A stretch of 64,000 bases of DNA from Candidatus Saccharimonadota bacterium. Lineage in GTDB: Bacteria > Patescibacteriota > Saccharimonadia > Saccharimonadales > Saccharimonadaceae. The first letter of the stretch is position 1; the number at the start of each line of letters is the position of its first letter. The stretch covers positions 186,001 through 250,000 of the forward strand of contig JAFRJX010000003.1 of assembly GCA_017432025.1 (NCBI GenBank), in the 5' to 3' direction. Positions 1-64,000 of this stretch are shown here, one piece after another. Both the position numbers and the translations under genes were made by a program. A model generated the notes under the pieces. That model did not search any database. It saw only the letters and a program-made list of their open reading frames with translations, and was not told the origin of the DNA.

Positions 1-2
1 AA

Positions 3-1621
<1,619 letters not shown>

Positions 1622-1632
1622 TTCGCTTATGT

Positions 1633-1638
1633 TATAAT
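1633..1638 (+). promoter_or_regulatory. -10 box 6 nt before a start codon
   Basis: TGTTATAAT (extended -10) ends 6 nt before the ATG at 1645. Transcription normally begins about 7 nt after the -10 box, so the mRNA should begin at or next to the start codon. No Shine-Dalgarno sequence could fit in such a transcript. Confidence 0.6.
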
Positions 1639-1644
1639 CAAGGC

Positions 1645-1920
1645 ATGAGCAGCATTTATAAACTTGATATTCAAGGCATGCGTAAAGCCTTTAATGATTT
1701 TCATAAAACTTTATACGGACGCACGGCATTCTTCGTCGCCTATTTTATTCCGATTTTGTCATTTCTTGCAATGTTTGGTTTCATGATCGTGTTATTTATT
1801 AAACCAGAAACGTCTTCGTATATTGCTTTCTATTCTGCACTTGGCGTTTTCGTCGTGTCATTCATGATTGGCACGGCTTACTACTACCGCGAAGTACGTG
1901 ATTTCCTCCGTGAGAAATAA
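1645..1920 (+). CDS. Small two-helix membrane protein, unknown
   Basis: I do not recognise this 91-aa protein. It has a short soluble N-terminus, two hydrophobic segments (about residues 28-52 and 57-78) separated by a short loop with PETSS, and a charged C-terminal tail (REVRDFLREK), so both ends are probably in the cytoplasm. It has its own predicted leaderless promoter 6 nt upstream. It ends one base before the convergent cysS stop. Confidence 0.7.
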   Translation: MSSIYKLDIQGMRKAFNDFHKTLYGRTAFFVAYFIPILSFLAMFGFMIVLFIKPETSSYIAFYSALGVFVVSFMIGTAYYYREVRDFLREK

Positions 1921-1921
1921 T

Positions 1922-3265
1922 TTAGGCTAAGTACTGCCAAATGCTGCCGTCTGGGGTATCCTTGACGGCAATATTTTTCTTCGCGAGTTCGTCGCGCATC
2001 TCATCCGAAGTTGCCCAGTCTTTATTCGCACGAGCCTCGTCGCGCTTCTTGATTAGTTCACGCGTGTTATCATCAATATCTTTAGTACCTTCAATCAGAT
2101 CTAATCCAAATAATTCATCGATTTTCTTCCAATCATCTAAGTCAATCGTCGCCGAATCAATAATCGCAAAGGCTTCGGCGGAGTTTAGATTCTCATTTAC
2201 GGCATTTAATACTTTTTCGTATATTTCATCGTCGCTTTTTACGTCTTTTTGATAGCAAAGCGCGATGCGATTCCGCCAGTTCAGCCTTCTTTGCTTAGCG
2301 GCCTCGAGACTCTCGAAAGTGAAATTGCGGGTGCCTTGGTAGTGGCCTTGGAGTACCCACATCTTGTAATCGAGTGGTTTAAAGCCACGCTCAGCAAGGT
2401 CGGATAAAAGATAAACATTTCCGAGTGACTTTGAGATTTTTTCGCCGTCAATCGTAATGAAATTAGCGTGGAGCCAAACGTTGGCGAGTGGCTTGCCAGA
2501 AAGCGCAAATGACTGCGCAATTTCATTGGTATGGTGGATTGGGATATGATCGATGCCACCAGTATGGATGTCAATCGGTTCGCCGAGTTCTTCGTGGATA
2601 ATCGTGGAACATTCAAGGTGCCAACCCGGATAACCTGGACGACCGAGATAATCCCAACGCATGGCGTGTTTTTCGCCGGGCTTGATAAACTTCCAAACGG
2701 CAAAATCTGAGACGTTCCGCTTCTCGTCATTAAAGCCAACTCTCGCGCCAGCTTGGAGGCCTTTTAGATCTAGTCTCGCGAAATCAGCATAGCCATCAAA
2801 CTTACTGGTATCGAAATAAATCCCATCTTCGGTTTCATAAGTAAAACCATTTTCTGTCATTTTGTCAACTGCCTTCATATCGGCATCGATGTAATCAGTG
2901 GCCTTCGCAATTACATCCGGCTCGGTTAAATGTAGACTACGGAAATTCTTTAAGAAATCATTTGAATACATATCGGCGATTTCGTAAACGCTCTTCCCTT
3001 CGCGGGCGGCACCTTTTTCGAGTTTATCTTCGCCTTCATCGCCATCAGAAGTAAGATGCCCAACATCTGTGAGGTTAAGAACGCGCTTCACTTGGTAGCC
3101 GTTGGCTCTCAAGGTGCGAACGAGTAAATCCCAATAAATATAGGACGCGTAGTTACCGATGTGCTGGAAATTATAAACGGTTGGACCACAAGTGTAAATC
3201 CTCACCACCTCTTCAATCGGTTTGAATTCCTCGACTTCCTTTGATGCAGTATTATAAAGCTTCAT
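1922..3265 (-). CDS. cysS: Cysteinyl-tRNA synthetase
   Basis: CysS charges tRNA-Cys. The class I signature HIGN is at residues 35-38 and KISKS is near residue 278. Zinc-binding residues are present: Cys26 in CGPTVY, the cysteine in WHLECS, and the HHTNE stretch that replaces the usual HHENE. At 447 aa it is of normal, slightly short length. A strong Shine-Dalgarno GGAGGAGG precedes the ATG, which lies inside the end of the upstream hydrolase gene (14-nt overlap), so it is the last gene of a DHH phosphoesterase-hydrolase-cysS operon. Confidence 0.97.
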   Translation of the reverse strand: MKLYNTASKEVEEFKPIEEVVRIYTCGPTVYNFQHIGNYASYIYWDLLVRTLRANGYQVKRVLNLTDVGHLTSDGDEGEDKLEKGAAREGKSVYEIADMYSNDFLKNFRSLHLTEPDVIAKATDYIDADMKAVDKMTENGFTYETEDGIYFDTSKFDGYADFARLDLKGLQAGARVGFNDEKRNVSDFAVWKFIKPGEKHAMRWDYLGRPGYPGWHLECSTIIHEELGEPIDIHTGGIDHIPIHHTNEIAQSFALSGKPLANVWLHANFITIDGEKISKSLGNVYLLSDLAERGFKPLDYKMWVLQGHYQGTRNFTFESLEAAKQRRLNWRNRIALCYQKDVKSDDEIYEKVLNAVNENLNSAEAFAIIDSATIDLDDWKKIDELFGLDLIEGTKDIDDNTRELIKKRDEARANKDWATSDEMRDELAKKNIAVKDTPDGSIWQYLA

Positions 3266-3980
3266 TAGTCTCCTCCTCCAGCAGCTCTGCCATTATATAA
3301 TACTTTTCATGCGAAACGCCGTGATGACTTGGCGTGTGATGAATCTTAATATTATGATTCGCGTGCTTAATCCTCGGTAAATTGTAAGAAGCGATGAATT
3401 TATCAAGATCTCCTACCACCATATCAATCGGAAGATCTAGACCAGCGAGCACATCGTAATTCTTTGGATCCATCACGATGTTTTTCATTGAGTTTTGGAA
3501 AGATTTTTCATTTACGATAGTTTTGTCTTTGACGCTCACCGCATCTTCAAAAACTTTAATCGCGGCGGCAAAGGCTGGATTTGCTAAATCTTCCTTCGTG
3601 TAAACCGGTGGCGAAACCAGAATCAGTCGCTTCACCATGTCAGGATTCTTCGAAGCGAAACGCGCAGAAATAAAAGTTCCCATTGAATGCCCGACCAAGA
3701 CAAACGGTGTCTTGATTTTGGCGGCCTTAATGGAATTCTTGATTGCTTCGAGTTGTTCGTCGTAAGTGTACTCTAACTCATCTGATTTAAGAGAATCGCC
3801 AGCCCCGAGCAAATCAAAAGCCACGAGTCTCGCGTTAATCTTTTCGTCTTTCTCAAAAAATGCCAGCGCGTGCTCGTAAGATTGCCAGTTTGCGGCAATC
3901 CCATGGATAAATACTGCCGTAAAAGCCGGATGATCGGAAGATGAAAAATCATAGGCTTTGTGTAACTCTAGTTTATTCAT
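3252..3980 (-). CDS. Alpha/beta-fold hydrolase
   Basis: A 242-aa alpha/beta hydrolase. The oxyanion HG motif is at residues 26-27 and the nucleophile elbow GHSMG has Ser99. A late aspartate (GDLDKF) and a histidine in the HHGVSHEKY region could complete the triad. There is no signal peptide, so it should be cytoplasmic. The substrate cannot be told from sequence; esterase or lysophospholipase activity is possible. A Shine-Dalgarno GGAGG precedes the start, which overlaps the upstream gene by 8 nt. Confidence 0.85.
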   Translation of the reverse strand: MNKLELHKAYDFSSSDHPAFTAVFIHGIAANWQSYEHALAFFEKDEKINARLVAFDLLGAGDSLKSDELEYTYDEQLEAIKNSIKAAKIKTPFVLVGHSMGTFISARFASKNPDMVKRLILVSPPVYTKEDLANPAFAAAIKVFEDAVSVKDKTIVNEKSFQNSMKNIVMDPKNYDVLAGLDLPIDMVVGDLDKFIASYNLPRIKHANHNIKIHHTPSHHGVSHEKYYIMAELLEEETNEAL

Positions 3981-4962
3981 TCTCGGCCTCCGCGAGCAGT
4001 CCTGGGATGATGTTTACTAAATCAGCCAAAACTTCTTCGTAATTAGTATCATAGGTTCTAAATCCAGCCGCATATGGATGACCACCGCCACCAAAGTAGC
4101 CAGCGATTTTTTCAGCAATGCCACTACCTACACCACAGCGAATCTTGCCCGTGACCTTGCCGTCCGGATAGGTCTTAATCGCGACGGCGACCTTCACGCC
4201 TTCTACCAAACGGAGTTCTTCAAGAATCAGCACATTCGGGTTGTATTCGTCGGAATATTCGCGGATATCGTCCCATGGAATGTGAACGGTGGCTAGTTCC
4301 CCGTCGAGCGAGTAATCAATGCGCTTAATTAGATCGGCTTTATAATCAAGAATTCTTGGTGACTTCTTCATGAATTCACGGCGACGCTCTTCGAGGTCTG
4401 ACACCACCGCACCGAGTTTCGTGAGTTCAGATGCAATTTCAAAAGTCCTCGCCGTCACGGAAGTGCTGGTAAGCCCTAGAGTATCCGACAAAATCCCTTG
4501 GAAAATCGCTTCGGTGGCCTCAATCCCTAGTTCCATTTTCTGATCGACAGCAATCTCGTAAATGAGTTCCGCGCAAGCTGGGCGGACTTCAATGATGCTT
4601 TCGTGCGGGAAGTTTAAATCATCTTCCGTTTCATGATGATCAATCACAAGCACTGGCGCTGAATACAAACGATTTTTAATCGCCGAATCATCGAGCAGCT
4701 TCGAGAGTAAAACCTCGGCCGCTGTGTCAACAATGATATAACCATCGGCACGGTAATCAAATTCATTGGTCACTCTCGACCAATCCGCAAAATAGTGCAA
4801 ATACTTTGGAATATCCACCGGGCAGTACAGAGTCACCTCTTTGCCGGTCAGTAAATAATCGAGCGCAAAAGCCGAGCCGAGCGAGTCGCCATCCGGGTTT
4901 TCGGCTTGAATAATACAAATATGGTTTTTATCTTTAATAAAATCCGTAAATCTCTGATACAT
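3973..4962 (-). CDS. DHH/DHHA1 phosphoesterase (NrnA-like)
   Basis: A 329-aa protein of the NrnA/RecJ-like family, which hydrolyses short oligoribonucleotides, pAp or cyclic dinucleotides. The N-terminal DHH domain has NPDGDSLG (residues 23-30) and DHHETED near residue 107, both metal-binding motifs. The C-terminal DHHA1 domain has the nucleotide-binding GGGGHPYAAGF stretch near residue 290. It is the first gene of its operon; an extended -10 box lies 9 nt before the ATG, so the leader is only a few nucleotides. Which substrate it uses is not clear from sequence. Confidence 0.9.
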   Translation of the reverse strand: MYQRFTDFIKDKNHICIIQAENPDGDSLGSAFALDYLLTGKEVTLYCPVDIPKYLHYFADWSRVTNEFDYRADGYIIVDTAAEVLLSKLLDDSAIKNRLYSAPVLVIDHHETEDDLNFPHESIIEVRPACAELIYEIAVDQKMELGIEATEAIFQGILSDTLGLTSTSVTARTFEIASELTKLGAVVSDLEERRREFMKKSPRILDYKADLIKRIDYSLDGELATVHIPWDDIREYSDEYNPNVLILEELRLVEGVKVAVAIKTYPDGKVTGKIRCGVGSGIAEKIAGYFGGGGHPYAAGFRTYDTNYEEVLADLVNIIPGLLAEAENE

Positions 4963-4971
4963 ACAATATAT

Positions 4972-5002
4972 ATTATAACATATCGGTTTTTTGTGCTAAA
5001 AT
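4972..5002. promoter_or_regulatory. Divergent extended -10 promoters
   Basis: Two outward promoters fit in the 46-bp gap. On the minus strand TGT-TATAAT (4972-4977) ends 9 nt before the DHH gene. On the plus strand TGC-TAAAAT (4997-5002) ends 6 nt before the YqeG gene. Both predict leaderless or nearly leaderless mRNAs. Confidence 0.6.
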
Positions 5003-5008
5003 TATTGC

Positions 5009-5449
5009 ATGAACTCAATCAAAGCAGACAAAAAGTTTGAAAGATTCGAAGATGTCACGCCGGAAATCCTAAAAAGTGAAGGCGTTAAGCTTTTGCTCTG
5101 TGATCTTGATAATACCCTTAGGCTTCATTCCGAAAAAGAGCCGGCTGAAGAGCTCGTAAAATGGATTAGCGAGTGCCACAAAGCTGGTGTTAAAGTTGTA
5201 ATTATCTCGAATAATGGCCGCAAAAAGATGATGCAGAAATTCTGCGAGCCGATTAATGTTCCGTGTGTCTGGTGGGCACATAAACCATTTAGTACCAAGC
5301 TAACCGAAGCGATGGACGAATATCACTTTACTCCAGAAGAAACCGTCATGCTTGGCGATAAATATTCTACCGATGTACTCGCCGCTAGATTTGCCAAAAT
5401 CCGCGCCTGGAAAGTGAACCACAGAAGAGATCTTCCAGAAAATGAATAA
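5009..5449 (+). CDS. YqeG-family HAD phosphatase
   Basis: A 146-aa HAD phosphatase of the YqeG/Gep4 type. The catalytic DLDNT motif is at residues 32-36, motif II is IISNN, and the C-terminal acidic motif GDKYSTD is near residue 116. The yeast relative Gep4 removes the phosphate from phosphatidylglycerophosphate. The next gene, overlapping by 8 nt, is pgsA, which makes exactly that substrate, so the natural inference is that this enzyme performs the last step of phosphatidylglycerol synthesis. The start follows a -10 box by 6 nt (predicted leaderless). Confidence 0.9.
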   Translation: MNSIKADKKFERFEDVTPEILKSEGVKLLLCDLDNTLRLHSEKEPAEELVKWISECHKAGVKVVIISNNGRKKMMQKFCEPINVPCVWWAHKPFSTKLTEAMDEYHFTPEETVMLGDKYSTDVLAARFAKIRAWKVNHRRDLPENE

Positions 5450-5999
5450 AAAGAAGAATCATATCAATCTACCGACGATTTTAACTCTTATTCGAATCAT
5501 ATTCACTGTTCCGCTTTTCGTTTTGATATTCTTTGACAATCTGCCGGCCAAGATTTTGACGCTCTGTTTCTTTGTGGCGGCCTCCGTCACAGATTTCGTA
5601 GATGGCTACTTAGCAAGGAAGAATAAACAAGTCACAGACCTTGGTGCCTTTCTCGATCCCTTAGCCGACAAAATGCTAGTTAATCTCACTTTCCTTGCCC
5701 TCACCTATCAAAATCTCGTGCCAATTTGGCTCTTTGCGATTATTATCGTGCGCGATTTCATGGTGGACGGCGTTCGCATGATGGAAGCCAAAAAAGACAT
5801 TACCCTCGCTGCATCAAAAACCGGCAAAGCCAAAACCATGGTCCAAATGATTACGCTGTCACTCATTCTGCTAAACAAAATTATTGGCTCAGAAATATTT
5901 GCCAATATCAATTTCGCATTGCTAATTATCGTCCTGGTTCTTACGGTGATTTCCGGTTTGGAATATCTCGTTAAAGGATGGAAATCAATAATAAAATAG
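5442..5999 (+). CDS. pgsA: CDP-diacylglycerol-glycerol-3-phosphate phosphatidyltransferase
   Basis: PgsA condenses CDP-diacylglycerol with glycerol-3-phosphate. The complete CDP-alcohol phosphotransferase signature, D-x2-D-G-x2-A-R-x8-G-x3-D-x3-D, lies at residues 51-76. The protein is 185 aa with several hydrophobic helices, as expected for this integral membrane enzyme. The ATG overlaps the YqeG gene, and its 3' end overlaps the convergent cdsA gene by 29 nt. Confidence 0.95.
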   Translation: MNKKKNHINLPTILTLIRIIFTVPLFVLIFFDNLPAKILTLCFFVAASVTDFVDGYLARKNKQVTDLGAFLDPLADKMLVNLTFLALTYQNLVPIWLFAIIIVRDFMVDGVRMMEAKKDITLAASKTGKAKTMVQMITLSLILLNKIIGSEIFANINFALLIIVLVLTVISGLEYLVKGWKSIIK

Positions 6000-6654
6000 T
6001 CGTCGTAAATGCCGTTGAATCAATGCGGTCCAGATAGCCGCCGTGACCTTCTGTGCCACCAATCACCATTTCGATCTTTTCAAAGACTTTGTTCTTAATC
6101 AGGATCTCGTTTGAATCTTTAACCTTGAAGCGACGCTTTAAGAAGCTTTCGTAAAGATCGCCGACGAGTGCGAGCGGGCCACAAAGTAGATAAATCCAAT
6201 CAAGCTCAAAGGCGCCGCGAACCAGCATCATTGCAAGACACATGAGAAATGACATTAGGAGCCCAAGAAAAGTTCCCTCCCAGGTCTTGTTCTTCGAAAT
6301 GTGTGGGAACGGACGAGATTTCTTAAAAATCTTGCCACCAAAGGCTTTACCAAGTAGATAAGCGAAAATGTCGTAGCCACAAACGCCGAGAATAATATAC
6401 CAGAAATGATAACGATCGACTTTGGCGACCCAAATTGAAGAGCAAACTAAGAAAACAATTTCAATAATCGCGAGTAGCACGTGCCAGAAACTGATTTTGC
6501 GCCAGAAGAATGAAATCAATTCAATCGCCGAAATCAACGCGAATAAACCATAGATGATTTTAAATGGGATACTGTCAAAAGTATATAACGCTACGAGTGC
6601 AACAATGAACATCCCCAGCCCACAGATTACCCTCACCCTGAAATTCTTGTCCAT
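5971..6654 (-). CDS. cdsA: Phosphatidate cytidylyltransferase with a loop insertion
   Basis: CdsA makes CDP-diacylglycerol from phosphatidate and CTP. The 227-aa protein has about six membrane helices. The signature begins normally at residues 170-180 (SFLKRRFKVKD) and ends normally at 203-212 (GHGGYLDRID), but 22 residues separate them where Escherichia coli CdsA has 6. The catalytic residues are all present, so the enzyme is probably active. It converges on pgsA, the next enzyme of the pathway. A TATAAT box lies 8 nt before the ATG. Confidence 0.93.
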   Translation of the reverse strand: MDKNFRVRVICGLGMFIVALVALYTFDSIPFKIIYGLFALISAIELISFFWRKISFWHVLLAIIEIVFLVCSSIWVAKVDRYHFWYIILGVCGYDIFAYLLGKAFGGKIFKKSRPFPHISKNKTWEGTFLGLLMSFLMCLAMMLVRGAFELDWIYLLCGPLALVGDLYESFLKRRFKVKDSNEILIKNKVFEKIEMVIGGTEGHGGYLDRIDSTAFTTTILLLISIL

Positions 6655-6662
6655 ATATCCAC

Positions 6663-6697
6663 ATTATACACCAAATACCACTAAAAAATGGTAAAAT
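6663..6697. promoter_or_regulatory. Divergent -10 promoters of cdsA and the AMP ligase
   Basis: TATAAT on the minus strand (6663-6668) lies 8 nt before the cdsA ATG. TGG-TAAAAT on the plus strand (6692-6697) lies 7 nt before the AMP-ligase ATG. The gap between the two start codons is 50 bp and has no room for normal leaders. Confidence 0.55.
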
Positions 6698-6704
6698 ATA
6701 TATT

Positions 6705-8435
6705 ATGCTCGAATATGTCTATAGTAAGATAAAGCATGCTCTTCGCACCCTCGATATGAAGCTCGAACGTGCCAAGTATGGCTATATCGAAAAATTACCA
6801 AAAGATATTGAATATTTTGACGGCGGTATGTACGACGCGGTTTACGAGGCTTCTTGTAAATGGCCACACAATGTCGCACTCGATTATTTCGATATCAAAA
6901 TCACTTACAAAGAATTAATTAAAAAGATCAATAAAGTCGCCGCTGCTCTTAAGGAAGCCGGCGCTAAAAAAGGCGATCGCATTACCGTTTGTATGCCGAA
7001 TACCCCAGAAGCGGTTTATATGTTCTATGCGATTAATGAAATCGGTGCCGTCGCAAACATGGTACATCCGCTCTCTTCCGAAAAAGAAATCGAAGAATAT
7101 GTAAATGATGCTGATTCTAGAATCATGCTTTGCATCGACATTACTTATCCGAAAGTCGAAGCGATTATCAAGAACACCAATCTCGAACAAGTCGTCGTAG
7201 TTTCGGCCACCCGTTCAATGGACCTTGCTGTCCGCGTGATTTATAAACTCACAAAAGGCCGCAAAAACCATATTAAGACCGACCAGAAGATTATTACTTG
7301 GGACAAGTTCCTAAATCGTGCCGACAAATTTATCGGCAATCCACACGCTCGTGTGAATAGCAAAGACCCAGCCGTGATTCTCTACTCCGGCGGTTCTACT
7401 GGTAAACCAAAGGGCGCTATTCTTACAAACCTCAACTTCAACGCGCAGACGCTTGGCGCTAAATACTTAGTGCCAGAGTTACTAAAGGCCGAGAACGCTT
7501 ATCTATCTTTCCTGCCAAACTTCCACGCCTTTGGTCTTGGCTGTTGTCTTCACATGCCACTTTATTTCGGTTCCCGCGTCGTTTTGATTCCACAGTTCAA
7601 TGCCAAGAAGCTTAAAAAATACATCACAAAATATAAAATCAATATCTTAGTCGGCGTTCCAACCGTCTTTGAATATCTCACCAAGATTAAATTTAAGAAA
7701 AATGAATTAAAGAATGTCCGTTTTGTTGTGTCTGGTGGCGACATGATTAGTATGACGAGCAAGGAAAAGATTAATGATTTCTTGAAAGCTCACGGCTCCA
7801 AAGCTATTATTGAGAATGGCTATGGTCTTACCGAAGCTTCCGGCGGCTTCATCTTCTCACCAAGGAGTGTTGCGGAAGAACCAGACGTAATTGGTTATCC
7901 GTTGCCAGATAACGAAGTGGTTATTATGGATCTAAAAACCAAGAAAGAAGCCAAACTCGGGAACGACGGCGAAATCCTGGTTCGTGGCCTCGCTGTTATG
8001 AAGGAATACTTAAACAAGCCAAAAGAAACTGAGGAAGCCTTTATTATGGTTGGCGGCAAGAAATATCTCCGCACTGGCGATATTGGCTACGCCGACGAGC
8101 GTGGCGTGATTCACTTCCGTTCGCGCTTAAAGCGTATGATTATTTCAAACGGCTACAATATCTATCCGGCCAATATCGAAGATGTCACCTTGAAATGCAA
8201 TCTAGTTTCTGCCTGCGCTGTAGTTGGTCGTGAAGACAAACTTCGTGGCGAGAAAGTCGTCGTCTTTATCGTGGCAAAAGATAAAGCTTCCGAGCGCGCC
8301 ATCAAAAAAGATTTAGCCAACATCTACAAAAAGTATCTCGCTAAATACGAGATACCACGCGAGATTCGTTTCCTGCCAGAGTTGCCAAAGACCAAACTCG
8401 CCAAAGTTGATTTCAAGGCACTAGAAAAGTATTAA
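6705..8435 (+). CDS. AMP-dependent acyl-activating ligase (FadD-like)
   Basis: A 576-aa member of the adenylate-forming superfamily, which activates a carboxylic acid as acyl-AMP and usually passes it to CoA. Motifs in order: the phosphate loop YSGGSTGKPKG near residue 226, YGLTEASG near 372, RTGDIGY near 455, and a C-terminal domain with a lysine in the TKLAKVDF stretch as expected for the adenylation lysine. Similarity is highest to long-chain fatty acid ligases, but the acyl group cannot be read from sequence. Its place next to cdsA, pgsA and the YqeG phosphatase suggests activation of scavenged fatty acids for phospholipids. Confidence 0.88.
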   Translation: MLEYVYSKIKHALRTLDMKLERAKYGYIEKLPKDIEYFDGGMYDAVYEASCKWPHNVALDYFDIKITYKELIKKINKVAAALKEAGAKKGDRITVCMPNTPEAVYMFYAINEIGAVANMVHPLSSEKEIEEYVNDADSRIMLCIDITYPKVEAIIKNTNLEQVVVVSATRSMDLAVRVIYKLTKGRKNHIKTDQKIITWDKFLNRADKFIGNPHARVNSKDPAVILYSGGSTGKPKGAILTNLNFNAQTLGAKYLVPELLKAENAYLSFLPNFHAFGLGCCLHMPLYFGSRVVLIPQFNAKKLKKYITKYKINILVGVPTVFEYLTKIKFKKNELKNVRFVVSGGDMISMTSKEKINDFLKAHGSKAIIENGYGLTEASGGFIFSPRSVAEEPDVIGYPLPDNEVVIMDLKTKKEAKLGNDGEILVRGLAVMKEYLNKPKETEEAFIMVGGKKYLRTGDIGYADERGVIHFRSRLKRMIISNGYNIYPANIEDVTLKCNLVSACAVVGREDKLRGEKVVVFIVAKDKASERAIKKDLANIYKKYLAKYEIPREIRFLPELPKTKLAKVDFKALEKY

Positions 8436-9037
8436 AGATCAGTGCGGTGCTCTAAGGCCGCACTAATCGTCACTTGGTCGGCATAGGAGATATCGACGCC
8501 AAGCGGTAAGCCTCGTGCGAGACGAGTAAGTTTTAGTTTTGGCTCCACTTCATGTAAAACTTTTTCAAGCAAAAGCGCCGTTGATTCACCCTCTACGGAA
8601 GGGTTAGTCGCAATAATCACTTCTTCAACTTTATCTTTCTTAACGCGCTCAGTGAGCTCCTTAATATGGAGCTGATCCGGCGTAATGCCATCAATTGGCG
8701 AAACAGCACCACCTAGCACGTGATAAGTGCCGTGGTAACCATGTGTTGCTTCAATTGCAAAAATATCCAGTGGTTCTTCTACAACGAGTACAGTCTTTTT
8801 ATCACGCTCAGGGTCAGTGTAGAGTGGCGACAATTCTTCGTCCGCATCAATTAAAGCGAAAGTCACCGGACAGGATTTAACCTTGTCATGCAAATTCGAA
8901 AGTGCATCGGCAATTTGTTCCGAGATTTTTGAATTGGATTTAAAAAGATAATAGGCATATCTTTCCGCCGTTCTCGGACCCACGCCTGGGAGCATCCCAA
9001 GCGCATTAATCGTATCGATGAGCGCCTTCGGGAGCAT
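8432..9037 (-). CDS. recR: RecR recombination mediator without an intact zinc finger
   Basis: RecR clamps DNA with RecO/RecF in gap repair. The N-terminal helix-hairpin-helix (LGMLPGVGPRTAERYAY) and the Toprim domain (VVEEPLDI, YHVLGG, IIATNPSVEGE) are typical, and the 201-aa length fits. I chose the start one base after the ybaB stop; a longer frame to 9064 adds 9 unlikely residues. The four-cysteine zinc finger is broken: only the first cysteine (SCPVTF) remains and the normal second CxxC position reads SPLY. The fold may be held without zinc here. Confidence 0.93.
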   Translation of the reverse strand: MLPKALIDTINALGMLPGVGPRTAERYAYYLFKSNSKISEQIADALSNLHDKVKSCPVTFALIDADEELSPLYTDPERDKKTVLVVEEPLDIFAIEATHGYHGTYHVLGGAVSPIDGITPDQLHIKELTERVKKDKVEEVIIATNPSVEGESTALLLEKVLHEVEPKLKLTRLARGLPLGVDISYADQVTISAALEHRTDL

Positions 9038-9038
9038 T

Positions 9039-9335
9039 CTACATTCCGAGGTTGCCGAGGCCACCCATCAAAGGTTTCATTTTTTCGGTTGCAATTTCCT
9101 GGGCTTTCGCAAAGCCATCGCGCATACAGTTCTCAATCCAACGCTCGAGTTCGTGAATATCATCAAGATCAACTTTCTCTGGATCGATTTTGACTTTTTT
9201 GACTTTTAGTTCACCATTAATCTGAATTACGACAGCACCGTCACCAGCTTCGACTTCAACGATTTCATTCTTAAGTTCTTTTTGTGCTTTGCGAAGCTGA
9301 TTCAAGAGCTTCATCTGGTCCATAGTCTGACCCAT
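9039..9335 (-). CDS. ybaB: YbaB/EbfC nucleoid-associated protein
   Basis: A 98-aa YbaB/EbfC-family DNA-binding protein. It has the usual N-terminal methionine-rich helix with a coiled-coil look, a central beta hairpin (AVVIQINGELKVKKVKI) and a C-terminal helix. A clear Shine-Dalgarno AAAGGAG lies 6 nt before the ATG. The ybaB-recR pair is classic, but the usual partner dnaX is 3 kb away, separated by a glycosyltransferase gene and dnaB. Confidence 0.94.
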   Translation of the reverse strand: MGQTMDQMKLLNQLRKAQKELKNEIVEVEAGDGAVVIQINGELKVKKVKIDPEKVDLDDIHELERWIENCMRDGFAKAQEIATEKMKPLMGGLGNLGM

Positions 9336-9336
9336 A

Positions 9337-10773
9337 TTATTCTCCTTTTACCGTATATAGATATATTATATCAGAATTCTCGCGCATAGGGGACGTAATA
9401 ATGCGCTCCAGCGTGTAATTTTCGTCAACCACCGATTCATTTAATGAAGCAAGTCTAGCCGGCATTTCATCATAATCGCAGTCGACAATAATGTCGGTAG
9501 AATCCTCAAGAATCTTATAGAATGGATATTGCTCCGGTTGCACGAGTAAAGTTTCATCCGTTAGGTTCTTTCTGATAATTGAGAGCTCCTGCGAGAATTC
9601 GCCCGCCACATTTGGATTATAGCGGTAGCCATAGGCATACTGGAACAAGCTTGGCAGGATAATCGCCACAAACAAAATTGCTAGCGGGAAAATCGCTGCA
9701 ATGCGTGCGTATGGGTTTTCCGGGAAAAGTCCGTACCATTTTTCGAGCAGGTACTTTAGACCGTGTGCAATCAGGATCGCAAGTGGCAAAATCAGGAAGA
9801 TTACGGCGTCCGGATTAAATCCGGTGATAATGACTGTAAACATGAATAATAACGAAGCAATCATGTTTCTTGAGGCAAAGAAGCCTTTAGTAGTCGAGAA
9901 TAGACCAACTAATGCGAGCGCTAGGGTTGGCAGACCGACCAAGGGCGTCATAAAGACACTTTGGAGTGAACCATCCCACAAGAAGACCGGCGTAATGCCA
10001 ATTGCGATATTATGGAAGAAATGCGGAATCGAAAAATCTGTAGCCGTTAATAGCTCAGCTAGGACTTCTGGTTGATGAATGATATTAATACCGAGCGTCA
10101 CCATGCCGGCGATGATTAATGCCGACACAATCGAAAGTGGCAGTCTCGGCAGACTCTTGATTACGAAACGTAGGTGCGGTTGTAAGAACACGAAAACCAG
10201 ACAAAAGGCGGCAAAATATAACATATATGGCGTAAAGATCGAAAAAAGCATTGCCACTGCAAAGAATAATGAATACATTGGCTTTGGCCTTTTCTCGCCC
10301 TGGATTTTTGAACCGAGCCAGAGTAAGAGCGTCGGCCAGAATACAATCATAATAAGCGGCGTACCATTCCCCGCTAAGAATAAGAATGGTGTCGACAAAA
10401 CAACGAGACAGGATGCTAGAAGCGATACATTACTCTTAAACCAACGGTTCAGTAAAAGAATCAGTAGTAAGCCGAGAAATAGACCAACGATGATACTTGG
10501 TAGTTTAATTGCGTATGGCGTCAAACCAAATAGCATGATTGATACTTTTTGCAGTGCCCGATATGGCATATCGACTAAATCGCCATTTAGTGGCGCATCG
10601 AATTCAAGTGCATAAGAAGTGGTTGCGGAATTCATCTCCGCTTCGGAAAGTCCGGTCTGAGCAAAGAGTGGCAATAAGAAGAGCAAGAAAATGAAGGCTG
10701 CCCCTAGCAAAATGTAACCAATCACAAACCGATATCTATACAAAAAAAGTTTAGAAATTATGATTTTCTTCAC
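9337..10773 (-). CDS. GT-C fold membrane glycosyltransferase (GT39/ArnT-like)
   Basis: A 478-aa polytopic protein with about 11 hydrophobic segments. After the first helix there is a long outer loop containing GLSEAEMNSAT, with acidic residues placed like the catalytic acid of the PMT/ArnT glycosyltransferases, which use lipid-linked sugars outside the membrane. The C-terminal part forms a soluble alpha/beta domain. Acceptor and sugar are unknown; envelope protein or polysaccharide glycosylation is the likely role. The start codon is GTG, 6 nt after a TATAAT box. It is followed after one base by ybaB. Confidence 0.75.
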   Translation of the reverse strand: MKKIIISKLFLYRYRFVIGYILLGAAFIFLLFLLPLFAQTGLSEAEMNSATTSYALEFDAPLNGDLVDMPYRALQKVSIMLFGLTPYAIKLPSIIVGLFLGLLLILLLNRWFKSNVSLLASCLVVLSTPFLFLAGNGTPLIMIVFWPTLLLWLGSKIQGEKRPKPMYSLFFAVAMLFSIFTPYMLYFAAFCLVFVFLQPHLRFVIKSLPRLPLSIVSALIIAGMVTLGINIIHQPEVLAELLTATDFSIPHFFHNIAIGITPVFLWDGSLQSVFMTPLVGLPTLALALVGLFSTTKGFFASRNMIASLLFMFTVIITGFNPDAVIFLILPLAILIAHGLKYLLEKWYGLFPENPYARIAAIFPLAILFVAIILPSLFQYAYGYRYNPNVAGEFSQELSIIRKNLTDETLLVQPEQYPFYKILEDSTDIIVDCDYDEMPARLASLNESVVDENYTLERIITSPMRENSDIIYLYTVKGE

Positions 10774-10779
10774 ATAATT

Positions 10780-10785
10780 ATTATA
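10780..10785 (-). promoter_or_regulatory. -10 box 6 nt before a GTG start
   Basis: TATAAT on the minus strand ends exactly 6 nt before the GTG at 10773. This shows the leaderless layout is also used with a GTG start. Confidence 0.55.
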
Positions 10786-10788
10786 ACT

Positions 10789-12147
10789 TTATTCACGAGT
10801 TTTATCAAGCGAAATAAAGCGTAAGAGTTCTGGTTTGAAGTAGAGTTCAATGGTACCAATTGCGCCGTGGCGGTGCTTCGCAAGAATCAGTTCGGTGATG
10901 TTGGTATTTTCATAGTCTTTTTCATTCTGATGATAATAATCGTCACGATGGAGGAACATCACAAGGTCAGCGTCCTGCTCAATCGAACCCGATTCACGAA
11001 TATCAGATAGAATTGGTCTTGGGTTATCACGTCCAGTCACATTACGAGAAAGCTGCGCCAAAGCAATCACAGGGATATTGAGTTCACGCGCCATAATCTT
11101 GAGATTACGGGAAATTTCGGTAACTTCCTGCACACGCTGACCGGCATAGCGCGCTGAACCTTGAATGAGCTGCAAATAATCAATTACGACCGCACTAATC
11201 TCGTTATCATGCATTGCGCGACGGGCTTTGTTTCTTACTTCCATCACGTCCATTGAGCTTGTATCGTCAATGTAAAGTGGCATATCAGAAAGATCAGCGA
11301 GCGCATCGTCAACCTGATTGATTTCGTCGTTGGTCAGATTGCCAGTTCTCACTTTCCAGTTATCGACACCAGAAATGCTAGAGACCATACGGTCGACAAT
11401 CTCGCTAGAAGCCATCTCCATCGAAAAGAATAAAACGCCCTTGCCAATTGAAGCGAAATTAAAAGCTAAGTTCTGCGCAAAAGTCGTCTTACCCATGGCC
11501 GGACGAGCACCGATAATAATGAGATCTCCCTTCTGAAAACCAGCCGTCTTTTTATCGAGCTCGCTAAAGCCAGTCTTAAGGCCTCTGAGCGACCCCTTAT
11601 TCTTATACAATGCCTCAATACGTTCAAATGCTTCTGCCGTGAGAGCATCCATAGTCTTGTAATCAGATTTAATAACCTTATCGGAGACCTTGAACAATTC
11701 CTTCTCAGCATCGCCAACTAGTTCATTGACGTTGGCGTCCTCTTCATAAGCTTTCTCAATAATATCCGTACCGGCGGCAATCAGTTTGCGACGCATCGCG
11801 GCGCGTTCCACGATTTCAGCGTATGCCTTCGCGTTGGCGCCCGTCGTGACTAGATTAGATAGTTCAGCGAGATAAGTCGCCTTCCCAACTTCATTCAATT
11901 TTTTCTGGGTCTTTAATTCGTTCGTGATAGTCACAAGATCAATTGGTTTGTGTGCATCCCAAAGGTTCATCATCGCACCATAAATAATCTGGTGCCTTTT
12001 GTCGTAAAAATCTTCTGGCTTCAAAATCGTGGAGACGTTTACCATGACGCCGTCAGAAATCATAATCGCACCGAGTAATGAACGCTCAGTTTCGACGTCT
12101 TGCGGTGGCACGCGACCACCTGATTTAGAACGGGTTACCTCCTCCAT
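10789..12147 (-). CDS. dnaB: Replicative DNA helicase DnaB
   Basis: DnaB unwinds DNA at the replication fork. It has an N-terminal primase-interacting domain (starting VPPQDVETERSLLGAIM), a linker, and a RecA-like C-terminal domain with Walker A GARPAMGKTT near residue 208 and Walker B VIDYLQLI near 320. The length of 452 aa is normal and no intein is present. The start overlaps the end of dnaX by 23 nt. A TATAAT and GGGAGGTGAGG sequence inside the dnaX 3' end may provide an internal promoter and ribosome site. Confidence 0.96.
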   Translation of the reverse strand: MEEVTRSKSGGRVPPQDVETERSLLGAIMISDGVMVNVSTILKPEDFYDKRHQIIYGAMMNLWDAHKPIDLVTITNELKTQKKLNEVGKATYLAELSNLVTTGANAKAYAEIVERAAMRRKLIAAGTDIIEKAYEEDANVNELVGDAEKELFKVSDKVIKSDYKTMDALTAEAFERIEALYKNKGSLRGLKTGFSELDKKTAGFQKGDLIIIGARPAMGKTTFAQNLAFNFASIGKGVLFFSMEMASSEIVDRMVSSISGVDNWKVRTGNLTNDEINQVDDALADLSDMPLYIDDTSSMDVMEVRNKARRAMHDNEISAVVIDYLQLIQGSARYAGQRVQEVTEISRNLKIMARELNIPVIALAQLSRNVTGRDNPRPILSDIRESGSIEQDADLVMFLHRDDYYHQNEKDYENTNITELILAKHRHGAIGTIELYFKPELLRFISLDKTRE

Positions 12148-13519
12148 CGTTTTTTACCTCACCTCCCATTATAGCGGACATCTTTGAAAGAAGTAAGTCT
12201 TGACTTTTGTGCGGATTATCGCCGATTTCATGAATGACGACTTTCATGTTGCAAGCCTGAGCCAGAACCTGACGATTGTTGTCGCGAGCGAGGAGCCTCA
12301 CCTCCATTTTATTCTTCGGATAGATATTTAGCACGCCACCAGCTACGTCGTAATCGGCGTCCTTTAGTTGTTTCGAAACGCCATCATTTAGCCTGGTCAC
12401 CGTTTCGACGAATTTACCCCAATCAAAATCAGTATTAGTGCTAACTAAAACGCTTTCTTCTACGCTGGTCTTTTCAATAGTCTTCTCAACGGTTTTCGTG
12501 ACCACGGCTGGTTTCTCTGGCTCTGGCTTCTTCTCGACTTTGACAGACTGTACACTCGACACGGTAGTGCGGCTTGCCGTCACGGTGGTTGCTAGAGTCT
12601 GTGTCATCGCAACGAGCAGTTTAGCTTCCGCAAATGGCGCCTTGATTTCTGGCAGTTTCGCAAGGAGTGGCAAAAGCTCCGGCTTTGGTGCGTCAATGAT
12701 GAGTGAAATCATTTCACTGGCCAAAGTTTCTGGCTTTACGCCACTACTTAAAGCAGCTTTTAACACACTCGTAATTTGCTCGAGATTACCAGAAGCATAA
12801 CTATCGAGTAGTTCTTTAATCTTTTCGTCTTCCGGAAGACCCATCGCCGAAATTACGAGTTCTTTTGTAATCTTGTCGTCCGACAAAGTCGAAATCTGAT
12901 CAAGGAGCGACAATGAATCGCGGAAAGAACCACCACCGCGCTTTACAACGATTTTTAAGGCGCCATCATCGATCTTAATCTTTTCTTTCTCGCAAACGGA
13001 TTTTAGATAATCAAACATCGTCTTTTCGTCAGCGAGATAAAAAGTATAAGTCTGCGCTCTTGATGTAATTGTGACTGGCACTTTGTAGGCGTCAGTAGTT
13101 GCCATAATGAATATCACGTGTTTTGGCGGCTCTTCCAAGGTCTTTAGAAGTGCATTGAAGGCCTCTTTCGTCAACATGTGAACTTCATCAATGATATAGA
13201 TCTTGTATTTGCCAGAAGTCGGCGCAATGGCAACTTTCTCGCGCAGTTCCCTAATGTTGTCGATACCACGGTTCGAAGCACCGTCGATTTCGATAATGTC
13301 GACATAATCATCTTCGAGCTCGTATTTAAAACCATTCACTTCGTGCGCAAAAATGCGTGCCACTGAGGTCTTCCCGGTGCCGCGTGGGCCAATAAATAAA
13401 TACGCATGCGAAATCTTCCCTTGCTTTAAGGAATTTTCTAGTACGCGAGTAACTTGCTCCTGTCCTACGACTTCGGAGAGAGACTTTGGTCGATATTTTC
13501 TATATAATGCTTTCGCCAT
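12125..13519 (-). CDS. dnaX: DNA polymerase III gamma/tau subunit without zinc module
   Basis: DnaX is the clamp-loader ATPase. Walker A GPRGTGKTS is at residues 44-52, the DEVH Walker B at 111-114 and the sensor TSRA near 153. In most DnaX proteins about 20 residues with four zinc-binding cysteines follow Walker A. Here that segment is deleted: residues 60-73 run HEVNGFKYELEDDY directly into IIEID, with no cysteine. The C-terminal region (about 300-464) is low in complexity and ends in a small domain of the tau type. It is co-transcribed with dnaB. Confidence 0.95.
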   Translation of the reverse strand: MAKALYRKYRPKSLSEVVGQEQVTRVLENSLKQGKISHAYLFIGPRGTGKTSVARIFAHEVNGFKYELEDDYVDIIEIDGASNRGIDNIRELREKVAIAPTSGKYKIYIIDEVHMLTKEAFNALLKTLEEPPKHVIFIMATTDAYKVPVTITSRAQTYTFYLADEKTMFDYLKSVCEKEKIKIDDGALKIVVKRGGGSFRDSLSLLDQISTLSDDKITKELVISAMGLPEDEKIKELLDSYASGNLEQITSVLKAALSSGVKPETLASEMISLIIDAPKPELLPLLAKLPEIKAPFAEAKLLVAMTQTLATTVTASRTTVSSVQSVKVEKKPEPEKPAVVTKTVEKTIEKTSVEESVLVSTNTDFDWGKFVETVTRLNDGVSKQLKDADYDVAGGVLNIYPKNKMEVRLLARDNNRQVLAQACNMKVVIHEIGDNPHKSQDLLLSKMSAIMGGEVKNDGGGNPF

Positions 13520-13527
13520 GCATAAAC

Positions 13528-14046
13528 CTAGAGCGCAGCCTCAACTGCCGCCCAGGTTGCTTCGCTATTATCAGCTGGAATTGTTACTGAAACTTGTGAT
13601 CCATCGCGCAAATGGAAATATGTCACGGAAGCATAAAGAATCTGATATTCTTTACCCGCAACTTCTACATAATACTTATCATCATGATGAGTAAGAGTAC
13701 CAATCACGGTCTTGCGCTCGACTGGACCAATCTGCTTGTAAAGGAATTTGCCATCTTCAGTAATAGTGAGCTTCATGATGTCGCCTTCAACGAGCTTCGA
13801 CTTAGAAGCATAGTTGGCTGGCACTGGATAGTTCTTGCCATCCGGGCCAATCATAATTTGACCATCAAAGATACCTTCAATAATTTTGCCTTCTGGGCCA
13901 GAAACTACCGTCTCACGTGGAGCTGTAATTGAATCACCATCTCCTAGAATCGAAACTAGAAGCTCTTTTGCAGCTGATAAATTTGTCTCGGCCTCATTGA
14001 TGAGGCTACGGAGTCTCTTTATTTGTTTTTCTGGAATTTCAGACAT
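13528..14046 (-). CDS. Coiled-coil plus beta-domain protein, unknown
   Basis: I do not recognise this 172-aa protein. It starts with a helical, probably coiled-coil segment (residues 1-37) and continues with two beta-rich stretches, 65-115 and 120-165, that resemble OB-type barrels in their pattern. There is no signal peptide. I chose the ATG at 14046 because an AGGA sequence lies 8 nt upstream; a frame to 14109 adds an unlikely N-terminus. It lies 8 nt upstream of dnaX, so a role in replication or transcription is possible but not shown. Confidence 0.75.
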   Translation of the reverse strand: MSEIPEKQIKRLRSLINEAETNLSAAKELLVSILGDGDSITAPRETVVSGPEGKIIEGIFDGQIMIGPDGKNYPVPANYASKSKLVEGDIMKLTITEDGKFLYKQIGPVERKTVIGTLTHHDDKYYVEVAGKEYQILYASVTYFHLRDGSQVSVTIPADNSEATWAAVEAAL

Positions 14047-14077
14047 ACCTCGCATCCTGTCTAAATATAGTATTAAT

Positions 14078-14088
14078 ATTATATTATA
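14078..14088 (-). promoter_or_regulatory. Overlapping tandem -10 boxes
   Basis: The minus strand reads TATAATATAAT, two overlapping -10 boxes, about 30-35 nt upstream of the ATG at 14046. This is a promoter with a real leader, unlike most first genes in the window. Confidence 0.45.
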
Positions 14089-14189
14089 TCTAGGTGACCG
14101 TAAAGTCAAGATTTTTCTTCAAAAGTTTTCCACCAATTTAACAGCGGTCAATGCAAAAATGTTGTAAATTTTACAATAAAACGTAAGCG

Positions 14190-15239
14190 CTATTCCGCTT
14201 TCCAAAGCCCGGTATGTTTCTGGCCGTCATAAAGCATGGTTGGAATGCCTTTGACTCTTAATTCGTTCTCGACAATTTGGCGATTCCTTGCCATGATATC
14301 GGTGACCTCCTGGGATTCGGCATTACCACGAATTCCTTCAATCTCATTCTCGGTCGCGCCAGCGTTCCTCAGCCATGTTTCTAAATGTTTCACAGTATCC
14401 TCTTTGCTATAGTCGTCATTGATTAGATCTTGGTATGAGTAATTATCATGGTTCTTGCCAGTATAAATCTTGTCGATAATTGCAATGGCATATTCAGATT
14501 TGATTTTATTAGCAGCATACATATATCTAACAACTATCTCGGAATTCTTGAACTTATACGAATCGTCCGCGCCCTGAATCGCAAACGGTACGAGTCTGGC
14601 ATTATTATTTTCAAAGAATCCGGCTGCCTTCTGGTTTTTGTATGACGTCATACAAACCGAGCAACCTGGATCGAAAATGTCGACCGCCGTCTTTTTATTC
14701 TCGTCCTCGTCGCCGACCATAATGTATGCAAATCCATAATCGTCAATATTGTATGTCCTAAATTTATCCGGAATCGCCTCAAAAATCTCGCCCCATTCCG
14801 TAAACCAACGGCCGGTTGCTTCAAAGACATTCTTCGGTTCATCTTCGTCAATCGAACACATTTCGGCACCCATGGTACAAGCCGAAGGCTTCGTCACGTT
14901 ACAACTACCTAGCGCCCAAAGTGCGAGGAGCGACTTGATTGCCGTAAGGAGCGCCCATACTGCCACCACGACAATCACAATTGACAAGAATTCAATCACG
15001 ATCGAAAGTGGCCTGACCCAGCCCGGATGCTTAAGCATCACGCGACTAAGCAATGTGTTTTTTACATCGTCTTTAAAGCCGGTTTCGCATTTTTGCAGGC
15101 GAACTTTTTTCCAAAGACAACCCCAAGCTTTTTTCATCGCCTTAAGATAGGCCTTGCCTACTTTTGGTTTAAAAATAGAAATGATGGCAACAAAAATTCC
15201 GATTAGTGCCAAAATGATAAATGCAGCAATACACACCAT
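14190..15239 (-). CDS. Membrane-anchored thioredoxin-like protein
   Basis: A 349-aa protein with two hydrophobic segments (about residues 1-22 and 78-112). The remaining C-terminal part looks like a thioredoxin fold: a CSVC motif near residues 193-196 at the start of a helix, and GIPTML near 331, the usual place of the conserved cis-proline. This suggests an extracytoplasmic thiol-disulfide oxidoreductase of the DsbA/DsbG kind. Extra cysteines between the second helix and the domain (NVTKPSACTMGAEMC) could form a further disulfide. No DsbB partner is seen nearby. The ATG follows a TACAAT box by about 10 nt. Confidence 0.68.
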   Translation of the reverse strand: MVCIAAFIILALIGIFVAIISIFKPKVGKAYLKAMKKAWGCLWKKVRLQKCETGFKDDVKNTLLSRVMLKHPGWVRPLSIVIEFLSIVIVVVAVWALLTAIKSLLALWALGSCNVTKPSACTMGAEMCSIDEDEPKNVFEATGRWFTEWGEIFEAIPDKFRTYNIDDYGFAYIMVGDEDENKKTAVDIFDPGCSVCMTSYKNQKAAGFFENNNARLVPFAIQGADDSYKFKNSEIVVRYMYAANKIKSEYAIAIIDKIYTGKNHDNYSYQDLINDDYSKEDTVKHLETWLRNAGATENEIEGIRGNAESQEVTDIMARNRQIVENELRVKGIPTMLYDGQKHTGLWKAE

Positions 15240-15266
15240 AATATATATTATTGTAGCACAAAGAGA

Positions 15267-16430
15267 TTAATTAATAACTTTTCCGAGAACTTTCTTAATC
15301 TTCTCGATGTCTTCCGAATGATTATGCAGCCCGAGTGAAAAACGAATGAGTGGCGGGAAGCCCTTCACATGATCAAGATAATAATGCACGCAGAAATAAC
15401 CAGTCCTTGCCATGATGTTCTCGCGCGACAACGCTTCGCCTACTAGATGTGAATCGAGTCCTTCAATATAGAATGACATGGTTGGGTTTGGCTCTTTATT
15501 AATGAGATGAACTTTCTTTGAATTATTTAGGAAATCGAATAATTCTTTCGTATTCTTCTCGAGGTTTTGCCAGTCCTTTTTCGGGAGTTTTTCCAGCCAA
15601 TCAAGTGCAGCACCGAGACCAACAATCTCGCCCCAAGCCTGGAGCCCAGATTCGAAACGCGTATAGCGGTGCTCTTTATTATTGGCCGACAAAACATACT
15701 TTTCTTTATCGACATCATCCACCATACCACCACCAATGAAACGAACATCCAGTACATCATCTAGTTCATCCTTCCAAACAATCACACCTAGTGATGGGGC
15801 ATAGAGTTTGTGCGCCGAGAAACAAATCGCATCCACTTCCACACCGCGCACAATGTCAGCCGAGTGTGCCATGGCCTGTGCGGCATCGATAATTAAAATG
15901 CCACCGGCTTTGTGGACGGCTTTTTCGAGTTCATTAATGTTTAGTAATTTACGACCATCAAAATTTGATGCACAATTAACGACGACAATTGCTTTCTTGA
16001 AATCATATTTCTTTAGATCGATCGAACCATCATCATTTCGTACCATCACTTCGCGTGGCAAACCAGTGCGTTCCGAGAACGCGAGCGATGCCAGAAACGG
16101 CGAGTTGTGTTCAATATCGCTCGTCATGATCTTGTTAAATTTATCGGCCTTGATTTGGTTCAAAATCAAATTAATGCCGTAGGTCGTGTTCAAAGTAAAT
16201 GAAACAGTGTACTTCTTGGATTTTAGTTTTAAGAATTTCAGAACCTTCTCGCGAGTGGCTTCAACTTTTTCATCGGTCACTCTTCCCCACTTGTATTTCA
16301 CGCGCTCACCACAGGAATTATGTTCAGAATAATAGTTGTTGATTGCGTCAATTACTGGACGCGGACGCAAACTCTGGCATGCGCCGTCGAGGTATACTTC
16401 ACCCTCACCTAAATAGTCAAAATCTTCCAT
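15267..16430 (-). CDS. Cysteine desulfurase-like PLP enzyme
   Basis: A 387-aa class V aminotransferase-fold protein of the SufS/CsdA group, which takes sulfur (or selenium) from cysteine (or selenocysteine). The PLP lysine lies in SAHKLYAP near residue 205, preceded by the DAAQAMAH aspartate motif. The ARTGYFCVHYY segment near 344 places a cysteine at the catalytic position. I chose the ATG at 16430 because a TATAAT box ends 7 nt upstream; the longer frame to 16466 would start upstream of that promoter. No SufBCD or IscU gene is in the window, so the sulfur acceptor is unknown. Confidence 0.87.
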   Translation of the reverse strand: MEDFDYLGEGEVYLDGACQSLRPRPVIDAINNYYSEHNSCGERVKYKWGRVTDEKVEATREKVLKFLKLKSKKYTVSFTLNTTYGINLILNQIKADKFNKIMTSDIEHNSPFLASLAFSERTGLPREVMVRNDDGSIDLKKYDFKKAIVVVNCASNFDGRKLLNINELEKAVHKAGGILIIDAAQAMAHSADIVRGVEVDAICFSAHKLYAPSLGVIVWKDELDDVLDVRFIGGGMVDDVDKEKYVLSANNKEHRYTRFESGLQAWGEIVGLGAALDWLEKLPKKDWQNLEKNTKELFDFLNNSKKVHLINKEPNPTMSFYIEGLDSHLVGEALSRENIMARTGYFCVHYYLDHVKGFPPLIRFSLGLHNHSEDIEKIKKVLGKVIN

Positions 16431-16437
16431 GCTATAT

Positions 16438-16443
16438 ATTATA
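16438..16443 (-). promoter_or_regulatory. -10 box 7 nt before a start codon
   Basis: TATAAT on the minus strand ends 7 nt before the ATG at 16430. It lies just downstream of the rplL terminator, whose T-run occupies the -35 region. Confidence 0.55.
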
Positions 16444-16445
16444 CA

Positions 16446-16528
16446 CGATAAAAAAGAACCGTACAACTCGAGGGAGTAAGACTCGGCCTAGCGGCCCGGA
16501 GCGCTCCCGAGAGTGTACGGTTCTTTGT
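16446..16528 (-). terminator. Long extended-hairpin terminator after rplL
   Basis: A perfect 13-bp inverted repeat (16453-16465 with 16514-16526, AAAGAACCGTACA) encloses 48 GC-rich nucleotides. These can themselves pair (GGGAG with CTCCC, GGCC with GGCC). On the minus strand the structure ends in a run of six T. It therefore works as a rho-independent terminator for the rplJ-rplL operon, but the hairpin is much larger than usual. Confidence 0.75.
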
Positions 16529-16552
16529 GTCTAATTAGCTAGCATCGAAGAT

Positions 16553-16927
16553 TTAGGCGAGCTCGACAGTCGCACCAGCCTCTTCAAGGGCTTTCTTCAT
16601 CGCTTCAGCGTCAGCCTTAGCGACCTTTTCTTTAACGGTAGCAGGAGCACCATCAACGATAGCCTTAGCTTCGCCAAGACCAAGTCCGGTAGCTTCCTTC
16701 ACGGCCTTGATGACTGCAATCTTCTGAGCACCAGCGTCCTTAAGAACGACATCGTATTCAGACTTGCCTTCATCAGCAGCGGCACCATCAGCGCCAGCAG
16801 CAGCAACAGCTACAGCTGCGACTGGTTCAATGCCATATTCATCTTTCAAAACAGTTTTAAGTTCGTTAACTTCAAGCACAGTCAATTTGACAAGCTCTTC
16901 AGCCAACTTCTTGATATCAGTTGCCAT
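16553..16927 (-). CDS. rplL: Ribosomal protein bL12 (L7/L12)
   Basis: The 124-aa stalk protein bL12. It has an N-terminal dimerisation helix ([21 protein letters not shown]), an alanine-rich hinge ([15 protein letters not shown]) and the C-terminal domain with [20 protein letters not shown], which binds translation factors. It lies 37 nt after rplJ in one operon and is followed by the long hairpin terminator. Confidence 0.98.
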
Positions 16928-16964
16928 ATTTATCCTTTCAATATTGGGTTAAACCCGATAATAA

Positions 16965-17465
16965 TTAAGCGGTTGCTTTCTCTGCGTGTTCTTCGAGCCC
17001 AGAAACGATACCATTGATGCCAGAAAGGAGTGTATCCACAACCTGGGCGATAAGTTCGTTCTTGGATGGAAGTGAGCCGAGCGTTTTGACCTCTTCAGTG
17101 GAGAGGGTGGTACCCTCAGCATTGAAACCACCAACGAGTTCCATTTTAGCGTGAGTCTTTGCGAACTTCGCAAGGACCTTTGCTGCATCGAAATCTTCGT
17201 CGCTACCCACAGCGTAAAGAAGCTGGCCTGTAAGAGCGGAAACATCCGTGTTCTTGTAAGCTGCAATTTCTTTCATCGCAACCTTTACAAGACGGTTTTT
17301 CACGACCTTAATTTTAACGCCAGATTCACGTGCGAGTCTGCGGAGCTCTTGAAGTTCAGCTACGGTCAAGCCTTCGTATTTAGCGTAGACGACCATCTTT
17401 GAATCGTTCAAAAGTTCAGTGAGATCTGCAACCAACGTGTTCTTTTTATCTCTTGAAATTGCCAT
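16965..17465 (-). CDS. rplJ: Ribosomal protein uL10
   Basis: A 166-aa uL10, which anchors the bL12 stalk to 23S rRNA. The N-terminal rRNA-binding part (MAISRDKKNTLVADLTELL) and the YAKYEGLTVAELQELRR segment are typical; the C-terminal helix (INGIVSGLEEHAEKA) is the bL12 docking site. The ATG is preceded by AAAGGAAC. The 127-nt leader upstream is structured and probably binds L10 for feedback control. Confidence 0.97.
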   Translation of the reverse strand: MAISRDKKNTLVADLTELLNDSKMVVYAKYEGLTVAELQELRRLARESGVKIKVVKNRLVKVAMKEIAAYKNTDVSALTGQLLYAVGSDEDFDAAKVLAKFAKTHAKMELVGGFNAEGTTLSTEEVKTLGSLPSKNELIAQVVDTLLSGINGIVSGLEEHAEKATA

Positions 17466-17592
17466 AAAAAGTTCCTTTGGTTATTTATAATATAAAAGCT
17501 AGCTAATTGTTAAATAGCGTCACCAAATAAATTGAAGAATTGTCCTCGGTGGCATGATTAAGTGAAAAACACCGCCACTGTCTTTGGTAACT
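17466..17592 (-). promoter_or_regulatory. Candidate L10 leader (autoregulation)
   Basis: Between a TATAAT box (17599-17604, minus strand) and the rplJ start lies an untranslated leader of about 127 nt. On the minus strand TTGAAG can pair with CTTCAA and enclose a stem with GTGGC/GCCAC topped by GTG-TTTTT-CAC. A long structured leader directly before rplJ matches the place and size of L10 leaders in other bacteria, where L10 or L10-L12 binds to repress translation. The match is by position and helix pattern only. Confidence 0.5.
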
Positions 17593-17598
17593 TCAAAC

Positions 17599-17604
17599 AT
17601 TATA
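17599..17604 (-). promoter_or_regulatory. -10 box of the rplJ-rplL operon
   Basis: TATAAT on the minus strand, about 133 nt before the rplJ start. It is one of the few promoters here that gives a long 5' leader. Confidence 0.5.
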
Positions 17605-17621
17605 CCACAAGGGGAGTTTAT

Positions 17622-18182
17622 TTACAAGTGTTTTGTCGAATTCGATTGGAACACTGCGCCGACAGCCGTTAAGCCAATCAAAATCGGGAAGTAGAAAATG
17701 GTTGGATCGATGCCCTTTTGCCAGGTCAGTAAGGCCACAGTTAGACAGTAAGCACCAGCAAGCGCTGTGGTAATAATAATCGCTGGTTTCATCATGTTGA
17801 CCGCCGCCGCGGCGAGGATTACGCCGATAATTGCGCCCACGCAAAGTGTCGGCACATCGTTGCCAAAGTATTTCATTGTAATAATCATAGTAAGGCCAAA
17901 TACGAGACCACCCACGCAGAGTTTTTCAATCGAAAGACCCATCATCGCGAGTAGTAAACCGCCAGCAATCGGCATCAGAATATGGAAGAGTTGCGTATCC
18001 ATTTGTGGCACCCATTTCATGAGCGTCGGCATAAAGTTTTGCATTAAAGTGTAACCGATGAGGAACCAAATCACGAAGAACGCAACCTGCTTCACTCGGT
18101 ATCCAAAAAGAAGCAAGATGACACCAAAAAGGGCCATCACGATTATTTCTGGTATTTGTACATTGATAAGATTGAAATTCAT
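17622..18182 (-). CDS. Polytopic membrane protein, unknown (DUF4203-like)
   Basis: A 186-aa protein with about seven hydrophobic segments and very short loops, similar in pattern to DUF4203/TMEM198-type proteins. No catalytic motif is visible. The start at 18182 is chosen because an extended -10 box (TGC-TATAAT) lies 9 nt upstream; a longer frame to 18209 would begin before the promoter. It sits between rplA and rplJ, where these ribosomal genes are normally adjacent, and has its own promoter. Confidence 0.72.
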   Translation of the reverse strand: MNFNLINVQIPEIIVMALFGVILLLFGYRVKQVAFFVIWFLIGYTLMQNFMPTLMKWVPQMDTQLFHILMPIAGGLLLAMMGLSIEKLCVGGLVFGLTMIITMKYFGNDVPTLCVGAIIGVILAAAAVNMMKPAIIITTALAGAYCLTVALLTWQKGIDPTIFYFPILIGLTAVGAVFQSNSTKHL

Positions 18183-18205
18183 AATAATTTCATTATAGCA
18201 TAAAC

Positions 18206-18238
18206 ACAAAAAATAGCCCCGGATTGGGGCTATTTCAA
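18206..18238 (-). terminator. Terminator after rplA
   Basis: AAATAGCCCC and GGGGCTATTT form a 10-bp stem with a 5-nt loop (18211-18235). On the minus strand a T-run follows, directly downstream of the rplA stop. Confidence 0.85.
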
Positions 18239-18244
18239 GTTCAA

Positions 18245-19150
18245 TTAGTTGTAAAGGTTTTCAACTGAGATTGAAGGACCCATGGTCGTCGTCACAAAGA
18301 CTGACTTTACATAGGTTCCCTTAAGCGAAGCTGGCTTCTGCGACTTAAGGCTATCAAAGAAGGCGTTAGCGTTCTCAAGGAGTTTAGCTTCGCCAAATGA
18401 AACCTTACCAAGGCCAATGTGGACGATCGACTGCTTATCAACACGATACTCAACCTTGCCAGCCTTAGACTCTTTGACGGCTTTTTCAACGTCCATTGTA
18501 ACAGTACCAGCCTTTGGATTTGGCATCAAACCCTTAGGGCCAAGTAAACGAGCATACTTACCAAGCTTTGGCATGTATTGTGGAGTTGAAATCAAGATAT
18601 CAAAGTTGATTTCGCCCTTGTCGAGTTGCTTCAAGAAATCTTCATCTTCAGCCACATCAGCACCGGCTGCTTTAGCGGCTTTGCAAACATCAAGCGGAGC
18701 AAAGACGGCGACACGTACAGTCTTACCATTACCATTTGGAAGCACCAAGGTGGCACGAATGTTTTGATCGGCCTGGCGTGGATCAACGCCAAGGCGGACA
18801 TGAGCTTCAACGGAAGCGTCAAATTTGGTTGGGTTAGTCTTAATAGCAAGTGCGATAGCATCTTTAAGGCTGTAGGCTTTACCTTTTTCAACCAATTTGT
18901 AAGCTTCTTGGTATTTCTTACCACGGCGTTCAATGCGTGGACGAGTGACTGGCTTAGCGCCTTTTGGCTTCTCTTCGCCTTCCTTAGCGGCACGCTCAGC
19001 CTTGCGAGCTTGGCGCTCTTCCTCGGCCTTCACTTCTTCAATATGCTTTTTTGATTTCTTACCAGACTTTGCAAAAGTTTCTGGTTCGGCAGTTTCTGGA
19101 GCTTCTGGAGCTTCGACTGCATCAAGTTTTTTGGCTTCTTCTTCAGCCAT
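18245..19150 (-). CDS. rplA: Ribosomal protein uL1 with charged N-terminal extension
   Basis: uL1 of the 50S stalk. The canonical part (about residues 85-301) has the KKYQEAYKLVEKGKAYSLKDA start and the GPKGLMPNPKAGTVT signature. The first 80 or so residues are an extra, highly charged Lys/Glu/Ala/Pro tail with no predicted fold. Typical L1 is about 230 aa; this is 301. I use the ATG at 19150, preceded by AAAGGAAA, and not the frame to 19195. Such extensions are seen in other CPR bacteria to my knowledge, function unknown. Confidence 0.95.
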   Translation of the reverse strand: MAEEEAKKLDAVEAPEAPETAEPETFAKSGKKSKKHIEEVKAEEERQARKAERAAKEGEEKPKGAKPVTRPRIERRGKKYQEAYKLVEKGKAYSLKDAIALAIKTNPTKFDASVEAHVRLGVDPRQADQNIRATLVLPNGNGKTVRVAVFAPLDVCKAAKAAGADVAEDEDFLKQLDKGEINFDILISTPQYMPKLGKYARLLGPKGLMPNPKAGTVTMDVEKAVKESKAGKVEYRVDKQSIVHIGLGKVSFGEAKLLENANAFFDSLKSQKPASLKGTYVKSVFVTTTMGPSISVENLYN

Positions 19151-19242
19151 GAATTTCCTTTCTGTGGTCTTAACGGGGATTTCCCCTCCCATCAAATTAA
19201 ATTGTATTTGATAATTATAACAAATTTTTACTAAAAACGCAA

Positions 19243-19270
19243 GAAAAATGGGGGCTGCTTCAGCCCCCGG
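19243..19270 (-). terminator. Terminator after the orphan gene
   Basis: GGGGGCTG-CTT-CAGCCCCC forms an 8-bp GC-rich stem (19250-19268). A T-run follows on the minus strand. It separates the 156-aa orphan gene from rplA. Confidence 0.85.
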
Positions 19271-19282
19271 GGTGTTGGGTTA

Positions 19283-19753
19283 TTACCCTTCAGTTGCACG
19301 CCGCGATCTTCTTCGACTGTAATATGGACCAACGTTATGCATGTCGGTGTCTACGACACCAAAGGTATGGCAATTTCGTTCGCCGAAATGTGCCATTTCG
19401 TATGCGAGTTCGGTAATTCGTTCAGATACGGTTCTATATGCATGATTGCACTCCAGTTCATACCTGGTCATATTTATCATATACCGAATTTCCGAAGATC
19501 GTAGCTTTTCAAGCCAATTTCTAGTCGTACATTTATCGACGAACTGAAACAATGGTAGTTCCGGATAAGCATCTAGAATATACTTAGGGATCCTCCCTAC
19601 ACGTGTCTTCTTTTTGCCACTACATGCTTCAGCCTTCCAGTCGATGAGAAATAAATAGCGATAAATCGTTGTCCTGTATGTCTCTGCATACATTGCCCAT
19701 AGTTCTATGGCCTCTTCAATCAAAGAGTCATGGCTTGCATTTAAAAGTTCCAT
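19283..19753 (-). CDS. Orphan 156-aa protein inside the ribosomal gene cluster
   Basis: I do not recognise this protein. It is mostly helical by pattern, with no signal peptide or membrane segment, several scattered cysteines and aromatic residues, and a basic C-terminal tail (YYSRRRSRRATEG). A strong Shine-Dalgarno TAGGAGG lies before the ATG, and a small hairpin (ATCTGGG-TTT-CCCAGAT arrangement) lies just upstream of it in the leader. It has its own promoter and terminator and sits between rplK and rplA, which are normally neighbours. This looks like an inserted cassette. Confidence 0.65.
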   Translation of the reverse strand: MELLNASHDSLIEEAIELWAMYAETYRTTIYRYLFLIDWKAEACSGKKKTRVGRIPKYILDAYPELPLFQFVDKCTTRNWLEKLRSSEIRYMINMTRYELECNHAYRTVSERITELAYEMAHFGERNCHTFGVVDTDMHNVGPYYSRRRSRRATEG

Positions 19754-19769
19754 TTTAGCCTCCTAACTA

Positions 19770-19831
19770 AAATCTCTGGGTAAACCCAGATACATTATAT
19801 CATTAATAGAGAGGCCGGTCAAACCGGAGAC
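19770..19831 (-). promoter_or_regulatory. Promoter and leader hairpins of the orphan gene
   Basis: The minus strand carries a CCGG-loop-CCGG hairpin (about 19811-19831), then a TATAAT box, then a second hairpin with TCTGGG and CCCAGA arms shortly before the TAGGAGG ribosome site. The second hairpin could influence ribosome access. Confidence 0.35.
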
Positions 19832-19860
19832 AAAAAACAGGCCCTTTCGGACCTGTTTTC
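19832..19860 (-). terminator. Terminator after rplK
   Basis: On the minus strand AACAGGTCC-GAAA-GGGCCTGTT forms a 9-bp stem with one G-U pair and a stable GAAA tetraloop. Six T follow. It lies 8 nt after the rplK stop. Confidence 0.88.
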
Positions 19861-19867
19861 TTAAACT

Positions 19868-20296
19868 TTAGTCAGTAACTTCTACGCCCATTGAGCGAGC
19901 AGTGCCGGCCACGATTTTGACTGCGCCATCGAGATCAACTGCGTTGAGTTGTTCCATCTTGGCTTTGGCAATCTCTTCGAGCTGAGCACGGCTGATTTTG
20001 CCGACCTTCTCAACGTTTGGTTTACCAGAGCCTTTCTCAATCTTGATTGCTTCGCGAATGAGATCATCTACTGGTTGACCGAGACACTTCCAATCAAAGG
20101 TGCGGTCTTCGAAGACACGGATGTGAACAATTACGTTCTTGCCCATGAATTCCTTGGTCTTTTCGTTGAATGGGTTGATGAAATCCATCATGTTAAGACC
20201 CCATTGACCAAGCGTAGAACCAACCGGAGGACCTGCAGTTGCACGACCGCCAGGGATTCTAAGTTTCAAATTACCGATAACTTTCTTTTCTGCCAT
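19868..20296 (-). CDS. rplK: Ribosomal protein uL11
   Basis: A 142-aa uL11, which forms the GTPase-associated centre with 23S rRNA. The conserved ATAGPPVGSTLGQWGLN motif and the C-terminal rRNA-binding domain (AGTARSMGVEV) are intact. I chose MAEKKVIG at 20296; the frame open to 20350 adds 18 residues that do not belong to L11. The promoter TATAAT lies about 55 nt upstream. Its usual downstream partner rplA is separated by a terminator and an orphan gene. Confidence 0.96.
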   Translation of the reverse strand: MAEKKVIGNLKLRIPGGRATAGPPVGSTLGQWGLNMMDFINPFNEKTKEFMGKNVIVHIRVFEDRTFDWKCLGQPVDDLIREAIKIEKGSGKPNVEKVGKISRAQLEEIAKAKMEQLNAVDLDGAVKIVAGTARSMGVEVTD

Positions 20297-20387
20297 CGAA
20301 TTAAAATTCCCATTAAAATTAATAATTTTAGAAGCATTTATGTAACGCATACAATTATACCAAGAAAGTGTAAAAAAGTAAAGTAAA

Positions 20388-20500
20388 AAACAAAAATACT
20401 CTCTTTTCGGAGGCGCTCGATTCAGCCCGTCGTTACGGGTGAATCTTCGCTCGGTTCGCTCCCCGTTGGTCGCGAATGCTCCTTAAAGAGAGTATTCTTT
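20388..20500 (-). terminator. Large multibranched hairpin terminator after nusG
   Basis: A perfect 12-bp inverted repeat (20395-20406 with 20485-20496, AATACTCTCTTT) encloses 78 nt. These contain further helices on the minus strand: GGAG/CTCC continuing the outer stem, a TTCGC/GCGAA hairpin, and a long GATTCACCCGT / ACGGGCTGAATC hairpin with an AACG loop. A T-rich run follows. It can end the secE-nusG transcript, but the branched interior is far more elaborate than a terminator needs. Confidence 0.7.
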
Positions 20501-20505
20501 GTTAT

Positions 20506-21054
20506 TTAGTTTAATTGCTTGACTTGAAGTGCATCAAGTTCGACTGGTGTTTCACGTCCAAACATTGATACCATGACTTTGAGCTTGCCCTTAGCGGCAT
20601 CGATTTCCGAAACAGTGCCATCAAATCCTTTAAATGGACCATCGGTAATCGAAACGACTTCGCCGATTTCATATTTGACGGAGAATTTAGGATCTTCTAC
20701 ACCCATACGCTTCTTGATTTTGGCGATTTCCTTTTCTGAAACTGGGGTTGGTTGGGTGCCAGTGCCAATAAAGCCAGTCACGCCTGGGGTGTTACGGATG
20801 ATGTACCAAGTTTCATCCGAGAGTTTCATATCAACGAGCACATAGCCTTGAAGAATCTTGCGATCTACGACTTTGCGCTTGCCATTTTTAATCTCGATTT
20901 GCTTTTCTTTTGGCACAATTGCTTCGAAAATTTTGTCTGCCATTTCGACAGTGTTGGTACGCTGATTAATACTATCAGCAACCTTATCCTCGTAACCGCT
21001 GTATGTAGAAATTGCATACCACGAACGAGTTGCATCATAACGGTTTACAGCCAT
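20506..21054 (-). CDS. nusG: Transcription factor NusG
   Basis: A 182-aa NusG, which links RNA polymerase to Rho or the ribosome. The N-terminal NGN domain (SWYAISTYSGYEDKVADSI, then LQGYVLVDMKLSDETWYIIRNTPGVTGFIG) and the C-terminal KOW domain (GEVVSITDGPFKGFDGTVSEID) are complete. It follows secE by 16 nt with AAAGGA before the ATG. It is separated from rplK by the large hairpin terminator. Confidence 0.97.
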   Translation of the reverse strand: MAVNRYDATRSWYAISTYSGYEDKVADSINQRTNTVEMADKIFEAIVPKEKQIEIKNGKRKVVDRKILQGYVLVDMKLSDETWYIIRNTPGVTGFIGTGTQPTPVSEKEIAKIKKRMGVEDPKFSVKYEIGEVVSITDGPFKGFDGTVSEIDAAKGKLKVMVSMFGRETPVELDALQVKQLN

Positions 21055-21070
21055 CTATAATTCCTTTCTT

Positions 21071-21478
21071 TTATCCTAAAATAATACTAAATAGCCATGT
21101 AAAGAACAGATCAAGTAGCATGATGACTACTGCAAAAATTGCTGTATAAACGAGCACAGCAAGTACCATTTTCCAAGTGGCCTTACGGTTTGGCCAGCGA
21201 ACTTGGCGGATTTCACGCCAGGAATCGCGAATGTAACGGAAAAATGCTACAAACGGGCGGAACAGAATAAATGGTTTCTTTTCGCCGTTTTCTTTGGCTT
21301 GCCTTTTCGCTTCTTTTTTAGTGGCTTTAGCGGCTTTTTTGTCCTCTTTTCGATTGGTTTTCTCAAGTTTTTTGTCTTTGACGACAACTTTTTTCCGAGT
21401 AATAGGCGTTTGCTCCTCTTCCTTGGTTTCCTTGGAAGCTTCGCCAGCCTTGATACGGGTTATTTTAGGTTTAGCCAT
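21071..21478 (-). CDS. secE: Preprotein translocase subunit SecE with charged extension
   Basis: SecE stabilises SecY. The conserved core is at the C-terminus: the amphipathic helix FFRYIRDSWREIRQVRWPNR and one membrane helix (about residues 105-133). About 75 N-terminal residues are very rich in Lys and Glu, giving 135 aa where a minimal SecE has about 60. A Shine-Dalgarno AAGGAG precedes the ATG. Confidence 0.93.
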   Translation of the reverse strand: MAKPKITRIKAGEASKETKEEEQTPITRKKVVVKDKKLEKTNRKEDKKAAKATKKEAKRQAKENGEKKPFILFRPFVAFFRYIRDSWREIRQVRWPNRKATWKMVLAVLVYTAIFAVVIMLLDLFFTWLFSIILG

Positions 21479-21493
21479 TTTACTCCTTGTTAT

Positions 21494-21519
21494 TAAAAAA
21501 AGTCTGATACCAGACTTGT
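21494..21519 (-). terminator. Terminator after the glucan phosphorylase gene
   Basis: AAGTCTG-GTAT-CAGACTT forms a 7-bp stem on the minus strand (21500-21517), followed by seven T. It sits between the phosphorylase stop and secE. Confidence 0.8.
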
Positions 21520-21529
21520 CAATAGTATA

Positions 21530-23272
21530 CTACGCCGGGAATAAATAGTCAAGATAATCGCGCATCATTCTAGAGCCGGAAATCACCGGAATGTAAGCGG
21601 AAAGTTGTTTTTGCATTAAGAATTCGAGATCGAAGTCATTTTGCCATGCATTTACGGCTTCCTCCATGCGACGATAGAGTTCTTCAAGTTCATCATTTTC
21701 AGACGCACCGCGGACTGATAAATAATTATCGTAGGATGCATCCGCTACGCCACCGTCATGGGTGGAAATTAGGAGATTTAAGTTGGCGATATCCTTCATC
21801 CAGGAGGTGCCACAGGCTTCGAGCCCCACAATTGGCACATTAATCGCCGTATTCGAACCACAAGACAGCCCGTAGGCGAGTTTTTCGTCATAATCGGCAA
21901 TGTAATGGACATGCGAACTTAGGAATTCATCTTTTTTAATCTCGTCGAGGAGCTTGTAAAGCTTCCCGGCCATGGTGTCGTCGCCAGTATGAATGCGGCC
22001 GGCTAGAATATAATGCGCATTGGCGCTTTCTAGAATCTGCCTCAGTCTCGAAAGATTCTTAAACGGTAGTTCCGGACGCTTATAGTCGACAAAGCGACGC
22101 TTAAAATCAAAGATAAATTCGTCATCGTCAAAATGCAAAATCTTACCATTCTGATCCGGACGATTAGATAAAGCCTCATTCAGAATTGCGCGACCGCGAC
22201 GCTTTAACTCGCGAACCTTGTCGGCTGTAATGGCGCTTAGGTTCCCAATGAACTTCTCGGTCGGATAATTAATATTATCAACAATATTATTTTCGTGATA
22301 AAACTTCATGATTTCTGGCATCACCCATTTATTCATATCGATACCATTCGTGATGGCTTTAAACTTCACTTTATTGCCGGCAATATCATGATAGTTAGCA
22401 ACCCTCGCGTGAAGTTTTGAAACGCCACTTCTAAGTTCCGCAATCTCAATCGCAACCGACGACAATTTCATCTTGCCGTTTACGAATTTGTCATTAATCC
22501 ACTTCCGGACAGCCGGCGATTTGAGATTTGGATAAACAAAACGTTCAAATTGCTCAATGCCAAACTCGGCCTCGGCAGCTTGCACAAGTGTATGGTTCGT
22601 GTACAAAGTATGCTTTCTAGTGTAAACGACGGCTTCGTAAAAATCCATGCCATTTGAAGCGAGCTCGTCGAGGCGGGCGAGTGCCGCAAAGAAAGTAGCT
22701 ACTTCATTTAACTGCATAATGGCCGGTTTGAGACCAAGTAGTTTAAGGGCAGCATATCCACCAAACCCAAGCGAAACTTCCTGATATAAACGGTGATCTG
22801 AACCACTCATTCCGGAATAGAGTTCGCCAAAGTTCGGCTCCGTAATACAAATAATTCGTGACGAACGGAAACATTTCTCGACTACATCAAGATGACAGAG
22901 CGTGCCACAACATTTGATGTTGACTGAATCAATATATTTAAAACCAAAATTACGATAGTCAACCGGACGATGCTCGTCAATTATACGATTGCCATCCATT
23001 TTTTGATGGCCTTCACTTGGGTAAAATGGCGTGATTAAGGCAAATGGCACACCCATTTGTTCAGCCACGCGCCGCGTATCAGCTGCAAGCACACCCAAGC
23101 CACCGCCACCACGAATGCCATTTTCTTGATCATAAATCTCGAGCGTCCAATAAGTGTATGGACGTTCCGGCGATAAGCTCTTCGTTAAATGCGTCCTATT
23201 AACGGCAGTCTCAAAATCATCAATATCCTCGATATTTTCGAGCGGATGATAAAAATACGGTTCATCTTGCAT
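21530..23272 (-). CDS. Alpha-glucan phosphorylase (GT35)
   Basis: A 580-aa phosphorylase of the short GT35 type, which splits alpha-1,4-glucans with phosphate to glucose-1-phosphate. Seen are the GGGGLGVLAAD start of the N-terminal domain, the TNGID segment, the FDFKRRFVDYKRPEL segment, and the PLP region EACGTSWMKDIANLN with the PLP lysine near residue 489, followed by STHDGG. It matches the starch/glycogen phosphorylase family rather than glycogen synthase. The ATG follows an extended -10 box by 10 nt. Confidence 0.85.
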   Translation of the reverse strand: MQDEPYFYHPLENIEDIDDFETAVNRTHLTKSLSPERPYTYWTLEIYDQENGIRGGGGLGVLAADTRRVAEQMGVPFALITPFYPSEGHQKMDGNRIIDEHRPVDYRNFGFKYIDSVNIKCCGTLCHLDVVEKCFRSSRIICITEPNFGELYSGMSGSDHRLYQEVSLGFGGYAALKLLGLKPAIMQLNEVATFFAALARLDELASNGMDFYEAVVYTRKHTLYTNHTLVQAAEAEFGIEQFERFVYPNLKSPAVRKWINDKFVNGKMKLSSVAIEIAELRSGVSKLHARVANYHDIAGNKVKFKAITNGIDMNKWVMPEIMKFYHENNIVDNINYPTEKFIGNLSAITADKVRELKRRGRAILNEALSNRPDQNGKILHFDDDEFIFDFKRRFVDYKRPELPFKNLSRLRQILESANAHYILAGRIHTGDDTMAGKLYKLLDEIKKDEFLSSHVHYIADYDEKLAYGLSCGSNTAINVPIVGLEACGTSWMKDIANLNLLISTHDGGVADASYDNYLSVRGASENDELEELYRRMEEAVNAWQNDFDLEFLMQKQLSAYIPVISGSRMMRDYLDYLFPA

Positions 23273-23302
23273 TATGCTTATGATTATAGCACGAACGAAT
23301 GT

Positions 23303-24262
23303 TTAATACCAAAACTTTTTCGGGAGTTTCTTGGCAATGCGCATGTGAAAATCGTAATCAAATCCCTCGAGTCGCTTCGGATTTTTTGTCTTGAAATACT
23401 TCTTCTTGATTTCGTCAGCGGTCATCATTTCGCCCGGAATTAATTTATATTTTTTCCGGAAGTTCAAGCCGCGCTTATAGTTTTCTGGTGGTAAGATTGC
23501 CATCGGCAAGAAATCACATTTAATATCTTTATCTTGATAAAGCTTCAAAGCTAGAACGGACATGGTTGGGATAATATCTTCTTTTTTATCATAGACAGCC
23601 TTAGTCTTAAATACGGTCGCTTGGCGTGTAGCGGATGGTGCTACGAAAATCACACCACCATTCTTTACGCCATCATGCGAAATCTTGGTATAAACATCGC
23701 GAAAGTCGTGTTTTAAACGATTGGCGTGTTCATATAATTCGGTGCCTTCCTTAAGACCAATTTTGCCCCACGTCGCCGGAGTGATCGTCGGCGTGATGAT
23801 AATTCCAAGTTTCTTGATCCGGTCATAATTCGGTGCGAGTGCCTCGTACCACGGCAAATTCACCGGGAAATACATTGGTTTTTCGCCCATAATATCAACC
23901 TTCATCAATAATATACGGGCAATTTCACCGAGTGACGGATGGTTAAAACCAACGACTAAGCCATTTTTCTGGTCCTTCGGCATGCCTTCATACGAGCCAG
24001 GTGTAAGTTTAGACAAGATCTTCACGAGTTTACGACGTGCCGCTTGCGTATGTTTCACTGGATCTTTCTTTGGTCCAGTTGTCTTAAAGAAATAATTAAT
24101 TGCCGTATTGCAAGCTTTACCTACCGGCACCATTTCCTTACGAAGTTTTTCAGCACCGAGTGTGTTAAGAAGTGAATAATTCTCATGTTGCATCTTATCA
24201 ATCACTTCTTCGGCCGAAAGGTTTTTAAGTTGATCAATCGAAAAAAGTTTCTTCTTTGCCAT
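23303..24262 (-). CDS. PlsC-like acyltransferase, divergent
   Basis: A 319-aa protein that fits the glycerol-phosphate acyltransferase fold. The catalytic block reads NHPSLGE near residue 107, an H-x4-E variant of the usual H-x4-D, and the APSATRQ stretch near 213 takes the place of the usual PEGTRS block. There is no clear membrane segment, but several basic patches could bind membranes. In this window it would fill the acyl-transfer step between gpsA and cdsA. This is inference: the motifs are degenerate. The start is leaderless by prediction. Confidence 0.6.
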   Translation of the reverse strand: MAKKKLFSIDQLKNLSAEEVIDKMQHENYSLLNTLGAEKLRKEMVPVGKACNTAINYFFKTTGPKKDPVKHTQAARRKLVKILSKLTPGSYEGMPKDQKNGLVVGFNHPSLGEIARILLMKVDIMGEKPMYFPVNLPWYEALAPNYDRIKKLGIIITPTITPATWGKIGLKEGTELYEHANRLKHDFRDVYTKISHDGVKNGGVIFVAPSATRQATVFKTKAVYDKKEDIIPTMSVLALKLYQDKDIKCDFLPMAILPPENYKRGLNFRKKYKLIPGEMMTADEIKKKYFKTKNPKRLEGFDYDFHMRIAKKLPKKFWY

Positions 24263-24269
24263 ATATATT

Positions 24270-24275
24270 ATTATA
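24270..24275 (-). promoter_or_regulatory. Extended -10 box 7 nt before a start codon
   Basis: TGC-TATAAT on the minus strand ends 7 nt before the ATG at 24262, which predicts a leaderless mRNA. Confidence 0.6.
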
Positions 24276-24281
24276 GCACAT

Positions 24282-24310
24282 GAAAAAGCCCCCGACTTTA
24301 AGCCGGGGGC
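24282..24310 (-). terminator. Terminator after hppA
   Basis: GCCCCCG and CGGGGGC form a 7-bp GC stem with a 9-nt loop (24288-24310). Five T follow on the minus strand, 7 nt after the hppA stop. Confidence 0.88.
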
Positions 24311-24316
24311 AAGGAG

Positions 24317-26473
24317 TTAGAACAACCGGTACGTATAGAAAACCGGTGCCAGAGTATTTGCGACGGTCGACATGGTCTTGATAAAGATATCAAGCGCCAC
24401 GCCCACAACGTCCTTACGTGTATCGCCAACGGTATCACCGACTACTGCAGCTTTATGCGCCGCAGAGCCTTTCGGGTGGCCCGGCAGACCGCCAGTTTCG
24501 ATCAACTTCTTTGCGTTGTCGAAGGCGCCGCCAGAGTTGCCGTTAAAGATGGCACGGCTAATTGCCACGATGGTGCTACCGCCCAGGAGACCGAGCACGA
24601 TTTCGGGTCCAAACGGGAACCCAAAGACGATAGGCGAAACAAGTGCCAGGATGGATGGCAGGAGCATGCAGCGCAAGGCTTCATCGGCTGCCATTTTGAT
24701 TACCTTTTCATAATCAGGTTTTTTCGTTCCCTCAATGATTCCAGGAATCTTCAGCTGACGCTCTCCTTCGTCAGCCATCAGTTTTGCTGAGTTGATGGTG
24801 TTTTCGGTCAGAATCGAAATAAAGAATTCGATGAGAGCACCGCCGATGATGCCACCAACAATTACGCTGATAATAACCATGGGATTGCTGTAGTCTGAAG
24901 CGGGATAACTACCGATGTAGGACATAATCAGTGCGACGGTTGCGAATGCTGCCGAACCAATTGCGTTGCCTTTACCAATAGCTGCTGTGGTGTTACCGAC
25001 GGCATCCAGCTCATCGGTAATTTTACGAACACTTTCCTCGAGATGACAACTCTCGGCGATACCACCAGCATTATCGGCGATGGGGCCAAAAGCATCAATC
25101 GAGACAGTCGTACCAACGAAGCTCAGCATACCAAGAGCGGCGATTGCGATACCATAGGTTCCGCAAAGGATACCGGACAAGATGATAGAAATACCAATCA
25201 CAAGTACCGGCAGGAGCACTGAACGGGCTCCGACTGCATCACCATAGGTCACCACAAAGGCCTCACCTTCGGTTGCCATTTGAGCTAGCCGTTTAACCGG
25301 CTTGTACTTCATACTAGTGTAGTATTCAGTAATCTTGCCTACGGCTACCGAGCTAACCATACCAAGTACGGCCGCTACCCATGGCGAGACCCATCCAATC
25401 TTAAAAACGTCTTCCAAGCCGGAGACTTTTCCAAAAATTGCATGTGCGCCATAAAGAGCCACCGCGATTACGACAATTGCCGAAAGGTATGTCGCTCGGT
25501 TGAGTTCTTCGCCAGGATCGTTCGTTTCACGTGAGTATTCGTGTGGTACCATCTTGCCATCGACTTGAACATAAGCAGTTTGCTTCTTATTCTTGACGAT
25601 GATGTGATTAACGCCAACGATACTACTAAGTAGCCCTCCTGCTGCCAGAATGAATGGCAACATACAAGCTGCGGTTAGTGCTTCCGGATTGTTCTTAAAC
25701 ACCTGCATAGAAATCAAGATGCATGCAGTCGGTGTTGCAACGAAACTCTCCAGAAGATCGGAAATGTTACCAGCGATGTCATTTACGCAGTCGCCAATAA
25801 AATCAGCGAGCGAGTTTGGCATTCTGGAGTCATCCTCAGGCATGTTGTGAACGTTCTTGCCGACTATGTCCGCAGAGATGTCGGCGGCTTTCGTATAGTT
25901 GCCACCGGCGACGCGGTTAAACATTGCTACGACTGAACAGCCCAGTGAATAGGTCGTCAGCCTCATAGTGACGGCGTTACAGGGATTCTTAATTAATAAG
26001 CCATATCCAACGATATCCGAATGGGGACCGCCAGAAACTAACCATACTATTAAAAATCCAAGTAATCCAAATGCTGGCACCGAATAACCACTCAGGCTCC
26101 CACCAAGAAGCGCAATCCGCATCGTTCTGCTCATCGCGCCGGTTACTCGTGCTGCATTGGTTGTCCGCACATTGGCATATGTTCCGCCACGCATACCGAT
26201 CTCCACTGCTGTTATGCTAAGTAAGGCACCGAAAATAAAAGTAATTCCGGAACCTACTTCACGAAACAGTGAATACATCAAAGCGACGATTAAAACAGTC
26301 GGCGCAATGATTCGGTATTCTCGCTTCAGAAAGGTTTTGGCTCCAGCCCGAATTATGCCAGCCAGTTCTTGCATCTCTTCCGTGCCCTCGTTATGATTGC
26401 GAAGGTCAATGAAGTTTCGCCAGATCAGGATGAACGTAATACAGACTATCACCAACGTCAATGAGTAGACCAT
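24317..26473 (-). CDS. hppA: Membrane-bound pyrophosphatase, K+-dependent type
   Basis: A 718-aa proton or sodium pump driven by pyrophosphate, with about 16 membrane helices. The substrate loops are recognisable: MPEDDSRMPNSLADFIGD near residue 211 and AAVVGDTVGDTRKD near the C-terminus. The first differs from the family: DNVGDNVGD is usual and DFIGDCVND is found, keeping the aspartates only. The GNTTAAIGKG motif near 492 has alanine where K+-independent enzymes have lysine, so it should be K+-dependent. The start at 26473 is fixed by AAGGAGGT 7 nt upstream, the best Shine-Dalgarno in the window. Base composition looks more GC-rich than neighbours. Confidence 0.93.
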   Translation of the reverse strand: MVYSLTLVIVCITFILIWRNFIDLRNHNEGTEEMQELAGIIRAGAKTFLKREYRIIAPTVLIVALMYSLFREVGSGITFIFGALLSITAVEIGMRGGTYANVRTTNAARVTGAMSRTMRIALLGGSLSGYSVPAFGLLGFLIVWLVSGGPHSDIVGYGLLIKNPCNAVTMRLTTYSLGCSVVAMFNRVAGGNYTKAADISADIVGKNVHNMPEDDSRMPNSLADFIGDCVNDIAGNISDLLESFVATPTACILISMQVFKNNPEALTAACMLPFILAAGGLLSSIVGVNHIIVKNKKQTAYVQVDGKMVPHEYSRETNDPGEELNRATYLSAIVVIAVALYGAHAIFGKVSGLEDVFKIGWVSPWVAAVLGMVSSVAVGKITEYYTSMKYKPVKRLAQMATEGEAFVVTYGDAVGARSVLLPVLVIGISIILSGILCGTYGIAIAALGMLSFVGTTVSIDAFGPIADNAGGIAESCHLEESVRKITDELDAVGNTTAAIGKGNAIGSAAFATVALIMSYIGSYPASDYSNPMVIISVIVGGIIGGALIEFFISILTENTINSAKLMADEGERQLKIPGIIEGTKKPDYEKVIKMAADEALRCMLLPSILALVSPIVFGFPFGPEIVLGLLGGSTIVAISRAIFNGNSGGAFDNAKKLIETGGLPGHPKGSAAHKAAVVGDTVGDTRKDVVGVALDIFIKTMSTVANTLAPVFYTYRLF

Positions 26474-26536
26474 ATACTCTACCTCCTTGTAAAAGTACAT
26501 GGCGGTATTTAACCCGCCACGCCGCGTGTGATTATA
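26474..26536 (-). promoter_or_regulatory. hppA promoter, leader hairpin and strong ribosome site
   Basis: On the minus strand a TATAAT box (26531-26536) is followed by a leader of about 50 nt. The leader has a GGCGG / CCGCC hairpin (26501-26505 with 26514-26518) and AAGGAGGT at 26481-26488. This classic leader contrasts with the leaderless starts around it. The rest of the 26537-26699 gap is AT-rich and contains a GTGATT / AATCAC inverted repeat upstream of the next gene. Confidence 0.6.
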
Positions 26537-26699
26537 CCACTTTCATCTGAAAAAATAAAGTGTAAGAACATTAAAAACATAAATAAAAACTATTACATTT
26601 ATGTTAAAAATCATGTATCATTAAATATAAGCAGTAATGTGATTTTTGCAAAGCGAGGCAGAATCACGTTAGTGTGGAGGCAAATAAAACAAAAGGATT

Positions 26700-29303
26700 A
26701 TGTTAATTCAAAAATTAGCAAATTTTTGGCATTCGAGAAATGCAAGTTTTTCGAAGAAAATAATCTGGTTCTCACCGGTGGTTTTTGCTCTCTGCGCTAC
26801 AATTCTTAATCCGATCAAGGTGTTTGCAGAAGACTCGCTATCGATATCAATCTCCTCGGGAGGCAGTCTCGCTTTCAGTGTCGACCAAGGAATGACGAAC
26901 TCAGTAACAGAAACAATCACAGCCTCCACCACAAATCTTACAGGATACAATATATCAATCAAAACTACAGGCAGCACTAGCCTTAGCTATGTTGGTAATA
27001 ATAATGCCACCATCCCGACCGTAACGCTCCCGAGCGGCAATACTACTGGTATTCCATTAGCCAACTTTGGCTCAACGGCCTACGGCTATAGCCTAAACGG
27101 CACTAATTACCTGCCGATTTCCGACAGCGCCTTAACTTCTGGCGGGCAAGCACTCATTCAAACCTTGACTGCTGGCAGTAATACTTATTCCCTTTCATTT
27201 GGTGCTTATGTCGATATTGATGTGCCATACGGCGATTATGCCAGGACCTACGAGCTAGCCATCACCGCCAACCCGGTCGGATACGCAATTTATTATGAAA
27301 GCAATACGGAAGATGCCGTTTCGAATATGCCAACTTCACCAGTAACTGAGGATCTTTCGGCTACTGACACTACTATTGCTAGTGAAACACCGACCAGGAC
27401 CGGCTATGTCTTCCTCGGCTGGAGCAAGAACCAGAATGCTTCGGTTGCTACCTATCAACCTGGCGACACGATGCTACTAGATATAAATGATGGAACGACA
27501 GTGAACTTATATGCGATTTGGACACCAATTACTTATCAAATTGCCTTTAATAGCAACGCTCCACAAGGTATGACTGTTACAGGCTCGATGAGCAATCAAA
27601 ACTTCACCTATGGCACAGCACAAACCATCACTGCTAACGCTTACAGAATTGCCGATCATCAATTCTTGGGCTGGAACACTAGTGCTGATGGTACTGGTAC
27701 AGCGTATGAAGATGCTGAACAGGTCAATAACCTTACAACCACAAATAATGCCACAATTACACTCTATGCCCAGTGGCTCCATGGTTTCAAATTTGATGGT
27801 TCCTGTGCCTTTGACGGTCAAGGCAATGTGACTGGTGATTGTGCGAAATATGCAACTGGCGGCGTCATTAATACTGGTGTTGCGCTGCTTAATCAGACTA
27901 ACGCTACTAAAGACTTTACAGTCGAATTTACCATTAACTCGTTTGGTACGCATCAAACCACTCAGGCAACCTTATTCTCAAATAAAGATGAGAATGGCAC
28001 CTCACCATGGCCAGGCTTCCATCTAAGAGCCAGTAATGCAACTACTCTCCAGATTCGTACTGCATATACCGGATCAACCATCGCCAAGACCGTTCCTACT
28101 ACTGCCGGCACTAGAATTGTTGTCAGGAAAAAAGATGGAATTCTTTCCTACAGTACGAACGGCGGTACTTCATTTACGACATTGATAGATCTTTCTGGTT
28201 TCAACAGGTATTTCAGCTATACTGCGACTATTGGTGGCATTATCGATAGCAGTGGGAATCCGGCTCGGTTTATTGAAGCAACTATTTCTGACTTTAAACT
28301 TGAGATTTACGATGCAACCACTTATCTCGTTCAATATGATACACAAGGCGGCAGTACGCCACCGGCCAGCCATATCATGGAAGTTGAAGGCGGTGAACTA
28401 TCGATTATTGTTCCTACCAAAGCCAACAACATGTTTGAATGTTGGAATACCATGCCGGATGGCACTGGCACCTGTTATAATCCTGGAGAAACTGTTGATC
28501 ATATTGGTACTCCAGGTAGTGTGGTTATACTCTACGCTATTTGGGTCCCTCCAGTTAGCTACACTGTAGTCTTCCACGACAACACAGTTGCCGACAACAC
28601 GGTAGAACAAGAATTAGTCTATGGCGACGGTCAAACCCTAGACGCCAACACGTTCACGAACGGCACGAAGCAGTTTGTAAAGTGGAGTACTACCGCGGAT
28701 GGCACTGGCAAAGATTACTTCGACGAAGAACAAATACTAACCGGCCTTACCGAAACCGCCAATGATACAGTTGATCTTTACGCTATCTGGGCCGACAGCG
28801 TCTATGTGCCAAATCAAACCGTTCTGTCATTTGATGGTACGAATTATCTAAATACTGGAGTACGTCTATTCGATAGTACTAACTTCGGAAAAGACTTTGA
28901 AATCATTTTCAACATCGACAGTATGGGTACTAATGCCGTCCAGAATACAGTCGTCTCATCAATGGACGAAACTGGTCAACCATGGCCGGGCTTCTGCTTC
29001 AGGCTTGGTGAGACTGGCCAATACGAATTTGCAGCCAATGCCTCATCGGCTAGCAGCGACCGCGTCAGGAAGTACTTTACTGGCGAATCAAACAAAGTCT
29101 CAATCAAGAGGGTAAATAATATTCTCTACGGAAAGCTAAATAATGGTACTGAACAAATGATTATAAATTACGCCAATCTCGCCGGTCCATTTAATACTGA
29201 AGTCTGGGTTGGTGCCGGCCCTAAAGAAAATGGCACGCCACGTCGGTTCTTCGTTGGCCAAATCAGCAACTTCAAGATTGCCATTAGTGATCCACAAATC
29301 TAG
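26700..29303 (+). CDS. Exported surface protein with InlB-type and LamG-like repeats
   Basis: An 867-aa exported protein. A signal or anchor helix lies at about residues 21-43 with a possible cleavage site after VFA. Residues 44-190 form an N-terminal domain that resembles the one in the giant protein at 45862. Then a module occurs twice: two InlB/Listeria-Bacteroides-type beta repeats (195-358, and 542-698), each ending near LYAIW or LYAQW, followed by a LamG-like jelly-roll domain (about 359-540, and 705-867). Such parts bind sugars or proteins on other cells. There is no C-terminal sorting signal. AAAAGGA precedes the ATG. Confidence 0.85.
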   Translation: MLIQKLANFWHSRNASFSKKIIWFSPVVFALCATILNPIKVFAEDSLSISISSGGSLAFSVDQGMTNSVTETITASTTNLTGYNISIKTTGSTSLSYVGNNNATIPTVTLPSGNTTGIPLANFGSTAYGYSLNGTNYLPISDSALTSGGQALIQTLTAGSNTYSLSFGAYVDIDVPYGDYARTYELAITANPVGYAIYYESNTEDAVSNMPTSPVTEDLSATDTTIASETPTRTGYVFLGWSKNQNASVATYQPGDTMLLDINDGTTVNLYAIWTPITYQIAFNSNAPQGMTVTGSMSNQNFTYGTAQTITANAYRIADHQFLGWNTSADGTGTAYEDAEQVNNLTTTNNATITLYAQWLHGFKFDGSCAFDGQGNVTGDCAKYATGGVINTGVALLNQTNATKDFTVEFTINSFGTHQTTQATLFSNKDENGTSPWPGFHLRASNATTLQIRTAYTGSTIAKTVPTTAGTRIVVRKKDGILSYSTNGGTSFTTLIDLSGFNRYFSYTATIGGIIDSSGNPARFIEATISDFKLEIYDATTYLVQYDTQGGSTPPASHIMEVEGGELSIIVPTKANNMFECWNTMPDGTGTCYNPGETVDHIGTPGSVVILYAIWVPPVSYTVVFHDNTVADNTVEQELVYGDGQTLDANTFTNGTKQFVKWSTTADGTGKDYFDEEQILTGLTETANDTVDLYAIWADSVYVPNQTVLSFDGTNYLNTGVRLFDSTNFGKDFEIIFNIDSMGTNAVQNTVVSSMDETGQPWPGFCFRLGETGQYEFAANASSASSDRVRKYFTGESNKVSIKRVNNILYGKLNNGTEQMIINYANLAGPFNTEVWVGAGPKENGTPRRFFVGQISNFKIAISDPQI

Positions 29304-29320
29304 GATCGATAAAGTGCTAT

Positions 29321-29326
29321 AATATA
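29321..29326 (+). promoter_or_regulatory. Extended -10 box with a short leader
   Basis: TGC-TATAAT lies about 20 nt upstream of the zinc-ribbon gene at 29348, followed by an AAGGA ribosome site. This gene has a short but real leader. Confidence 0.5.
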
Positions 29327-29347
29327 ATCAATAAACAAGGATTTTTT

Positions 29348-29605
29348 ATGGAATCAAAGATTTGTCAAAGCTGCGCAATGCCACTAACCTCAGAGGACAT
29401 GTTTGCCACCGAGAAAGACGGTAGCAAAAACGAGGACTATTGCAAATGGTGTTACAAAGACGGCGAATTCCTTGATAAAAGCTCGATGGAAGAATATATC
29501 GAAAAATGCTCACAATTTGGCGAACAAGCTGGAATGACGAATGAGCAAATGAAAGAGTATTGCTCAAAGGTCTTCCCAACGCTCAAAAGATGGAAGAAAT
29601 CGTAA
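29348..29605 (+). CDS. Small zinc-ribbon protein (zf-ribbon_2 type)
   Basis: An 85-aa protein of the putative zinc ribbon family PF12674. The pattern CQSCAMPL near the start, then TEKDGSKNEDYCKWCYKDGEF, gives two CxxC pairs for one zinc ion. The C-terminal half is helical (YIEKCSQFGEQAGMTNEQMKE). Proteins of this family are common in bacteria but have no known function. It is monocistronic, directly downstream of the surface protein. Confidence 0.85.
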   Translation: MESKICQSCAMPLTSEDMFATEKDGSKNEDYCKWCYKDGEFLDKSSMEEYIEKCSQFGEQAGMTNEQMKEYCSKVFPTLKRWKKS

Positions 29606-29630
29606 AAGATACAGTATAGGTCTATTATAT

Positions 29631-29652
29631 AAAAATAAGCCCGAAGGCTTTA
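29631..29652 (-). terminator. Terminator after tRNA-Gln
   Basis: AAGCC-TTCG-GGCTT hairpin on the minus strand (29637-29650) followed by ATTTTTAT, directly after the tRNA-Gln 3' end. It could also act weakly for the convergent zinc-ribbon gene. Confidence 0.6.
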
Positions 29653-29659
29653 TAAAACT

Positions 29660-29734
29660 TGGCTGGGGATGAGGGATTCGAACCCCCGAATGGTGGGACC
29701 AGAACCCACTGCCTTACCACTTGGCGAATCCCCA
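29660..29734 (-). tRNA. tRNA-Gln (anticodon CUG)
   Basis: A 75-nt cloverleaf. The acceptor pairs TGGGGAT with ATCCCCA, the anticodon stem GTGGG/CCCAC holds the loop TTCTGGT with CTG at positions 34-36, and the T arm has GGGGG-TTCGAAT-CCCTC. The discriminator is G and the 3' CCA is encoded. The first base pair begins with U, as in other tRNA-Gln. A TATAAT box lies about 13 nt upstream. Confidence 0.95.
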
Positions 29735-29780
29735 TCAGGATAGATATATTATACCACAAAAATGCCAAAATGCATATATA

Positions 29781-32700
29781 TTATTCGCTTCTCAACGCTT
29801 CGACTGGATCTTTCTTTGAAGCCGAGCGAGCTGGAATTAAGCCGCCAATCAGAGTCAGTACCACACTCAGCACAATTAGCCCAATTGCTGTATTAATGGC
29901 GAGCGTTGCCGATAAAGGTATATCACCCGTGAAATGATGAAGAACCGCATTGATGATTGGGATTAGTAGATATGAAATCCCGATGCCAAAGATTCCAGAC
30001 AAGAATCCAATAATAAACGTTTCAGCATTAAAGATGTTCGAGATATTGTGTTTGCTTGCGCCAATGGCACGTAGAATGCCAATTTCCTTCGTGCGCTCGT
30101 AAACTGAAATATAAGTAATCACGCCAATCATAATAGAACTGACTACGAGCGAAATCGAAACGAAGGCGATTAAGACGTAAGACACCGCATCTACAATTGT
30201 CTTTACACTAGACATCAGTACGCCTGTGATATCGGTGTACTTGATTTCTTTTTCATCCTTCCCCATTGACTTAAAGGTTTCGTTGTAGTGATCTAGGAAA
30301 CTCACAAAATGATTCTTGCCATCAAAACTATTGAAGTAGAATTGCATATAGGTCGGCTCGTCGAGCTTTTGATAACCCATCGCCGAGAGATTTGCTTCGA
30401 GCGTCGATTCGCTCTTCGTGAACATCGCCGTCACCACCCTTGCGAGCTCATCCTCAGTAAAATTCAACTTAAAGGCGCCGACAATTGCGGATTCATCAAC
30501 CGAAAAGGCATTTGCAAAGCTACTCGTGAGATACGATGACAAACCTCCTACTTTCGTCAGGATGTCGGATTTCATTCTAACCTCGAGGATCGCAATCGCA
30601 AACTCATCGAGTGTCTTATCGATTAATTCATCCTGCCCACCAGCAATCGTGAGTTTTAGCATACCAGCGTAAGCCAATACAAATCGATCTTTCGGGATTA
30701 GATATTTGATTTCAAATTCCGAGAAATCCTTCGTGGCGACAAATTCATCAATATAATCTGGCATCTTGGCTGGGTCGAAGTCCGGCTCCATCGCCTTCGC
30801 TGCGACAAAGCTCATCATTTCTGGCGTTAATTCGTCTAATTCGTCAGCGAGTTCTTTTCTAATTGGGCGAATATCCGCATCGATTGATTCCGAAATCTGA
30901 TTTATATAGTCCTTAGTTTTAGCGGCCACCATGTTTTGGTCGATTTTCACATCAAATGCCTGCGCCAGTTTATTCGAATCAACCGATACTAAATCGGAGA
31001 ACTGGAAGTTGAAATCATTTTTCTTTTTGCCAAATTCAGTATTCGAAAAGACGTCAATCTCCGGGGTCGACAACTGTTTCTTAACTATCTCCGTCTCGCT
31101 GGATTTTTCAATAATCTTCTCAACTAGACTTGGTAGATATAATACACCGCTTGTCATCAAAGATACATTATCTTTCGGCGTCAAAACACCCACAATTTTG
31201 AGCGTTTCGGCTGAATCGTAAAGTTTCTTCATGTATTCTTCATTCTCGCTCATATCCTCGTAGACTTCGTATTTCGAGTTGTATTTATACAAATTATACG
31301 GATAAATGAGTTTGTATTCCTTATTCATTAAATCATCGTACGAGAGTTTGAGTGGTTCCCCCTCAATCTGTACGCTCTCACCACTCATTACTTTGGTAAT
31401 CAGCGTCGACAATTCGCTCGTATCATGATAACCCAACGAATAGGCGAGTAAATCTGAAATCTCGTGTGGATCAGACAATACAATTGCCATCTCGTTGTAT
31501 TTCTCCGGATAACGCCCACTTACGACTTTAGTGGTGTCGCGAATTACTTCAATATTAAACTGCTCAAACACGGAAGTTAGATTAGAATATGAACTCATAA
31601 TGGTGCTACCACCATAGAATGACTCAAACAAACTATTCGGATTAAGTTTTGCCACCTTTTTGGTCGCGTCAATCGTATAAATCGGTGGATCGACATTGTA
31701 AGTATAATTAATTACTTTAATATCATCCTTCACTTCATCATTGTGGCGGTCGAGATAATCCTGGAAGGCCTTCAAATCATTCGATGAAACGCTACCAAGC
31801 ATTGACGTGAGGACGCGATTTTCGTTCACAAAATTACCTTCGATATTGCTGTTGGTCGTACCAGTAAGGCTAAGTAACATTCCCGTAATATCTGCCGACT
31901 CTTTTGAAAGAATCAATGGGTAGGAAGTTAGCGTATTCTCCTCAATATAATCAATATAGTTTTGGAACCCAGTTGAGACGGCTGAAATCAAGGCGATACC
32001 AATAATGCCAATCGAGCCAGCCACCGATACTAAAATGGTGCGGGCCTTCTTAGTCATTAAGTTTTTGAGCGACAAAGATAATGCCGTAAAGAAAGACATT
32101 TTCGTCTTTCTACTCTTGCTTCCAGCATTAAAAGCGTCTAAATCCGTCTTAATACTGCCATCATATTTCTCGGAGTCTGCAGTAATTTTACCGTCTTTCA
32201 AACGAATAATTCTCGTCGCATATTGGTCAGCAAGCTCCGGGTTGTGCGTCACCATGATCACAAGCTTATCTTTAGCGATTTCTTTTAGGAGCTCCATAAT
32301 TTGGATACTAGTTTCAGAATCAAGAGCGCCGGTTGGTTCGTCTGCAAGTAAAATATCCGGATCGTTCACAAGCGCACGTGCAATCGCCACGCGTTGCATC
32401 TGCCCACCTGAAAGTTGGCTTGGTAGTTTATCAATATGTTCAGATAGCCCCACATCTTTTAGGGCCTTCTTGGCGCGAATAATTGAATCTCTTTTTGAAA
32501 TACCAGATAGCGTTAGTGCTAGACGCACGTTTTGTAAAACCGTCTGGTGTGGAATCAAATTATAACTCTGAAAAACAAAACCAATTCGGTGGTTACGATA
32601 GCTATCCCAATCTTTATCTTTGAACTTTTTAGTACTTTTTTCATTGATAATCAAATCACCAGAAGTATAGTGGTCAAGCCCACCGATAATATTAAGAAGC

Positions 32701-32837
32701 GTAGTTTTACCGGAACCAGACGGGCCAAGAATTGCCGCAAATTCCGAGACCGGAAAATTGACATCAAAATTATTAAGGACGGTACGCTTAATACCACCAG
32801 TCTCGTAGACTTTCGTCACACTCCTTAACTCTAGCAT
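29781..32837 (-). CDS. ABC transporter, fused ATPase and FtsX-type permease
   Basis: A 1018-aa MacB-like fusion. The ATPase is at residues 1-235: Walker [10 protein letters not shown] (38-46), signature LSGGQMQR near 141, Walker B LLADEPT near 162. One membrane helix (about 262-285) is followed by a very large outer domain of about 600 residues and three more helices with the FtsX motif [12 protein letters not shown]. Such transporters pull molecules out of the envelope rather than across it; peptide or lipoprotein export and antibiotic resistance are typical. A two-component system lies directly upstream on the same strand, in the BceRS-BceAB manner. The ATG follows TGC-TAAAAT by 8 nt. Confidence 0.88.
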
Positions 32838-32876
32838 ACACTATTATTTTAGCATAAAAAGAATGGGAGCAGAATG

Positions 32877-33791
32877 CTAGAAATTCAGCGTAAATGTGGT
32901 ATTACTATTCGATTTCACGCTTAGATTCCAATGGTTGCGATCGGCCAGAGATTTGGCAATCGAAAGTCCGAGCCCGACCCCTTCGGAGTTCTTATCCGCC
33001 TGGTAAAAACGATCAAATACATGGGGGAGCGCATCTTTACTAATCGTAGCGCCATCGTTTGTGACCTTGAGGACATGGTCTTCAAGTGTCAAAGTAATCT
33101 TATTGTCGGAGTATTTAATTGCATTATCCATCAGAATGCCGAGTAGTTGCGAAAAATCATTGGCATTCACTTTAACTTTATCAGAGACATTAAGTTCTTT
33201 CTTAAACTTAATATCCTTCATTCTCGGCTCAAAGCTTTTCAGCTGTTTTTCAACCAGTTCCTTCACATTGACTTCCTCGCTAGTCACAGTATTCACTAGA
33301 TCGGTCCGTGCAAGTGTCAGGAGTTCAGAATTCAGCGCTGTTAACTTCTCCGTTTCCATTGCCACGTTATCAATCCAGTGATTATTCTTAATATCGGCAG
33401 CTTCAAGGTTAGCCGAAATCGCGGCAAGCGGTGTCTTAATCTCATGTGAAGCATTGGCAATAAAGACCTTCTGCGATTCATAGGCCTCCTTCACCGGTTT
33501 AATCGCTTCTTCGGCTAGATAATATGAAATAAAAATTACAGCGAGTTCAATTCCGACACCAGAAACTATTAATGACAATAATAGGTTCTTTGCTGCCGCC
33601 TCTCGCTCACTTCGAATCCAAGCATCAAATAATTTGCTAGCTTCCGAATCGACACTCACTTCCATCATCGGTGGCCGCATGTCGGCTGAACGCGTCGAAG
33701 TAATATAAATCGCCGTAAAAGTAATCAAAATGACGACGGAAGAAATACTGAAGTTAATCAGAATTAATCTATTTCGAAGCTTTTTGAACAT
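32877..33791 (-). CDS. Sensor histidine kinase
   Basis: A 304-aa kinase with two membrane helices (about residues 9-30 and 64-89) around a small outer loop of about 33 residues. The H box NASHEIKTP has the phospho-accepting histidine near residue 112, the N box is NAIKYSD, and the ATP lid has GVGLGLS. The gene overlaps the response-regulator gene by 23 nt. With such a short sensor loop it may sense through the neighbouring ABC transporter, as Bce-type kinases do; that is inference. Confidence 0.9.
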   Translation of the reverse strand: MFKKLRNRLILINFSISSVVILITFTAIYITSTRSADMRPPMMEVSVDSEASKLFDAWIRSEREAAAKNLLLSLIVSGVGIELAVIFISYYLAEEAIKPVKEAYESQKVFIANASHEIKTPLAAISANLEAADIKNNHWIDNVAMETEKLTALNSELLTLARTDLVNTVTSEEVNVKELVEKQLKSFEPRMKDIKFKKELNVSDKVKVNANDFSQLLGILMDNAIKYSDNKITLTLEDHVLKVTNDGATISKDALPHVFDRFYQADKNSEGVGLGLSIAKSLADRNHWNLSVKSNSNTTFTLNF

Positions 33792-34440
33792 CTAATTTAT
33801 ACCCAAGGTTACGGATCGTCTTAATCGACACTTTCGATTTTAGACCTTTCATCTTTTTACGTAAATAACTCATATAAACTTCGACATAGTTTTCTTCGAA
33901 CTCGGATTCCGCGCCCCAAACATGGGCGAGAATCTGCGATTTTGTAACAGCGGCATCCGGACTCTTCACGAGCATTAAGAAAATCTCCGCTTCTTTGTCG
34001 GTGAGAGACACACTATTTAGCGTGCGGTTTGCCGGATCAAAAGTCAAATCCCCGTATATAATTTTCTTCTGCTCGACTAGTGGCGGACGGCGCGTCAAAG
34101 CATTAATACGTGCAATTAGTTCTGCCGTCTTAAATGGTTTAGCGAGATAATCGTCGGCACCATCTTCGAGTCCACGAATCTTATCCTCGACTTCGTTTAA
34201 TGCAGACAACATAATAATCGGCGTTTTAATTCCCCGTGCCCGGACAATCTTTAAAATATCGAGCCCAGACATCTTTGGTAGCATAATATCTAGCACAATA
34301 CAGTCGTAGTTAGGCTTCAGGGCGAGGCTAAGACCTTCTTCGCCATCGGCGGCCCAATCGACCATGATTTTTTCTTTCTTTAATAAATGAATTACGGCTT
34401 CTGCCAAGAACTTTTCGTCTTCAACATATAGTATTCTCAT
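33769..34440 (-). CDS. OmpR-family response regulator
   Basis: A 223-aa regulator with a receiver domain (acidic pocket at E7-D8, phospho-acceptor Asp51, KPF near 101) and a winged-helix DNA-binding domain ending in KTIRNLGYKLD. I chose MRILYVED at 34440 because a TGT-TATGAT box ends 6 nt upstream; the longer frame to 34458 would begin before this promoter. It is the first gene of the regulator-kinase pair. A long inverted repeat directly upstream is a good candidate operator. Confidence 0.92.
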   Translation of the reverse strand: MRILYVEDEKFLAEAVIHLLKKEKIMVDWAADGEEGLSLALKPNYDCIVLDIMLPKMSGLDILKIVRARGIKTPIIMLSALNEVEDKIRGLEDGADDYLAKPFKTAELIARINALTRRPPLVEQKKIIYGDLTFDPANRTLNSVSLTDKEAEIFLMLVKSPDAAVTKSQILAHVWGAESEFEENYVEVYMSYLRKKMKGLKSKVSIKTIRNLGYKLDVQKASK

Positions 34441-34446
34441 AGTTTC

Positions 34447-34452
34447 ATCATA
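34447..34452 (-). promoter_or_regulatory. Extended -10 box of the response regulator gene
   Basis: TGT-TATGAT on the minus strand ends 6 nt before the ATG at 34440, which predicts a leaderless mRNA. Confidence 0.5.
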
Positions 34453-34471
34453 ACACATGTGCTAATTATGA

Positions 34472-34510
34472 AAACTTAAAATTTCTAAAATTTAAAAAAA
34501 TTTTAAGTTT
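34472..34510. promoter_or_regulatory. 13-bp inverted repeat between divergent operons
   Basis: AAACTTAAAATTT (34472-34484) and its exact inverted copy AAATTTTAAGTTT (34498-34510) are separated by 13 nt. Inside, the block TAAAATTT also occurs as a direct repeat with 9-bp spacing. OmpR-type regulators often bind AT-rich direct repeats of this kind. The site lies at the -35 region of the regulator gene and upstream of the VTC operon, so it could control both. Confidence 0.5.
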
Positions 34511-34532
34511 CGTGGTTTAATATAGAGAGAGT

Positions 34533-35255
34533 ATGGATGAAAAAACATTTGATCGAGTTGAAAAGAAATATTTAATTACATCCGCACAAAAAAAGGAACT
34601 CCTGAAGGTCATTAAGAAGAATATGAAGAAGGATAAGTTCCACAAGTCAGGTGTATTTAATATTTATTTTGACAACGACAACTACGATTTCATTATCCAA
34701 TCCATCGATCATCCAGTCTTTAAAGAAAAGCTACGCGTACGTTCGTATTATGGCTACAATAAAGCCTTCTTTGAAATTAAGACCAAACTACTAGGTAAAG
34801 ATTATAACGTTGGATATAAACGCCGTGTGCTTGTGACGCACAAAGACTACAATGATTTTATTAAGAAGAAAGCTGATTTCATCGAAATCGCCGGCCGCAA
34901 AGTTGAAAATCCGACCGACATACAAATTGCTCGCGAAATCGATTATTTCATTAGGCAATATAATTTGAAGCCAAAGATTCTGGTTTATTATAACCGCGAG
35001 AGTTACAAAGGCGAAAACAATCTACGAATCACCTTTGATTCGAGCCTAAAATACCGCAATCGCAACTTAAAATTTACGAAGAATAAGAAGGATAAATCAG
35101 CTTTAAAACGGGGCGAACTGATTATGGAAATCAAAGCCCAAGGGAGTTATCCAATGTGGCTCGTCCACGCACTCTCCAAAGAACATGCCTACCCACAGCG
35201 TTTTTCTAAAATCGGAAAAGTATACGGAATATTAAGAAAGGAGCAAAATGTTTAA
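34533..35255 (+). CDS. VTC-domain protein (polyphosphate-polymerase-like)
   Basis: A 240-aa VTC domain. In yeast this tunnel-shaped domain makes polyphosphate from ATP. The basic and acidic positions of the tunnel are present: an early E-K-K-Y (10-13), LRVRSYYG (68-74), EIKTK (81-85), KRR (96-98), YNRESY, RITFD and a late MEIKAQGSYP. The bacterial relatives often lack a proven activity. The next gene overlaps by 8 nt and encodes DUF4956, a partner that is found with VTC proteins in many bacteria. Confidence 0.88.
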   Translation: MDEKTFDRVEKKYLITSAQKKELLKVIKKNMKKDKFHKSGVFNIYFDNDNYDFIIQSIDHPVFKEKLRVRSYYGYNKAFFEIKTKLLGKDYNVGYKRRVLVTHKDYNDFIKKKADFIEIAGRKVENPTDIQIAREIDYFIRQYNLKPKILVYYNRESYKGENNLRITFDSSLKYRNRNLKFTKNKKDKSALKRGELIMEIKAQGSYPMWLVHALSKEHAYPQRFSKIGKVYGILRKEQNV

Positions 35256-35919
35256 CAGTATATTTGACGCCAGCACGACTGGATTAGAAATCACGACAGC
35301 TTTAATTTCAGCAGGAGTCGCCCTCGGCCTTGGGCTTGTCCTAGCCCTCACCCATATGAAGACTTCGCAAACCACGAAAGGCTTCTTAATCACGCTAGCC
35401 GTCTTGCCACTGCTCGTAATGGCTGTGATGATTATGATTAACGGCAATCTCGGTACTTCGATTGCGATTCTCGGTGCCTTTTCGTTAATTCGTTTCCGTT
35501 CCCTGCAGGGTCGCGCCAAAGACCTACTTGCGATTTTCTTCGCGATGATGATTGGCCTTGCTTGTGGCATGGGACATGTATTATTTGGCACTGTAATTAC
35601 GGTTATCGCCGTTATCGCCATCGTTCTATTTAGCTACACAAAATTCTTGGAGCCAGATCATCACGACAAGATTCTAAAAGTTGTCATTCCAGAAGATATG
35701 GACTACGATGAAGTCTTTGACGAAATCTTCAAGAAATACACCTCAAGGCACAATCTTGTCCGTATGAAGACCATGAATATGGGGAGCCTCTACAAATTAA
35801 CCTATGACGTCAGAATCAAACACGGTGTGAAAGAAAAAGATTTTCTCGATGAAATCCGCATAAAAAACATGAATCTTAAAGTGTTACTTTCCGAACCATG
35901 CGCTGACGAGGAGATTTAA
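35248..35919 (+). CDS. DUF4956 membrane protein
   Basis: A 223-aa protein with four membrane helices in the first 130 residues and a soluble C-terminal alpha/beta domain (about 145-223). The helix-2/3 region holds the conserved GAFSLIRFRSLQGRAKDL stretch of the family. It starts inside the VTC gene with AAGGAG before the ATG and ends overlapping the next gene by 1 nt (TAATG). Function unknown; the constant pairing with VTC proteins suggests it carries or senses the product of that enzyme. Confidence 0.86.
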   Translation: MFNSIFDASTTGLEITTALISAGVALGLGLVLALTHMKTSQTTKGFLITLAVLPLLVMAVMIMINGNLGTSIAILGAFSLIRFRSLQGRAKDLLAIFFAMMIGLACGMGHVLFGTVITVIAVIAIVLFSYTKFLEPDHHDKILKVVIPEDMDYDEVFDEIFKKYTSRHNLVRMKTMNMGSLYKLTYDVRIKHGVKEKDFLDEIRIKNMNLKVLLSEPCADEEI

Positions 35920-37478
35920 TGAAATCCAGAATCGATTATAAATGGATTGCCATCGGCGCTATGGCGGTCGCGGCCTTAATCTCGGCCATCGTTATTAATA
36001 TTGGACATGACAATGGCAATAAAATCGAGCGTTCTATTAATACCGACAATGGTGATTTAAAGATTAATTGGGACAAATATCAAACTACCGATGTTGTTCT
36101 TAGCGAAAGCTATACGATTAATAAATCCGGTGTTTATCATTTATCTGGCGAACTTAAAAACGGTCTCGTCAGTATTAATGTAAAAGACGGCGTTGTAAAA
36201 CTAATTCTCGACAACGTCACAATCAAAAACTCGTATGGCCCGGCCATTGCCTGCTATGAAGCGGATGATTTAGTAATTGAATTAATTGGCAAGAATACTC
36301 TAAAAGATGGCGAAACCTACGCAGGAAATCTCGACGAAGATGTTAAAGGCGTAGTCTATTCTAAAGCCGATCTCGCCTTTATCGGCGACGGCTCACTCGC
36401 TATCACTGCCAACTATCAAGACGGCATTGTTTCAAAAGACGATTTAAAGTTTAATGGTGGCGAGTATACCATTATAGCTAAAGATGATGGTATTCGTGGT
36501 AAAGACTCAATTTATGTTGTGGACGGTGTTTTCACAATCGAAGCCGGTGGTGACGGCATGAAATCAACTAACGAAATCACCGCCGGCAAAGGTTTTGTAT
36601 TAATCGAACAAGGCGCCTTTAACATTACAGCCAGCGCTAAGGGCATCAAAGCAGTTAATAGTATTCTAATTCACGATGGGAACTTCATCATCTCGTCCAA
36701 AGACGACGGTGTCCATTCGAATAATTACATTGGAATTATGGGTGCCAACATCGAAATTTCGTCCGGTGACGACGGTATCCATGCCGACAAAGAACTAATC
36801 GTTGATGCCGGCAAAATTAGTGTTTTAAAGAGCTATGAAGGCCTAGAAGCGAAGGCAATTACCGTCAATGGTGGCGAGATTTCGGTCGTCGCGTCAGATG
36901 ATGGCATGAATGCCGGCGGCGGTAACGATGCCTCGGCTAACAATCGTCCGGGCGCAAATCCGTTTGATGCCGATACGAGCTGTGCGCTCACTATTAATGG
37001 CGGTAAAATCTATGTTAATGCGGCCGGCGATGGTTTAGATAGTAATGGCTATCTTACTTTCAACGGTGGCGAAGTTGTAGTTGACGGTCCAACCAACAAT
37101 GGCAATGGCGCTCTGGATTCTGGTTCCGGAATTTCCTTTAATGGCGGCTCCGTTATTGCAATCGGCGCCAGCGGTATGGCCGAATCGCTCGGCACTACAT
37201 CCTCAATCAATAATGTCAGTATCTATCTCTCATCATCCCAAAAAGCCGGCACCAAGATCGAAATCAAAAATTCAGCTGGTGAAACCGTCTTAAGCCATAC
37301 TTCGCTCAAGACCTTTAATCATATTTCCGCCGGTACCGAAAAATTTGAAGAAGGTAAAACTTATACTTTGTATCTAAACGGCGCCAAAACCGAATCATTT
37401 ACGATTAATGGTATTGTGACGACAGTTGGTTCTAATTCTGGGAACCAGATGCCGAATCAGCCGATGCAGCGGCGGTAA
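35919..37478 (+). CDS. Exported beta-helix protein, Cthe_2159 type
   Basis: A 519-aa protein of the carbohydrate-binding Cthe_2159 family (PF14262). One N-terminal signal anchor (residues 8-27) is followed by a parallel beta-helix whose coils carry repeated DDGI-like turns (KDDGIRGKD, GGDGMKST, KDDGVHSNN, GDDGIHADK, SDDGMNAGG, AGDGLDSNG), which look like calcium-binding loops. The founding member binds cellulose-like and pectin-like polymers. It is the third gene of the VTC-DUF4956 operon. The 3' end overlaps the convergent beta-lactamase-fold gene by 47 nt. Confidence 0.87.
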   Translation: MKSRIDYKWIAIGAMAVAALISAIVINIGHDNGNKIERSINTDNGDLKINWDKYQTTDVVLSESYTINKSGVYHLSGELKNGLVSINVKDGVVKLILDNVTIKNSYGPAIACYEADDLVIELIGKNTLKDGETYAGNLDEDVKGVVYSKADLAFIGDGSLAITANYQDGIVSKDDLKFNGGEYTIIAKDDGIRGKDSIYVVDGVFTIEAGGDGMKSTNEITAGKGFVLIEQGAFNITASAKGIKAVNSILIHDGNFIISSKDDGVHSNNYIGIMGANIEISSGDDGIHADKELIVDAGKISVLKSYEGLEAKAITVNGGEISVVASDDGMNAGGGNDASANNRPGANPFDADTSCALTINGGKIYVNAAGDGLDSNGYLTFNGGEVVVDGPTNNGNGALDSGSGISFNGGSVIAIGASGMAESLGTTSSINNVSIYLSSSQKAGTKIEIKNSAGETVLSHTSLKTFNHISAGTEKFEEGKTYTLYLNGAKTESFTINGIVTTVGSNSGNQMPNQPMQRR

Positions 37479-38406
37479 TACCGGCGTGGTAGGCGGCCTC
37501 AAATTCTGAGCCGAAACGGGCAATTTGTTGGTATGGTACGTAGCTAGACATCACTACTACAACAAAGTGGCGATTCTCGGCCGGAAATTCCACAATGGCA
37601 GCATCGTCGTAAATCGTCCAAGCTCCTGCATCTGGGCTGTAATTCCACCCTACTTTGTTATAAACTTTAGCAGCTGCTGAAAAGCCAGAAGGTAACCCTT
37701 GACGCCAATTATAGGTCGTCACTGGTTGATTTAAGAACGAATCCTTCATTACGGCAATCAATGATTCATCGGTAATCTCGGTATGGTTATAGAACATCAT
37801 CATCATGTCTTTTATCTCGCGAGTGGTCGCCGATAAACTCGAAACTGTCACGCTCATCATGCCAAATTCATAGTTTACGACATCATTCAAATGACTCTGC
37901 CCAATCTTAGACCAAAGTGGCTCGGCACAACCAGAATCGGATGAACGAATTGCAGCGTCTAGGCATTCGAGAATCGTATTTCCCCGCCCATTCGCAACCG
38001 CATTGCGATCCCATTCGCCCTTTTGGACCAAACGATAGCCGTGATAGACCACATAGAGTTTATAAAGCGAAGCAGTGGCAAATTTTGTATCAACATTGTA
38101 TTCGCCGACAATTTTATTCAAATCAATATCGTAAACCATCACGCCTTTTTTGCCACCCACCGAATTCACCCAAGCATCGATAGTCGGCTGGAAATTTATT
38201 TCCGGAATGACCGGCTCCGGTTCTGGTTCTGGCTCTGGCTCCGGTTCTGGTTCCTGGTTTTGTGACTGCTCCGGTTCTTTCTTTGGTAGATAATTTACAC
38301 AAACATGGATCACCAAGGCTGTAAACGATGCCACAATGGCAAATAATAGGAAAATCTTGATGAATCCTTTTATGGATGCACGCTTGCTAGTCTGTTTAGA
38401 AACCAT
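37432..38406 (-). CDS. Class A beta-lactamase-fold serine hydrolase
   Basis: A 324-aa envelope protein with an N-terminal membrane helix (about 14-34), an (EP)n spacer near residues 47-65, and a class A beta-lactamase fold. The S-x-x-K motif (ASLYK, about 113-116), an SDS in place of SDN near 154, and an NKVGW in place of KTG near 250 are visible. The last change argues against real beta-lactamase activity; a peptidoglycan-linked or regulatory role is more likely. The start has AAGGAG and lies within the 3' end of the capA-like gene. Confidence 0.75.
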   Translation of the reverse strand: MVSKQTSKRASIKGFIKIFLLFAIVASFTALVIHVCVNYLPKKEPEQSQNQEPEPEPEPEPEPEPVIPEINFQPTIDAWVNSVGGKKGVMVYDIDLNKIVGEYNVDTKFATASLYKLYVVYHGYRLVQKGEWDRNAVANGRGNTILECLDAAIRSSDSGCAEPLWSKIGQSHLNDVVNYEFGMMSVTVSSLSATTREIKDMMMMFYNHTEITDESLIAVMKDSFLNQPVTTYNWRQGLPSGFSAAAKVYNKVGWNYSPDAGAWTIYDDAAIVEFPAENRHFVVVVMSSYVPYQQIARFGSEFEAAYHAGITAAASADSASGSQN

Positions 38407-39854
38407 ACTGATGTCTCCTTATCTAGTAGTCTGGTTTGCATTTCGTTACCGTAAACGGTTGGTACCATTTTCGTTTGGAGCAGTTTCCCATTGTAGAAAT
38501 AGTGCGCGAGGACGAGGCTTCTCGTCGTGCCAGGCCACCAGACTTGATCAAAGAAGAGATTACCGAGACCATAATAAATCACACCATTGCCATAAACCTC
38601 GAAGGTTTGTGGTTGATGCGCAGAAGTACCAACTACTACATCGGCGCCAAGATCGATAATATGTCTAAATAGTCCGACCTGATCACCGGCTGATGAATTT
38701 GCGCGGTCGCAAGTTGGATCTTCATAAGTCGAAGCGTAGGCATTACATTCATAGTATTGAATATCGACAATCACTAAATCACCGGCGTTTTTAGCAGCCT
38801 GGATTTGCTGTGAAATCACTTCCTCATAGTATTGATTGGCTCCTGGTCTTGTGCCATAAGTCGCACCACCGGTCGATTGGTTAAAGGCGAGGAAGGTAAT
38901 ATTGGTTCCCTTTTCCGAGATGCGAAGCGGCACATAAGCCTCTTCGGCATTTCTACCACCACCCACGATCTTCATACCGTTGTTTAAGTAGGTCTCAACT
39001 GTATCAATGGCCGCCTGTGCACCACAGTCGACATTATGATTACCAGTTAATTCCACAATATCTAGGCCAATCGCTAGGAGTGTATTAATAAACCTTTTAT
39101 CAGAGCAAATATTCCTTGAGTTTGCATAATCCGTAAATGAAGATTCGTTTGAAGTATGGGTTAAATCAAAACTAGATAAATAATCCTTAATGTTCGCAGC
39201 GAAATAAGTCGCGTCACCGCCAACGTTCTTCAGTTTCGTGTCCATGCCACGAGAAAGTGCCGTCACGCCAGTTTGCGCAAATGTGAGAACGGTATCCTTC
39301 GTCGGGAATGACTTTGTATAAGCTTCGGCGACGAGTGGTTTAATCTCCTCGTCATACCTCTCGGATTTAAAAGTGATAATACGATAAACTCCGCCTTCGC
39401 TAAAGGAATCGAGATAATATTTATTATTAATCTTAAGTAAGTTTTTCTTACTGGTAAGCTCGTCCAAATCAATCAACGTTACATTTGGATTAGCAATCAG
39501 CGCATCGGCGGTCTCTGCATCCACATTGTCTACATTAAACTCATAAAAATCGACTACTGGCACTCTAACGCTTACCAAGAATTCACCCTCTTCAAGTTCT
39601 GGGATAGTTAACTCGTTCCGAGCCGAAATCGTGACGTCTTTATCAAGATCGAGCTCTTCTGTGAAATACTTCGCCAACTCTTCCTTCTCGACTTCGGTCA
39701 AGGATTCATCGTAGTAAACGACGCCCGGGATTCTAAAGATACCAGTCTTCGTGATGAATTGGACGCCAAAGAAAACCCCGGCCCCCACAATCAGAAAACA
39801 AATCATCCCGATAAAAAACCGTTTTAAAAATGAGTGTTTTTTCTTCCCAGCCAT
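38370..39854 (-). CDS. CapA-like metallophosphoesterase-fold envelope protein
   Basis: A 494-aa protein with one N-terminal membrane helix (about 9-30), an extra domain (30-165), and a CapA/PgsA-type domain (PF09587) related to poly-gamma-glutamate synthesis proteins. Visible motifs are ELTGNHNVDCG, KIVGGGRNAEEA, the VVGTSAHQPQTFEVY stretch and YGLGNLFFDQ. The outer part is probably on the cell surface. No capB/capC is in the window, so synthesis of poly-gamma-glutamate is not supported. It overlaps the next gene by 37 nt. Confidence 0.82.
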   Translation of the reverse strand: MAGKKKHSFLKRFFIGMICFLIVGAGVFFGVQFITKTGIFRIPGVVYYDESLTEVEKEELAKYFTEELDLDKDVTISARNELTIPELEEGEFLVSVRVPVVDFYEFNVDNVDAETADALIANPNVTLIDLDELTSKKNLLKINNKYYLDSFSEGGVYRIITFKSERYDEEIKPLVAEAYTKSFPTKDTVLTFAQTGVTALSRGMDTKLKNVGGDATYFAANIKDYLSSFDLTHTSNESSFTDYANSRNICSDKRFINTLLAIGLDIVELTGNHNVDCGAQAAIDTVETYLNNGMKIVGGGRNAEEAYVPLRISEKGTNITFLAFNQSTGGATYGTRPGANQYYEEVISQQIQAAKNAGDLVIVDIQYYECNAYASTYEDPTCDRANSSAGDQVGLFRHIIDLGADVVVGTSAHQPQTFEVYGNGVIYYGLGNLFFDQVWWPGTTRSLVLAHYFYNGKLLQTKMVPTVYGNEMQTRLLDKETSVWFLNRLASVHP

Positions 39855-39860
39855 ATTTTT

Positions 39861-39880
39861 ATTATAACATATGCTATAAT
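39861..39880. promoter_or_regulatory. Palindromic divergent promoter pair
   Basis: A 20-bp near-palindrome holds two outward extended -10 boxes: TGT-TATAAT on minus (39861-39866, 6 nt before the CapA-like gene) and TGC-TATAAT on plus (39875-39880, 6 nt before the GH97 gene). Only 32 bp separate the two start codons. The -35 region of each promoter falls on the start of the opposite gene, so the two can hardly fire at the same time. Confidence 0.7.
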
Positions 39881-39886
39881 TATTGT

Positions 39887-41848
39887 ATGTTTAAGTGGGC
39901 AAAATGGCTTAACGGCAAAGATACCGAAAAAGAAATCGTATCGCCAAATGGTCGCAATAAATGCACGGTCGCACTTAAGAATAAACAGATTTTCTATAAA
40001 GTAGATCGCGACAATAAACCAATCGTCGGACTCTCCCGGCTTGGCTTTGATATTTGTGGCGAAAAAATGCTTGGCAATAATTTACGTGTCATCCGTATCG
40101 TCACGAAAAACATCGATGAGACTATCGAAATGCTTTGGGGCGAAGACCGCTTAATCAAAAATAAGTGTTCTGAAGTTACTTTCTATTGTGCCGAGGACCA
40201 AGAACCAAAACGCATTTTCACACTAAGGTTTCGCGTCTACGACAATGCTGTAGCTTTCCGCTATGAGATCCCGCCACAACCGAAATTTCAACAAATCACG
40301 ATTGCCGACGAGCTTACTGAGTTTAATATTGATCTTAATACTACTGTCTGGAAAATTCCGGCCTACCAACCTGACCGCTATGAGTACAATTACGAAAAAG
40401 CCGCCGTCTATGATTTGAATCACTCTGTTCATACGCCACTTACGATGAGAACGCCGAACGGTTGTTACCTTTCGCTTCATGAAGCCGCGCTTTACAACTA
40501 TGGCTCCGCTACGATTAAACTCAGCGCCGAGAATAAACTTAAAACCGACATTACACCATTATCGGATGGCACCAAAGCTCACGTTTCCCTACCGTTTGAG
40601 ACGCCATGGCGTTTAATTATGATTGCCGACTCGGCAATTGAACTCACGACCAACCGTGTGATGTATTGTTTAAACGATCCGCCACGGGGTGATTTCTCCT
40701 GGGTCAGGACTTTGAAATTTATTGGGATTTGGTGGGCCATGTATGTCGGCGAATGGACTTGGGCTCCAGGTGAGCGCCATGGTGCTACTACCCAACACGC
40801 CAAAGAATACATCGATGCCGCCGTGAGGCTTGGTATCCCAGGTGTCCTAATTGAAGGGTGGAACGATGGTTGGGAAGGCGATTGGCTTGAAAATGGTATT
40901 AATAATAGTTTCACGAAATCTACTCCCGATTTTAACCTTCCGGAAGTTGCCCGCTATGCCCGTGCTAAGTCGGTCGAGATTGTTGGCCACCACGAAACGG
41001 TCGGCTTCGTTGATAATTACGAAAAACAACTCGAGGAAGCCTATAATTTCTATGCCGCAAATGGCGTGCATTTCATCAAGACGGGCTACGCTGGTAGCCA
41101 AATCCTAATTCATGGTCGACGTGAATATCATCACTCCCAGGCCGGGGTTAATCATTATCAAAAAACAGTAGAGCTGGCGGCCAAAAAACATATTTGTCTT
41201 GATATTCACGAACCAATTAAAGGCACTGGCATTGAAAGAACCTGGCCAAATCTCTTATCGCGCGAAGGAGCCCGTGGTCAGGAATACGAAGGTGGCGCAC
41301 TTTCGCCATCACATGCTTGTTATTTGCCTTACACGAGATTACTTTCTGGTGGCATGGACTACACCAATGGCATCTTCGATTTAGCTAACAGCGTTAAACG
41401 TATGTCTACTACACTTACGCGCCAAATTGCCTACTTTATCACGATTTATTCTGGTATGGCGATGGCAGCCGATCGTCCGTATATTTATGAAGAAAGATTT
41501 AAAGATATGCTGAAATTCTTGCGCGACGTGCCGACTAACTTTGAACGTACCGTTCCGCTTGCTGGCGAGGTCGGCGAATACTATGTGGTCGCTAGAAAGG
41601 CCCGTAACGGCGATTGGTTTATTGGAGGCGTGACTGACGAAACTGGTCGCAAGGTTAATATAGGTCTCAATTTTCTTGACGAAGGCGTCTATCAAGCCGA
41701 AATCTACGCCGATTCGAATGATGCCCACTACCGCGATAATCAATTTGGTCATACTATCACTACGAAAAACGTCAGTAAAAAAGAAGCCATCGAATTGTAT
41801 ATGGCACCAGGCGGTGGCTTTGCTATACGGCTTTCGCGGTCAAAATAA
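39887..41848 (+). CDS. GH97 alpha-glucosidase, inverting SusB type
   Basis: A 653-aa GH97 glycoside hydrolase. The order of motifs is that of SusB: GIWWAMYVGEWTWA, HGATTQHAKEYIDAA, GVLIEGWNDGW, HHET (Glu370), FIKTGYAGSQ, IHEPIKGTG (Glu442) and REGARGQEYE (Glu466). The three glutamates fit the inverting alpha-glucosidases; the retaining members have an aspartate nucleophile in the segment that here reads IKTGYAG. No signal peptide is seen, so it may act on internal glucans. The start at 39887 is set by the -10 box 6 nt upstream. Confidence 0.9.
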   Translation: MFKWAKWLNGKDTEKEIVSPNGRNKCTVALKNKQIFYKVDRDNKPIVGLSRLGFDICGEKMLGNNLRVIRIVTKNIDETIEMLWGEDRLIKNKCSEVTFYCAEDQEPKRIFTLRFRVYDNAVAFRYEIPPQPKFQQITIADELTEFNIDLNTTVWKIPAYQPDRYEYNYEKAAVYDLNHSVHTPLTMRTPNGCYLSLHEAALYNYGSATIKLSAENKLKTDITPLSDGTKAHVSLPFETPWRLIMIADSAIELTTNRVMYCLNDPPRGDFSWVRTLKFIGIWWAMYVGEWTWAPGERHGATTQHAKEYIDAAVRLGIPGVLIEGWNDGWEGDWLENGINNSFTKSTPDFNLPEVARYARAKSVEIVGHHETVGFVDNYEKQLEEAYNFYAANGVHFIKTGYAGSQILIHGRREYHHSQAGVNHYQKTVELAAKKHICLDIHEPIKGTGIERTWPNLLSREGARGQEYEGGALSPSHACYLPYTRLLSGGMDYTNGIFDLANSVKRMSTTLTRQIAYFITIYSGMAMAADRPYIYEERFKDMLKFLRDVPTNFERTVPLAGEVGEYYVVARKARNGDWFIGGVTDETGRKVNIGLNFLDEGVYQAEIYADSNDAHYRDNQFGHTITTKNVSKKEAIELYMAPGGGFAIRLSRSK

Positions 41849-42314
41849 GTCGATGCGTAGCATCGTGATTATCTAAATCTTCACCGGCACAAGTCATAAT
41901 GATAAGCGTGTCGGTTTCTTCGGCTTCTAGGAGCTTATTCATATTAATATCGCTTTTTAGTAAAGTGACGCTGTCGACGATTTGATAGCCGTGACCGCTA
42001 TACCAAATCGCATCACCAACTTCCGTCTCATCTAAATCTTGAAAAACAGTTGAAGAGTGTCCAATTAAAAGTGTCTTGTTCTCGGCTTCTGAATAACTAC
42101 CCACAATCGTGTCCGGAGTGTGAAGTTTGCGACCGTCTAGTTCAAGCGTCGTAACGTCAGACATTAAATTGATAGACGGAATACTGATTCTGGCTGAAAC
42201 GTTATAGTCTGTTGCTCCGGCCGGCATAAATCCGATGAATAAATAGCTGAAAAAGGTCACAAAATAAGCACATAAGACGCATTTTTTCACATCAAACGAA
42301 TGCCTAATCTCCAC
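41823..42314 (-). CDS. Sortase (class D/E-like)
   Basis: A 163-aa sortase transpeptidase with an N-terminal signal anchor (about residues 10-33) and the beta-barrel with all three catalytic residues: His86 (IGHSS), Cys142 (IIMTC) and Arg155 (THRLILTA). The start is GTG with AAGGAGG just upstream. No protein in this window has a C-terminal sorting signal, so its substrates lie elsewhere or are not recognised. The 3' end overlaps GH97 by 26 nt. Confidence 0.9.
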   Translation of the reverse strand: MEIRHSFDVKKCVLCAYFVTFFSYLFIGFMPAGATDYNVSARISIPSINLMSDVTTLELDGRKLHTPDTIVGSYSEAENKTLLIGHSSTVFQDLDETEVGDAIWYSGHGYQIVDSVTLLKSDINMNKLLEAEETDTLIIMTCAGEDLDNHDATHRLILTAKAV

Positions 42315-42331
42315 AGACCTCCTTTTAATTC

Positions 42332-42365
42332 ATTATAGCATAAGTATTTAAAAGCATGCTATAAT
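42332..42365. promoter_or_regulatory. Divergent extended -10 promoters
   Basis: TGC-TATAAT on the minus strand (42332-42337) serves the sortase gene with a leader and Shine-Dalgarno. TGC-TATAAT on the plus strand (42360-42365) ends 7 nt before the ATG at 42373 and predicts a leaderless mRNA. One gap therefore has both start modes. Confidence 0.55.
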
Positions 42366-42372
42366 TTTGTTA

Positions 42373-42720
42373 ATGGAACGTATATCCGAAACCATCAATA
42401 AAATCTACTTAAAATACCTGCCTATCGTCAAACGAGTTGGCGTGACTCTCGATGTTGATTTTCCGGATACTACTCTCACAATTCGCGAAAAAGAACGCGT
42501 CGAACGCGATCTTGATAAAACTATGGAATCAGCCGTCAAGCGCGCAAAAAACAACGGTCGCATCATTATTCAAGTCAGAAAAGGCGAAATTATCATTAAA
42601 GACAACGGCACGATTCTTTCTAAAACGACTTGCGATTTATTATCAACCGAACACGTCAAAGTCGAATCTCGTCTCGGATTCGGTACTACCGTTACAATTC
42701 AAGCTAAACACCAGGACTAA
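42373..42720 (+). CDS. Small GHKL-ATPase-like protein, possible
   Basis: A 115-aa protein. Its C-terminal half resembles the ATP-binding part of histidine kinases: a helix ESAVKRAKNNGRIIIQV, then IIIKDNGTIL (like the D-x-G motif) and SRLGFGTTVTI (like the final GT strand). The N-terminal histidine helix domain of a kinase and a clear asparagine in the N box are missing. It could be a free-standing ATP-binding module or a decayed kinase. I am unsure of the assignment. The start is chosen from the -10 box 7 nt upstream; a TTG two codons earlier is less likely. Confidence 0.5.
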   Translation: MERISETINKIYLKYLPIVKRVGVTLDVDFPDTTLTIREKERVERDLDKTMESAVKRAKNNGRIIIQVRKGEIIIKDNGTILSKTTCDLLSTEHVKVESRLGFGTTVTIQAKHQD

Positions 42721-43252
42721 ATAATTTCAATTTCTTTTCGTGGGATTTGTAGTTTTTGTCGTGCGAGCCAACTTCGGCCCAAAAGGCCTTAGAATGGTCC
42801 ATGTGGTTTAAATGCGCAAGTTCATGCAGTATTACGTAATCACGGAGTGGCTCCGGCACTTTCATGAGACCAATGTTAAGAGAAATTACGCGGTTAGACG
42901 AGCAACTGCCCCATCTTGTGTTTGCATGGGTTAGACGGCATTTATCATATTCATAGCCATAGAGTTTCGCGTGGTATTCCAAACGATAAGGAAGGTATTC
43001 TTTAGCTTTCTTCATCAAAACTTTTTTCTGGTAGTCGCGGGCCCGTTGTTCTTTCGGGTCCTTCACGGGTAATTTTTCGCGGATTAACTCGCGATTAGTG
43101 TTTAAGAATCTTTTCGCCAAAAAATCGGAAGTGTATTTTGGTACACTCATTTGCAATCTACCGGAAGTCGAAATCGAAAAACGGACCGATTTAGAAAGCG
43201 GGCTCTTTCTAACTTTTACTTCGCCAAATTCAGGATCATTTATTATGAGCAT
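42704..43252 (-). CDS. YgjP-type zinc metallopeptidase
   Basis: A 182-aa protein of the YgjP/DUF45 family (PF01863). The HELAHLNHMDHSKAFW stretch near residue 139 gives the zinc-binding HExxH with a third histidine downstream, as in WLM and SprT proteases. TRWGSCS and the preceding basic segment are typical. It is cytoplasmic; the substrate is unknown. Its start overlaps the upstream kinase-like gene by 17 nt. The stop is a TAG that overlaps the convergent gene. Confidence 0.88.
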   Translation of the reverse strand: MLIINDPEFGEVKVRKSPLSKSVRFSISTSGRLQMSVPKYTSDFLAKRFLNTNRELIREKLPVKDPKEQRARDYQKKVLMKKAKEYLPYRLEYHAKLYGYEYDKCRLTHANTRWGSCSSNRVISLNIGLMKVPEPLRDYVILHELAHLNHMDHSKAFWAEVGSHDKNYKSHEKKLKLFSPGV

Positions 43253-43733
43253 CAGCTAGGCCAGCAACTGCGTGTTTGGTTTGTGTTTCAAAAGTATGTT
43301 TACCAGAAAGGATAATTGGGCGCTCGAGTTCGGAAGGGGCTTCGAGCTTCTCAATCGCTTCGTCGTAGGCACTTTTCGCCTTAGCGACGGATTTGTAACG
43401 GAATTTCATGCGGTTACGAATTGTAGTGATGTCGGTCTGAATCCAAATAAGATCTACATCGTATCCTGCCACGATGAAGATATTCTTAACCTCTTGGCGT
43501 TGCTTCTCAGTGTCGAGACCGCCTTCAATAATTACAGTTTGACGCGTATGCGTGAGAATTTCGAGAATGGCGAGAATATTCTCTCTCGAAAACTTATTTT
43601 TCTTGGCGATATCATCTAAATCGTAATATGCCAAATTGAATTTGTTTGCGAATTTCATCGCAAAAGTTGTTTTGCCGCTACAGGGTGCACCGAAAACCAG
43701 AAGCGCGCGCGGTTTAGATTTCTTACCTTCCAT
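43236..43733 (-). CDS. P-loop kinase-like protein
   Basis: A 165-aa small P-loop NTPase. Walker A GAPCSGKTT is at residues 15-23 and the pattern of a predicted kinase continues with a conserved DLDDI and the arginine lid TTIRNRMKFR. The substrate is unknown. I use the ATG at 43733, 9 nt after TGC-TACAAT. This is the only gene in the window that ends with TGA; a second in-frame TGA follows one codon later and a TAG eight codons after that. Confidence 0.78.
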   Translation of the reverse strand: MEGKKSKPRALLVFGAPCSGKTTFAMKFANKFNLAYYDLDDIAKKNKFSRENILAILEILTHTRQTVIIEGGLDTEKQRQEVKNIFIVAGYDVDLIWIQTDITTIRNRMKFRYKSVAKAKSAYDEAIEKLEAPSELERPIILSGKHTFETQTKHAVAGLADAHNK

Positions 43734-43775
43734 AATAATTCCATTGTAGCACAAGTTTATCTATTAGTGCAAAAA

Positions 43776-44684
43776 TTAATTGGTAAAGAGTTTTTTGTCG
43801 AGACTGAGTAGGTCTACGAAGTCCGTAATTATGCGAATTTCTTTCGAAACTTTCTCGACCTCCGCCTTCTCGTCAATCGGCTTAGATGACTTCGGCGGCT
43901 CGAATGAATCCTTACCGTCGTTTAGACCAATTAGGAGCGTATTATTTAGAAAGCCAAACAGTACTCGACCATTATGCGATTCGTTAATCGCTTGAATCTT
44001 TTCCATAATTGCCGGATCAAGAATATAGAAAGCCTCAAATCCGTCTTGCGCATAGATCTTAAAGGCTTTATTAAAATCGGTTGATTCGGTTTGGAGTTTA
44101 TTCATTTTGCGACCGGTCTGCTTGCTCTTGCCCGGGATTCTCGCTGCGCGACCAAATTTCTTGCCGATAAGCTCTAGTTTGAAACTAAACTTCTTCGGGA
44201 ATTCAAACACCATGAATCGACCACGGAAAATCGTAACTTCCTGGCGATTGCCATCCGAATCATAGTATTCTTCTTCAATATGAACATCGGCTTGGACAAA
44301 ATTGACGCCTTTATAAGTTCCCTGCGCTAAATCATTTGAATGATAGATGTCGCCGGTATTCACCATCTCACTCGAACGTAGTAGACCGCTATTTAGTCCA
44401 ACATTCTGATGATATTGCAGGTTGGTAAAAACGCTAGCTAAGTTTCTTTTAATGAAATACTCCTTATATGCATCACGATAAGCTGTGGCTTCTTTACTCG
44501 TAGCAAAGGCCAAGATAATCGCGCCTATACAGAGCACAAATAATGCAATGAAAATTGCTATAAATGACGCAAACGGAAAAGTGATTCCGCCCATCACTAA
44601 ACTTACTACTAATGCGATAGTCCACGCACGCACGAGCTTATCATGATAAACCTGACGTGCTTTTTCAACATCCTTAAATTCCAT
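43776..44684 (-). CDS. DUF3137 membrane protein
   Basis: A 302-aa protein of the DUF3137 family: a short N-terminus, two close membrane helices (about 21-62) and a soluble domain with the family features (FRGRFMVFEFPKKF, LDPAIMEKIQ, VLFGFLNNTLLIGL). Function unknown; homologues often sit next to lemA, which is absent here. A TATAAT box ends 6 nt before the ATG, so it is predicted leaderless and monocistronic. Confidence 0.8.
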   Translation of the reverse strand: MEFKDVEKARQVYHDKLVRAWTIALVVSLVMGGITFPFASFIAIFIALFVLCIGAIILAFATSKEATAYRDAYKEYFIKRNLASVFTNLQYHQNVGLNSGLLRSSEMVNTGDIYHSNDLAQGTYKGVNFVQADVHIEEEYYDSDGNRQEVTIFRGRFMVFEFPKKFSFKLELIGKKFGRAARIPGKSKQTGRKMNKLQTESTDFNKAFKIYAQDGFEAFYILDPAIMEKIQAINESHNGRVLFGFLNNTLLIGLNDGKDSFEPPKSSKPIDEKAEVEKVSKEIRIITDFVDLLSLDKKLFTN

Positions 44685-44690
44685 AATTTA

Positions 44691-44696
44691 ATTATA
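44691..44696 (-). promoter_or_regulatory. -10 box 6 nt before a start codon
   Basis: TATAAT on the minus strand ends 6 nt before the ATG at 44684. It lacks the TGn extension that most boxes here have. Confidence 0.5.
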
Positions 44697-44705
44697 TATC
44701 ACATT

Positions 44706-45749
44706 TTAATTATTGACGCGATGATGCATAGTCGGCGAAGTAGCCGTCAAGCGCTCGAATTTAAAACCGTTCTTTAGGCCGAACTGAATGATGCTCTCGA
44801 CTGCACTAATCGAATAGTTTTTTGAATCATGCTGGAGCACGATATACTCGCCACCCGGCTGCAAATTATCTATCACATTCGTATAAACAACATATGGATC
44901 GGTAGTCGAGCCGGCATCACCGGACGAAATATTCCAGTCAAAATAAGTGTAACCACGGTTTGTAACCTCCTGCACTAACCTAGTCATGATTCTGGTGCCA
45001 CCATCATATCTCCGGCTGACAGTATTGGAGCTTCCGCCCGGAAAACGGATGAGTGTAGCTGTATAGCCAGTAATCCTTTTAACGCGTTCCTGAATACGAG
45101 CTAGATCAGCAAAATAATTTTCGATACTAGCATAGACATAGGAATAATCATGCGACCAGGTGTGCAGTGCTACCGTGTGTCCTTCGTCATATTCGCGTTT
45201 AATAATTGAATCATCGCCATTTCCAGTCACAAAGAAGGTTACTTTCACATCGTATTTTTTCAACATGTCGAGCAAAGCACCTGTATTAGTCCACGGTCCA
45301 TCATCAAATGTCAGATAAATTGTGCCAGAATATTTTGGAACGACCGTGACGACGCGCTCCTTTTTACTCGCATTTTGCAAGCTATCCATTGACGAATATG
45401 TGAGTTTATAAGTGCCTTCCTTTTCGATATCAACCGTGCCAGAAATCACTACTTCCACTTCCTCGCAACTATCGATTGCTGTAGCGCCAAGTTCTTCATA
45501 TTCTTCACCAACTTTCAGAGTAATTGCGCCATTTCCGTTTAAAGTAATTTCTGGCGCTTCCTTGTCGTCGGTCTCACAAAAACTCTCTGCCGTTCCCTCG
45601 GCTTTTTCTTTTACATGTTTATCAAACTCGGTCCTGGCCGCAAAACAGCCGATCGTTGCAAGAGATGTCACTATTAGCAAAGTGATAAGAATGATCCTAA
45701 ACCAATGATGCCTAGGTTTTGGTTGTACTATTTGTGGTTGTTCTTCCAT
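44706..45749 (-). CDS. Polysaccharide deacetylase with Ig-like domain
   Basis: A 347-aa exported protein: an N-terminal membrane anchor (about 13-36), an Ig-like DUF5011 domain (about 60-135, with GEEYEELGATAIDSC), and a NodB deacetylase domain. The metal site shows TFDDGP near 147 and HTWSHD near 193, and RFPGGSSN and the late QHDS are also typical. It probably removes acetyl groups from peptidoglycan or a surface polysaccharide, a common way to resist lysozyme. AAAAGG precedes the ATG. Confidence 0.9.
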   Translation of the reverse strand: MEEQPQIVQPKPRHHWFRIILITLLIVTSLATIGCFAARTEFDKHVKEKAEGTAESFCETDDKEAPEITLNGNGAITLKVGEEYEELGATAIDSCEEVEVVISGTVDIEKEGTYKLTYSSMDSLQNASKKERVVTVVPKYSGTIYLTFDDGPWTNTGALLDMLKKYDVKVTFFVTGNGDDSIIKREYDEGHTVALHTWSHDYSYVYASIENYFADLARIQERVKRITGYTATLIRFPGGSSNTVSRRYDGGTRIMTRLVQEVTNRGYTYFDWNISSGDAGSTTDPYVVYTNVIDNLQPGGEYIVLQHDSKNYSISAVESIIQFGLKNGFKFERLTATSPTMHHRVNN

Positions 45750-45861
45750 GTGAACCTTTTCTTAATTTTATCATGTTTTAATCTTATTTATGCAATAAAA
45801 AATCTCAAAATCAAGCTTATGTTAAATATCGAAAAATGATAAAATTATATGGAACAAGGTT

Positions 45862-48800
45862 ATGTTATTGGGCAAAAGAAAAAGGGGTCTAAAACTTTCT
45901 GAATTCGGTATAATCCGAAGAGTTTTTGTGCGCGTGGTATATTCCCTTTTAATTATTACCGTAATTGGAGTATTCTTGCCATTTGCAAGAACTCAGAGTG
46001 AAGCGGAGGCGATAGTTGATCTTACTGGTGAGCCAACAATCACGATGACATCAATTAAGAGCAGTGCCTCAGTTACCATTGACCCGACCACTACCGGCGT
46101 CTTTGCATCTACTTCGGGAAATGATGACATTGCTTTTTCTGTAGCCACCACAAATTATACAGGCTACACACTGTCGTCTAGAAGCACAAAGACGACCCTC
46201 GATAAAGGAACCAATTCATTTAATTCCCTTACATCGTCTGTAACCGCCGAACAGTTTTCAAACAGTGGGAATACAACTTTAAACAACCGATGGGGGTATA
46301 AACCTAGTTTTTATAATTCAGAATCGAACAATAAATACTTTGGCATTAGCACATCGGCAGTTACGCTCGACCATACATTAGCCGCAAATAGCATTGCAAA
46401 ACAATACTCCATATCATTAGGAGCAAGAGCTGATACCTCTTTACCATATGGTTCCTATATTAATGCGAATTTCATCCTGGAAGCCATTGCAAACGTTGTG
46501 CCAACCTCAAATATTGTCATCGAATATGATCCGGGCGTGTCAGAAATAAGAATTGCTGGTCAAACGATAGCCGATGGAGACACGGTTAAGTTAATCACTG
46601 GCGTGCCATATGTAATTGAAGCAGATATCTATCCAGAGTTCGAATTTTACGATTGGGATATTAGTGGAGGGCAAATTGAGCAAGAGGGTCAAGTATACAA
46701 GATAACAGCGAGTGCAAATAGCGGAAGCACGCTAATACAAACTACTTTCATCGGAAGCAACATCCAGAATTTAGACAAAACTCTATGCACAACTACACCA
46801 ATGAGAGTAAAGGACTCCCGTGATGGTCAGATTTATGTTATCCAAAAACTCGCCGACGACAATTGTTGGATGATGGATAATCTAAATATTGGCGCAGTTA
46901 CATTGTCGACAGATTTAACATCGGAAAATACTAATGTCACCAACACAATAGAGGCGTCAACTTTCAATAGTTGGAAAAAGACGTCCGGAACTGGAACGCG
47001 AACGTCTGCTGAATTCATCACTATTGAAGGAAAAGACAGTACTACGAAGTCGAAATATGGCACATTATACAATTATTGTGCCACATCCGGCGGAACCATC
47101 TGCTCGACTAGTACCTATGGCACGGCAACCGCCGACTTATGTCCAGCCGGTTGGAGGCTCCCAACGGGAGGGGCGAATGGCGAATTCCAAAACCTCTATA
47201 CTAATGGATATGATACCTTGGCTGAAATGCGCGCACCGGCGAACCAAAATGGCCTAGCTATTACTTATTCAGGATACTTTAATGACTCCACTCCTCTATT
47301 AAAAGACACTGAAGGCTTTATTTGGGCTATTAACCCATATAACTATAACGAAATGAATAGCGCCCACGTAAGCGCATCAGAGCAAAATCTTGCGCACCAC
47401 TATTATCGTCAATATGGCGCATCAATCCGATGTATCATGAAAAAACAAATATCAGATCTAGATTATCTTCAGGATTTTTCAAGAATCACCGATTCAGATT
47501 ATAAAGAATTGCTTCAGACCATGCCAGAAGGCGCACAATATCAACTAGAAGATGAGCGTGAACAAGGTAAAAAATACTGGATCTCTAGATTAAAAGATGG
47601 GCAAATCTGGATGACGCAAAACCTAGATTTAAATATTAGTAGCGCAATCACATATACCCATGCGAGCACAGACATTAAATGGGGTGGCGATCTTAGAACG
47701 TCCAGCTGGCAACCAGACAATAGCACAATTGATGCTACTGCAAATACTAGCGCCACTATTTCTGGATGGACTCAAAGTAATCTTTACCCAAATTCTGTAG
47801 ACGTCGGGAACTATTATTGGAATGGTTTGTATTACACTTCAGTTGAAAACCTTTATTTGGCGGGTGATATGGGTAGTGAGCCAATAAAATGGCAAAAGAA
47901 TACGCCATTCAACATCAACAAGGAGCACGGTCACGTTGGCAATTATTATAACTTTACGGCAGCAATAGCTCAAAACGATAGTAGTGAATATAATTACAGC
48001 ACGTATGAAAACTTAAATGCTGCACCGCAAAACTCTATCTGTCCTGCCGGATGGAGACTCCCAACGATGGTTAAGAATAATTCAACTAAAAGCGAATATA
48101 AAAGGCTTTATACATTATATGGAGGTTCAAGCGGGCAACTAGATGCAGGGCTTGTTTCTAGCCCATTCTATATGTCAAGAGTTGGTTATATTAATACTTC
48201 ATCGGCGCTTGCTCAAAGTGGTAAAGTCGCTGAATTCGCTACAAGTGCAGCAATAAGCAATTCCATTAATGGCGTCGCGCAATTCAGCTCAACATCGGCA
48301 AACGTAGAATATACTGTTGTCTCTAACGGAAGAAGTTACGGAACGACCATCAGATGCGTTGCAAGAAGCACCCACGACACGAGCAATGTCACTATTCAAT
48401 ACGGCGAAGGTGTAGCGGCGGTAATGTTTGGCGGTGTAGAGTATCATAATGGAGATGTGGTTCCCGCTATTAAAGGCGTGCAATACGATGTAAGTGCTGT
48501 GATGAACGATGGCTATTCATTTGTTAGCTGGTCATACACTTCTGGGCAAATCGGCAAATACAATAGCCAAGTCACAACGTATACGCCGTTTAGTATCTCA
48601 GGCTCAATAACGGTAAATTCAGAGGCTACCAAATCGGCCGGGGTGATGCAAAACCTTTCAAGTTCTAGCTGTACCGAAACGGTTAAACTAGCCACAGACA
48701 ATAGGGATAATAGGGCATATAAGATTCAACGCCTTGCGGACGGAAATTGCTGGATGATAGAAAACCTTGACCTTGGGAATACGAGCTTGTCTGTACAACT

Positions 48801-51774
48801 TGATAGTACCAATACAAACATTGAACATACTGTTTCTGCAACAACCTTCAATGGATGGAAGAAAACATCAGGGTCATCATCCTATACTACGGGCGTATAT
48901 GTTCAAAATAACTCCACCGACCCAGTTGCAGGAAGTAAGTATGGAATGTATTACAATTATTATGCGGCAACTGCTGGTTATATATATGGATCTTCAAACG
49001 CCGAAGCCTCTCGATATGATATCTGTCCAGCCGGTTGGAGGCTGCCAACAACTGGTTCATCAAAAGAGTTTTATAACCTATACTTTAACAATTATAAAAA
49101 CGTTAATAAAATGAGGGCTCCAATTAATGAGGGTGGCCTAGGAATCCCATTTGCTGGACAAATTAGAACATCATCAACACCTACAAACCAAGATACTGAA
49201 GCATGGTTCTGGGCCAGAGCGACTACTGATACTATGAATTCGAATCTGTCTTACGGCCCAAATTTCAGGTTTAACGCAAACAACACTAGCTATAATACTG
49301 CGGTGTATAGATATTATAGTATTTCAATAAGATGTGTTTTGAAAAAACAACATCAACTGACAATTAAATACGGTACAGGTGTATCGAGCGTGACGGTTAA
49401 CGGAACAACAGTCGCAGATAATGGCGTAGTGACTGTGAATGAGGGGGATATGGTGCAAATAAGAATGACTCCAGAAGTTGGAAGAGAATTTAGCTCATGG
49501 ACGAAAACATCAGGAACACTTGGGTCATCAACACAAATTGAAACAACATATACCGTCTCAACGGCAAATGCGACATTAACCGCAAACACGACTGCATTCT
49601 CTGGCCCTGTAATTCAAAACTATTCAGCTAATGACTGTAGTGCTACTGCGACAGAGGCGCAGGACAATCGCGATGGAACGATATATAAGGTAATGGAGCT
49701 AAACGATGGCAACTGTTGGATAATGGAGAGCCTTGACCTCGGTGCGATGGATCTTAAAACGAATTTGAACAGCACTAACACGAATATAAATTCCACAATC
49801 ACTGCGGCAGCATTTAATAGTTGGAGAAGGAGATACTCGAGCTCGAATTACACATCCGGAGAGTTTATTAGTAGATATGGAACTGATAGTTATGCGTCAG
49901 AAAGATTCGGCACACTATACAACTATTATGCGGCGACTGGCGGAACAGTTTCTGGTACGGGGGTTAAGCCGGATGCAGAATATGATATCTGCCCAGCGGG
50001 ATGGAGAATGCCAACATATACCGAATTATCAGATTTGTATTCGTATTATAATACAACGACGCTTCTTCGTTCGCCAATCGCAAGTGGCGGTGCAGCCTTT
50101 ACTACGGGTTCACGTTTTGCTAGCGATTCTGGAGCCGGCACCGGAAAAACAGGCTATTATTGGACTTCGACTGCAACAACGACAACGAATGTTGTGTATA
50201 GTATGACTCTTTCATCGTCATCTGTTTCGATTGGAGAAACCGGATATAGATATTATGGTCAATCAATAAGATGCATTCTAAAAAAACCAAAAACTATTTC
50301 CGATTTAACATATCTACAAGATTTCAATAACCTTTCTGACGAGGACGCTACTTCGGTATTGTCATCAATGTCATACAATACAACCTACGAACTGACCGAT
50401 AGTCGTGACAGCAGGACTTATACTATCGCAAAAATGAAAGACGGTAATATCTGGATGGCGGAAAATCTCGATCTCGGTCACACCAGCTTGTCGGCGGCAC
50501 TCACAAGTGCAAATACAAATATTAGTACATCAATCCCTGCCGCCACCTTTAATGGATGGATTACCACGTCTGCAGTTGGCACCAATGATGCTGGCGAAGT
50601 AATGGCTGTTTCAGGCACTGACGCGACATCCGGCACGGCCTATGGCACTTTATATAATTATTATGCCGCCTCAGCCGGTGAAGTTAACGGCAATTCGTAT
50701 TCGGCAAACGCAAACCACGATATTTGCCCAGCCGGATGGAGGCTCCCGACCGGTAGTATATACGGCGAGGTTTATAATCTTTATAGTATCTCTGACTATA
50801 ATTCCCCAACACTATTTAGAACGCCAATTACAAGTGGTGGCGCCGGCTTCTCGCTCGCCGGTGTCGCTTGGAGTGGTGCACCAGAATACACATCATATTA
50901 TGCTAGCTACTGGACATCTTCAATGGCAAGTGATACCCTCGCCTTTAGGGCAAGCATGAACCAATCAAGTGTCGGCGCGGATGGTAGCGATAATAGGTCT
51001 CCGCTCGGTTCAGTTCGCTGTATTGCTAAACTATCTGGCAAAGGCATCACTGACTATACGCGCCTACAAGAGCTCCGCACGCTTAACAATGAATCCAAAA
51101 CAAAGTTGCTTAGCTCGATGACCGAAAATACGAACTATACTCTAACTGATGCTCGTGACGGCGCCTCCTATACTGTTGCAAAATTAAAAGACGGCAATAT
51201 CTGGATGACAAAGAATCTAGATCTTGGCCGCACGACTCTCTCGGAAAACTTGAATAGTGTCAATACAAACATGTCCAATCCAAACGTTCCTTACGCTACA
51301 TTCAATGGTTGGAAGAAAACATCTGCAACCGGAACGTATGATGCTGGTGAATTTATTAATATATCCGGCACAGATTCAACCGCCGGTGCGGCTTATGGTA
51401 CGTTATATAATTATTATGCCGCCTCTGCCGGCACTATCTCTGGTAGTAGTAATCTAAATAATGCAACATACGATATTTGCCCAGCTGGCTGGAGATTGCC
51501 AACTGGTGGTACAAGCGGAGAATTTGTTACGCTAAGCGGTTATTATACTACCGCAACAATGCACGCTTCGATTGCGAATGGTGGCGCCGCCTTCTCGTTC
51601 CCTGGCTATTTTGATACAGGTACACCAACTGGTACGACCGATGGTGGATATTGGACGTCGTCTGCTAACGGAACAAATAGTACATTTATTATGTATATTT
51701 CATCATCGCTTCTCCAGACATCCACCGCAGACGGACGTAACCACGGAAATGCAATTCGTTGTGTTCTAAAATAA
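45862..51774 (+). CDS. Giant surface protein with six FISUMP domains
   Basis: A 1970-aa exported protein. A membrane helix lies at about residues 20-45. Residues 50-215 form an N-terminal domain related to that of the protein at 26700. Then come six FISUMP (TIGR02145) domains, each with DGxxYxIxxLxDGNxWM, YGTLYNYYAA, a CPAGWRLP (CPAGWRMP in the fourth) and an ending SIRCxxK: about 305-525, 563-830, 937-1160, 1257-1473, 1485-1723, 1735-1970. Domains 1, 3 and 4 are preceded by a beta domain (GxxxxxxxGxxxxxGD type); 2, 5 and 6 by a LQ-rich helical linker. The last domain ends at the stop codon, with no anchor. Likely a cell-cell adhesin. Confidence 0.9.
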   Translation: MLLGKRKRGLKLSEFGIIRRVFVRVVYSLLIITVIGVFLPFARTQSEAEAIVDLTGEPTITMTSIKSSASVTIDPTTTGVFASTSGNDDIAFSVATTNYTGYTLSSRSTKTTLDKGTNSFNSLTSSVTAEQFSNSGNTTLNNRWGYKPSFYNSESNNKYFGISTSAVTLDHTLAANSIAKQYSISLGARADTSLPYGSYINANFILEAIANVVPTSNIVIEYDPGVSEIRIAGQTIADGDTVKLITGVPYVIEADIYPEFEFYDWDISGGQIEQEGQVYKITASANSGSTLIQTTFIGSNIQNLDKTLCTTTPMRVKDSRDGQIYVIQKLADDNCWMMDNLNIGAVTLSTDLTSENTNVTNTIEASTFNSWKKTSGTGTRTSAEFITIEGKDSTTKSKYGTLYNYCATSGGTICSTSTYGTATADLCPAGWRLPTGGANGEFQNLYTNGYDTLAEMRAPANQNGLAITYSGYFNDSTPLLKDTEGFIWAINPYNYNEMNSAHVSASEQNLAHHYYRQYGASIRCIMKKQISDLDYLQDFSRITDSDYKELLQTMPEGAQYQLEDEREQGKKYWISRLKDGQIWMTQNLDLNISSAITYTHASTDIKWGGDLRTSSWQPDNSTIDATANTSATISGWTQSNLYPNSVDVGNYYWNGLYYTSVENLYLAGDMGSEPIKWQKNTPFNINKEHGHVGNYYNFTAAIAQNDSSEYNYSTYENLNAAPQNSICPAGWRLPTMVKNNSTKSEYKRLYTLYGGSSGQLDAGLVSSPFYMSRVGYINTSSALAQSGKVAEFATSAAISNSINGVAQFSSTSANVEYTVVSNGRSYGTTIRCVARSTHDTSNVTIQYGEGVAAVMFGGVEYHNGDVVPAIKGVQYDVSAVMNDGYSFVSWSYTSGQIGKYNSQVTTYTPFSISGSITVNSEATKSAGVMQNLSSSSCTETVKLATDNRDNRAYKIQRLADGNCWMIENLDLGNTSLSVQLDSTNTNIEHTVSATTFNGWKKTSGSSSYTTGVYVQNNSTDPVAGSKYGMYYNYYAATAGYIYGSSNAEASRYDICPAGWRLPTTGSSKEFYNLYFNNYKNVNKMRAPINEGGLGIPFAGQIRTSSTPTNQDTEAWFWARATTDTMNSNLSYGPNFRFNANNTSYNTAVYRYYSISIRCVLKKQHQLTIKYGTGVSSVTVNGTTVADNGVVTVNEGDMVQIRMTPEVGREFSSWTKTSGTLGSSTQIETTYTVSTANATLTANTTAFSGPVIQNYSANDCSATATEAQDNRDGTIYKVMELNDGNCWIMESLDLGAMDLKTNLNSTNTNINSTITAAAFNSWRRRYSSSNYTSGEFISRYGTDSYASERFGTLYNYYAATGGTVSGTGVKPDAEYDICPAGWRMPTYTELSDLYSYYNTTTLLRSPIASGGAAFTTGSRFASDSGAGTGKTGYYWTSTATTTTNVVYSMTLSSSSVSIGETGYRYYGQSIRCILKKPKTISDLTYLQDFNNLSDEDATSVLSSMSYNTTYELTDSRDSRTYTIAKMKDGNIWMAENLDLGHTSLSAALTSANTNISTSIPAATFNGWITTSAVGTNDAGEVMAVSGTDATSGTAYGTLYNYYAASAGEVNGNSYSANANHDICPAGWRLPTGSIYGEVYNLYSISDYNSPTLFRTPITSGGAGFSLAGVAWSGAPEYTSYYASYWTSSMASDTLAFRASMNQSSVGADGSDNRSPLGSVRCIAKLSGKGITDYTRLQELRTLNNESKTKLLSSMTENTNYTLTDARDGASYTVAKLKDGNIWMTKNLDLGRTTLSENLNSVNTNMSNPNVPYATFNGWKKTSATGTYDAGEFINISGTDSTAGAAYGTLYNYYAASAGTISGSSNLNNATYDICPAGWRLPTGGTSGEFVTLSGYYTTATMHASIANGGAAFSFPGYFDTGTPTGTTDGGYWTSSANGTNSTFIMYISSSLLQTSTADGRNHGNAIRCVLK

Positions 51775-51791
51775 TCTTTCTTTTATCGTGC

Positions 51792-51797
51792 TATAAT
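51792..51797 (+). promoter_or_regulatory. Extended -10 box of pyrG
   Basis: TGC-TATAAT lies 34 nt before the pyrG ATG. A leader of about 28 nt with GTGAGG as ribosome site follows, one of the few leadered first genes. Confidence 0.5.
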
Positions 51798-51828
51798 AAA
51801 AAAATAGTTTAAGGTCAAAGTGAGGTAA

Positions 51829-53442
<1,614 letters not shown>

Positions 53443-53505
53443 AAAAATGGCAGGGGCGGCAAGACTTGTTCGCGAAGCGCAAGTCGTACGGAAACCTCTG
53501 CTACA
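53443..53505 (-). repeat. Duplicated tRNA-Trp 3' end within an extended hairpin
   Basis: A 26-bp sequence (53443-53468) repeats exactly the last part of tRNA-Trp plus flank (53505-53530), 62 bp apart, with weaker similarity for about 8 bp more. On the minus strand, downstream of the tRNA, GCAGAGG pairs with CCCCTGC around an inner GACTTG/CAAGTC hairpin, and seven T follow. So the copy forms part of a terminator-like structure. It could be a decayed tRNA, or one side of an old integration site. Confidence 0.6.
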
Positions 53506-53509
53506 AAAA

Positions 53510-53585
53510 TGGCAGGGGCGGCAAGACTTGAACTCGCGACACCTGGTTTTGGAGACCAGTGCTCTACCAACTGAGCTACACCCCT
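53510..53585 (-). tRNA. tRNA-Trp (anticodon CCA)
   Basis: A 76-nt cloverleaf. The acceptor pairs AGGGGTG with CGCCCCT, the D arm has GCTC-AGTTGGTA-GAGC, the anticodon stem CTGGT/ACCAG holds loop CTCCAAA with CCA at 34-36, and the T arm is GCGAG-TTCAAGT-CTTGC. The discriminator is G and the 3' CCA is encoded. The anticodon reads UGG only, so it gives no reading of UGA. Confidence 0.96.
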
Positions 53586-53663
53586 ACAAAAGTATATGTA
53601 ATATTTTATCATATTTTTAATAAAAAATCATCAAAAAATTAGCACAAATGTTTTAATTCGTGG

Positions 53664-53669
53664 TAAAAT
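53664..53669 (+). promoter_or_regulatory. Extended -10 box of the glucan operon
   Basis: TGG-TAAAAT ends 4 nt before a first ATG and 7 nt before a second ATG (53677). The normal start distance favours a leaderless mRNA starting at the second. Confidence 0.5.
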
Positions 53670-53676
53670 TAATATG

Positions 53677-54903
53677 ATGAAAATACTTATGTTAGGTTGG
53701 GAATTACCACCTCACAATAGTGGAGGTCTTGGTGTCGCCTGTTTGAACATGGCGAGAGCTCTTGCTCGCCAGGGCGTTGACATTGATTTTGTAGTGCCGT
53801 ATGCAGCCGAACATCCTGACATTAAGTTTATGAAAGTGCTTTCTGCCACCCATCTCGATCCGATTTACCGCTATGGTGGCGGCGCCTACGAATCGCTGAG
53901 GCTTCTCGATAAAATCATTCCGTTAAATGGCGACAAGCCAGATATGGTTTCGATTCGCGATGTCCAAAAATCCTACTGTGAGTTTGTCGACAAATATCTC
54001 GTTGAGCACAAACCAGAAGTCGTGCACGCTCACGACTGGCTAACCTACGAAGCGGGTATGATTGCAAAAAAGAATTATGATATTCCGATGATTGCCCACG
54101 TCCACGCGACCGAATTTGATCGCGCCGGCATGCACTCCGGCAATCCAATCATCCATGAGATTGAATATGAAGGTTTAATGATGGCGGACCGCATTATCGC
54201 CGTTTCTGAAGCCACCAAGCGCATCGTTCACCAAAAGTACAATATCCCACTCAACAAAATCGATGTTGTTTATAATTCCCTCGACGAAAATTACGAGAAT
54301 TCGGATTATCAATTCCAGGAACAAACCTACAAATTCCTACTTAAGCAAAAAGAAAATGGTTGCACAATCGTTTCGACGGTTGGACGTTTTACGGTTCAAA
54401 AAGGTTTACACAATCTCATGGAAGCAGCCGCTCTTGCCGTATCTAAGAATCCGAAACTGATCTTTGTCTTTGCTGGTGATGGTGAAGAAAGAAATGAATT
54501 AATCGAAATGGCGGCTGATCTCGGCATTTCGAAGAACGTTATCTTTACCGGATTCATTCGCGGTCGCAGACTTCGCGACATTTATGCTGTTTCTGACATT
54601 TTCGTGATGAGCTCAATCTCTGAGCCGTTTGGATTAACTGCACTGGAAGCCGCTCACCACGGCGATGCATTAATCCTGACTAAACAATCTGGCGTTGCCG
54701 AAGTAATTTGGTCCGCCATGACCTACGATTTCTGGGATGAGCGAAAGCTCGCCGACGAGATTGTTTCAATCTCAAAGAACCCAGAACTTCGCGAGGCATT
54801 GCAAACCAACGTCAAGCACGAATACAACAAAATATCGTGGAATGATGTTGCAAAAAAATGTATCAAGGTTTACAATAATACAATAAAACATAAGAGGAAA
54901 TAG
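53677..54903 (+). CDS. GT4-family glycosyltransferase, glycogen-synthase-like
   Basis: A 408-aa GT-B enzyme. The N-terminal part has LGWELPPHNSGGLG, the ADP/UDP-sugar site of starch synthase-like enzymes, and HAHDWLTYEAG. The C-terminal part has the SEPFGLTALEAAHHG nucleotide-sugar motif. With the overlapping-operon partner GH57 it resembles the GT/GH57 pairs of archaea and Thermotogae that make and edit glycogen. Sugar donor not certain. I chose the second of two adjacent ATGs because it lies 7 nt after the -10 box. Confidence 0.85.
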   Translation: MKILMLGWELPPHNSGGLGVACLNMARALARQGVDIDFVVPYAAEHPDIKFMKVLSATHLDPIYRYGGGAYESLRLLDKIIPLNGDKPDMVSIRDVQKSYCEFVDKYLVEHKPEVVHAHDWLTYEAGMIAKKNYDIPMIAHVHATEFDRAGMHSGNPIIHEIEYEGLMMADRIIAVSEATKRIVHQKYNIPLNKIDVVYNSLDENYENSDYQFQEQTYKFLLKQKENGCTIVSTVGRFTVQKGLHNLMEAAALAVSKNPKLIFVFAGDGEERNELIEMAADLGISKNVIFTGFIRGRRLRDIYAVSDIFVMSSISEPFGLTALEAAHHGDALILTKQSGVAEVIWSAMTYDFWDERKLADEIVSISKNPELREALQTNVKHEYNKISWNDVAKKCIKVYNNTIKHKRK

Positions 54904-54904
54904 G

Positions 54905-56110
54905 GTGCGAGCAGTTTGTTTATACCTACACATTCACCAGCCAATCCGCTACCGCGAGTACTCGATTTTTGACGTTGGCAATAACTCCAATTATTTCTAT
55001 GATAATTACAGCGGTCGTCAATCAAACGAACGGATTTTCCGCAAAGTAGCCGACAAAAGCTACTATCCAATGCTGAATTTGCTCTACAAAAACATGGTTG
55101 AGCATCCAGAATTCAAGGTTTCCTTCTCAATTACTGGTACTTGGCTTGAGCAGGCAGAGAAATGGGCGCCAGATCTTATTAATATCATTCGTGATATGGT
55201 AAATCGTGGCCAAGCCGAAATTGTTGGCGAAACCTATTATCACTCACTGGCTTATTTCTATAATCTCGACGAATTCAATGACCAAGTCAAAATGCACGCC
55301 GGTATGATTGAAAGATTATTTGGTGTCACACCAAAGGTCTTCCGTAATACCGAGTTCGCCTACAACGACTCGCTCGCTCACTGGGCCGAATCACAGGGCT
55401 ACAAGGCTATCCTAGCTGAGGGTTGGGATAAAGTCCTCGGTTGGCGCAGCCCAAATCATGTCTATCGTCCGGCTGGCTGTAAAGAACTTCGATTATTGCT
55501 CAAGAATTATCGCCTATCTGATGATATTGCTTTCCGTTTTTCAAACCGCGCCTGGGCAGAATGGCCACTCACGGTACCAAAATACCAACGCTGGATTAAT
55601 GATGACTGTCTTCGTGGCAATCTTATCAATCTTTTCATGGATTTTGAGACCTTCGGTGAACACCAATGGAAAGATACCGGCATCTTTGATTTCATGGATA
55701 CCTTTATCGATTCCTGGCTCAATGAATACGAGAATAAATTCGTGACTGTATCTGAAGCTGCCGACCTAGAAGAACCAGCCGGTGAAATCTCAATGCCAGA
55801 AACCGTGACTTGGGCTGATACTGAACGCGATTTGTCCGCATGGCTATCTAACTCAATGCAATCATCCGCCATGAGTCAAATCTTTGGCATGCGCGAGCAA
55901 ATCTTGTCGACTCAGGATGGCCAACTCATTGCCGACTGGCGCTATATGACGACTTCCGACCACCCATACTCAATGTGTACCAAATACTGGAACGACGGCG
56001 ACGTCCACGCCTACTTCTCGGCTTACGCCTCACCATACGAAAGCTTCATGTATTACATGAACGTGCTTCGTGATATTGAATACCGTGTCAATAACATCCT
56101 CGGATACTAA
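54905..56110 (+). CDS. GH57 glucan hydrolase or transferase
   Basis: A 401-aa GH57 enzyme that acts on alpha-glucans. It starts with the family motif LYLHIHQP, and has RNTEFAYND near residue 148 with the catalytic glutamate, and FMDFETFGEHQW near 241 with the aspartate. GH57 includes alpha-amylases, 4-alpha-glucanotransferases and branching enzymes; which one this is cannot be told. The start is GTG with AAGAGGAAA upstream, one base after the GT4 stop. A bidirectional terminator follows. Confidence 0.9.
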   Translation: MRAVCLYLHIHQPIRYREYSIFDVGNNSNYFYDNYSGRQSNERIFRKVADKSYYPMLNLLYKNMVEHPEFKVSFSITGTWLEQAEKWAPDLINIIRDMVNRGQAEIVGETYYHSLAYFYNLDEFNDQVKMHAGMIERLFGVTPKVFRNTEFAYNDSLAHWAESQGYKAILAEGWDKVLGWRSPNHVYRPAGCKELRLLLKNYRLSDDIAFRFSNRAWAEWPLTVPKYQRWINDDCLRGNLINLFMDFETFGEHQWKDTGIFDFMDTFIDSWLNEYENKFVTVSEAADLEEPAGEISMPETVTWADTERDLSAWLSNSMQSSAMSQIFGMREQILSTQDGQLIADWRYMTTSDHPYSMCTKYWNDGDVHAYFSAYASPYESFMYYMNVLRDIEYRVNNILGY

Positions 56111-56125
56111 TATATAATATATAGT

Positions 56126-56155
56126 AAAAAAATCCCCTCCGAAGAGGGGCTTTTT
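56126..56155. terminator. Bidirectional terminator
   Basis: CCCCTC-CGAA-GAGGGG stem-loop (56134-56149) flanked by A-run and T-run, serving both the GH57 operon on the plus strand and rpmG on the minus strand. Confidence 0.9.
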
Positions 56156-56163
56156 AAACTTAT

Positions 56164-56373
56164 TTAGCGCTTCTTTTCCTTGACTTCGTTACGACCGAGG
56201 TTTTTCTTGGTTTCAGTAAAGACAACGTGCTTGCGAAGAACTGGATCATACTTTTTAAGGCTTAGCTTATCAGGAGTATTCATCGTATTCTTCTTGGTAT
56301 AGTAAGCACGAACACCAGACTCCTCAGAAACGAGGCCTACGAGTTTACGCTTAGTGTTATTCTTTTTTGCCAT
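56164..56373 (-). CDS. rpmG: Ribosomal protein bL33, zinc-free type
   Basis: A 69-aa bL33. [18 protein letters not shown] and [20 protein letters not shown] are typical. It has no cysteines, so it is the C-minus form that does not bind zinc. A basic tail of about 15 residues (RNEVKEKKR end) goes beyond the usual length. Confidence 0.93.
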
Positions 56374-56437
56374 GATTCTTTACATTTTACCATACTCTAT
56401 AAAAAATGGCAAGAACTAAGTCTTGCCATGGGTGGTA

Positions 56438-56620
56438 TTACGGCCTTTTCAGACCGCTTCCGTTGCAATGCGGGCATTTCGCCCCGTAATAGGTTACTCC
56501 AGTGCCGTCGCAATGGCGACATTTTGAGAGAGGATAAGTATATCCGCACTGCATTTGGTGACGATCGCGCTCTCTTTCGGTCAGAAAAGGCTTTCCACAC
56601 CTTTCGCATTGCCAGGTCAA
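56438..56620 (-). CDS. 60-aa protein with C2H2 and DnaJ-type zinc motifs
   Basis: A very small protein with two zinc motifs. First CERCGKPFLTERERDRHQMQC, a C2H2/C2HC-like finger; then CRHCDGTGVTYYGAKCPHCNGSG, which is one DnaJ-type CxxCxGxG pair-of-knuckles unit. The start is TTG, with GGTGG about 9 nt upstream, and an in-frame TGA sits just before it. It lies 44 nt downstream of the UvrD-type helicase gene and may be co-transcribed. Function unknown; nucleic-acid or protein binding is likely. Confidence 0.72.
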   Translation of the reverse strand: MTWQCERCGKPFLTERERDRHQMQCGYTYPLSKCRHCDGTGVTYYGAKCPHCNGSGLKRP

Positions 56621-56663
56621 TCATTTCACCCACCTTTCTTAAAGTGCTTTCCGTATTCTAATA

Positions 56664-59600
56664 CTACTTTGCACTTTTTGCAAGCAAAAGCTCAATGAAC
56701 TTCATGATGTCCTTAATACCAAGCTCGGTATTTGGCTCGACAAATAGCTCTGGGTCATCAATAAAGTCGAGCGACATTACCTGTTTGTAGACGGCTTGCA
56801 TGAGGGCATGCAACTCAGCCTCATCGTCATCGTTAAAGATATATTCCTTATCGTAGACTAAACCATCATTATCTGGAATTACGAATAAGATGTGGGCTTT
56901 CTCAATCTTGTACTTAGAATATCTCGGCGAATTCTTCAGAAGTAATTTATAGAATTCGAGCTGCAACATGTATTTATAGAGAGTATTATGCGAGCGCCAC
57001 TTATTACTATGATATTGGCTAGTCTTAAAGTCATAAATCTCGATTGTTTTGTTCTCTTCGTCAATCGTAATGTGGTCAACCTTACCTGTGACCGGAATAC
57101 CATCGACTACGAGCTTATCTGGACCAAGATTGACTTCGGCCTCCCCATTTTTCAGAATATCACCGAATTCATTAAGAGCAACGAGCAAGTATTCTGGGCC
57201 TTTTTCGCGGATCTTTTGCTTAATCTGGCTCTCGACATCATATTTATCGAGCTCCTCTAGGAACAATTGAATTGCTTCATCGTTTGAAATGCCTTTATTC
57301 GTCACTGCTTCAAACACCGAGTGCATCAAAGTGCCCGTCACGAGCGACTCGGTCTCTGGCTCGCGTGGAGTATTCAACACGTAGCTCTTAAAGAAACTCT
57401 GAGGTCCAGCATAGACGATATCAATAAATGAAGTGAGTGCCGATGCCGACATCTTCCAGTTCTTAATACGTTCCTTATAGAGTAGTCTGACATCTGGTGT
57501 CTTATCAACATACGATGAAACCCAGTTCTTAACACTCTTTTCACGCACTTCGACGGAAGGAATCGCGTATCTCGTCTCGCCAAATCCAGACGGTAGATAT
57601 GGCGATGCTAGTTTCTCTTCGCCATCGACTTTCACAATATTCTCGGCAAAATATTCAAGACGATCTTGTTCCTTATTATTGTAATCATGGAGCGCATTGG
57701 TAATATAAATCGTATGTTTTGCTCTAGTCAATGCTACATAGAGAATACGGATTCTCTCGCCATCAGTCATACCGGTATGACGAATTTGCGTCAGGTTATT
57801 TGGCAAGAGCAAAAGATTGTTATTGCCTTTGCCAGAGCCCCAGGCCGAATGATCAGCGGTCAAGATGAAGACATACTCAAACTCGAGCCCTTTGGCTTTA
57901 TGTGCAGTCAGAATCTGGACGGCCTCATCGGCGTCTCGGTATGGGCTAGTGACCGTTAGCGGCATATTTGCACTTGTGTAATCATCCACAAGTTCAACCA
58001 AATCACTGGCCTTTAGTTGTTTTTCACCGAAGTGCCTAGCGATTTTACCCTTGAGCGAAGCCAGGTTGTCGTAGAATATAAACCGTTCGTAAGCATCTAG
58101 ACTATCGATATCCATCTTCTTTACAATTGCATCAATGATGATATCAAGTGGTTCGGTAAACGTTTTAGCGACCAAATCAGCCAGAAATGCCATTGCGTCG
58201 GCTACGGCTTCGTCTTCGGATTTCGCGAGATAATCAAAGGCTGACTCGTGGGCGACTCTTGCTTGCCCAATCAAACGAATTACCTCGACCATCGGTACCT
58301 TAAAGAATGGATATGACAAAATCTCCATAATTTGTACAGATGGCACTTTTTGTCTCGCCATCTCATCGATATATCTTATAATCGAGATAATCTGGTGAAT
58401 CTTGTCATCCAGGAATAAATCATCACGTTTTTCGTAAGCAATCTTGATTTCTTCATGTTCCTTTAGGTAAGGTAAAAGTGGCTCGAAGTATTTAGTCTTG
58501 TAGGAAATCACCGCAATCTCATTTTGTTTGACGCCAGATTTCACGAGCTCCGAAATCTTATCAGCAACAAAGCCGTATTCCTGATCGGAAGAAAGGAATT
58601 CAATCCGATGTAAGCCGGACTTAGTGAGCGGCTCCTTATGCGCAATCAATTCCTTATCCGCAAACCGATCCGGCGCCTGATTAATAATCTTACGGGCGAA
58701 ATCGAGCACTTCCTGTGTGCTACGATAGTTCTCGACTAGTGGAATTACCTCCGCACTATAATACTTCTGATAGTCGGATAAATTCGAAGAGAGTGCGCCC
58801 TGGAATTCGAAAATTGCCTGGTCGTCATCACCTACTGCCATGATGTTTGGCTTTTCGTAGTCAGTAATTGCCTTCACAATTGCAAACTGTGACGGGTTTG
58901 TATCCTGGAACTCATCGAGTAAGATGAATTGATATCTCTCTTCAAGAGTCAGCTTGAAGCCGGTATTGGTGTTAAGAATCCGGACCGCCTCTTCAATCAT
59001 ATCGTTAAAATCGAATAGGCCATTCTCATTCAGATAATCCTGATATTGTTTCATTACATTCGCAACCGAGAGTAACTTCTTATTGCGAATTCGGTCCTTC
59101 AAGCGATAATTCCCTTTTTCATCCTTCTCGAAATAATCATCTTTCCATTTTGAAAGTGCTCCAACGCTACCCTTGTCTAAGGCTGTCGCCATCGCTTCAT
59201 TCAGTTCTCTAGCCATTGCTGCAATCGAACGTTCAATATTCTTGGTAATCGGCTTCAAGTCCGAATAATCCTTTAGAAGTTCATGAATCGGTTTATACGC
59301 ACCCTCAAGTGATTCTTTGAACTTATACGGAACTACATTGAGGAGGAGTGGTGAAATCGCATTACTTAAAATCTCGGAATCCTCCATGTTTTTCTTGGCT
59401 ATCTTCACTAGATCATCTTCGGTGAGTCCAGCCTTTTTCGCTTCCGAAATCACCCCCATAATATCTTTAACTTTATCGCCACGCAGAATATCGTTGCCTG
59501 GGAGATTATCCTGGATTTCCTTAATAATCTTAAACTCGGTAATTTCGTCAATTGGCGAATCGAGCTGGCGATTATAATCCTCAGAATAATTCTTGTATTG

Positions 59601-59876
59601 AGCAAGAATCTCAGAGCCAAACGCATGGTAGGTGCCGATATTTACTTTTAAAGCGTCCTGACCAATCACAGTTTTTAGGCGCTCGCGCATATTCATGGCA
59701 CCAGCATCGGTAAAAGTGAGACAGAGGATGTTCTCTGGATTAGTATCGGTATGTTTCAAAATATAAGCAACTTTTTCAGAGAGGAGTTGAGTCTTACCAG
59801 TACCAGGACCGGCTAAAACTAGCAAAGGTCCATCTAGATATTCAACTGCTTTTTTCTGGTTCTCATTTAAAGGCAT
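56664..59876 (-). CDS. UvrD/Rep-type helicase fused to a RecB-like nuclease
   Basis: A 1070-aa DNA helicase-nuclease. Helicase motifs in order: GPGTGKT (23-29), LLDEFQDTN near 320, GDDDQAIFEFQGA near 344, TAHKAKGLEFEY near 655, and YVALTRAKH near 705. The C-terminal 250 residues carry a PD-(D/E)xK nuclease with EIYDFKTS near 948, and it ends with a helical part. This is the layout of AddA/RecB-like proteins that process double-strand ends; no AddB partner is in the window. The ATG starts right after the gpsA stop with GGAGA as ribosome site. Confidence 0.92.
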   Translation of the reverse strand: MPLNENQKKAVEYLDGPLLVLAGPGTGKTQLLSEKVAYILKHTDTNPENILCLTFTDAGAMNMRERLKTVIGQDALKVNIGTYHAFGSEILAQYKNYSEDYNRQLDSPIDEITEFKIIKEIQDNLPGNDILRGDKVKDIMGVISEAKKAGLTEDDLVKIAKKNMEDSEILSNAISPLLLNVVPYKFKESLEGAYKPIHELLKDYSDLKPITKNIERSIAAMARELNEAMATALDKGSVGALSKWKDDYFEKDEKGNYRLKDRIRNKKLLSVANVMKQYQDYLNENGLFDFNDMIEEAVRILNTNTGFKLTLEERYQFILLDEFQDTNPSQFAIVKAITDYEKPNIMAVGDDDQAIFEFQGALSSNLSDYQKYYSAEVIPLVENYRSTQEVLDFARKIINQAPDRFADKELIAHKEPLTKSGLHRIEFLSSDQEYGFVADKISELVKSGVKQNEIAVISYKTKYFEPLLPYLKEHEEIKIAYEKRDDLFLDDKIHQIISIIRYIDEMARQKVPSVQIMEILSYPFFKVPMVEVIRLIGQARVAHESAFDYLAKSEDEAVADAMAFLADLVAKTFTEPLDIIIDAIVKKMDIDSLDAYERFIFYDNLASLKGKIARHFGEKQLKASDLVELVDDYTSANMPLTVTSPYRDADEAVQILTAHKAKGLEFEYVFILTADHSAWGSGKGNNNLLLLPNNLTQIRHTGMTDGERIRILYVALTRAKHTIYITNALHDYNNKEQDRLEYFAENIVKVDGEEKLASPYLPSGFGETRYAIPSVEVREKSVKNWVSSYVDKTPDVRLLYKERIKNWKMSASALTSFIDIVYAGPQSFFKSYVLNTPREPETESLVTGTLMHSVFEAVTNKGISNDEAIQLFLEELDKYDVESQIKQKIREKGPEYLLVALNEFGDILKNGEAEVNLGPDKLVVDGIPVTGKVDHITIDEENKTIEIYDFKTSQYHSNKWRSHNTLYKYMLQLEFYKLLLKNSPRYSKYKIEKAHILFVIPDNDGLVYDKEYIFNDDDEAELHALMQAVYKQVMSLDFIDDPELFVEPNTELGIKDIMKFIELLLAKSAK

Positions 59877-60656
59877 TTATTCTCCAATCACATTCATGTT
59901 AATAATTTCTTTTAAGATAGAAGCTTCAAGTGGCACCTCAATCTCGCCTGCCACAATCCGAGCGAGTGTCGCCAGTCCTTCAACGGTCTTTTCCGGCTGA
60001 TAATCCGGGTTTTCACGTTTCTTCATGCCAAACTCATAGTTTCTGGAAGGAAGATTGCAAGTGAGCTTAAGATCATCGACGCCGCAATAATGGTAGACCG
60101 TATCGCGCATGGCGCCATTCGCAAGTAGTATTAATTCCATTTCTTTCGCGACATCGGTAATGTACTGTTGATGCTCGGCAGTGCCAGATATTAAGCCAAG
60201 GTAACCGGCCCGAATCGCATAGACATTCTTGAGAGCTCCACACATTAAAACACCACGTAGGTCCTTGGTATGGTCAAACGAAATATAGTCTGTGTCGAAT
60301 AGTTTGACTAATCTATCGTCAGTCACTGTTAAAAACGTTTCTTTCTTAGCTTTCATGTCGTCAGCATAGCTCGGCCCCGAAAGCGCCATAACTTCATGGA
60401 AATCAGCGAAAATATCATCCTTCAAAATGCCCTTAGTGGCGATAATCAGTGGCGTATGGACATCAAGCTGGGGGAGTAGTTCTGGCACGGCCGTCGAAGG
60501 CGCAACGAGGAGTACCATCTCAGCGTCCCAAACTAAATCATGGACAAATTTGTCCGTAATCGCCGGATCATAATATACAGTTTCGTAGCCCTTTTCCTCT
60601 AAGATGCCACCTAGTGCCGTTCCGTAAGCTCCAGCCCCAATAATCCCAATTTTCAT
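59877..60656 (-). CDS. gpsA: NAD(P)-dependent glycerol-3-phosphate dehydrogenase, short form
   Basis: GpsA makes sn-glycerol-3-phosphate for phospholipids. It has the GAGAYGTALGG nucleotide site, ATKGIL, ALSGPSYAD, the catalytic lysine in CGALKNVYA, and DDLKLTCNLPSRNYEFG near the end. At 259 aa it is about 70 residues shorter than usual; the segments between the Rossmann strands are shortened, not one end cut off. AAGGAG precedes the ATG. It is the second gene of a unit that ends with the helicase. Confidence 0.93.
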   Translation of the reverse strand: MKIGIIGAGAYGTALGGILEEKGYETVYYDPAITDKFVHDLVWDAEMVLLVAPSTAVPELLPQLDVHTPLIIATKGILKDDIFADFHEVMALSGPSYADDMKAKKETFLTVTDDRLVKLFDTDYISFDHTKDLRGVLMCGALKNVYAIRAGYLGLISGTAEHQQYITDVAKEMELILLANGAMRDTVYHYCGVDDLKLTCNLPSRNYEFGMKKRENPDYQPEKTVEGLATLARIVAGEIEVPLEASILKEIINMNVIGE

Positions 60657-60664
60657 GTTGCTCC

Positions 60665-61525
60665 TTAATCTTTAAACATCTGTTTTCGACGACGATGCTT
60701 TTTAATTGATTTAAAAATTGAATAAATAATCGTGAGAATCGTAAGCCCGAGTAAAACCATGAACCAGATTGGACATGCAATCACAGTCCTCTCGACTACA
60801 GACACTTCATCGAGATAAGTCACGGTCTGTTTAATCGTATAAATCCCGAGTGGCGAAAAACCATCAAGATCGCGAGAAATATGCCGCGTCGTTTCCGGCA
60901 TAATCGTCTCTTCAATCGTATTGTTCTCGTAGCTTTTAGGATAAATTGGCTCGGCTGAAAAGACACTTCTGACTTCTACAGAGACACGAGCAATATCGTG
61001 GACATTGCCCTCATTCGTGACCGAAGCGTCCACTCTAATCGGTAGTTCCGTTACAAAACCCGGTATGCTATTTTCGATAACCTTGCCACCGTGTTCGGTC
61101 TCGCCGGCAACCTTAGCAAAGATGATACTCGCCATCTCAAAGACATTCTTTACAGCAATGCCGTCAATGGCGTCAGTATCAGAATCAGAAGTAACCAGAA
61201 GCGCCGCATATTGTCCGCCGGCCGGAGCATTATCCGGGACGGTAATAGTGTAGTTAATCTTGGCGGTCTCGTTTGGCTTTAACGTGCCAGAATCTTTATC
61301 GAATGTAATCCAATTTGTAATCAAGGTTCTGTCGTTCTCGGTCAAAAAATCTACGCTATAATCATCGCCGGTTACATTATAGGCTGACACCGAAACCTTA
61401 TACTTAAAATCATTAGTTGCGTCTGCAGGGTTAGAAACAGAAAGCGTGCCGTGATAAACTTCACCGGCAGTTAATTCAATTCGCTTCGTCATCGGCGAGA
61501 TGACAAATGAGCTATCAGAATTCAC
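60665..61525 (-). CDS. Beta-sandwich envelope protein with C-terminal membrane helix
   Basis: A 286-aa protein with two beta-sandwich domains (about 5-110, with ITVPDNAPAGGQY; and 130-235) similar in pattern to DUF916 / NEW3-type surface domains, then a membrane helix (about 245-272) and a basic tail (KKHRRRKQ). This fits an outside domain anchored by its C-terminus, but there is no N-terminal signal peptide. The start is GTG with GGAGG 4 nt upstream, and an in-frame stop lies 30 nt before it. Either the 5' end is lost, or export differs from the usual way. Confidence 0.6.
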   Translation of the reverse strand: MNSDSSFVISPMTKRIELTAGEVYHGTLSVSNPADATNDFKYKVSVSAYNVTGDDYSVDFLTENDRTLITNWITFDKDSGTLKPNETAKINYTITVPDNAPAGGQYAALLVTSDSDTDAIDGIAVKNVFEMASIIFAKVAGETEHGGKVIENSIPGFVTELPIRVDASVTNEGNVHDIARVSVEVRSVFSAEPIYPKSYENNTIEETIMPETTRHISRDLDGFSPLGIYTIKQTVTYLDEVSVVERTVIACPIWFMVLLGLTILTIIYSIFKSIKKHRRRKQMFKD

Positions 61526-61566
61526 CGAACCTCCATGATTAATATACTGTATATATTATATCACGA

Positions 61567-62130
61567 TTATTCGATAGAGAGTATCTTACCAGTGCCGTAT
61601 TCCAGATGGAGCAACCTTTGATTCTTCGAGCCACGATAGCGCAGGCTCAGATCCTTTAAACCAATAATAAATGGACCGTCAATAATGGCATCTAGAGATT
61701 TGAGGAATTCCCAGGCGTCACCGCCGGCCATTTTTATTTGTTCGTAGGTAAAACCAGAGAAGCTCCAAACATTCCAGCCGAGCTCTTTACGGACCCAGTC
61801 AGCTAGTTCCTTACAGGCGGCCGGCTGCACGAATGGCTCGCCTCCACAGAAAGTGAGACCAGCCTGACCACGATATTTCTTCAGCTCCTCTTTAAGTTCG
61901 TCAATCGGCACGAGTTTGCCGGCATTAAAATCCCAAGTCTCCGGATTCTGACATTCCTTACAGTGATTCGGACAACCTTGTGTCCAGACTACCGCCCTTA
62001 AACCGTCACCATTCACGATATTATCGTGTTCGCATGGACCAGATAGCCGAATTAATCCCTTAGGAGGCTGTGGAGCGGACAGAATCCGCTCAACAGCCAT
62101 TTTATCCCAATCTATTTTCTGGGCAGTCAT
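61567..62130 (-). CDS. nrdG: Anaerobic ribonucleotide reductase activase
   Basis: NrdG, the radical-SAM activase that makes the glycyl radical on NrdD. The 4Fe-4S site is C53-x3-C57-x2-C60 (GCPNHCKEC) and the GGE motif is TFCGGEPF. At 187 aa it is of normal length. Its ATG overlaps the nrdD stop (TAATG), so the two are coupled. Confidence 0.96.
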   Translation of the reverse strand: MTAQKIDWDKMAVERILSAPQPPKGLIRLSGPCEHDNIVNGDGLRAVVWTQGCPNHCKECQNPETWDFNAGKLVPIDELKEELKKYRGQAGLTFCGGEPFVQPAACKELADWVRKELGWNVWSFSGFTYEQIKMAGGDAWEFLKSLDAIIDGPFIIGLKDLSLRYRGSKNQRLLHLEYGTGKILSIE

Positions 62131-63998
62131 TATTTGCCCTTTGCACAGTTACAGACTTTTTCGAAAGGCACATCACCCTCGAGACGGCCACAGTGTGGGC
62201 ACCTCTCGCCCTTGATGATACCGGAGTAGCCACAAACTGGATCGCGGTCTACAGGGTGGTTAACGGAACCATAGCCGATGCCACAATCATGCATCTTGCG
62301 AATTACGGCTTCGAAAGCAGCGATGTTTTGTGATGGGTCGCCATCAAGCTCGATATAGGTAATGTGACCAGCGTTACAGAGGTTGTGATAAGGCGCCTCA
62401 ATCTCAATCTTATCGAAGGCGGAAATTGGATAGTAGACTGGCACGTGGAAGGAGTTAGTATAGAAATCCCTATCCGTGACACCCTTAATCTTACCAAATT
62501 CCTTGCGGTCAATCTTAGTGAATCTACCAGCGATACCTTCAGCCGGGGTAGCGAGAAGCGAGAAGTTCAGTTTGTACTTCTTGCAATAGCTATCGCATTT
62601 TTCACGCATGTGGGTGACGATGTCGAGGCCAAGGTCACGGGCGTCCTCATCTTCACCGTGATGTTTGCCAGTCATGGCAACAAGCGTCTCAGCAAGGCCG
62701 ATAAAGCCGATTGAAAGCGTACCATGCTTAATCACATCACGGAGTGTATCGTTTGGACCAAGCTTCTCAGAGCCAAACCAGTTCCCTTGTCCCATGAGGA
62801 ATGGGAAGTTGCGGACATGCTGGTTAGCCTGGAATTCGAAGCGCTCAAGGAGCTCATCCTTCACGAGATCGAGTTTTTCGTCAAGTTCATGATAGAAACC
62901 ATCCCAGTCGGCTTCTTTGCGCTCACCTAGGCAAATACCGTGCTTAATACCGATTCTAACAATGTTAATTGTCGTAAAAGACAAATTGCCACGGCCAGTC
63001 ACAATGCCATCGGATTCTGGGAAGACGGAAGCAAACACACGCGTACGGCAACCCATGGTCGCAATCTCGGTGCGGTAATCGCCCTTCTTGTAGTATTTCA
63101 AATTGTATGGAGCATCAATAAAACAGAAGTTCGGGAATAGTCTTTTAGCAGATACTTCCATCGAACGCTTAAAGATATCGTAATTCGGATCCTTTGGATT
63201 GTAGTTGATGCCTTCTTTGACTTTAAGAATCGAAATTGGGAAGATTGGCGTCTCGCCTTTACCAAGGCCATTCTCAGTAGCCTGAAGAAGATCAAGCGAT
63301 ACTAAACGACCGGCTGGAGTGGTATCAGTACCAAAGTTAATTGAAGTAAATGGTACCTGCGCACCAGCACGTGAATGCATCGTGTTAAGGTTGTGCACGA
63401 AGCCTTCCATGGCTTGGAGAGTTTCTCTCTCGACATCCTCATTCGAAGCATCAATTACTTCTTGTGGCCATTTCTCTTTAGAGAGTTTCTTATCATCACC
63501 GTATTCATAGCTGTCTTTGACATTCAATTCGAGTTTCTTACCAGTAAACTTGTTGTACTTCTCAAGATTGCGCTTCAGGGCCTTGCGGAATGATTTATTC
63601 ACGCCTGGAGCCATCGCATAGTCGAAGTTAGGAATGGATTGACCACCGTGTTGCTCATTCTGGTTAGCTTGAAGCAAAATCGCAGCCAGTGCACCATAAG
63701 AGCTAATCGAATTTGGAGTGCGCAGATGACCGTGGCCAGTGTTGAAGCCGCCATTTTCAAACATCACGAAAGGATCAGACTGGCAACAAGTAAGGGTACC
63801 GGTAGCATAGAAATCAAGGTCGTGAATATGAATCTCGCCGGCATCATGGGCGGCTGCGATATCTGGGCGAAGGAGTAAGGATTTAGCAAAAACCTTAGAA
63901 CCTTCAGCGCCGAATTGGAGCATCTTGCCCATGGCGGAGTTACCATCGACGTTGGCATTTGAACGCTTCACGTCTGAATCTTCGAATGCATCAGCGTG
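62130..63998 (-). CDS. nrdD: Anaerobic ribonucleoside-triphosphate reductase (5' part missing)
   Basis: NrdD reduces ribonucleotides to deoxyribonucleotides without oxygen. The frame runs out of the window; the first visible residues read HADAFEDSDVKRSNANVDGN, so the start and ATP-cone are outside. Present are NANVDGNSAMGKMLQFG, the catalytic cysteine region (TCCQSDP), and the C-terminal VCGYSG glycyl radical site followed by a zinc site (CPHC and CNC). The pair with nrdG shows an anaerobic or low-oxygen way of life. Confidence 0.96.
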   Translation of the reverse strand, partial: HADAFEDSDVKRSNANVDGNSAMGKMLQFGAEGSKVFAKSLLLRPDIAAAHDAGEIHIHDLDFYATGTLTCCQSDPFVMFENGGFNTGHGHLRTPNSISSYGALAAILLQANQNEQHGGQSIPNFDYAMAPGVNKSFRKALKRNLEKYNKFTGKKLELNVKDSYEYGDDKKLSKEKWPQEVIDASNEDVERETLQAMEGFVHNLNTMHSRAGAQVPFTSINFGTDTTPAGRLVSLDLLQATENGLGKGETPIFPISILKVKEGINYNPKDPNYDIFKRSMEVSAKRLFPNFCFIDAPYNLKYYKKGDYRTEIATMGCRTRVFASVFPESDGIVTGRGNLSFTTINIVRIGIKHGICLGERKEADWDGFYHELDEKLDLVKDELLERFEFQANQHVRNFPFLMGQGNWFGSEKLGPNDTLRDVIKHGTLSIGFIGLAETLVAMTGKHHGEDEDARDLGLDIVTHMREKCDSYCKKYKLNFSLLATPAEGIAGRFTKIDRKEFGKIKGVTDRDFYTNSFHVPVYYPISAFDKIEIEAPYHNLCNAGHITYIELDGDPSQNIAAFEAVIRKMHDCGIGYGSVNHPVDRDPVCGYSGIIKGERCPHCGRLEGDVPFEKVCNCAKGK

Positions 63999-64000
63999 CG

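Follow-up and report, generated by a model that had tools for sequence, protein, structure and literature searches.

VTC has been characterised in eukaryotes, and the Cthe_2159 family, which binds calcium and polysaccharide, has among its solved structures PDB 4peu and 4phb, which we take to be the Clostridium thermocellum protein. In the yeast VTC complex, synthesis is coupled to translocation, a charged path connects the enzyme with the channel in the membrane, and the triple change R264A/R266A/E426N impairs catalysis (PMC9911596). On the bacterial side, streptococci, clostridia and bifidobacteria have been described as carrying a set of CotH, a polyphosphate polymerase and DUF4956 next to pelDEADAFG (PMC7112168), and in Streptococcus intermedius the deletion of SIR_1592 raises Pel and lowers aggregation, the deletion of SIR_1594 (CotH) lowers Pel, while the knockout of SIR_1593 (polyphosphate-polymerase) retains both aggregation and Pel (PMC12345266). 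SIR_1592 is described by its authors in terms of MgtC and ACT (PMC12345266), and from the gene set given in PMC7112168 we infer that it is a DUF4956 protein. As for regulation, the site of the streptococcal regulator CiaR is TTTAAG-N5-TTTAAG, and its recognition helix is VVEVYVSKVRKKL (PMC3091779).

The VTC-DUF4956 pair and its link with CotH are partly in print already, and the statement of the initial annotation that these two families often go together in bacteria with no proven role stands in its first half and calls for some qualification in its second, given the published set beside Gram-positive Pel clusters (PMC7112168) and the deletion phenotypes in S. intermedius (PMC12345266). Our literature search returned no paper on the VTC domain together with DUF4956, and neither a VTC-DUF4956-Cthe_2159 operon nor CiaR-type control of such an operon was found in the literature searched, part of it in excerpt. 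Against that same literature, what seems to be new is that Cthe_2159 is an alternative to CotH and that the two exclude each other, along with the regulon of CiaR type and the passage of the operon into Saccharibacteria.

The window, that is, the whole stretch of 64,000 nucleotides that was analysed, belongs to a genome of 858,689 bases in 8 contigs, whose owner we take to be a Nanosyncoccus-like Saccharibacterium, a tiny gut bacterium from a lineage of parasitic type. The features concerned are these:

29781-32837, - strand: ABC transporter with FtsX-type permease (Pfam)
32877-33791, - strand: sensor histidine kinase (Pfam)
33769-34458, - strand: OmpR-type response regulator (Pfam), DNA-binding stretch YVEVYMSYLRKKM, near that of CiaR, VVEVYVSKVRKKL
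34475-34480, - strand: TTTAAG half-site pointing at the response-regulator gene, second half-site degenerate
34502-34507, + strand: TTTAAG half-site of a CiaR-type box on the VTC side, second half-site degenerate in the window
34533-35255, + strand: VTC-domain protein, 240 aa, triphosphate-tunnel fold, Vtc4-like, predicted soluble
35248-35919, + strand: DUF4956 membrane protein, 223 aa, five helices and a C-terminal ACT-like domain in the model
35919-37478, + strand: Cthe_2159 beta-helix, 519 aa, N-terminal membrane anchor at residues 7-25, low-complexity tail with an Arg-Arg end
38370-39854: PGA_cap gene near the operon (Pfam)

The operon had been annotated as three overlapping genes, for a VTC domain, DUF4956 and a beta-helix, and both the ORF coordinates, which place them on the + strand, and Pfam bear this out for all three (PF09359, 125.4 bits against a cut-off of 23; PF16316, 52.6 against 30.6; PF14262, 271.9 against 25.8), the overlaps being exactly 8 nt between the first two genes and 1 nt between the last two; NCBIfam has no name for any of the three proteins. 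The locations proposed for them also agree with their sequences, as the VTC protein, claimed to be cytoplasmic, has no hydrophobic helix and carries 54 K+R and 29 D+E, the supposed membrane protein DUF4956 has five hydrophobic stretches, and the beta-helix, claimed to be exported, has a single N-terminal hydrophobic segment. The operon is indeed divergent from a two-component system and an envelope ABC transporter, with regulator, kinase and ABC-FtsX genes all on the - strand.

The identity of the VTC domain, beyond the Pfam score, is upheld by its fold and by its catalytic residues. Vtc4 was the best solved relative in the sequence search, and the model of the protein (pLDDT 91.8) fits Vtc4 over residues 7-240 (3g3r_A, 195-472; Z 20.7, rmsd 2.8, 231 aligned), as against Z 11-13 for other tunnel enzymes. 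Among 129 sequences the residues R8, E10, K12, K66, R68, R70, E81, K83, K85, K96, R155, R165, D169, E199, K201 and K226 are invariant, and in the alignment K12, R68, R70, K83, K96, R155 and R165 correspond to Vtc4 K200, R264, R266, K281, K294, R361 and R373. The structural match extends to Vtc4 472, and E199, K201 and K226 are presumably the counterparts of Vtc4 E426, K428 and K458. Pfam finds VTC alone in this protein, which has neither an SPX domain nor a fused membrane domain. To judge by its fold and residues, the protein is probably a relative of yeast Vtc4 whose active site is intact.

Across 43 diverse members of DUF4956, G76, R84 and G103 are invariant and N67, R82 and F83 nearly so, and conservation peaks from N67 through GAFSLIRFR. 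The model (pLDDT 79.9) has five membrane helices and a C-terminal ACT/ferredoxin-like domain, whose residues 139-221 fit domains of that kind with Z of about 9. The sequence gave chance-level matches only to solved structures, Foldseek with the model gave none at E <= 0.001, and a second look gave matches mostly over the ACT-like part, so that the comparison, in which no channel relative was found, is mostly a comparison of that part. Given this MgtC/ACT-like appearance, a regulator is as open a role for DUF4956 as a channel. A further reading, which we consider rather unlikely, follows the same direction: the VTC protein would be a tunnel-fold triphosphatase or nucleotide sensor, many enzymes of this fold being hydrolases or cyclases (those at Z 11-13), and DUF4956 would be an MgtC-like regulator of the phosphate/ATP balance, in keeping with its ACT-like C-terminus and with weak matches to MgtC (PF02308) at E <= 1 in 18/43 members, the best at 3.6e-5. 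However, the DUF4956 protein of the window has no MgtC match at E <= 1, the closest fold of its partner is Vtc4 by a wide margin, with the basic residues of Vtc4 invariant, and such a hydrolase or sensor would leave unexplained the box, described below, that is common to the gene of a surface protein.

The third protein matches the solved relative 4peu/4phb, by sequence, over residues 48-262, and its family is labelled as carbohydrate-binding in Pfam. None of 68 relatives has a lipobox-like motif. A loose end is that the C-terminal Arg-Arg, which might be a candidate sorting signal, is found in 33/69 Nanosyncoccus beta-helix proteins and in 6/39 elsewhere, whereas all 554 control ORFs from the Nanosyncoccus loci lack it.

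The search for DUF4956 in named contigs gave 76 loci, 3 of them clostridial (L099, L101, L102) and 73 counted as Saccharibacteria by title and similarity, with one from Candidatus Nanosyncoccus alces and with locus L037 included. VTC adjoins DUF4956 in all 73, and the beta-helix comes next in 69 (the exceptions being L038, L054, L059 and, at a contig end, L044), which argues that the order of the three genes is no product of chance. The divergent ABC, kinase and regulator genes recur near the loci in varying order, as do genes for beta-lactamase-like, PGA_cap and GH97 proteins. In a survey of the class Saccharimonadia, 26 of the 147 genomes have VTC and the identical 26 have DUF4956, at a distance of 1 kb or less in every one; Cthe_2159 is found in 25, of which 23 carry VTC (VTC is without it in G060, G089 and G092, and it is without VTC in G138 and G144), and CotH in 27, of which 24 carry VTC (VTC without CotH in G103 and G121, CotH without VTC in G006, G110 and G127), so that CotH accompanies 24/26 VTC genomes and 3/121 others. 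Within the genus (27 genomes), Cthe_2159 is present in 21/21 VTC genomes as against 1/6 others, and CotH in 19/21 as against 2/6 (p 0.011), although the p-values of class and genus are overstated because genomes share ancestry, kinship being addressed by the within-genus test alone.

On the clostridial side, a sample of 148 genomes from the class to which the genome of L099 belongs, DUF4956 is present in 72, VTC in 75 and both in 71, with VTC within 2 kb in 84/90 of the DUF4956 places. As the linkage is far above chance in both samples, the possibility raised with the initial annotation, that co-occurrence would be no better than chance, falls away. Within 4 kb of the 84 pairs there is CotH at 38, Cthe_2159 at 24 and neither at 22; no pair has both, against an expectation of about 11 (P 1.2e-8 on the assumption, which does not hold, that the places are independent). 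For this count 83 CotH and 61 Cthe_2159 places were used, and secondary, fragmentary and weak rows were excluded; by eye, no linked pair has any of these rows at 4 kb or less. Linkage to CotH and linkage to Cthe_2159 are, in other words, shown to be mutually exclusive. Of the 22 pairs with neither, 20 were inspected and are mostly two-gene units in unrelated surroundings, a two-component system being close to some of them. At the level of whole genomes, CotH is present in 53/75 VTC genomes and 5/73 others, and Cthe_2159 in 50/75 and 6/73.

CotH as an alternative partner was overlooked in the initial annotation, as was the unlinked CotH gene of this very genome, which lies on another contig (L107:6754-8037) beside a GH25 gene and codes for an N-terminal hydrophobic segment. 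Throughout the class, CotH is within 5 kb of DUF4956 in just 3/29 places. The idea that VTC-DUF4956 exports a phosphate-rich donor for extracellular CotH kinases, with CotH acting in trans in Nanosyncoccus, would draw on the company that CotH keeps with VTC across the class and within the genus, on the 38/84 clostridial pairs that it flanks and on the hydrophobic segment just mentioned; but CotH is wholly absent from 14 of the 23 clostridial-side genomes whose pair is linked to Cthe_2159, which means that CotH is not an obligate partner, its genes mostly lack the box discussed below, and the genomes are not independent, so that we regard this idea as quite improbable.

A greater challenge comes from polysaccharides. 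The S. intermedius phenotypes (PMC12345266) make it the chief rival that VTC and DUF4956, together with their exported partner, adjust how an exopolysaccharide is made or held, with no export of polyphosphate, and the place of the VTC-DUF4956-CotH set beside Pel clusters, the carbohydrate-binding name of Cthe_2159 and the PGA_cap gene near the operon lean the same way. Against it, PelG was above cut-off in 0/147 class genomes (14 had weak partial matches, this genome among them), which makes Pel itself unlikely in a Nanosyncoccus-like host, and there is no polysaccharide synthase among the nine annotated proteins of 29781-41848. We consider this rival doubtful. The narrower candidate, an accessory role for Pel in this genome, was rejected on PelG, the Pel gene searched, which is absent above cut-off. 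As for other routes to polyphosphate, PPK1 was above cut-off in 0/147 class genomes, with one weak sub-threshold match.

The window regulator has a DNA-binding stretch, YVEVYMSYLRKKM, similar to that of CiaR, VVEVYVSKVRKKL, and 29 regulator genes of this kind lie in the fetched flanks of the 73 loci. TTTAAG stands within 110 bases before VTC in 23/29 loci with a nearby regulator (1.9 after shuffling) and in 12/42 without (2.6), and before the regulator gene in 23/29 (2.9), whereas before other genes it stays at the shuffled level or lower; the full CiaR-type promoter pattern, -10 included, is found upstream of 16/29 regulators and 7/71 VTC genes, and the remaining genes tested in the Saccharibacteria loci all lack it. 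Of the box sought, NTTAAG-N5-NTTAAG at about ten bases ahead of the -10, the window itself has one good half-site per side, and intact copies are present in relatives. The link of the operon with the two-component system is thereby strengthened, and it is on the box and the recognition helix that the name CiaR-like for the putative regulator rests.

In the clostridial-side genomes, the box in its strict form is found at 9/68 distinct VTC genes and 8/53 Cthe_2159 genes, as against 1/326 other ORFs (mechanical ORFs, some perhaps not genes), 1/58 CotH genes, 1/20 regulators and 0/71 DUF4956 genes. The scan ran from -200 to +60, because the predicted starts may be wrong, over distinct upstream regions with duplicates removed, and the 60 CotH, 20 further Cthe_2159 and 40 VTC places fetched for it are a subset of those found. 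CotH as a general target of the box is ruled out by its 1/58, and no such box was found in eight scanned CotH-region loci, this genome's included. In four genomes (G147, G196, G224 and G252) the box stands both at the VTC operon and at Cthe_2159 genes that lie on a different contig or at a distance above 10 kb, and since these Cthe_2159 genes are unlinked, a regulator common to enzyme and surface protein is suggested independently of linkage. This suggests that one stress-type regulator may switch on VTC and Cthe_2159 together.

How the operon came to such a host can be approached through DUF4956. In a tree of 43 rows, read with midpoint rooting and within the limits set by the long branches L002 and L151, at least 3 changes are required for the Saccharibacteria, all nine rows of Nanosyncoccus type group together with support (99/96), nested in the clostridial-side rows, and this group neighbours G290 (96/94), whose pair is Cthe_2159-linked. 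The nested position is for this reason read as a transfer into Nanosyncoccus, which would apparently have acquired the operon from Clostridia-like bacteria.

The best explanation of the whole, which we hold tentatively and at somewhat less than an even chance, is an envelope module under regulation, in which a polymerase of polyphosphate type works with a membrane partner and serves a surface protein. A CiaRH-like two-component system would turn on the operon, to judge by the boxes and the neighbourhood; the VTC protein, to judge by fold and residues, would use ATP, on the inner side of the membrane, to form polyphosphate or some comparable chain of phosphates; DUF4956 would dock it there and then, in the weakest step, either pass the chain outward, as the membrane part of yeast VTC does, or gate it by means of the ACT-like domain; and the anchored beta-helix, as partner at the surface, would bind the product or make use of it, its linked place being taken by CotH in related bacteria. 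This explanation has in its favour the inseparable VTC-DUF4956 core, the Vtc4 fold, the invariant residues, PPK1 in 0/147, the common box and the nested tree, and against it the phenotype of the SIR_1593 knockout, the sensor- or regulator-like model of DUF4956, the 22/84 partnerless pairs and the half-site boxes of the window. The interpretation first proposed, in which the enzyme makes or modifies a polymer, DUF4956 carries it and the beta-helix holds it at the surface, is in this way partly supported, by the co-occurrence, the Vtc4-like fold and the two-component link. A bolder version, distinctly unlikely when taken in full, would be that bacteria have in VTC-DUF4956 a synthase and exporter of polyphosphate, that its polymer, placed on the cell surface, feeds or anchors a CotH kinase or a beta-helix there, that a CiaR-like regulator drives enzyme and beta-helix, and that reduced bacteria of parasitic type, without PPK1, acquired it whole.

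The question has some reach, as VTC and DUF4956 are common to 71/148 clostridial-side genomes. Through the either-or linkage to CotH or Cthe_2159, together with the box at unlinked Cthe_2159 genes, a pair of orphan domains becomes a module that has targets at the surface and a regulator open to testing. If the export of polyphosphate were true, it would represent a PPK-independent bacterial route to a phosphate polymer at the surface, as well as a possible answer to the supply of an exported kinase.

Compared with the yeast VTC complex (Vtc4 3g3q/3g3r; complex 7ytj/8i6v), the full-length tunnel fold and the catalytic basic residues are alike, as is the pairing of a cytoplasmic catalytic domain with a membrane part; in contrast, the window protein, known from sequence and model, lacks SPX and a fused membrane domain, and its membrane partner is DUF4956 where yeast has a Vtc1-type helix bundle. 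With the Gram-positive Pel accessory genes (PMC7112168; PMC12345266) the locus has in common a VTC-DUF4956 pair beside an exported protein, but here it is Cthe_2159 that is linked and CotH that is not, and PelG does not pass its cut-off in any of the 147 genomes. The beta-helix belongs to the same family as Cthe_2159 of C. thermocellum and differs from it in its membrane anchor, its Arg-Arg tail and its place in a VTC operon. Finally, the apparent targets here, judged by comparison alone, are VTC operons and Cthe_2159 genes of other lineages, unlike those of the streptococcal CiaRH regulon (PMC3091779), with which they nevertheless have in common TTTAAG-N5-TTTAAG about ten bases upstream of the -10 and a similar recognition helix.

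Downstream of the operon, the beta-lactamase-like, PGA_cap (capsule-type) and GH97 genes at 37432-41848 are found again beside the operon in its relatives, and the first of them, convergent with the beta-helix gene, overlaps it tail to tail by 47 nt (37432-37478). Some relatives, exemplified by loci L042 and L094, carry, between the beta-helix and beta-lactamase-like genes, two further genes, which are absent from this interval in the window:

L042:8139-10038, one gene for a membrane protein of the 7TM type and one for a protein with a CAP domain
L094:8218-10114, genes for the same two protein types

On the upstream side, in a different saccharibacterial family, a lamin-tail-domain protein gene (L112:1599-2669) precedes VTC-DUF4956. 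The window's beta-helix protein (35919-37478) has a low-complexity tail followed by a terminal Arg-Arg; among its relatives this ending is found in 33 of 69, and in none of 554 control ORFs.

Elsewhere in the window lies an RNA element:

17483-17605 (minus strand), ribosomal protein L10 leader RNA

The PelG profile gave a weak, partial match in a 587-aa frame of genome G000 (C1:91476-91874; 18.6 bits, below the cut-off), which is probably another flippase-type protein.

Contig C4 of the window's own genome also carries a gene for a CotH-family kinase (L107:6754-8037), adjoining one for a GH25 muramidase; the kinase has a hydrophobic segment at its N-terminus. The operon and this CotH gene are unlinked there, yet they co-vary across the class.

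Follow-up and report, generated by a model that had tools for sequence, protein, structure and literature searches.

The forward-strand gene described here probably encodes a secreted, multivalent surface adhesin made of retired modules of diversity-generating retroelements (DGRs), which would recognise and hold partner cells in the ruminant gut. It lies in the window, by which we mean the whole 64,000-nucleotide stretch of DNA analysed. The main point lies beyond the window: in this genus the FISUMP domains, strung together in arrays, appear to be binding modules diversified by DGRs. A so far uncharacterised domain, common in some gut bacteria, thereby gains a variable-binding role that can be put to the test. 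More tentatively, we propose a cellular recognition repertoire in the small genome of a host-dependent lineage: DGRs rewrite binding faces inside tandem arrays as well as at protein tips, recombination stores, multiplies and swaps the modules between loci and strains, and the window protein is a stored library whose writer has been lost.

The gene is a single ATG-to-stop frame encoding 1970 residues. Six stretches of the product were matched by the TIGR02145 'FISUMP' profile (202 bits against a cut-off of 41.65), and Pfam reported Fib_succ_major (152 bits, five stretches), Lcl_C (39.5 bits) and Flg_new_2 (24.4 bits). The original prediction of a 1970-residue protein with six FISUMP domains was thus confirmed, as were its details: CPAGWRLP or CPAGWRMP and a final RC were present in all six domains, and the linkers followed the order beta, helix, beta, beta, helix, helix, the first beta being the end of the N-terminal region. 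Domain 2 was the outlier, with 272 residues and 26-31% identity to the other five, which were 38-52% identical to one another. The features of the locus are as follows (window coordinates, strand, residues as aa):

43776-44684 (-): DUF3137 protein, neighbour (Pfam)
44706-45749 (-): polysaccharide deacetylase with an Ig-like domain, divergent neighbour (Pfam)
45862-51774 (+): gene of the six-FISUMP protein (reading frame, TIGR02145)
45862-46011 (+): signal peptide, aa 1-50 (sequence read by eye, x-A site conserved)
46012-46500 (+): N-terminal beta-sandwich domain, aa 51-213 (conserved in the giants of the genus; model)
46501-46812 (+): first beta linker, aa 214-317, with a Cys (QNLDKTLC) ahead of domain 1
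46813-47442 (+): FISUMP domain 1, aa 318-527 (TIGR02145)
47443-47550 (+): helix linker, aa 528-563, without Cys
47551-48366 (+): FISUMP domain 2, aa 564-835, divergent, with long insertions
48367-48696 (+): beta linker, aa 836-945, with a Cys ahead of the domain
48697-49344 (+): FISUMP domain 3, aa 946-1161
49345-49662 (+): beta linker, aa 1162-1267, InlB B-repeat/CnaB-like beta fold (model)
49663-50283 (+): FISUMP domain 4, aa 1268-1474, C-type-lectin-like (model)
50284-50397 (+): helix linker, aa 1475-1512
50398-51030 (+): FISUMP domain 5, aa 1513-1723
50836-51030 (+): stretch of domain 5 in gap-free alignment with the 65-codon L040 template repeat (sister species)
51031-51147 (+): helix linker, aa 1724-1762
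51148-51771 (+): FISUMP domain 6, aa 1763-1970, terminal
51832-53442 (+): CTP synthase, downstream neighbour, starting 58 bases past the FISUMP stop

Export of the protein, also foreseen in the original prediction, is supported by its leader, which combines a charged n-region with a hydrophobic stretch, ends in SEAEA and is followed by IVDLTG, the conserved start of the mature protein. Paralogues and alleles share the x-A cleavage site ahead of the mature domain, and the signal peptide was called by eye from the sequence together with this conservation of the cleavage region. At the other end the chain finishes with domain 6 itself; no C-terminal anchor was recognisable in the sequence, so the protein could be shed.

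FISUMP domains were abundant well beyond this gene. The source genome (858,689 bases, assembly 97% complete) encodes 13 FISUMP proteins with about 60 domains and 24,568 residues, amounting to 8.6% of the genome, and the longest arrays in these 859 kb reach 10 domains per protein. The argument that the gene must be important as it fills almost a tenth of the window is weak for one gene, although the family does occupy the share of the genome just given. In a sample of the order, FISUMP was found in 41 of the 43 genomes of this genus, the two members without a match being G016 and G178, versus 13 of 252 elsewhere, and a sample of the phylum gave 16 of 381 genomes at E<=1e-6, indicating that the expansion belongs to one genus. 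The closest named loci came from Candidatus Saccharibacteria genomes, mostly of ruminant gut (roe deer, goat, sheep, yak, buffalo). Carriage of the domain by phages was rejected, as tblastn gave no match in 50,697 phage records. The nearest parallel is Fibrobacter, where the same family (TIGR02145/PF09603) underwent a large paralogous expansion in gut bacteria and is inferred to be extracytoplasmic; most of the Fibrobacteres genomes listed carry 17-119 copies, named among putative cellulose-binding proteins (PMC4704652). The Saccharibacteria genus differs in its arrays of up to 10 domains and in the link to DGRs in sister species.

Two further proteins were noted in the source genome. A pseudopilin with a C-terminal FISUMP domain (L011, 3331-4779, -, genome contig C3) adjoins a prepilin peptidase. 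The pseudopilin occurs genus-wide. Near-full-length matches that include the FISUMP part were limited to four genomes, the tip being confined to a few close relatives, and its frame extends beyond the pilin part in several more; given the few genomes with the FISUMP part and the longer frames elsewhere, the FISUMP tip may be exchangeable. In the window itself, 26700-29303 (+) encodes an 867-residue protein with Listeria-Bacteroides repeats (Flg_new), a possible surface protein.

No solved structure of FISUMP was found by sequence search. Structure prediction of a repeat, as the original prediction had proposed, was carried out with AlphaFold2 on residues 1162-1723, with an input alignment of 53 segments, drawn from the window and from named relatives, and the resulting model (pLDDT 94.6) gave a C-type-lectin-like fold. 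Foldseek alone returned no significant or only poor matches to the models. With VIA-align, the model of domain 4 was matched to InvE (Z 8.6), the C-terminal domain of Legionella Lcl (7.5), Bdellovibrio Bd2740 (7.0), Mtd (6.3), and snake-venom lectins and LOX-1 (5-6). These Z-scores are middling, yet all alignment rows over domain 4 were C-type-lectin-like domains, and the model of the beta linker resembled bacterial adhesin spacers, the InlB B-repeat among them. We predict from this model that FISUMP has a C-type-lectin-like fold. The layout is comparable to that of intimin and invasin, in which Ig-like spacers precede a C-type-lectin-like domain; those proteins are anchored in the outer membrane and bear one terminal lectin-like domain. 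The likeness to the C-terminal domain of Lcl (8q4e) is accompanied by the Lcl_C match reported above, but Lcl is a trimer with a collagen stalk and a single such domain, unlike the window protein with its six domains in one chain; Lcl binds glycosaminoglycans, i.e. sulphated glycans (PMC11162425). The mosaic adhesive trimer fibres of Bdellovibrio (Bd2740 tip, 8oks) resemble the FISUMP proteins in having a C-type-lectin-like tip on a surface protein and a large redundant repertoire, and their bearer attacks bacteria, Bd2740 being a fibre tip on this predator (PMC10769870). They differ in being trimers with a varied single tip, with no DGR described, and a sequence match to FISUMP was not seen. 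Both Lcl (PMC11162425) and Bd2740 (PMC10769870) lack the calcium-binding/sugar motif of true C-type lectins.

The two kinds of linker differed in their cysteines. Among 245 domains, a Cys in the linker and a Cys before the conserved Trp of the domain occurred together in 135 cases and were both missing in 91; 19 cases had the linker Cys only, most of them with two Cys in the linker, and none the domain Cys only. Because the domain Cys was never seen without a Cys in the preceding linker, the beta linkers are probably stapled by a disulfide to the next FISUMP domain, and this covariation suggests that the helical joints are mostly without such a staple. The N-terminal region (model of residues 40-330, pLDDT 82) showed a weak likeness to pilin subunits and TasA (Z 5-6.7), and its beta-sandwich is possibly an anchor or polymerisation domain. 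Its assignment as WxL was rejected for lack of support, and so was a relationship with small secreted proteins beside two of the giants. The latter, secreted-looking and of no known family, are encoded at L009 2112-2645 (-) and L012 17645-18169 (+), and their sequence ends are alike (YTGTATYTLTQK). A sortase beside one giant, a first guess from its sequence, was dropped, as no family match was obtained.

Comparison of 242 domains revealed that the part after CPAGWRLP varies far more than the part before it. The first half was at least 75% identical in 260 pairs, in 35 of which the second half was at most 45% identical; conversely, none of the 37 pairs with a second half at least 75% identical had a first half below 60%. 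In many pairs of low dS the dN/dS of the second half exceeded 1, with values of at most 0.46 for the first half. In the window gene, the second half of domain 6 was the fastest-changing stretch relative to the L028 allele (43% amino acid identity, versus 85% for the first half). Gene-wide positive selection acting through point mutations was rejected, with dN/dS of about 0.08 against the same allele and saturated dS. The second half of the module carries the likely binding face. This distribution of variability bears on the suggestion, made in the literature for Fibrobacter (PMC4704652), that FISUMP acts as a cohesin analogue in a scaffold docking secreted enzymes, which we consider very improbable here: no docking module that could serve as its partner is known, and a docking surface would be expected to stay constant, whereas variability here peaks at the likely contact face.

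In the tandem array at L019 the variable codons were mostly NNC, a form which pointed to DGRs. Short FISUMP-like repeats rich in Asn codons were indeed found beside RT genes in sister species (L038, L040, L074 and L098), in each case downstream of the RT and inverted relative to it, an arrangement unlike that of the prophage DGR of the source genome. Mismatches between template and variable repeat fell at template A in 26/26 (L040), 30/30 (L038), 21/21 (L074) and 15/15 (L098) cases. The L040 template also explained a second gene on another contig of the same genome (L029, 23/24 at A) and, again in that genome, a domain in the interior of a protein with four of them (L032, residues 700-762 of 1331, 23/26). 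An interior domain of another relative, L036, fitted the same template (30/31 mismatches at A); no L040-type RT was found in G301, apparently the same genome as that of L036. RT genes were present in 40 of 60 genomes of the genus. A FISUMP-like stretch adjoined the RT in 14 of the 24 RT loci fetched, and 10 of those 14 had a TR/VR pair with at least 84%, and mostly at least 90%, of the mismatches at template A. The interior modules may have been mutated in place or may have arrived by recombination: between L032 and L031 the stretches before the domain and after its variable part were nearly identical, the first half of the domain had been exchanged, and the variable part showed a dS of 0.19 and a dN of 0.36. 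Judged by these mismatch patterns, the C-terminal half of FISUMP is the variable region of DGRs in sister species, and some of the targets are interior. FISUMP was already known as an uncommon DGR target (9 proteins), and DUF1566 and Fib_succ_major targets occur in human microbiomes (PMC4159848). Like other DGR targets such as Mtd of a Bordetella phage, it combines a C-type-lectin-like fold with a variable C-terminal half and variation at template Asn codons. Variable regions have been described at the protein C-terminus, with cis elements behind the gene (PMC8144416), unlike those that sit here in interior domains of arrays, and several of them within one target gene have been reported (PMC6642488). 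FISUMP arrays offer natural test cases for DGR action at interior positions, which is hard to accommodate under the usual view (PMC8144416). Two minor observations concern these loci. A 321-residue ORF of no known Pfam family lies between target and RT in L040, and a record titled Clostridia bacterium (L087) carries a FISUMP gene and an RT of the Saccharibacteria kind, perhaps through a binning error.

The window protein itself, unlike such targets, has no cognate template in its genome. None of its six domains matched the sister-species templates at the DNA level (E<=1e-4), the four places matched by the L040 template in the source genome all lie within FISUMP genes, and the only RT found in that genome was the one of the prophage DGR. 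The template of this element matches only its own phage-type target, and it was rejected as the diversifier of the FISUMP giants. The prophage DGR (L027, genome C6:78000-93000) occupies 4357-7853, with integrase, terminase and portal genes close by, and comprises a VR at 5845-5955, a TR at 6543-6653 and an RT at 6834-7853; 11 of 13 mismatches fall at template A, and the target is a Big_2/DUF6273 protein. Traces of past diversification were nevertheless apparent in the window modules. Domain 5 aligned to the 65-codon L040 template peptide without gaps, and variable columns coincided with the template's 21 AAY codons in the six window domains (p=1.8e-4), in the source genome (p=5.9e-8) and among all domains (p=2.6e-8). 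At template-like positions NNY codons made up 100% in fresh targets; in the window gene they made up 68%, versus 58% elsewhere (p=0.07), and K, E, Q, M and W occur at these positions. With neither a matching template nor a cognate RT in the genome, and with its codon signature weakened, the window gene is not a current DGR target. The simplest reading is that its modules would descend from DGR-varied modules whose writer is now absent, although variation at template Asn codons could also reflect ordinary selection on an exposed face.

Present diversity was assessed by comparing alleles. Four relatives encode a FISUMP protein at the same locus, of 1605, 1607, 1972 and 2255 residues with 5, 5, 6 and 7 domains, respectively; absence of the protein from close relatives had been put forward as grounds for refuting a role in host recognition. 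These alleles were 43-80% identical, versus 94-99% for the genes beside them. Relative to L047, the FISUMP protein was 43% identical and the downstream genes 98-99% (dS 0.18-0.33; CTP synthase 98.5%); the deacetylase (dS 1.8) and the DUF3137 gene (dS 1.6) shared the high divergence of the FISUMP gene. Relative to L028, from whose locus the CTP synthase is absent, the FISUMP gene was 80% identical with a dS of about 1.7 over nearly the whole length, and the next genes had a dS of 0.25-0.36. L044 and L047 were alike up to about codon 900 (dS 0.1-0.55) and saturated from the start of domain 3. Window domain 5 was 86% identical to domain 6 of L030, with neighbouring domains below 55%. By these identities and dS values, the diversity of the window gene demonstrably comes from allele exchange at the locus. 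Background dS between the source and L047 genomes ranged from 0.18 to saturated, with medians of 0.7-1.2 by distance class, and this unevenness indicates that exchange is common genome-wide and that FISUMP genes of high dS are not always a case of special exchange. Old alleles exchanged at a single locus and diversified exposed positions would equally fit a variable coat, whose arrays change so as to evade phages, grazing by protozoa or the antibodies of a host and in which binding plays a secondary part, and the source genome does have a prophage with a DGR-varied protein of its own. We nonetheless find this account improbable, in view of the constant C-type-lectin frame, of purifying selection outside the template-like positions, and of the fact that phages and adhesins bind their receptors with the same fold.

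We favour the adhesin reading, which would work as follows. The conserved N-terminal beta domain would hold the protein at the cell surface or let it polymerise, and behind it would be strung six C-type-lectin-like modules, separated by stapled beta spacers and short helical joints without a staple. Each module would have a constant first half and a varying second half bearing the likely binding face. In sister species the RT would make a copy of the adenine-rich template that contains errors at A, and this copy would take the place of a module's end, apparently in interior modules of arrays too. In the source genome, where no such template or RT was found, the six modules would be retired DGR products, kept by purifying selection and reshuffled by the recombination between alleles and paralogues seen above. 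Their most likely role would be to recognise and hold partner cells in the ruminant gut. A host bacterium is a plausible ligand and the favoured one, because cultivated Patescibacteria are obligate episymbionts (PMC12206443) and because fixed polymers need no changing binding face. The same molecule might instead bind plant fibre, mucin or other gut particles and so keep the cell in the ruminant gut, as the ruminant origin of the relatives, the proposal of FISUMP as a putative cellulose binder with many copies in Fibrobacteres (PMC4704652) and the binding of sulphated glycans by Lcl, a fold relative (PMC11162425), would suggest; we think this unlikely, since fixed polymers leave the hypervariable faces, the DGR targeting and the allele exchange unexplained. 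Type IV pili contribute to host binding (PMC12206443), but host finding and host choice in Saccharibacteria and other Patescibacteria are poorly understood, and the FISUMP family, with its variable faces mapped, supplies concrete candidates.

Finally, the gene neighbourhood had been taken to act on cell-wall sugars. This argument is weak: the deacetylase and the DUF3137 gene flank the FISUMP gene divergently, yet downstream lie CTP synthase, a glycosyltransferase and a GH57 enzyme, and in one relative the CTP synthase is missing there. The CTP synthase (51832-53442) was about 45% identical to that of most members of the genus and 94-98.5% identical to that of a few close relatives; from these identities and its absence from the L028 locus, the gene may have arrived together with the FISUMP locus or next to it.
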